NCBI GenBank assembly: GCA_030628225.1
Contig: DAOVRJ010000011.1
Location: forward strand, 1-18,478
DNA: 18,478 bases
Origin: Candidatus Zixiibacteriota bacterium
Lineage (GTDB): Bacteria > SM23-81
Direction: 5' to 3'
Translations under genes and position numbers: made by a program
Part shown: positions 1 to 18,478 of the stretch, piece after piece
How positions within the stretch are numbered: position 1 is the stretch's first letter
How the letters are laid out: each line of letters opens with the position of its first letter
Notes under the pieces: generated by a model
Databases searched by the model: none
What the model saw: the letters and a program-made list of their open reading frames with translations, nothing else
What the model was told of the DNA's origin: nothing

Positions 1-615
1 GATTCTAGGGACTCTTTAAACTTTCCTACCACTAATGGGGCTTTCGATACCACGCACAACGGCCACCTGGACGTCTTTGTGACCAAACTCAACCCGGCGG
101 GAAGGGCCCTTGTCTATTCGACCTTTCTGGGCGGAGGCGAACAGGACCGGTGCTATGGTATCGGCCTGGATGGTTCCGACAATGTCTACCTGATCGGCCA
201 TACCTATTCAGATAATTTTCCCACGACGGTCGAGGCTTTCGATGCGACTTATGACGGTCTCAGAGATGTCTTTGTGGCCAAATTCAGCCTGGGCGGAACC
301 CCTGTCGAGTCCGAAACTCCCCTAGCTGAGTTACCCGAGGCCTATGCTCTCCACCAGAACTACCCCAACCCCTTCAACGCGAACACCGAGATTCGCTATC
401 AGGTTCCCGTTGACGGTCGTGTGACTCTGAAGGTCTTCAACACCCTTGGCCAAGAGGTTCGGACTCTGGTGGATACGGACCAAGAGGCCGGTTCGCACAC
501 CATCTCCTGGGACTGCCGTGACAGTAGCGGTCGCGAGGTAGCCAGCGGTGTGTATTTCTGCCGGTTAAATGCTAGCGATTTCAGCAAGACCATCAAGATG
601 GTGTTTCTTAAGTAG
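1..615 (+). CDS. SBBP beta-propeller secreted protein with type IX secretion-like C-terminal domain (5' partial)
   Basis: The frame is open from base 1, so the gene starts upstream and about 204 C-terminal residues are visible. The first ~100 residues hold two copies of an SBBP-type propeller repeat, recognisable by FPTT-x-AFD followed by DVFV(T/A)K and STFLGG. From about residue 115 comes a tail beginning YALHQNYPNPFN, then an Ig-like module with LKVFNTLGQEVRTLVD and a GVYFCRL strand, ending KTIKMVFLK. That tail matches the type A sorting/FlgD-like domain of type IX secretion cargo in FCB bacteria (family knowledge). The protein is therefore probably exported across the outer membrane and displayed or released; its substrate is unknown. 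A GTG at 79 is an internal Val codon, not the start, because the propeller repeat continues upstream of it. Stop is TAG at 613. Confidence 0.85.
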   Translation, partial: DSRDSLNFPTTNGAFDTTHNGHLDVFVTKLNPAGRALVYSTFLGGGEQDRCYGIGLDGSDNVYLIGHTYSDNFPTTVEAFDATYDGLRDVFVAKFSLGGTPVESETPLAELPEAYALHQNYPNPFNANTEIRYQVPVDGRVTLKVFNTLGQEVRTLVDTDQEAGSHTISWDCRDSSGREVASGVYFCRLNASDFSKTIKMVFLK

Positions 616-640
616 GTTGGGTTGCGGAACGCAACCCAAC
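616..640 (+). terminator. Perfect hairpin directly after the SBBP gene
   Basis: GTTGGGTTGC (616-625) and GCAACCCAAC (631-640) form a perfect 10-bp stem with a 5-nt loop, starting on the base after the stop codon. No T-run follows, only AATTAAAT, so it is an imperfect intrinsic terminator. It could instead be a 3'-end stabiliser or a dispersed REP-like palindrome. Confidence 0.5.
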
Positions 641-692
641 AATTAAATCGTTAATGAAATTCGGCAGAGGTTTGTTTTCCAGCTTCGAGCTT

Positions 693-871
693 CGACAGAC
701 GAGCATCGTAACCAACCTCGACACCGACAGACGAGCTTGAAGAAAACATAGGATTCAAGGAGTCAAGGATCCGAGGATTCAAGGGGAAAACAAGCTGAAG
801 TCCTGACGGCTTCGCCTGGGCAGTAATCGGAGGTCCTTTGAACCCTGGAATCCTTGAATCCTCGACCCCTT
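693..871. repeat. Octamer tandem repeats in inverted orientation
   Basis: At 751-782 there are four degenerate 8-nt units in register (GGATTCAA, GGAGTCAA, GGATCCGA, GGATTCAA). At 848-871 three units of the complementary type follow (GAATCCTT, GAATCCTC, GACCCCTT). The arms can pair imperfectly around a ~65-nt loop. Just upstream, CGACAGACGAGC occurs as a direct repeat at 693-704 and 725-736. No coding signal is seen. The block belongs to the short-period intergenic repeat style that recurs through the window. Confidence 0.7.
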
Positions 872-906
872 GGGTTGCACAGCCTAAAGGCCAGAGGGCG
901 TTGTGT

Positions 907-1081
907 CTCTGCGGCCATAGACCTCAACTGAGTACTGCTCGAAAATCGTACCGCAGAGGGGGTAGCGGAGGACGGCGAGGCTGGCGGCCGGCCGAACGGG
1001 AGAGTGAGGACGGTATGGCCGCAGGCCATAGCCAGCCGGTGCCGAAGGCACACCGGCCGGAGATAGGGGGAAACTTCCCCC
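907..1081. other. GC-rich hairpin-dense block, possible structured RNA or eroded element
   Basis: This stretch carries several perfect complementarities. CTCTGCGG (907-914) pairs with CCGCAGAG (951-958). GGCTGGC (979-985) pairs with GCCAGCC (1031-1037), enclosing TATGGCC-gca-GGCCATA (1014-1030). CCGGTGCC (1036-1043) pairs with 1047-1056 across a GAA loop with a 2-nt bulge. GGGGGA (1066-1071) pairs with TCCCCC (1076-1081). The last hairpin is terminator-like but lacks a T-run. An open frame crosses it on both strands, but its composition is low-complexity and no family is recognisable. I do not match it to any known RNA family. Confidence 0.45.
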
Positions 1082-1103
1082 TTCAAAAAGATTCATTTCA
1101 AAT

Positions 1104-1230
1104 TGCAAAGTGCAAATTTTAAATTGAAAAATGAAGTACAAAATCAATAATTCGGGATTTGATCGATAAGTTTCTGCTTCGAACCACATTTTTTATTTTG
1201 CATTTTTCACTTTTCATTTTTCATTTCTTA
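1104..1230. repeat. AT-rich heptamer repeats forming an inverted pair in front of rimO
   Basis: Left arm, 1104-1138: five 7-nt units (TGCAAAG, TGCAAAT, TTTAAAT, TGAAAAA, TGAAGTA). Right arm, 1196-1230: five units of the complementary type (TTTTGCA, TTTTTCA, CTTTTCA, TTTTTCA, TTTCTTA). TGAAAAATGAA at 1125-1135 is exactly complementary to 1213-1223. The right arm ends 8 nt before the rimO start codon, so it supplies the rimO leader and leaves no purine-rich Shine-Dalgarno there. The same right-arm units recur at 18430-18478. Confidence 0.8.
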
Positions 1231-1238
1231 ATTAAACT

Positions 1239-2573
1239 ATGCTCCCAACCTTCAACATAATCAGCCTGGGCTGTCCCAAGAACCTGGTGGACGCCGAGCG
1301 GCTGGTGGCCGCCCTGGAAGGGGCCGGCTACCAGATGCAGCAGGATCCGGCTCAGGCACAGATCATCCTGGTGAACACCTGCGGGTTCATCGAGGATGCC
1401 CGGCAGGAGTCCCTGCAGACCATCGCCCAGATGGCCCGGCACAAGCAGACCGGCAAGTGCCGCGGCCTGATCGTCACCGGCTGCCTCTCCCAGCGATATC
1501 CTCAGGCCCTGCGGAAGCAGATGCCCGCGGTGGACGCCTTTTTGGGCATCGGCGGGCAGGACGATATCGTCTCCGTCTGCCAGAAGATCCTGGACGGGCC
1601 GGACTCACGGCCCTATGTGCTGCACGATCCCAACAGCCTGGTGGAGGAGGCCATCCCCCGGCGCCAGCTGACCCTGGGGCACAGCGCCTATCTGAAGATC
1701 GCCGACGGCTGCGACAACCGCTGCGCCTACTGCGCCATCCCCATCATCCGCGGGAAATATCGCAGCCGAAAGCTGGAGGTCATCGAGGACGAGGCCAAAG
1801 AGATGGCCGCCCAGGGCGTGCGGGAGATCAGTCTCATCGCTCAGGACACCACCACCTATGGCAGGGACCTGTACGGTGAGCTCAAATTGACGGAGCTGCT
1901 GGACCGGCTGTGCCAGATCGATGGCCTGCGCTGGATCCGGCTGCTGTACACCCATCCCGCCCACTACTCCGACGAGCTCATCGAGACGGTGGCCCGACAG
2001 GAGAAGATCTGCAAGTACCTGGACCTGCCCCTGCAGCACATCTGCGACGACCTGCTGACGGCCATGAACCGCCGGGTCACCCACCAACAGATCATCGATC
2101 TGCTGAGCGATCTGCGGTCCAAAATCCCCTGGCTGACCCTGCGCACCACCTTCATCACCGGCCTGCCCGGGGAAACGGAGGAGCACTTCCGTCAGTTGAT
2201 GGAATTCGTCGGACAATTCCGCTTCCAGAAGCTGGGGGCCTTCTCCTATTCCCCGGAACAGGGCACCCCGGCGGCGGACATGCCCCACCGGCCGAAGAAG
2301 GGGGTGGCCGATCGCCGTCTGGACCAGTTGCTCCAGCTCCAGCGACAGATCTCCCTGCAGCGCAACCAGGCCATGGCCGGAGAGGAGATCACCGTGCTGG
2401 TGGACGCGGCCGTCTCCGCAGACGACTGGAACTATGTGGGCCGGACCCAGGCCGAGGCCCCGGACATCGACGGGCACATCTACCTGCAGGGTGAAGATCT
2501 TCATCCCGGGGATTTCGTTCGCGCCCAGGTGACCGGTTTTTCGGAGTATGATCTGTTCGCCGAGGCGATTTGA
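1239..2573 (+). CDS. rimO: Ribosomal protein S12 methylthiotransferase RimO
   Basis: The product is a 444-residue radical-SAM methylthiotransferase that adds a methylthio group to the conserved aspartate of ribosomal protein S12. The N-terminal UPF0004-type domain opens with SLGCPKNLVDAE, the RimO (rather than MiaB) signature. Cysteines 12, 48 and 82 are placed to hold the auxiliary 4Fe-4S cluster. The radical-SAM motif is C158-x3-C162-x2-C165 in CDNRCAYC, followed by IPIIRGKYRSR. A C-terminal TRAM-like segment runs from about residue 377 to the end. Length and motifs are complete. The ATG at 1239 sits just before the family's conserved start; there is no Shine-Dalgarno because the leader is an AT-rich heptamer repeat, so translation may depend on an unstructured leader. 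It stands alone, with repeat-filled spacers on both sides. Confidence 0.96.
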   Translation: MLPTFNIISLGCPKNLVDAERLVAALEGAGYQMQQDPAQAQIILVNTCGFIEDARQESLQTIAQMARHKQTGKCRGLIVTGCLSQRYPQALRKQMPAVDAFLGIGGQDDIVSVCQKILDGPDSRPYVLHDPNSLVEEAIPRRQLTLGHSAYLKIADGCDNRCAYCAIPIIRGKYRSRKLEVIEDEAKEMAAQGVREISLIAQDTTTYGRDLYGELKLTELLDRLCQIDGLRWIRLLYTHPAHYSDELIETVARQEKICKYLDLPLQHICDDLLTAMNRRVTHQQIIDLLSDLRSKIPWLTLRTTFITGLPGETEEHFRQLMEFVGQFRFQKLGAFSYSPEQGTPAADMPHRPKKGVADRRLDQLLQLQRQISLQRNQAMAGEEITVLVDAAVSADDWNYVGRTQAEAPDIDGHIYLQGEDLHPGDFVRAQVTGFSEYDLFAEAI

Positions 2574-2583
2574 AGAAGATATA

Positions 2584-2883
2584 TCCTGGGTTATAGTTAA
2601 GGGAGTTTAGAGAGTTGGGGAATTTGGGCGTCTTGAGCTCGGAACTGGGAACTCGGAGTGCGGAGCTCCCCCACACTCCATCCCAGATATTATTGTTTTT
2701 GCTTTTCAGTTCCGCGTTCCGAGTTCCGAACTCCGCGCTCGGTTCGCTCCACATTCTGAACTCACAACTCCGAACTCTCTCAACTCATTCAACGAACACG
2801 TGTTCTTCTATCAAACATCGAGGATTTGGGAGAGGGGGGCGGGGATCCAGAATCCAGTATCCAGCATCCAGAATCCAGTATCC
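2584..2883. repeat. Composite nested-palindrome repeat element A (7- and 9-nt periods)
   Basis: This fills the spacer after rimO. In order: a degenerate CCTGGGTTATAG start (2586 on); three 9-nt units beginning AGTT (2595-2621); four 7-nt units of CTCGGAA type (2638-2665); a central gap; five 7-nt units of the complementary AGTTCCG type (2708-2742); five ACTC-bearing 7-nt units (2753-2787) complementary to the AGTT units; then five ATCCAGN units and a partial one (2845-2883). The arms are concentric, so the whole can fold as one long imperfect stem. Open frames through it are repeat artefacts. No promoter could be assigned confidently inside it. Confidence 0.8.
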
Positions 2884-2949
2884 CAACGCTCAACACAACA
2901 CATAACCTCCTGTGAAAAACCAAGTTAAATCCAGAGGAGAAACGACATT

Positions 2950-4482
2950 ATGTCTGCGGAGAAAGCTCCTCAAAAACTCTTGCTGGTGGATGCCGACACT
3001 AATCAGCGGGCTCTTCTGACCGGCTTCTTCAAACGGCACGACTTCCAGGTCACTCAGGCCTCCGACGGCAGCCAGGCCCGTAAGATCCTCCGCCGCGGGC
3101 CCCAGGATGTCCTGGTGGTGGACCTGTCCCTGCCCGACTCCGACGGCATCGGATTGGTCCAGCTGGCCCGCAGGGATAATCCTGGGGCCATCTGCATGGT
3201 GATCACCGACAAGGGAGGGGAAAGCCTGGGCCTGAAAGCTCTTCGCGCGGGCGCCGATGACCTCTTTCAGCGGCCGGTGAAGCTGCGGATTTTGGGCGAG
3301 GCCATCAAAAAGGCCCAGGACCGGCGGACATTTCTCCGGGAAAGTCACCTGGTGGGCAATAGCCCGGCCATGCGCCGCATCTACGAGACCATCGAGCAGA
3401 TCGCCGCCACGGACATCACCGCCATGATAGTGGGCGAAAGCGGAACAGGCAAGGAGCTGGTGGCCCGGGCCATTCACCTGAAAAGCCGCCGCCGCGGCGG
3501 CCCTTTCTTAGCGGTTAACTGCGGGGCTCTGGCCGAGGGTATTATAGACAGCGAGCTGTTCGGTCACGAGCGGGGAGCCTTCACCGGAGCGGTCAGCCGC
3601 CGGGCGGGATACTTCGAGCTGGCCGATGGCGGCACCCTGTTCCTGGACGAGGTGTCCGAGCTGCCCCCGGCCACACAGGTGAGATTGCTCCGCGTGCTGG
3701 AGGAGCAGGAGTTCATGCGGGTCGGCGGAACCAGCCCCATTAAGGTGGATGTGAGGCTCATCGCCGCCACCAACAAGGATCTGGAAGAGGCGGTGGAGCA
3801 GGGCCAGTTCCGGGAGGATCTTTACTACCGGCTCAATGTGGTACTGGTCCACATTCCCCCTCTGCGCGAGAGAAGGGATGATATCCCTCTGCTGGTGCAG
3901 ACCTTCATCGGACAATATCGCCATCAGGCCAAGGCACGTTTCCAGGGCATTTCCGGCCAGGCCATGGAACTGCTAAAACAGTACAACTGGCCCGGAAACG
4001 TGCGCGAGCTGAGAAATTTAGTGGAGAGTCTCATGGTCCTCTCTCCTGATCGGGAAGTCCGCCCGGAGGATATTCCCAAATACCTCCGTCCCCGGGCCAC
4101 CCCCAGCGCCAATTTGCCCGTGCGGGTGGAGAAAACCAGGGAACAGGCGGAGCGGGAGATCATCTACAAGACCCTTCTGGGCCTGCGAGCAGACGTGGCC
4201 GAGCTGAAAGGGCTTCTCGCCGGAGAGCACAGGCCCCGGCCACCCATGGGGGTGCACTCCCGGCACACGGACCTGGTGGAGGAGGGCGACCAGGCCCAAC
4301 AGGAGCCGGCCGGCGAAACGGTGCAGTTCCCGGTGGGCACCGACATGTCCCGGGTGGAGAGGGATATGATCCGCAAAACCCTGCAGCATACCGGCGGCAA
4401 CCGCAAGAAGGCGGCCAAGCTGCTGGGCATCGGCGAGCGGACATTGTATCGGAAGATTCAGGCGTATGGGTTGAATGGATGA
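2950..4482 (+). CDS. NtrC-family sigma-54-dependent response regulator
   Basis: The product is a 510-residue enhancer-binding protein. The receiver domain (about 9-125) has D14/D16, the likely phosphoacceptor D58 in VVDLSLPDSDG, and T86. The usual receiver lysine (K-P) is R108-P109. The AAA+ domain (about 133-365) has Walker A GESGTGKE (162-169), the sigma-54 contact loop GAFTGA (209-214), Walker B LFLDE (230-234), N275, R294 and WPGNVREL (347-354). A helical linker (about 393-425) and a Pro/Glu-rich stretch (426-465) precede a Fis-type helix-turn-helix (about 468-508). The start has AGAGGAGA nine bases upstream. It remodels sigma-54 polymerase at distant dyads. No histidine kinase is adjacent. 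The hsp20-dnaK sigma-54 promoter lies ~600 bp downstream, which makes that operon its most obvious candidate target (inference). Confidence 0.93.
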   Translation: MSAEKAPQKLLLVDADTNQRALLTGFFKRHDFQVTQASDGSQARKILRRGPQDVLVVDLSLPDSDGIGLVQLARRDNPGAICMVITDKGGESLGLKALRAGADDLFQRPVKLRILGEAIKKAQDRRTFLRESHLVGNSPAMRRIYETIEQIAATDITAMIVGESGTGKELVARAIHLKSRRRGGPFLAVNCGALAEGIIDSELFGHERGAFTGAVSRRAGYFELADGGTLFLDEVSELPPATQVRLLRVLEEQEFMRVGGTSPIKVDVRLIAATNKDLEEAVEQGQFREDLYYRLNVVLVHIPPLRERRDDIPLLVQTFIGQYRHQAKARFQGISGQAMELLKQYNWPGNVRELRNLVESLMVLSPDREVRPEDIPKYLRPRATPSANLPVRVEKTREQAEREIIYKTLLGLRADVAELKGLLAGEHRPRPPMGVHSRHTDLVEEGDQAQQEPAGETVQFPVGTDMSRVERDMIRKTLQHTGGNRKKAAKLLGIGERTLYRKIQAYGLNG

Positions 4483-4492
4483 GGAAAGATTA

Positions 4493-4583
4493 GAGTTAGG
4501 CGAGTTGAGAGAGTTTTGAGAGTTCAGAGAGTTAGGCGAGTTGAGAGAGTTTTGAGAGTTCAGAGAGTTAGGCGAGTTGAGAG
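4493..4583 (+). repeat. 36-bp tandem repeat built of 9-nt AGTT units
   Basis: The unit beginning GAGTTAGGCGAGTTGAGAG starts at 4493, 4529 and 4565, giving two full 36-bp copies and a 19-nt third. Each 36-mer consists of four 9-nt units ending in AGTT. It begins 11 nt after the regulator's stop codon and is the left arm of composite element B. The two full copies look identical, which suggests recent expansion. Confidence 0.85.
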
Positions 4584-4836
4584 CATCTTGCGCTCGGAGC
4601 ATATTGAACTCGGAGCTCGGAGTGCCACCCCCCACCCCTTTAATTCGATCTTAATTTCTTTAGCTCCGAGTTCCACGTTCCGCATTCCGCGCTCAATAGG
4701 GTGGTAACTCTATAACTCAGTAAACTCATTAGAAAAGACAGAGACTCGGGGATCGGGAATCGTAAAACACATCATAAGTCCGTTTGTTTTACGAATCTCG
4801 AGTCTCGAATCTCGGCCTTTCACCAGTATCCAGTAT
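4584..4836. repeat. Composite nested-palindrome repeat element B
   Basis: This continues the 36-bp array with the same plan as element A. CTCGGAG heptamers (4609-4622) face AGCTCCG, AGTTCCA, CGTTCCG and CATTCCG (4662-4689). AACTC units at 8-9-nt spacing (about 4706-4728) complement the 9-nt AGTT units. A separate hairpin follows: GAGACTC-type heptamers (4741-4761) and CGTAAAACA (4761-4769) pair with TGTTTTACG (4785-4793) and three GAATCTC/GAGTCTC heptamers (4793-4813). Two CCAGTAT heptamers (4823-4836) end the element and match the ATCCAGN units of element A. Confidence 0.78.
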
Positions 4837-4883
4837 CAATCAATTCAATTCTTTAACAACAAACGATTTGGCGCGGTGATTCA

Positions 4884-4966
4884 GCCATTTTGGCAGTTCA
4901 TTTGTCAAAATGGCCTTTCTTTTCGTCATATCTGCCATATTGGCTGTTTCTGTGCGTCAAAATGGC
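4884..4966. promoter_or_regulatory. Four phased dyads, probable upstream activating sites for a sigma-54 activator
   Basis: Four 11-nt dyads of form GYCA-N3-TGGC are seen: GCCATTTTGGC (4884-4894), GTCAAAATGGC (4904-4914), GCCATATTGGC (4934-4944) and GTCAAAATGGC (4956-4966). Centre-to-centre distances are 20, 30 and 22 bp, close to whole helical turns. They lie about 110-190 bp upstream of the -24/-12 promoter at 5075-5091, the normal distance for enhancer-binding-protein sites. Which protein binds them is inference; the activator at 2950-4482 is the nearest candidate. Confidence 0.72.
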
Positions 4967-5074
4967 GTATGTTTTCATCGCTGCACAGAACTGGCAAAAG
5001 CGAGGAAATGTTTTTCTTTAGGAAACACTTTGCCTTCCAACGCATTAAAGAAGCCGCTTGCCAACAGGACCTAA

Positions 5075-5123
5075 CTGGCACGACAGTTGCACTAGATGAA
5101 TAATGGTGTGCAAAAAAGCGCAC
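5075..5123 (+). promoter_or_regulatory. Sigma-54 (-24/-12) promoter and leader hairpin of the hsp20-dnaK cluster
   Basis: CTGGCACGACAGTTGCA at 5075-5091 agrees with the sigma-54 consensus YTGGCACGRNNNTTGCW at all defined positions. GG is at 5077-5078 and GC at 5089-5090, with the required 10 bases between. Transcription would start near 5102. The leader then opens with a small hairpin, GTGTGC-(A6)-GCGCAC (5106-5123, one G-U pair), which may protect the 5' end. The hsp20 start codon is about 60 nt downstream of the predicted start. No CIRCE or HAIR operator is seen in this spacer. Confidence 0.88.
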
Positions 5124-5163
5124 GTCAAGTTCCTTCACAGACTTTTTAAGGAGGTGAATCGAG

Positions 5164-5610
5164 ATGGCGATCATGAGATGGAGACCGTGGGGAGACCTGC
5201 TTAGCGTCGAGGACGAGATGAATCAACTGTTCGGCGATTTCCTCGGCCGGGTCCCGGCAAGACGGGCTGAAACCACGCAGCGGTGGTGTCCAGCGGTAGA
5301 TATTTACGAGGACGAGGACAGCCTGCACATCGACGTGGAGATTCCGGGGATGAAGCAAGAGGAAATCAATGTCTCGCTGGAGAACAATGTGCTGTCTCTC
5401 AGAGGAGAGAAAAAGCAACAGGAGGAGGTCAAGGAGGTGAATTACCACCGCTGGGAGCGCAGACACGGCTCTTTCTCCAGGGCCTTCGAGCTGCCGGTGA
5501 CGGTCCAGTCGGACAAGATCAGCGCCTCGTATAAAAATGGGGTCTTGCGCGTCGTCCTCCCGAAAACAGAGGAGGTTAAACCGAAAGATATCCCCATCGA
5601 GGTGAAATAA
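5164..5610 (+). CDS. Small heat shock protein, Hsp20/alpha-crystallin family (first copy)
   Basis: The product is a 148-residue ATP-independent holdase that binds unfolding cytoplasmic proteins and hands them to DnaK. The N-terminal arm carries RWRPWGDL and EMNQLF. The alpha-crystallin domain spans about 41-133, with VEIPGM at 58-63 and the hallmark ASYKNGVL at 121-128. The C-terminal IPI motif (143-145), which docks between oligomer subunits, is present. The start is fixed by AAGGAGGTGA shortly upstream of the ATG. It is the first gene behind the sigma-54 promoter. The next gene encodes a close paralogue of identical length (about 74% identical by my manual count), so the pair is a tandem duplication. 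Confidence 0.96.
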   Translation: MAIMRWRPWGDLLSVEDEMNQLFGDFLGRVPARRAETTQRWCPAVDIYEDEDSLHIDVEIPGMKQEEINVSLENNVLSLRGEKKQQEEVKEVNYHRWERRHGSFSRAFELPVTVQSDKISASYKNGVLRVVLPKTEEVKPKDIPIEVK

Positions 5611-5672
5611 TAAACCTTCAACCATAAAACAGAGATTGACAAGCTTCAACAACCATCAGGAGGTGAACGAAA

Positions 5673-6119
5673 ATGGCGATCATGAGGTGGAGACCGTGGG
5701 GAGACCTGGTCAGCGTCGGGGACGAGATGAATCAACTGTTCGGCGACTTCTTCGACCGGGTCCCCGAGAGACGCCCGTGGGCTCTGAAGCGGTGGAGCCC
5801 GGCGGTGGATATCTCCGAGAACAAGGACAGCATCCATGTTGATGTGGAAATTCCGGGGATGAAAAAGGAGGACATCAGGGTTTCGCTGGAGAACAACGTG
5901 CTGATGCTCAAGGGCGAGAAAAAGCAGGAGCGGGAAATCAACGAACAGAACTGCCATCGCCTGGAGAGAAGGTACGGATCATTCGTAAGATCCTTCGAGC
6001 TGCCCATGCCCGTTCAGGCCGACAAGATCAAGGCCTCCTATAAAAACGGGGTCCTGCATGTCGAGCTGCCCAAGGCGGAAGAGGTTAAGCCCAAGGAGAT
6101 TCCCATCGAGGTGAAGTAA
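5673..6119 (+). CDS. Small heat shock protein, Hsp20/alpha-crystallin family (second copy)
   Basis: This is the second 148-residue Hsp20, colinear with the first without an indel. The alpha-crystallin domain (about 41-133) keeps VEIPGM and ASYKNGVL, and the C-terminal IPI motif is intact. Divergence is concentrated in residues 32-39 of the N-terminal arm, which in this family influences oligomer size and client choice. The start is supported by AGGAGGTGA upstream of the ATG. The 62-nt gap from the first copy has no clear promoter or terminator, so co-transcription from the sigma-54 promoter is likely. Mixed oligomers of the two paralogues are possible but not shown by sequence. Confidence 0.96.
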   Translation: MAIMRWRPWGDLVSVGDEMNQLFGDFFDRVPERRPWALKRWSPAVDISENKDSIHVDVEIPGMKKEDIRVSLENNVLMLKGEKKQEREINEQNCHRLERRYGSFVRSFELPMPVQADKIKASYKNGVLHVELPKAEEVKPKEIPIEVK

Positions 6120-6162
6120 ACTCAGACGACGCGGCTTAAGGATTCGCTTTCCCACGCCGCAG

Positions 6163-6227
6163 AACAGGCAGGGGTCTCGTTCTCCCCAAAGAATTGATCT
6201 TGGGCGGCAGAAGGATCCCTGCCTGTT
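6163..6227 (+). other. Long-range hairpin in the hsp20-dnaK spacer
   Basis: AACAGGCAGGG (6163-6173) and CCCTGCCTGTT (6217-6227) are a perfect 11-bp inverted repeat. Inside it, CCCAA (6185-6189) can pair with TTGGG (6200-6204). No T-run follows. It may be an mRNA processing or stability structure that sets hsp20 versus dnaK levels, or a weak attenuator. The dnaK Shine-Dalgarno lies about 50 nt beyond and is not sequestered by the stem. I see no convincing separate dnaK promoter. Confidence 0.55.
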
Positions 6228-6287
6228 GCTTTATCGAAAGAAAAAGTTCAAGCAGACAAATAAGAATATTACCAGGAGGAATCAATC

Positions 6288-8204
6288 ATGGCAAAAATAA
6301 TCGGTATCGACCTGGGAACCACCAACTCCTGCGTGGCCGTGATGGAGGGTGGAGACCCGGTGGTCATCCCCAACGCCGAGGGTGGCAGAACAACCCCGTC
6401 GGTGGTGGCATTTTCAAAATCCAATGAGCGTCTGGTGGGCCAGGTGGCCAAAAGACAGGCCATCACCAACCCTCAGAACACCATCTCCTCTATCAAGCGA
6501 TTCATGGGCCGAAAGCACAGCGAGGTAGTCCAGGAGAAGAAGGAAGTCCCCTTCCAGGTGGTCAAAGGACCAAACGGTAACGCTCGCATCAAAGCCAATA
6601 ACAAAGAGTACTCCCCGCCGGAGATCTCGGCCATGATCCTGCAGAAGATGCGCCAGACCGCCGAGGACTATTTAGGGGAAAAGATCTCCGCGGCGATCAT
6701 CACGGTTCCGGCCTACTTCAACGACTCTCAGCGCCAGGCCACCAAGGACGCCGGACGGATCGCCGGGCTGGATGTTAAGCGCATCATCAACGAGCCCACA
6801 GCGGCCTCCCTGGCCTATGGTCTGGACAAGAAGAAGGATGAGAAGATCGCCGTCTTCGACCTGGGCGGAGGCACTTTCGATATCTCCATCCTGGAGTTAG
6901 GCGACGGTGTCTTCGAGGTGAAATCAACCAACGGTGACACCCACCTGGGCGGCGATGACTTCGACGAGAAGGTGATCAACTGGCTGGCCGACGAGTTCAA
7001 AAAACAGGAGGGCATCGACCTGCGCAAGGACCCCATGGCCCTGCAGCGATTGAAAGAAGCGGCCGAGAAGGCCAAGTGCGAGCTCTCCTCCTCCATGCAG
7101 ACGGATATCAACCTGCCTTTCATCACCGCCGATCAGGACGGGCCCAAGCACCTGAACATCACCCTGACCAGGGCAAAACTGGAGCAACTGGTAGACGACT
7201 TGATTCAGCGGACCATGGGGCCCTGCAAAAAAGCTTTGCAGGACGCCGGACTCTCCGCCGCGGACATCGATGAGGTCATCCTGGTGGGCGGCCAGACGCG
7301 CATGCCCAAGGTTCAGGAAACGGTGAAGAGCATCTTCGGAAAAGAGCCCCACAAGGGCGTCAATCCCGACGAGGTAGTGGCTGTAGGAGCGGCCATTCAG
7401 GGTGGCGTTCTGGCCGGCGATGTCAAGGACGTTCTGCTTCTGGACGTAACACCGCTGTCGTTGGGCATCGAGACCCTGGGCAGCGTGGCAACCAAGCTGA
7501 TCGAGAGGAACACCACCATACCGACCAAGAAGGCCGAGATCTTCTCCACAGCGGATGACAACCAGACCACTGTAGAGATCCACGTGCTGCAGGGCGAGAG
7601 GGAGATGGCCAACGACAACAAGACCATCGGGCGTTTTCACCTGACCGGCATCCCCCCGGCACCCAGAGGAATGGCGCAGATTGAGGTTTCCTTCGACATC
7701 GACGCCAACGGCATCCTCAACGTCTCTGCCAAGGACAAGACAACTGGCAAGGAGCAGAGCATTCGCATAGAGGCCTCCAGCGGCCTGGCTGAAGAGGAGA
7801 TCCAGAAGATGGTCAAGGATGCTCAGGCCCATGCCGGCGAGGACAAACGCAAACGCGAGCAGATCGACGCAAGGAACAGCGCCGACCGGCTAGTCTACGA
7901 AACGGAAAAAAACCTCCAGGAGTATGGCGATAAGATCGACCCCGGCACTCGAGCCAATGTCGAGGCGGCCACCGGTCGTGTCAAAGAAGCGCTCAAGGGC
8001 GACAACGCCGATGAGATCAAATCGGCGACCGAGGCCTTGACCCAGATCTGGCAAAAGGCGGCGGCCACCATGTATCAGCAGGCATCGGCACAGCAAGGTC
8101 CTCAGGCTGGTTCCGCCCAAAGCGGTCCTCAGCAGACAGGCTCTCCGGAAGACAGTCAGGACCAGGAGAAAACCGTGGACGCCGATTTTGAGGTCGTCGA
8201 ATAA
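6288..8204 (+). CDS. dnaK: Molecular chaperone DnaK (Hsp70)
   Basis: The product is a 638-residue cytosolic Hsp70, the usual length for bacterial DnaK. The ATPase domain shows [13 protein letters not shown] near the start, [29 protein letters not shown] and [14 protein letters not shown]. The interdomain linker [16 protein letters not shown] leads into the substrate-binding domain and helical lid. A Gln/Ser/Gly-rich tail ends DADFEVVE, typical of the DnaK C-terminus. The ATG is preceded by AGGAGGAATC. The gene lies 168 nt after the second hsp20 and before grpE, so it probably shares the sigma-54 transcript with the holdases whose clients it refolds. The order dnaK-grpE-dnaJ without hrcA differs from the common hrcA-grpE-dnaK-dnaJ layout. 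Confidence 0.98.
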
Positions 8205-8221
8205 CACCATCAGCAAAAGCG

Positions 8222-8258
8222 ACGAAGGGGCTGCTCTGGAGTTGAGCAGCCCCTTCGT
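8222..8258 (+). terminator. Strong 15-bp hairpin between dnaK and grpE
   Basis: ACGAAGGGGCTGCTC (8222-8236) and GAGCAGCCCCTTCGT (8244-8258) pair perfectly over 15 bp with a 7-nt loop. The run after it is TTAAATGC, not a proper T-tract, so termination is likely partial. Placed 16 nt before the grpE Shine-Dalgarno, it could lower co-chaperone expression relative to DnaK or protect the 3' end of the dnaK message. Confidence 0.7.
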
Positions 8259-8287
8259 TAAATGCTATAACTACAGGAGAATGGGCC

Positions 8288-8794
8288 TTGGCTGAAAAAA
8301 TCGAAGTGCTGATGGAAGAAGATCAGGAAGAAACTGTGCCGGTTGAAGAGCAGTTGGAGAAGCCTGCCGACGATAAATACGACGAGCACATCGAACATCT
8401 GCAGAGGTTAAAGGCGGAATTCGATAACTACCGTAAACGGATACAGCGGGAGCGAGAGGAGCTGGAGGATCACGCCAAGGCTGATGTCTGCGGAAAGCTG
8501 CTCCCCATCCTGGACGACCTGAAGCGGGCGATGGTATACTCTGATGTAGACCGTGAAGCTTTGCGCTCTGGCCTCGAGCTGGTGCATAAAAACCTCAAGT
8601 CCATCCTCCAGACGCTGGGCCTGGAAACCGTTCCTGCCCAAGGTCAACCCTTTGATCCCCACGTTCATGAGGCGGTCATGGTGGAAGAGGCCCCGGCAGT
8701 TCAGAGTGAGTGCGTCACCAACGTGCTGCAGACAGGATATCTGTTCAAGGGCAAACTTTTACGTCCGGCAAAGGTGACGGTCTCCAAGACGTAG
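8288..8794 (+). CDS. grpE: Nucleotide exchange factor GrpE
   Basis: The product is a 168-residue GrpE, which releases ADP from DnaK. An acidic N-terminus (1-28) leads into a long helix (about 30-66, with LKAEFDNYRKRIQRE). The C-terminal beta-domain carries the signature FDPHVHEAVMVEE and ends RPAKVTVSK. The start is an unusual TTG at 8288. AGGAGA at 8275-8280 is spaced 7 nt from it. An ATG at 8281 touches the Shine-Dalgarno, is out of frame and stops after four codons, so it is not the start. The rare start codon and the upstream hairpin both point to modest expression relative to dnaK. Confidence 0.94.
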   Translation: MAEKIEVLMEEDQEETVPVEEQLEKPADDKYDEHIEHLQRLKAEFDNYRKRIQREREELEDHAKADVCGKLLPILDDLKRAMVYSDVDREALRSGLELVHKNLKSILQTLGLETVPAQGQPFDPHVHEAVMVEEAPAVQSECVTNVLQTGYLFKGKLLRPAKVTVSKT

Positions 8795-8981
8795 AGGTGA
8801 CGAGCTGTGTTCTCTGACGAATTGTTTGCATTACATAAAGTGATCTGGCCTCGGACAAGAACAAAAGACTGCTTTGCGCAAGTGGAACAAGTTCGATAAA
8901 TTGCTTAATTGTTATTCTTATCTTACGTTTTGAGCATCGATAATCTTTTGCAATAGAAAAAATCGAAAGGCTATTTATCCA

Positions 8982-10100
8982 ATGGCCAATAGAGATTACT
9001 ATAAAATACTGGGCGTCGGGGAAAAAGCCAGCCAGGAAAAGATCAAAAAAGCTCACCGGAAGCTGGCCAAAAAGTGTCATCCCGATCACAATCCCGGGGA
9101 CAAAGCGGCTGAGGAGAAGTTCAAGGAGATCTCTCATGCCTACGAGGTGCTCAGCGACCCCAAGAAAAGAGAGCAGTATGATCAGCTGCGCAAGTTCGCG
9201 CCCGGAGGGTTTCCGGGCTTTGGCTATGGAACGAACAAGGGCTTTCACACCCGGGGCTTCAAGCGCTCCCCGGGGGGTGCTTTCTCCTTCGAGGACCTGG
9301 GAGGATTCGGGGGCATAGGGGATATCTTCCGGGAGGTCTTCGATCTGGGCGGAACAACACGGCAGGCTAAATACGGTCCTCAAAAAGGAGAGGATCTCCG
9401 CTTCGAGATCAAGGTGCCCTTCGACCTGGCCATCTCCGGGGGAAAAACTCTCATCAAGGTGCCCAGGGAAGAGGTCTGTCCCGCCTGCTCCGGAACGGGA
9501 GCTCAGCCGGGATCCTCAACCTCGATCTGCCCGGACTGTCATGGTCAGGGTTTTATCTCCTTCGCTCAGGGAGGCTTCTCTGTGAACCGGCCATGCCCCC
9601 GATGCTATGGTCGTGGAACCATTATCCGGCAACCCTGCCGGAGCTGCGCCGGCCTTGGCCGGATTAAAAAAACGCGCAGCTTTTCCGTCAGGGTGCCGGC
9701 GGGCATCTCAGATGGGCGCAAAATTCGCCTGCGCAACCAGGGTCTTCCCGGAACCGGTGACGGTCCTCCAGGCGACATCATCCTCACTGTGCGCCTGGGA
9801 GAACACCGTTTCTTCCGCCGCAAAGGCCGGGACATTCTCTGCCAGGTGCCCATCAACATCGCCCAGGCAGTCTTGGGCACTCGCATTCGCGTGCGAACCA
9901 TCAACGGCCATGTGGTGGTGAAGATCCCCCCGGGGACCCAGCCGGGAACGGTTTTCCGTTTAAAAAGCAAGGGTTTGCGCTCCAACGGAAAACGGGGTGA
10001 TCAGCTGGTCAAGATCACGGTCAACATTCCCAAGCAGATCGGCGAACGGCAAACGAAACTGATGGAAGAGTTCGCCCGCCAGGGAGATCTGGCTCATTGA
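8982..10100 (+). CDS. dnaJ: Chaperone protein DnaJ (Hsp40, type I)
   Basis: The product is a 372-residue co-chaperone that stimulates DnaK ATP hydrolysis and delivers substrates. The J-domain (about 4-70) has HPD at 33-35. A Gly/Phe-rich region (about 74-125) follows. The zinc domain has four CxxCxGxG repeats: C166/C169, C183/C186, C205/C208 and C219/C222. The C-terminal substrate-binding region ends by about residue 360. All type I parts are present. The ATG at 8982 has only a weak GAAAGG upstream. The 187-nt spacer after grpE is AT-rich, with no promoter or terminator that I can call firmly, so dnaJ may be co-transcribed or have its own weak promoter. Confidence 0.97.
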
Positions 10101-10145
10101 GCGGCCGCCAGTTAGTTTATTGCCGAGCATGCCACCAAAAAAGCC

Positions 10146-10174
10146 TTGACATGCGCACCGAACAGAGATATTTT
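10146..10174 (+). promoter_or_regulatory. Sigma-70-type promoter upstream of the FmdB/TraR-like gene pair
   Basis: TTGACA (10146-10151), a 17-bp spacer and TATTTT (10169-10174) make a good -35/-10 pair, with a start near 10182. It would transcribe the 10461 and 10726 genes with a ~280-nt leader that includes the interleaved inverted repeats at 10220-10265. Confidence 0.55.
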
Positions 10175-10219
10175 GAGCGGCGCGTCAAGTTGAGCGAACC
10201 ACCAGCCATGGTGAATCCG

Positions 10220-10265
10220 TTTCAAGCAAGAAATACGTAGTTTTTTGCTTGAAAATACGTATTTC
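10220..10265. promoter_or_regulatory. Interleaved perfect inverted repeats (A-B-A'-B')
   Basis: TTTCAAGCAA (A, 10220-10229) is complementary to TTGCTTGAAA (A', 10245-10254). GAAATACGTA (B, 10230-10239) is complementary to TACGTATTTC (B', 10256-10265). The arms alternate, so in RNA the two 10-bp hairpins exclude each other. In DNA they give two TACGTA-centred near-palindromes 22 bp apart, about two helical turns. This could be a two-site operator or an RNA switch; the sequence alone does not decide. The rest of the 10101-10460 spacer shows only the promoter at 10146. Confidence 0.6.
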
Positions 10266-10460
10266 TAATTATTGCTATTTTTTCAGAAATATATTACTAT
10301 TTCCTCCGGTGCATTCGGGTTTCCCAAAGCGCTCGCAAGAAACGGCACAGTTCATCTGCCATCAGAAGTAACGGTGAAGAAGCAGGCTGACCTGTTCCGC
10401 AAAAAGAGCGTTGCCGGAGCCCCGAGTCTGTCAACGGAGATGGAAACGAAGGAGCTACAG

Positions 10461-10745
10461 ATGCCGACCTACGAGTACGAATGCACCTCCTGCGGACATC
10501 GATTTGAGAAATTTCAATCGATCACCGCTGCGCCTGTGAAGCGTTGCCCGAACTGTGGGAAGAAGGTCAAGAGACTCTTTGGAACAGGAGGAGGTTTAAT
10601 CTTCAAAGGCTCTGGTTTTTACACCACGGATTACCGCAGCGAAGGCTACAAGCGTGCCGCTAAGGCCGAAGCAGCGGCACATTCGAGCAAAACCGGGACC
10701 GCGGGGGACAGAGGGACAAAAACAGATGGAAAAGAGAAAAATTAA
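10461..10745 (+). CDS. FmdB-family small zinc ribbon protein
   Basis: The product is a 94-residue protein starting [16 protein letters not shown], the hallmark of the FmdB/CxxC_CxxC_SSSS regulatory-type zinc ribbon family. Zinc ligands are C8/C11 and C29/C32. [12 protein letters not shown] (48-59) is the second family signature. A hydrophilic Ala/Lys/Gly-rich tail follows. The ATG at 10461 is chosen because the family always begins with this motif and GGAG sits upstream (10451-10454). The open frame extends back to 10272, but that part has no family match and is probably leader. FmdB was named as a putative regulator of formamidase genes; the function of most members is not established. It overlaps the next gene by 20 nt. 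Confidence 0.88.
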
Positions 10746-11088
10746 ATACTTCAGCAGACAGATCCTCATCAAGCGAAATGGCATCCTCACCAAACTCATC
10801 GGGCTGGAAAAGGACTTCCACGCCCTGCAACACAACCATCCTAAAGATTGGGCCGAAGTGACCAATGACGCCTGGGAAAGAGAAACGATCACGCAGAAGA
10901 TCGATGCCGAAAAAAAGAACCTGCGTATTCTCAACAGCTCTTTGCGCAAGCTGATCGACGGCAGCTACGGCGTATGCGCCTGCTGCGGTGAGCGCATTCC
11001 CGAGGCCAGGCTTAAGGCTTTGCCTTTTGCCAATTTATGCATCAAATGCAAGATTGAGGAGGAACACTGGGCGATGCAGGCTGGCTAA
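10726..11088 (+). CDS. TraR/DksA-family zinc finger protein
   Basis: The product is a 120-residue protein with a helical N-terminal part (about 8-78) and a C-terminal zinc finger, [16 protein letters not shown]...LCIKCK. The ligands are C84, C87, C105 and C108 (C-x2-C-x17-C-x2-C), as in DksA/TraR proteins that bind in the RNA polymerase secondary channel. The tip motif DxxDxA of DksA appears degenerate here (E44-x2-N47-x-A49), so ppGpp-type regulation cannot be assumed. The ATG at 10726 overlaps the FmdB gene by 20 nt, which suggests translational coupling. An in-frame ATG at 10654 would add 24 low-complexity residues and lies wholly inside the FmdB gene, so it is less likely. A terminator follows. 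Confidence 0.85.
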
Positions 11089-11116
11089 TCGGCTCAACAC
11101 CACTCTACGAACGGTG

Positions 11117-11149
11117 AGCAGGATGAGACGTTCTCATTCTGCTTTTTTT
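11117..11149 (+). terminator. Intrinsic terminator after the TraR-like gene
   Basis: AGCAGGATGAGA (11117-11128) pairs with TCTCATTCTGCT (11132-11143) over 12 bp with one G-U pair and a 3-nt loop. A run of seven T (11143-11149) follows immediately. It closes the chaperone/FmdB/TraR region. Confidence 0.9.
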
Positions 11150-11185
11150 CATCCTCCATGAAAAAGCTCGAAGCTCGATATGGAA

Positions 11186-11330
11186 CTGGATTCTGGATTA
11201 TAGTTTAGAGAGTTAAAAGAGTTTAGAGAGTTTGGGTGCCAGATGCTGGTTAAGAACTAAATCCAGGAAAATACAGAGTCGAATTTGCATCAATTCGGAA
11301 TTGAGCACTTTACTAACCAGGATCCAGGAT
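11186..11330. repeat. Composite repeat element C (7- and 9-nt periods)
   Basis: Two CTGGATT heptamers (11186-11199) are followed by four 9-nt AGTT units (11202-11237: AGTTTAGAG, AGTTAAAAG, AGTTTAGAG, AGTTTGGGT). About 80 nt later, two CCAGGAT heptamers (11317-11330) complement the first pair. This is the same outer order as element A (TGGATT type, then AGTT nonamers), with the inner CTCGGAA arms missing. It begins 37 nt after a terminator. Confidence 0.72.
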
Positions 11331-11382
11331 CAAACATCCATGATCTGGCAACCTCCGTATGCCTGATGCAGCCCAAAACTCA

Positions 11383-11460
11383 TGTGGCGACACGCTTCTT
11401 TCGCCTATGGCTCCGTGTGCCCGGGAAAGCCACAGGTGACATTCGGACTATGCCTGCCGA
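11383..11460. other. Stem-rich segment upstream of the lipoprotein operon promoter
   Basis: TGTGGC (11383-11388) can pair with GCCACA (11429-11434), enclosing ACACG (11390-11394) with CGTGT (11414-11418). An alternative fold pairs CCTATGGCT (11404-11412) with AGCCACAGG (11428-11436), with one mismatch. TCGG/CCGA (11443-11460) gives a further small stem. It lies upstream of the promoter at 11472, so it is not in that transcript. It matches no RNA family that I can name. Confidence 0.35.
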
Positions 11461-11471
11461 TTGATTTTCTG

Positions 11472-11500
11472 TTGACAACCGAGCCAGTCGAGGTTATATT
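11472..11500 (+). promoter_or_regulatory. Sigma-70 promoter of the envelope lipoprotein/barrel operon
   Basis: TTGACA (11472-11477), a 17-bp spacer and TATATT (11495-11500) make a near-consensus promoter. Transcription would start near 11507, giving a ~95-nt leader before the ATG at 11603. Confidence 0.82.
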
Positions 11501-11517
11501 CGAACCTGATTGTCTCT

Positions 11518-11563
11518 GCCATCGTAGAGAGAACGGGTTGACGGCCGCTGGTGCAACGATGGC
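11518..11563 (+). other. Leader RNA hairpin before the DNRLRE lipoprotein gene
   Basis: GCCATCGT (11518-11525) and ACGATGGC (11556-11563) form a perfect 8-bp stem around a 30-nt GC-rich loop, just after the predicted transcription start. It may stabilise the message or act in cis. No known riboswitch consensus is recognised. Confidence 0.5.
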
Positions 11564-11602
11564 TTCCGCCGATATAAACCTCAAACAAGGCGTATTTTTC
11601 CG

Positions 11603-12787
11603 ATGAGGAAACTTGTCCTTCTTCTCAGCGCAGCATGGCTGATGACCGCATTTGCCGGTTGCTCCGAGAAAGAGATGAACCCCGTTGGATTTAACCTGGT
11701 GGACCATGAAGGACATTGGCAGGTTCACCAGGCGGTTATCCGGGAAATCCTGGCCGACAGCTGCATCGCCATCTCCACCGGCGCTGGGAAAGGATTCTAT
11801 CTTCTGGTCGGGTCCTGGAAGGGACAGGAGGCCAGAAGCCTTTTGTTCTTCGAGGATCTGCCCGACAGCCTCGAGTTATCCCTCACCGGTGCCAAATTGA
11901 TTCTCAACGCCTATTCCGAGTCCAACGAAGATTCAATCCTCATCTCAGCTCATGCGTTACAGACAGGATGGAACGACTCGACCGTCACCTGGGAGTATCC
12001 CTGGGGTGAAGCCGGCGGGGATTTCGAAACTGAGCCCATCGCCCAGGGATCATACGCCATCATCAAGGGCAGCCAGATGCAGCTGGACTTCACCGCGGCA
12101 GGGCTTGAGCTGGTTGAGGATTGGCTGGAAGGTCAGCTCAACAACGGCCTTCTCCTCAAAACCGTTGATCCCGCGGGGGACAACCTGAAGTATTTCTACT
12201 CAACCAACACGCCTTTCGACCCGGAGTTGGAGCTGACCTTCGCCACCAGCGACACATCTGATACCACCATCAGCGTGGATAGCGACAGGGATGCCTTCAT
12301 AGCTCAGCCCGGGGAACCGGTGACCGGGGATCTTCTGTGCGTGAGCGACGGGGTCGTGCACCGCAGCTGGATCCATTTTGACACCTCCGCGATCCCCGAC
12401 AGTGCGTTTATCAACCACGCCATTTTGTCCCTGTCCATAAGCGAGTTCAACTCCCCGCTGGACAAGATGACCGTGGGAGCTTACCTGGTGACCGAAATGG
12501 AAACGCTCACTTTCAGCTCTAGCTACTCTGGCACGGCCAGCCTGAACTCTGACAAAAACCTCATGGAAATCAACGTCGCCTCGCTGGCACAAAGCTGGGC
12601 AGATGGAACCCTGAACGCCGGCATCATGCTCAAGATCTATTCAGAATATAGCGATCTCTCCCGGGCTCTCTTTTACACATCCACATCGGCTCCGGACAGC
12701 ACACACCTGCCCACCCTCACCGTCACGTATACCACCCCTCCCAGGGGCAAATTAGCCTGCCATACCCGGGGAGGCCAGGTTCCATGA
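11603..12787 (+). CDS. DNRLRE-type (CBM96-like) lipoprotein
   Basis: The product is a 394-residue protein with a lipoprotein signal peptide; the lipobox is FAGC with C20 and Ser at +2, consistent with outer-membrane retention. Two copies of a beta-rich module follow. The first (about 50-213) has the typical GWNDSTVTW motif (122-130). The second (about 222-377) has IHFDTSAIPDSAFINHAILSL and SWADGTLNAGIMLKIYSE. These are hallmarks of the DNRLRE/CBM96 fold found in extracellular matrix or polysaccharide-binding proteins. A specific ligand cannot be predicted. The ATG at 11603 has only weak AAGG about 12 nt upstream. It is the first gene after a strong promoter and ends in an ATGA overlap with the next gene. 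Confidence 0.83.
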   Translation: MRKLVLLLSAAWLMTAFAGCSEKEMNPVGFNLVDHEGHWQVHQAVIREILADSCIAISTGAGKGFYLLVGSWKGQEARSLLFFEDLPDSLELSLTGAKLILNAYSESNEDSILISAHALQTGWNDSTVTWEYPWGEAGGDFETEPIAQGSYAIIKGSQMQLDFTAAGLELVEDWLEGQLNNGLLLKTVDPAGDNLKYFYSTNTPFDPELELTFATSDTSDTTISVDSDRDAFIAQPGEPVTGDLLCVSDGVVHRSWIHFDTSAIPDSAFINHAILSLSISEFNSPLDKMTVGAYLVTEMETLTFSSSYSGTASLNSDKNLMEINVASLAQSWADGTLNAGIMLKIYSEYSDLSRALFYTSTSAPDSTHLPTLTVTYTTPPRGKLACHTRGGQVP

Positions 12788-13989
12788 AACATCTCTCTCT
12801 CAACAGGGCCGTTCTGCTGATCTTTTTCTTCCTGCTGGCCGCCTCGGCGGCTCAGGCCGGCTCCATCTTTTCCGGCAACGGTCTGGGAGAAGTGGTCTAT
12901 GCGGCCGATGCCCGCCTTCGATCCATGGGCGGAGCTGGCCTGGCCCTGACCAGGGGGCTGAGCGGCAGCCTGGTGAACCCGGCTTTGATGGGCGGCCTGA
13001 AGGTAACGGCTCTCACCGTTTCCTCTCGGCCCGAGGCTCTCTACGTGAAAGATGCACAGCAGGAGAATGTGCTGACCTCTGCGCGGATCGATAATTTCGC
13101 TCTTTACCTCCCTTTGGGTAAGCAGTTTGCTTTGAGTCTGGATCTTCGGCAACAGAGCGATTGCAGGTTCAAGGCTTACCAGATAACGACCGTCTTTGAT
13201 AAGGTGTACACCAAAGCCATCACTCGCACCGGAGGCACGACACTTGCTTCCGTGAACCTGGCCAGGAGGTTTGGATCCTCCCTGTATGTGGGAATCAGAG
13301 CCGGTTATGTTTTCGGCAAATTAAACCAGGGCCTGACTGGCGATTTCTTCGACGACGACTACCTCGATACCAGCGTTCACTCGGGCATCGAGAACACCGG
13401 CAGCCAGCTGTGCGCAGGCCTGGCCCTGAAAATCAGCCGGCAGTTCTCCGTGGGCGCCATCTTCATCCCTGCTTACGAAGTTAAACAGACAGAGACGCAA
13501 TACTCCTCTTTTTCATCCGCCACCACGGTGAAAAGAACGCTTACCAATCCGCTGACTTTCGGCTTCGGTTTGGCCTGTTATCCCAGTCCCAAATTTTTGG
13601 GCCAAATTGACGTGACGGTCAGCAAATGGAGCAATTTCAAAATAGATGGCCAAGTGGCACCTGGCTACACAGATGTCATCAGAGTCGCCGCCGGCTGTGA
13701 ATACAGGGCCCTGAAAGAGGGGTCCGCATCTTGTTTCCGTAAAATCCCCCTTCGATTCGGATATACCCTGGAACCCTGGTATCTGAAGACAGATGACGGT
13801 GAAAAAATCCACGGCCATTTCCTCACCATGGGAATTGGCCTGCCCTTTGGCCAACAGGGCGCACATCTGGACGCATCCCTGGAGCTGGGCATGAGAGGGG
13901 ATATTTCCTCAGTCGGGGCTGAAGAAAAGATCGTCCGGGGGACTATCTCCATCTGGGGATTTGAGCGCTGGTTCCAGCGAAAAAAATGA
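12784..13989 (+). CDS. FadL/PorV-like outer-membrane beta-barrel protein (first)
   Basis: The product is a 401-residue exported protein. A signal peptide (about 1-25) ends AAQA. The mature N-terminus carries GLGEVVYAADARLRSMGGAGLAL and SLVNPALMGGL, the amphipathic hatch-like opening seen in OMPP1/FadL and PorV-type proteins of FCB bacteria. Alternating hydrophobic and aromatic strands then run to the end, in keeping with a 12-16-stranded barrel. Whether it is a transporter, a type IX-associated shuttle or a structural barrel cannot be told. The ATG overlaps the previous stop (ATGA), so it is translationally coupled to the lipoprotein gene and followed by a second, divergent barrel. Confidence 0.78.
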   Translation: MKHLSLNRAVLLIFFFLLAASAAQAGSIFSGNGLGEVVYAADARLRSMGGAGLALTRGLSGSLVNPALMGGLKVTALTVSSRPEALYVKDAQQENVLTSARIDNFALYLPLGKQFALSLDLRQQSDCRFKAYQITTVFDKVYTKAITRTGGTTLASVNLARRFGSSLYVGIRAGYVFGKLNQGLTGDFFDDDYLDTSVHSGIENTGSQLCAGLALKISRQFSVGAIFIPAYEVKQTETQYSSFSSATTVKRTLTNPLTFGFGLACYPSPKFLGQIDVTVSKWSNFKIDGQVAPGYTDVIRVAAGCEYRALKEGSASCFRKIPLRFGYTLEPWYLKTDDGEKIHGHFLTMGIGLPFGQQGAHLDASLELGMRGDISSVGAEEKIVRGTISIWGFERWFQRKK

Positions 13990-15056
13990 TCTCAAACTTC
14001 CGGAAAAAAAGCAATTCCCCCCCGGTTAAAGCTCTATCTGTCCAGGTGCTCCGGGCTCTCCAGGGTCTGCTGTTCCTTGCGCTGCTCACCCCCTCCGCGG
14101 CCATGCCCACCTCACGGACTCAAGCATATCTGACTATCAGCACGGTAAACCCCCGACCGATGAGCATGGGGGGTGCCTTCGTCACAGTGCAAGATGACCT
14201 CGCCGCCCTGATCTGGAATCCGGCGGCTTTCACCCTCTATGAGGCCGAGGTCTCGCACCGGCTGTGCGTCCACGTCAACCCGGTGATCCCCGTCCTCCTC
14301 CTGCGCGAAAATCACCGCCACATGGCGGATTTCCTGGCCGCCCTGGGTCTTGCCATCAAGGGAGTTACCTTTTCTCACCGCTGGGCTGAGATAGGCCTGC
14401 TGCTCTGGGAAGAGCCCTTTTACAATCCCGCCGCATCCGTGAACGGGCGCTTTTTCGACACCGAGCATATACTCAAGCACTACACGCACACCTTCGGTCT
14501 GCGAATCCGACTGGCCCCCACCGTTTCCCTGGGCAGCACCGGTAACGTCTACCGGATACGAGACGAGGAGGGAAAATCGGTGCTGGCCGGTGGAGCCAAC
14601 TACGGTGTTCTGCTGAAACCCATCAAGGTCCTGACGGTGGGCCTGGCCTATTTCGATTTTCCCTCTTCCCTTAAACAGCTTCGCGGGGAAATGGAAGGAA
14701 TCGTCGATGGTAGCATAACCGCGGGCTTCTCTCTGCATCCCGACGACAGAACCATCGTGGCTATGGATCTCCGCGACGCCAGCGGGCTTGAGAAAATCAC
14801 CTGGAACAAACTGCACTTTGGTTTCGAGCGCATATTCTGGGAACACCTGGCCCTCAGGTTTGGTTATTTCCAGGCCGGCCACCAGGAACATGATGTCTAC
14901 TCCCTGGGCATCGGCCTTGTGGGGCACAATGGGCGAGGACGTGGGGCAGCTCATCGCAGCCACAGCAGCTATCTGGCCAATTACGCGCTACTGGTGGAGG
15001 AAGGCAAGCAGAACCAGCGCCTCTGGCACATGCTGTCTGTGCTGTTCTGCATTTAA
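13986..15056 (+). CDS. PorV/FadL-like outer-membrane beta-barrel protein (second)
   Basis: The product is a 356-residue exported protein with a basic n-region, a hydrophobic core (about 24-38) and a likely cleavage site near SAAM. The mature N-terminus has PRPMSMGGAFVTVQDDLAALIWNPAAF, the diagnostic opening of PorV/UPF0164-type barrels in FCB genomes. Barrel-like strands follow. A basic loop (GRGRGAAHRSH) precedes the last strands, and the end is SVLFCI rather than the usual terminal aromatic residue. The start overlaps the previous stop (ATGA). The two barrels share only the opening motif by eye, so they are distant homologues. With the lipoprotein they may form one outer-membrane assembly (inference). 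No terminator is evident after it. Confidence 0.78.
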   Translation: MISNFRKKSNSPPVKALSVQVLRALQGLLFLALLTPSAAMPTSRTQAYLTISTVNPRPMSMGGAFVTVQDDLAALIWNPAAFTLYEAEVSHRLCVHVNPVIPVLLLRENHRHMADFLAALGLAIKGVTFSHRWAEIGLLLWEEPFYNPAASVNGRFFDTEHILKHYTHTFGLRIRLAPTVSLGSTGNVYRIRDEEGKSVLAGGANYGVLLKPIKVLTVGLAYFDFPSSLKQLRGEMEGIVDGSITAGFSLHPDDRTIVAMDLRDASGLEKITWNKLHFGFERIFWEHLALRFGYFQAGHQEHDVYSLGIGLVGHNGRGRGAAHRSHSSYLANYALLVEEGKQNQRLWHMLSVLFCI

Positions 15057-15078
15057 AGCCAAGAGGCGGAATTAACCC

Positions 15079-15108
15079 TTGACATCTTGGGACACTCTGG
15101 TATATATT
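15079..15108 (+). promoter_or_regulatory. Sigma-70 promoter of the CpoB-like/BamD-like operon
   Basis: TTGACA (15079-15084) is followed by TATATA at 16 bp (15101-15106) or TATATT at 18 bp (15103-15108). The start would be near 15114, leaving a ~50-nt leader with a strong AAGGAGGAA Shine-Dalgarno. Confidence 0.78.
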
Positions 15109-15163
15109 TTGGTGGTCTGAGTGGAAATACTCCTTTTTGTGCACACTTTCATAAGGAGGAACC

Positions 15164-15835
15164 ATGTGGCGAAAATTGTTCTGGCTCATTATGAGCCTTT
15201 CTCTTCTCAGCTTAATGGGCTGTGCCACCTCGGCCTCTAAGAAGGGAACCCTGGAGCAGGAACCCTGGTATCTGGCAACCCAGGAGCTCCGGGAGGATGT
15301 CGCTCGCCTGGAGGGCAGTGTGGAGCAATTGGGCAATGAGACCGCTGCGCTGGAGGGGCGCACCACCAATCTGGACAACCGCGTCTCCCTGATAGGCCAG
15401 GAGCTGAAAAATTTGCGGGGTGAACCGGCTCTATCCCAACCCCTCGCACAGCCGGCGACGGGAGGTGTGCAGGCACTGTATAACGATGCTCTGGCTGATT
15501 ACGCGAACCGGCATTTTGACTTGGCTATGCAGAAGCTCTCACGACTCATCCGTCAACACCCCAAGAGCAGCCTCGCCGACAACAGCCAGTACTGGTTGGC
15601 CGAGTGCCATTATGGCCTGGAGGATTTTCCCAGAGCCATCGAGGAGTTCCAGAAGGTATTCTCTTACGCTGATACCGAGAAGGATGACGACGCCCAGCTC
15701 AAGCTGGGATACTGTTACGCCAACATGGGCGACACGATCCAGGCAATAGCTGAGCTAAACAAGCTTATAAATCTTTATCCTGACAGCGAGTATGTTGGTG
15801 TTGCCCGGATGAGGATCGCGGAGTTGTCGCATTAA
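15164..15835 (+). CDS. CpoB/YbgF-like TPR lipoprotein
   Basis: The product is a 223-residue protein. The signal peptide ends in lipobox LMGC (C20) with Ala at +2. A coiled-coil segment (about 36-85, with ELREDVARLEGSVEQL) is followed by a Pro/Gln linker and about three TPR repeats (105-220) with ALYNDALADY, SQYWLAECHY and AQLKLGYCYA. The coiled coil plus C-terminal TPR layout is that of CpoB (YbgF), which links Tol-Pal to cell-wall synthesis in proteobacteria, except that CpoB is normally periplasmic while this one is lipidated. AAGGAGGAA precedes the ATG. It leads an operon with an unknown exported protein and a BamD-like protein. BamD-like alternatives are possible because the TPRs are similar. 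Confidence 0.78.
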   Translation: MWRKLFWLIMSLSLLSLMGCATSASKKGTLEQEPWYLATQELREDVARLEGSVEQLGNETAALEGRTTNLDNRVSLIGQELKNLRGEPALSQPLAQPATGGVQALYNDALADYANRHFDLAMQKLSRLIRQHPKSSLADNSQYWLAECHYGLEDFPRAIEEFQKVFSYADTEKDDDAQLKLGYCYANMGDTIQAIAELNKLINLYPDSEYVGVARMRIAELSH

Positions 15836-15881
15836 TCTCTCGGTTTTCTGCCGACCTTTTCCGGAAGAGACGGTCACAGAG

Positions 15882-16556
15882 GTGATCAAAACAGCCAAAG
15901 TTTTCTTGAAGATGGGCATCTGCGCATTTGGCTTAGGATTTTTCTCCATGGCCTGGGGTGACGGTCCGGCAAAGGAAGCCAATCCTGCGGCCGTTCCCAC
16001 CAACCTCGGGTTGCTCAGACTTGCCGTTGAGGAGGCGATCGATGAGCTGTGCGATCGTCTCCCTTTGCATGAACCGAAGGTTCTGTACCTTCACTCCGAA
16101 TCCATCGCACCCGGCAACTGGCTGGTGGAGCTCGCGCTTATCCAGAGCCTGCGACGCAAAGATTGTCGCGTCCTGTTACCAGACAGCTCGGCGTCAACAT
16201 CTCACGCCATCTGTTCTGATGGACAATTCCTCCGCTATCGAGTGGCGGATCTGGACCTGGTCTACCCTGCCTCCCGGCGCAAGCACCTCTTCGGTCCCCG
16301 GATGGTGAAGAGACAAGTTCATCTGCACCTGATCTTTCTGCTGAGCAAAAAAGACGGCGAAGTCCTGTGGGCGGGAGAAGCCCAGCGCACGAGCGGGGAT
16401 TGGATCCCCGCCAAAGAATTGGCCGCAGTGCAACGAGAATCAGTACCCTTTATCTCCCCCCGGTTAAAAACCGATGGCTGGGGCCGCTTTGCCGAGCCCG
16501 CATTATTGACCGCGGCGGTGGGCGGTCTTATCTACCTGTTCTATAACTCACAGTGA
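15882..16556 (+). CDS. Exported protein of unknown function
   Basis: I do not recognise this 224-residue protein with certainty. It has an N-terminal signal-like segment (about 7-25, ending MAWG), a soluble domain (about 40-180) with predicted alternating helices and strands (VLYLHSE, LALIQSLRRKDCRVLLPD, LIFLLSKKDGEVLWAGEA), and a hydrophobic C-terminal segment (about 203-221, PALLTAAVGGLIYLFY) that could anchor it. The helix-strand order and the DGEVLWAGEA strand faintly recall FlgO/LPP20-type lipoprotein domains, but there is no lipobox cysteine, so this is weak. The start is GTG at 15882, with an ATG at 15912 as the alternative; GTG keeps the basic n-region. Its stop overlaps the next start (GTGA), tying it to the BamD-like gene. 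Confidence 0.7.
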   Translation: MIKTAKVFLKMGICAFGLGFFSMAWGDGPAKEANPAAVPTNLGLLRLAVEEAIDELCDRLPLHEPKVLYLHSESIAPGNWLVELALIQSLRRKDCRVLLPDSSASTSHAICSDGQFLRYRVADLDLVYPASRRKHLFGPRMVKRQVHLHLIFLLSKKDGEVLWAGEAQRTSGDWIPAKELAAVQRESVPFISPRLKTDGWGRFAEPALLTAAVGGLIYLFYNSQ

Positions 16557-17341
16557 CGCGAGCTAAAAAGACCATGCGATTCGTTACGATATTGATGAGT
16601 TTGGGGCTTCTGGCCTTTCTGTCCGGATGCGGGTCCGCTCCACCCAAAACCACAATGGATGCCGAGGACCAATTTCTTCTGGCCAAGGAGAGGTACGATC
16701 ACGGCAAGCACCTTGATGCTCAGATCGAATTCCAGAAGCTCATCTGGAACTTCCCGGGAAGCGACTATGTTGATGAAGCCCACTATTATCTGGCGGAGTG
16801 TTTCTTTTGCCAGGAGGACTATCTCGCGGCCACCCACGAATATCAACGTCTGATAACCAGCTTTTCCCAGAGCCCCTTCGCCGGCCCCGCTCAATACAAA
16901 ATAGCGCTATGCTATTACGAACAATCGTTGCCCGTCTATCTGGACCAGGATTTCACCAACAAGGCCATACGGGAGTTGCGAATCTTTCTGGAGGACTACC
17001 CCAATAGCAACTATGTTCCGGAGGCCCAGAAACTTCTCCTGACCAGCCGGACAAAACTGGCCCATAAAGATCTTCTCAATGGCAAGCTCTACTATAAGAT
17101 GCACGAATATGTCTCCGCGATCATCTATCTCGAGGAGCTCTTGGGGAATTATCACGATACTAAATGGGCCGCCGATGCCCAGTATGTCATCGGTGAATGC
17201 TACCGAAGCCAGCAAAAATGGGGGCCGGCCCTTTCTGCTTTCCAGAGTGTGTTGCAGATGGACGCCCCCGAGAAACTTGCCCGTCGAGCACAAAAACGTA
17301 TCGACCGGGTTGAGAAGAAGCTGAAGGCAACCTCAGAATAA
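16553..17341 (+). CDS. BamD-like outer-membrane assembly lipoprotein
   Basis: The product is a 262-residue lipoprotein with lipobox LSGC (C26, Gly at +2), followed by about five TPR-like helical pairs. Typical BamD/YfiO features are AEDQFLLAKERYDHGKHLDA, FPGSDYVDEAHYYLAECFF, QSPFAGPAQYKIALCYYEQ and DYPNSNYVPEAQKLL. Length and layout match BamD, which with BamA inserts barrels into the outer membrane; clients would include proteins like the two barrels encoded upstream. The start is GTG at 16553, overlapping the previous stop by 4 nt; an ATG at 16574 would still leave a usable signal peptide. No Shine-Dalgarno is seen, so coupling to the upstream gene is likely. A general TPR lipoprotein is the alternative. 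Confidence 0.86.
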   Translation: MTRAKKTMRFVTILMSLGLLAFLSGCGSAPPKTTMDAEDQFLLAKERYDHGKHLDAQIEFQKLIWNFPGSDYVDEAHYYLAECFFCQEDYLAATHEYQRLITSFSQSPFAGPAQYKIALCYYEQSLPVYLDQDFTNKAIRELRIFLEDYPNSNYVPEAQKLLLTSRTKLAHKDLLNGKLYYKMHEYVSAIIYLEELLGNYHDTKWAADAQYVIGECYRSQQKWGPALSAFQSVLQMDAPEKLARRAQKRIDRVEKKLKATSE

Positions 17342-17409
17342 TCTTGGCCACTGTTTGAGCTTTCCTGCATATTAGTGTAATTTGACGCTCACCGGATATT
17401 CTCGACAAC

Positions 17410-17500
17410 TTCGTGATCGTGTTTCTGGATCGTGCTCCGGCAAAGGAGATCTCTTTCCTTTTCATAATATCTCTTCCGCTCCATGATCAAGGATCACGAA
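17410..17500. repeat. Widely spaced inverted repeat upstream of nadD
   Basis: TTCGTGATC (17410-17418) and GATCACGAA (17492-17500) are a perfect 9-bp inverted repeat separated by 73 nt. The spacer is pyrimidine-rich and otherwise featureless. It may be a weak 3' structure for the BamD-like operon or chance. Confidence 0.35.
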
Positions 17501-17562
17501 CAAGAACTGCCCTTCTTCTCCTTGCCCCAACCAGGCACTCACACAATTCCGCCTAGCCTCAC

Positions 17563-18180
17563 ATGACCAAAGCGCAGACAGAAAAGGATCTCCCCGCATT
17601 AGGGGTGTTGGGAGGCACCTTCGATCCCATCCACTACGGGCACCTGATCATTGCCCAGTCGCTGGTGGAAGAACTGAACCTGGCGCAGATGATCTTCCTC
17701 CTTTCGGCCCACCCACCACACAAAAAAGCCTCTGCCGTCGCCCCCTGGCAGGATCGTCTGCAGATGATGAAATTAGCCCTGCAGGGCAACCCGCATTTTC
17801 AGACCTCGGACGTGGAGCTCAAGCAACATGGTCCCTCCTACACGGTGGAGACCATGAAGCTGCTTCAGTCCCGCTACGCACAGCGATACCGGGTTCTGTT
17901 CGTCGTCGGAGCCGATAGCATTCTGGAGATCTTCACCTGGCACCAACCAGAACGGCTTCTAGACTCCCGTTCCCTGGTTGTGGTGCCCAGGCCGGGTTGC
18001 GATCTGCGTAAGCTGGATCCTCAGGTGGCTGAGAAGGTGACGGTGGCTCATGCTCCTCTGATCGAGATATCCTCTTCCGATATTCGCCAACGAATCAGCC
18101 AGGGACGCTCTATTCAGTACCTTATGCCTGAGGAGGTGACTCGCTATATTCGTGGCCACAATCTTTATGGCCAGGCATAA
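17563..18180 (+). CDS. nadD: Nicotinate-nucleotide adenylyltransferase
   Basis: The product is a 205-residue cytosolic enzyme that joins nicotinate mononucleotide and ATP to form deamido-NAD in NAD synthesis. The nucleotidyltransferase signature GGTFDPIHYGHL spans 17-28, with H24 and H27 of the (T/H)xGH-type motif. AHPPHK is at 49-54, FVVGADS at 113-119 and the C-terminal ISSSDIRQRI at 169-178, all as in NadD. The length is normal. The ATG at 17563 has no clear Shine-Dalgarno, but it gives a short N-terminal extension and no better in-frame start is evident. It stands alone, 221 nt after the BamD-like gene, and is followed by a strong terminator. Confidence 0.96.
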   Translation: MTKAQTEKDLPALGVLGGTFDPIHYGHLIIAQSLVEELNLAQMIFLLSAHPPHKKASAVAPWQDRLQMMKLALQGNPHFQTSDVELKQHGPSYTVETMKLLQSRYAQRYRVLFVVGADSILEIFTWHQPERLLDSRSLVVVPRPGCDLRKLDPQVAEKVTVAHAPLIEISSSDIRQRISQGRSIQYLMPEEVTRYIRGHNLYGQA

Positions 18181-18184
18181 AAAA

Positions 18185-18253
18185 CCGGAGTTGAAAAAAT
18201 GCTCCGGCACACATTTCAGCCACCGCTAATTCCTCTGTGTTTAGCGGTTTTTT
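18185..18253 (+). terminator. Two hairpins and intrinsic terminator after nadD
   Basis: CCGGAG (18185-18190) pairs with CTCCGG (18202-18207). Then ACCGCTAA (18222-18229) pairs perfectly with TTAGCGGT (18241-18248) and is followed by six T (18248-18253). The second hairpin is the terminator proper. Confidence 0.88.
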
Positions 18254-18255
18254 CA

Positions 18256-18284
18256 TTGACAAACGTCTATAAAATAGCTAAAAT
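18256..18284 (+). promoter_or_regulatory. Sigma-70 promoter for a gene beyond the window
   Basis: TTGACA (18256-18261), a 17-bp spacer and TAAAAT (18279-18284) follow the nadD terminator with only 2 nt between. The transcript would start near 18291 and read through the heptamer repeats at 18332-18478 into unseen sequence. Confidence 0.75.
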
Positions 18285-18331
18285 GTACATGTGGTGATGA
18301 TCTTCTAGAGAGGATCTGCGAGAAAAGAACA

Positions 18332-18478
18332 GAGACTCGAGATTCGAGATTCGAGATTCGGAAGGGCTGATCTGCAATTGACTTATCTTGAACGCATTGA
18401 TAAACTGTCAACCTGTTTAATTAATCTCGCACTTCATTTTTCAATTTTCATTTTGCATTTTTCACTTTTCACTTTGCA
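18332..18478. repeat. Heptamer repeat blocks at the right edge
   Basis: GAGACTC followed by three GAGATTC units occupies 18332-18359 in exact 7-nt register. After about 70 nt of unique sequence, seven more heptamers fill 18430-18478 (CACTTCA, TTTTTCA, ATTTTCA, TTTTGCA and so on). The second block repeats the unit type found before rimO, and the first repeats the unit type of the element B hairpin. The array runs off the window. Confidence 0.82.

Follow-up and report, generated by a model that had tools for sequence, protein, structure and literature searches.

Between rimO and the gene for a sigma-54-type response regulator lies a spacer whose short repeats had been read, from the letters alone, as three concentric inverted layers that could fold into one very long stem. 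Is this locus, here called element A, such a structure, and is it peculiar to the place where it sits? The window (the whole stretch analysed, 18,478 nt) is contig 81 of a draft genome of 2.34 Mb in 306 contigs. Its features are listed below; both genes were named from the sequence-only reading and from inspection of their translations.

1095-1233, strand not assigned: hairpin of TGMAAAW/CATTTTT heptamers (H4), upstream of rimO
1239-2573: rimO
2574-2949: spacer holding element A, between rimO and the response regulator gene
2580-2594, + strand: left outer motif TATATCCTGGGTTAT, a degenerate single copy of the H2 heptamer family
2594-2622, + strand: left nonamer array of the GAGAGTTNN family (N+), TRF period 9
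2635-2669, + strand: left heptamer arm of five GARYKSG units (H1+)
2670-2705, + strand: core or loop of type A (CCCACACTCCATCCCAGATATTATTGTTTTTGCTTT)
2706-2740, - strand: right heptamer arm (H1-), inverted partner of 2635-2669
2753-2795, - strand: right AACTC nonamer-like array (N-), pairing with 2594-2622
2792-2844, + strand: linker CGAACACGTGTTCTTCTATCAAACATC...
2845-2883, - strand: ATCCAGN heptamer array (H2-), TRF period 7, dispersed in the genome
2950-4482: gene for a sigma-54-type response regulator
4492-4583, + strand: nonamer array of a second element, 36-nt period with 100% matches
4606-4694, + strand: second H1 hairpin, arms 4606-4626 and 4667-4694 around a type D core (4627-4666)
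4740-4815, + strand: hairpin adjacent to the second H1 hairpin, with GAGANTC (H3) arms and core TAAAACACATCATAAGTCCGTTTGTTTTA, read from the sequence

Folding of the spacer

The repeat coordinates first given for the spacer were confirmed by TRF, which placed arrays at 2595-2616 (period 9), 2638-2657 (period 7, CTCGGAA), 2708-2729 (AGTTCCG) and 2845-2883 (ATCCAGA). Inverted pairing is longest between 2635-2657 and 2711-2733 (87%) and between 2596-2619 and 2770-2793 (79%). The left outer motif is a degenerate ATACTGGATTATAGTT of the H2 (TGGATNC) family, which is intact at the equivalent position in other copies, where it takes the form ATACTGGATTATAG (L002, L005 and L008 were compared).

The spacer does fold better than shuffled sequence, as the three-layer proposal expected. 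Across 2580-2890 the + strand reaches an MFE of -109.6 (z -3.36), with 0/100 shuffles as good, and the - strand a z of -2.73, with 1/100 as good. When each layer was compared with dinucleotide shuffles, the duplex of the inner heptamer layer (-51.2 vs -24.5 kcal/mol in shuffles) was equalled in 0/1000, that of the middle nonamer layer (-24.8 vs -18.2) in 21/1000, which is marginal, and that of the outer layer, TGGGTTA-like against ATCCAG at 2842-2886 (-9.7 vs -9.6), in 423/1000, as expected by chance. A single long three-layer stem is rejected on this test. Clear pairing is limited to the inner arms of ~35 nt and does not run through all layers, and the spacer minus its inner hairpin folds no better than shuffles (63/300). 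All three layers are present as sequence, but in this copy a real inverted layer is formed by only one of them, or perhaps two. The suggestion that the layers are independent, and that a single duplication-inversion would not explain them, stands, since each layer is found elsewhere combined in other ways. When the right heptamer arm was turned to direct orientation, the MFE moved only from -109.6 to -103.7, because the heptamer units are nearly self-complementary; fold-energy scores of heptamer-repeat spacers say little about function.

A dispersed family of modular hairpins

Element A is one copy of a dispersed family and not a one-off three-layer structure. A BLAST search with the spacer as query found 92 matches in its own genome, about 25 of them strong and in unrelated contigs, and a heptamer pattern search gave 87 matches vs 3 for the reversed control. 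Among 80 contig stretches extracted from the genome, 25 inverted modules were found, with GARYKSG arms around cores of 35-67 nt that are mostly pyrimidine-rich and fall into at least four types. The type A core (~36 nt, non-repetitive) is near-invariant in 11 of the 25 while the arms vary; the other core types share mainly a C-rich start and a T-rich end. For 11 of the 25 modules a contig end is no more than about 200 nt away, which is where repeats that break assemblies should be found. In two contigs (L225 9757-10015 and L218 2802-2906) H1 hairpins have a right flank in common but differ in left flank and arm sequence, which may reflect a difference between strains, a join made in assembly or recombination at the element.

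The position of element A between rimO and the activator gene is not special, the same repeat family being found in many unrelated spacers. The two genes are unlinked in three relatives from the phylum, and the orthologous spacer was not found there; a search of genome contigs with the regulator returned remote relatives only.

The family is modular and polar. In 17/25 modules nonamers of the GAGAGTTNN family precede the heptamer arm on its left, where none is in reversed orientation, and a strict nonamer partner on the right is found in 3/25. The layer order of element A is thus recurrent elsewhere in its left half, nonamer before heptamer, but its full mirror order is limited to those three modules. 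The TGGAT motif is on the left in 13 of the 25 and ATCCA on the right in seven, with both present in five. Alternatives on the right side are a stretch rich in G, H3 or H4 heptamers, and a second run of heptamers that follows AAATCGTT. The linker of element A is common to L013 and partly to L019, and matches C79 2721-2801 at 86%. Within this family element A is one of the more symmetric copies, and full mirror order is not the rule.

Other repeats were observed in the window. A GC-rich repeat module (GGTAGCGGAGGACGGCGAGGCTGGCGG...GGGGGAAACTTCCCCC) occupies 951-1085 and also lies beside H1 hairpins in L011, L012, L016 and L017. At 660-880, downstream of the first gene, are a TTCGAGC array and another hairpin built of heptamers, with AGGATTCA in its arms and TTGAATCC as their partner. 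Two adjacent and similar Hsp20-like small heat-shock genes (5164-5610 and 5673-6119), apparently a tandem duplication, are followed by dnaK-, grpE- and dnaJ-like genes.

Occurrence in other genomes

The H1 core had no match in the same-family genome G001, where only H2 and left-edge pieces match, and the type A core had none in viral contigs. The heptamer pattern occurs in 9/241 genomes, where related units are scattered. The H1 hairpin itself seems restricted to this lineage. In the remote lineage G228, related heptamer hairpins are built of CGAGTTT units (104 pattern matches), and some lie in frame inside genes, namely prmC, a heavy-metal/copper P-type ATPase gene and a gene for a radical-SAM fusion protein, in its linker. 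These loci are L275 17946-18968 (insert 18337-18436), L277 8812-11418 (insert 9717-9792) and L279 7594-10194 (insert 9412-9486). The hairpin-bearing PrmC retains a full-length match to TIGR03534 (259 bits, against a cut-off of 199). Hairpins inside genes, as in Rickettsia palindromic elements, support the dispersal of heptamer-hairpin repeats.

Periodicity and polarity of the arrays

In an unselected sample of the genome, tandem arrays of period 7 number 17.4 per 100 kb and those of period 9 number 5.0, vs 0-1.3 for periods 4-6, 8, 10, 11 and 13. Unit classes were set by eye from the sequences before any sign test was made. Neighbouring arrays of the same class (heptamer classes and nonamers) are ordered + then - in 33 cases, - then + in two and on the same strand in 12. 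When the sign of the purine-rich strand was taken for the first and last arrays of spacers with at least two arrays, 42 spacers were +/-, two -/+ and 17 of the same sign at both ends. Much of this 42:2 bias arises because arrays are paired convergently, and among arrays without a same-class partner the polarity is weaker (34:18 overall, 30:10 within 150 nt of a gene and 15:3 for nonamers). The strongest bias among these orphan arrays is within 150 nt of a gene 3' end, with 19 sense and three antisense; within 150 nt of a 5' end 11 are antisense and seven sense, the arrays being few, and the spacers with a single array, also few, are divided 9:5. The genes used for these counts are simple greedy ORFs, which are approximate and in some cases spurious.

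One could imagine that unrelated heptamer and nonamer families obey a shared layout rule, by which the purine-rich strand reads away from the flanking genes and spacers are mirror-ordered and gene-bounding. We regard such a rule as unlikely. If true, it would imply common machinery, or selection, recognising purine-rich arrays of 7-9 nt at gene borders.

Pairing of the arms

Left arms pair with their own right arms (-37.9) and with the right arms of other copies (-38.2) alike (permutation P = 0.62; within type A, P = 0.97), and left-left (-25.9) and right-right (-18.3) pairings are weaker, which indicates that complementarity belongs to the family and not to the element. This lack of co-variation inside the element argues against strong selection on each stem. 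Element-specific compensatory evolution was rejected, as own and foreign arms pair equally both overall and within each core type.

The consensus stem has 15 pairs kept in nearly all copies, with two-sided changes in 2/15. The arm duplex is better on the canonical strand in 19/25 modules, with 75 G-U against 41 A-C; this strand bias is modest (two-sided binomial P of about 0.015, by hand) and the copies are not independent. The MFE of whole modules is better on the canonical strand in only 14/25, showing no strand preference. Modules lie 3' of a gene in the sense direction in 17/23 cases, again a modest excess among non-independent copies (two-sided binomial P of about 0.035, by hand); in this count L147 3467 was corrected by hand, its apparent upstream ORF being spurious and antisense to a thiolase-like gene. 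No intrinsic terminator, that is, a GC-rich stem directly followed by a T-run, was found in 2574-2949, and no Rfam family matched the window at gathering score. A role as a transcribed 3'-end hairpin is possible, if weakly supported, and would fit the strand asymmetry and the sense position after genes.

Origin of the family

Element A is probably a lineage-specific, non-autonomous, dispersed intergenic stem-loop repeat, with arms of tandem 7-nt GARYKSG units, a short conserved core and attached modules. The hairpin carries a nonamer GAGAGTTNN array on its 5' side and alternative heptamer or G-rich modules on its 3' side. Near-identical cores in unrelated spacers show that copies spread as ready-made polar units, by a transfer mechanism that we can only infer. 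Slippage of 7-nt units and exchange between copies may later alter the arms, as suggested by unit turnover without matching change in the partner arm. Copies would be retained in intergenic spacers, in most cases downstream of a stop codon and with their purine-rich arm in sense, and transcription in that direction would give a 3'-UTR hairpin, which might protect, terminate or do nothing. No common ends or fixed terminal inverted repeats were found in the flanks of the 25 copies, whose modules are variable, nor was a target-site duplication, an empty site or a cognate transposase encountered.

Such a lifecycle has to be weighed against selection for function. The hairpins could be 3'-UTR RNA structures, transcribed with the upstream gene to stabilise or end its mRNA and kept for that function, as the sense location of modules and of orphan arrays near gene 3' ends, the G-U excess with the better arm duplex on the canonical strand, and the retained 15-pair stem would all suggest. 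The scarcity of two-sided changes speaks against this, as do the equal pairing of own and foreign arms, the want of a terminator-like site in element A and of an Rfam family, and the several copies that sit past an obvious terminator. On balance, we doubt that selection of this kind accounts for the family.

Much less probable still is purely local slippage of the polymerase, in which heptamer arrays would arise and expand in place and the inverted layout would be a by-product of near self-complementarity. Period 7 is indeed over-represented in many of the genomes sampled, Bacteroidota included, the GAGCTCG and GAACTC/GAGTTC units are near palindromic, and the arm flip costs only 6 kcal/mol; yet a near-identical, non-repetitive core of 36 nt in eleven copies is beyond the reach of local slippage and largely refutes it, and the arm polarity is fixed at 33 to 2. 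Equally improbable is that the family is a classical MITE or REPIN mobilised by one of the genome's own transposases, for instance its Y1/RAYT proteins. Four Y1_Tnp proteins are present, and the copy number and inverted-repeat layout would suit them, but the family lacks fixed ends and hence any boundary from which to seek a target-site duplication, and the best Y1_Tnp is an IS200-like gene with CCCCCGCTCGTGAGCGGGGG ends of its own among H4 arrays. Two of the four Y1_Tnp loci were examined, and neither has H1 or nonamer arrays. The IS200-like TnpA gene with CCCCCGCTCGTGAGCGGGGG ends is found at L259 1203-2146, amid H4 (CATTTTT) heptamer arrays.

Comparison with known repeats

Heptamers are the commonest longer tandem repeat reported in many bacterial genomes, and we know of no settled reason for their prevalence. 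Convergent intergenic heptamers of the Xanthomonas type are a poorly understood kind of repeat. The present genome offers one case in which unrelated heptamer families share polarity, position and stem-loop build. Its conserved cores show that heptamer families spread as whole units and do not only slip in place, and the origin of heptamer arrays thereby becomes testable by comparison of strains.

The STRR heptanucleotide repeats of cyanobacteria are 7-nt direct repeats, mostly intergenic and numerous in each genome. The TAACTGA repeats of Beggiatoaceae are likewise 7-nt and mostly intergenic, and are almost never inverted, with one case in the BOGUAY genome (PMC4679880). The family of element A resembles both in its 7-nt direct repeats, intergenic position and high number per genome, but, unlike the TAACTGA arrays, is inverted and has a conserved core, which is not described for them (PMC4679880). 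As far as the cited accounts portray REP/BIME and MITEs, the family is like them dispersed, non-coding, palindromic, intergenic and assembled into mosaic composites (PMC2817692, PMC10969869); it differs in its variable-length tandem heptamer arms, and neither a cognate transposase nor terminal repeats with target duplication were seen. Rickettsia palindromic elements resemble the G228 hairpins in their behaviour inside genes (PMC10969869), whereas the copies in the window are intergenic; they are not described as heptamer-built (PMC10969869), unlike the family of element A.

The closest likeness is to the GGGAATC heptamers of Xanthomonas, which are intergenic and genome-wide, with 70-75 pairs in convergent inverted orientation in each genome (Rehm et al. 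2015, PMC4692102). Those heptamers prefer the sense strand immediately downstream of stop codons and the antisense strand upstream of starts, and are mostly transcribed (PMC4692102). The arrays described here share the 7-nt tandem units, the intergenic position, the convergent neighbours and the sense bias near gene 3' ends. They differ in that at least five unit families, four heptamer and one nonamer, are combined within spacers in regular order, and in the conserved core between the arms. Unlike the G-quadruplex subclass in Xanthomonas, the GARYKSG unit is degenerate and has no regular G-tracts, giving mostly GG, with GGG only across some unit junctions. The family of element A is thus a heptamer relative of the Xanthomonas convergent pairs and not of their G-quadruplex subclass.

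Follow-up and report, generated by a model that had tools for sequence, protein, structure and literature searches.

The question raised by this locus is what controls a chaperone cluster, hsp20-hsp20-dnaK-grpE-dnaJ (5164-10100), that is separated by a 681-bp spacer from a gene for a candidate transcriptional activator (2950-4482). Within the window, by which we mean the whole stretch of 18,478 nucleotides that was analysed, Pfam confirms the gene order hsp20-hsp20-dnaK-grpE-dnaJ, of which an earlier note made from the sequence alone had named hsp20-hsp20-dnaK, and the features that bear on the question are as follows.

1239-2573, plus strand: rimO (TIGR01125), upstream neighbour of the activator gene
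2950-4482, plus strand: candidate activator, an orphan NtrC-type bEBP (Pfam), member of the clade defined by C-terminal profile A2
4884-4894, no strand assigned: putative enhancer dyad 1, GCCATTTTGGC, exact GYCANNNTGRC, same position in the related genome G001
4904-4914, no strand assigned: putative enhancer dyad 2, GTCAAAATGGC, exact, 20 bp from dyad 1, likewise in G001
4934-4944, no strand assigned: putative enhancer dyad 3, GCCATATTGGC, exact, 30 bp from dyad 2, likewise in G001
4956-4966, no strand assigned: putative enhancer dyad 4, GTCAAAATGGC, exact, 22 bp from dyad 3, likewise in G001
5075-5091, plus strand: predicted sigma-54 -24/-12 promoter, CTGGCACGACAGTTGCA, exact match, start expected near 5102
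5164-5610, plus strand: first hsp20 (PF00011, E=5e-24)
5673-6119, plus strand: second hsp20 (PF00011), 74% identity to the first
6288-8204, plus strand: dnaK of the accessory set (PF00012), about 72% identity to the DnaK of the CIRCE operon in the same genome
8288-8794, plus strand: grpE of the accessory set (PF01025)
8982-10100, plus strand: dnaJ of the accessory set (PF00226/PF01556)

Elsewhere in the window, short near-perfect direct repeats (gagttaggcgagttgagagagttttgagagttca) occupy 4492-4590, directly 3' of the activator gene. The product of 79-615 may have a C-terminus like a type IX secretion sorting domain, which would suit a bacterium of the FCB group.

The familiar repressors of heat shock genes do not appear to act here. 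As the earlier note had it, neither CIRCE nor HAIR marks the locus: no CIRCE was found in the window and the lone HAIR match (869, three mismatches) is at chance level, which places hsp20-dnaK outside both the HrcA/CIRCE and the HspR/HAIR regulons. The hrcA gene is nevertheless present in all four genomes of the phylum that were searched. In the window's own genome (G000) groES has a perfect CIRCE in front of it, hrcA-grpE-dnaK-dnaJ has one with two mismatches, and both CIRCE-controlled sets recur in G001. Since groESL and a second hrcA-grpE-dnaK-dnaJ operon are thus CIRCE-controlled in the same genome, the view of our locus as a main chaperone operon, also taken in the earlier note, has to be abandoned, and the sigma-54 hsp20-dnaK operon is a second, accessory sHsp/DnaK system. 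In another genome of the phylum, G002, dnaK is located in the sigma-54 locus, and only grpE and dnaJ accompany hrcA at its own locus. The hrcA-grpE-dnaJ loci without dnaK in G002 (contig C91, L200) and G003 (contig C51, L201) have no recognisable CIRCE nearby. We also considered whether sigma-54 might control groESL too throughout the class to which G114 belongs, and rejected this, as each of the 30 groES loci read there has a CIRCE-like site and none has a convincing sigma-54 site.

The -24/-12 site lies 73 bp 5' of the first hsp20 gene. The perfect match claimed earlier for 5075-5091 is indeed exact and is the only exact one in the window; allowing two mismatches added a single match (13232), about what chance would give. 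It carries GG at -24 and GC at -12 with the invariant spacing, and these are conserved in relatives. TGGCAC-N5-TTGC occurs in 14 exact copies in the 2.34-Mb genome, nine of them reading TGGCACG, where by our own arithmetic from base composition about one TGGCACG-N4-TTGC would be expected genome-wide. Among these 14 sigma-54-like sites only the hsp20 copy has at least two exact dyads within 350 bp upstream. The sigma-54 idea would have fallen had the genome lacked rpoN, as the earlier note pointed out, and a full-length rpoN (466 aa) with AID, CBD and DBD domains is present. Judging by the sequence, 5075-5091 very probably has sigma-54 promoter activity.

The four upstream dyads described earlier, with spacings of 20, 30 and 22 bp, were recovered as exact GYCA-N3-TGRC sites beginning at 4884, 4904, 4934 and 4956, which corresponds to -191, -171, -141 and -119 relative to the promoter. 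Where 1.56 matches to GYCANNNTGRC would be expected in the window there are six, and four of these fall inside the 83 bp of the array. In the orientation searched, a pair of dyads 19-31 bp apart occurs once in the whole genome, at the hsp20 locus. The dyads, conserved and phased, sit where the upstream enhancer sites of a sigma-54 promoter would be looked for and are putative binding sites. A large regulon in this genome was rejected, given that no second dyad pair turned up in the orientation searched and no other sigma-54 site had two or more dyads upstream.

The same site emerged from a de novo search in which no motif was assumed. All 2,816 gapped palindromes (4-base arms, spacers of 0-10) were counted in 20 regions, each covering 250 bp upstream of a sigma-54-type hsp20 promoter; 18 of these regions (all but the window and G001) had been picked by promoter and not by dyads, and six, from Poribacteria, are mutually related at up to about 70% identity. 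GTCA-N3-TGAC ranked first, with 26 sites in 13 of the 20 regions against 0.8 sites expected, and GCCA-N3-TGGC second, with 27 sites in 14 regions against 1.3. The full site is probably TGYCA-N3-TGRCA, since ranks 3 and 4 are the same palindrome shifted one base outward. Exact dyads numbered 22 in 5.0 kb before sigma-54-type hsp20 genes compared with 8 in 17.7 kb before other hsp20 genes, and spacings between adjacent dyads cluster near multiples of 10 bp (20, 22, 30, 40, 50), with a resultant length R=0.85 at 10 bp (n=18).

The hsp20 upstream regions were drawn from a scan for Hsp20 relatives across 84,980 species genomes, and 18 of 106 had a sigma-54 site, versus 3 on the opposite strand. Sigma-54-type hsp20 promoters were found in L111 (Zixibacteria), L117, L120 (labelled Gemmatimonadota), L148 and L153, and also in KSB1, Calditrichota, one Ignavibacteria genome, one Coatesbacteria genome and Poribacteria. 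A search of relatives for the dyads together with the promoter had been suggested as a check, and both are kept in G001, G002, L111, L117 and L120. In G001, which belongs to the same family but another genus, an hsp20 pair has TGGCATGACCCTTGC at -80 and dyads at -193, -173, -143 and -121 from the promoter, reproducing the window's 20/30/22 spacing; the contig ends after this pair, leaving any link to dnaK beyond view, and another hsp20 pair, which begins 32 bp into its contig, precedes dnaK. In G002, TGGCACGCCTTTTGC lies at -84 of hsp20-dnaK-grpE and the dyads, three of them with one mismatch each, are spaced 30/21/21. In L111, L117 and L120, promoter and dyads precede hsp20-dnaK or hsp20-grpE-dnaJ-dnaK.

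Some loci have their own arrangements. In Poribacteria, two tandem sigma-54-type sites precede hsp20 (L128, L130, L138, L164, L178, L184), mostly about 60-72 bp apart and 41 bp apart in L128, and upstream of the first site five of these six loci have dyad-like sites whose spacing is 22/19 or 21/20 bp. L158 has an unusual, overlapping array of GYCAT-type half-dyads every 8 bp (GTCATTTTGTCATCCTGTCATTTTGCCATCATGCC...), 23-117 bp before its hsp20 sigma-54-like site and beside ordinarily spaced dyads.

A scan blind to gene identity was run on 394 Bacteroidota genomes, requiring a sigma-54 site with one dyad at a distance of 75-105 bp upstream. It returned 23 matches in 21 genomes, versus 8 for the reversed pattern, and five of the 23 precede hsp20 or dnaK: dyad and promoter lie 53-82 bp before hsp20 in L305, L306, L310 and L311 and 51 bp before dnaK in L318. 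Pfam confirms the genes in L305, L310, L311 and L318. L306 is nearly a copy of L305, and since these two seem closely related, four independent chaperone cases is the safer count. Given these matches before hsp20 or dnaK, the predicted dyad-promoter element is one that follows chaperones beyond its home phylum. Many of the remaining matches fall within long open frames and seem to be due to chance. That the exact combination is general in Bacteroidota was rejected, with 21 of 394 genomes matching at the stringency used and many matches located within long open frames. In L302, L303 and L304, also Bacteroidota, a dyad and sigma-54 site precede the same apparently exported protein of 311-320 aa, and the one that was scanned had no Pfam match.

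Which protein might read these sites? The gene before the spacer encodes a receiver-like domain (aa 11-119), an AAA+ sigma-54 interaction domain (PF00158) with GAFTGA at residue 209 and a Fis-type HTH (PF02954), the make-up of an NtrC-family bEBP, and its nearest solved structures are NtrC-family regulators. A canonical phosphorylatable receiver has two acids, the phospho-Asp, a Thr/Ser and a Lys; here the phospho-Asp and Thr are retained, the invariant Lys is Arg and the second acid is Ala, and because of these two replacements the predicted product is a bEBP and not a canonical response regulator. Most clade members begin at the AAA+ domain with no receiver, and receivers that do occur are broken differently, those of G064 and G069 being without the phosphoacceptor Asp. 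The protein also falls outside NorR, since by Pfam it has a receiver and no GAF domain and it scores 326 bits against NF003451, where the cut-off is 476.

Profile A2 (linker plus DNA-binding domain) was searched against 50 genomes, with strong members defined at E<1e-20. Among the FCB-type groups searched, 20 genomes had exactly one strong member apiece, carriers including G000, G002, G003, L111, L117, L120, L153, KSB1, Calditrichota and Ignavibacteria, and the co-occurrence of activator and dyads is confounded by phylogeny. L148 has a weaker member (3e-18), and none was found in NC10, Rokubacteria, Chloroflexi, Deltaproteobacteria, Coatesbacteria or Poribacteria (best matches 1e-10 to 1e-17); Poribacteria have the dyads and receiver-less, distant activators. 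L121 and L159 have the activator and a sigma-54-type hsp20 promoter with no exact dyads found, and no sigma-54-type hsp20 locus was found in G003. In G001, where the dyads are present, profile A2 detected no activator. An assembly gap is a plausible explanation, since a close rimO was not found there either and a contig breaks 32 bp before hsp20, so that one missing contig could account for both.

In other genomes the activator gene lies away from hsp20 and its usual neighbour is lptE-like. In many FCB genomes the clade adjoins this LptE-like gene, often together with miaB and a glycosyltransferase (L236-L250, L083, L084, L089, L091-L093), a neighbourhood that might connect the activator clade with assembly of the outer membrane. 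The miaB gene, which many clade members adjoin, is related to rimO, the upstream neighbour of the window's activator.

A scenario that accommodates these data, and to which we would assign a probability of roughly 75%, is that the accessory chaperones are under sigma-54 control from a phased enhancer, with the adjacent gene encoding the most likely activator. In sigma-54 systems generally, bEBP hexamers on phased sites loop to the closed complex and drive its opening with ATP. Here, sigma-54 RNA polymerase would wait at 5075-5091, and a bEBP, most likely the product of 2950-4482, would assemble on the four helically phased GYCA-N3-TGRC dyads (4884-4966), loop over 110-190 bp to the promoter and open the closed complex with ATP. 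The outcome would be that hsp20-hsp20, and probably dnaK-grpE-dnaJ as well, are under tight gating and expressed at high amplitude; we think it quite likely that the promoter reaches through dnaJ, and lean, a little less firmly, towards the adjacent-gene product as the protein that would bind these dyads.

Several findings could be read in other ways. One weak sigma-70-like match (9/12) overlaps the -24/-12 site, as might be seen if the latter were a chance match and hsp20 were served by a housekeeping-type promoter, but G001, G002 and members of several phyla retain the -24/-12 site in this position and we consider such a coincidence extremely unlikely. The dyads might instead be intrinsic terminator stems or RNA structure closing the rimO-activator transcript: dyads 1 and 2 pair into a 13-bp hairpin with a T-rich stretch behind it, and RNA of the window is more stably folded than its shuffled versions (z=-4.5). 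Two copies of any palindrome are, however, mutual inverted repeats, and what is conserved is an 11-bp site with helical spacing and not an RNA fold. Nine other dyad loci had no common fold (z -0.6 to -3.3), and for this reason RNA structure or termination was rejected as the main role of the dyads; this reading strikes us as improbable, and the dyads may double as a terminator.

A weightier alternative, if still an unlikely one, is that promoter and enhancer are real and another NtrC-family activator binds, for example a NorR-like NO sensor, the adjacent gene being a chance neighbour. There are genes for at least eight NtrC-type proteins in the genome, G001 has the dyads with no adjacent-type activator detected, and NorR acts from three tandem GT-N7-AC sites upstream of a sigma-54 promoter (PMC1274295), a pattern that fits those dyads in which both arms are GTCA/TGAC. 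Many dyads, however, have GCCA or TGGC arms and fall outside GT-N7-AC, and the targets are chaperones and not NO reductases. Furthermore, the adjacent gene is the genome's one clade member, and dyad-bearing relatives outside Poribacteria mostly carry one.

If the adjacent gene does encode the activator, classical phosphorylation is unlikely to be its signal, because the receiver is degenerate in this protein and most relatives have none. We would favor an ATPase held in check by a chaperone or another partner, in the way that PspA restrains PspF, and by this analogy offer control by a partner rather than a kinase as a tentative suggestion. It is conceivable, going by sequence conservation, that this sigma-54 activator, present in single copy, independent of phosphorylation and conserved across FCB bacteria, is a dedicated proteotoxic-stress regulator reading TGYCA-N3-TGRCA arrays; if so, the clade would be the so far unassigned activator of sigma-54 chaperone control in these phyla.

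With regard to known systems, HrcA/CIRCE is present in the window's genome for other chaperone operons and absent at the hsp20-dnaK locus. In phage-shock control by PspF/PspA a receiver-less bEBP acts via sigma-54 on a stress operon, and the activator clade resembles it, by analogy only, in its receiver-less bEBPs and sigma-54 stress operon; the targets differ, and no PspA-like partner was identified for the window's activator. We know of no enhancer array comparable to ours at E. coli ibpB. That gene, raised as a precedent in the earlier note, likewise encodes an sHsp, and a sigma-54 promoter has been reported for it (cited in PMC4370416), but it is a single sHsp gene in a sigma-32 operon, unlike hsp20-hsp20-dnaK-grpE-dnaJ. 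The likeness to NorR lies in the tandem arrangement of several palindromes ahead of a sigma-54 promoter, whereas here the arms are GYCA/TGRC, the targets are chaperones and the adjacent regulator has a receiver-like domain and not a GAF domain.

Sigma-54-type promoters at chaperone genes, an arrangement that the earlier note called unusual, have in fact been published (PMC9723704, PMC12316311). In Flavobacterium psychrophilum, SM4 sigma-54-type promoters with mapped 5' ends precede dnaK, grpE-dnaJ, groESL, htpG, clpB and lon, and the activator was left among three candidates; no description of enhancer sites for these promoters was found in the sections consulted (PMC9723704). Several main chaperone genes are thus on sigma-54 there, whereas here only the accessory sHsp/DnaK set is, groESL and the second dnaK operon having stayed with CIRCE. 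A predicted sigma-54 regulon in Bacteroidota and Planctomycetota includes IbpA-type sHsp, DnaK, DnaJ, GrpE and GroESL (PMC12316311); it rests on promoter matrices only, and the portion consulted had no chaperone enhancer code or activator and did not refer to Zixibacteria, Calditrichota or Gemmatimonadota. In a partial literature search neither the enhancer code nor the CIRCE/sigma-54 split was found described, nor was any account found in which the activator clade regulates chaperones, and what seems to be new here is a conserved enhancer code together with a candidate activator. One genome would divide the labour between CIRCE-repressed housekeeping chaperones and an activator-gated sHsp/DnaK set. 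Bacteroidota sigma-54 chaperone promoters have been mapped with no activator or signal assigned, and with a conserved enhancer code and one candidate gene to work from, that question can be put to the test.
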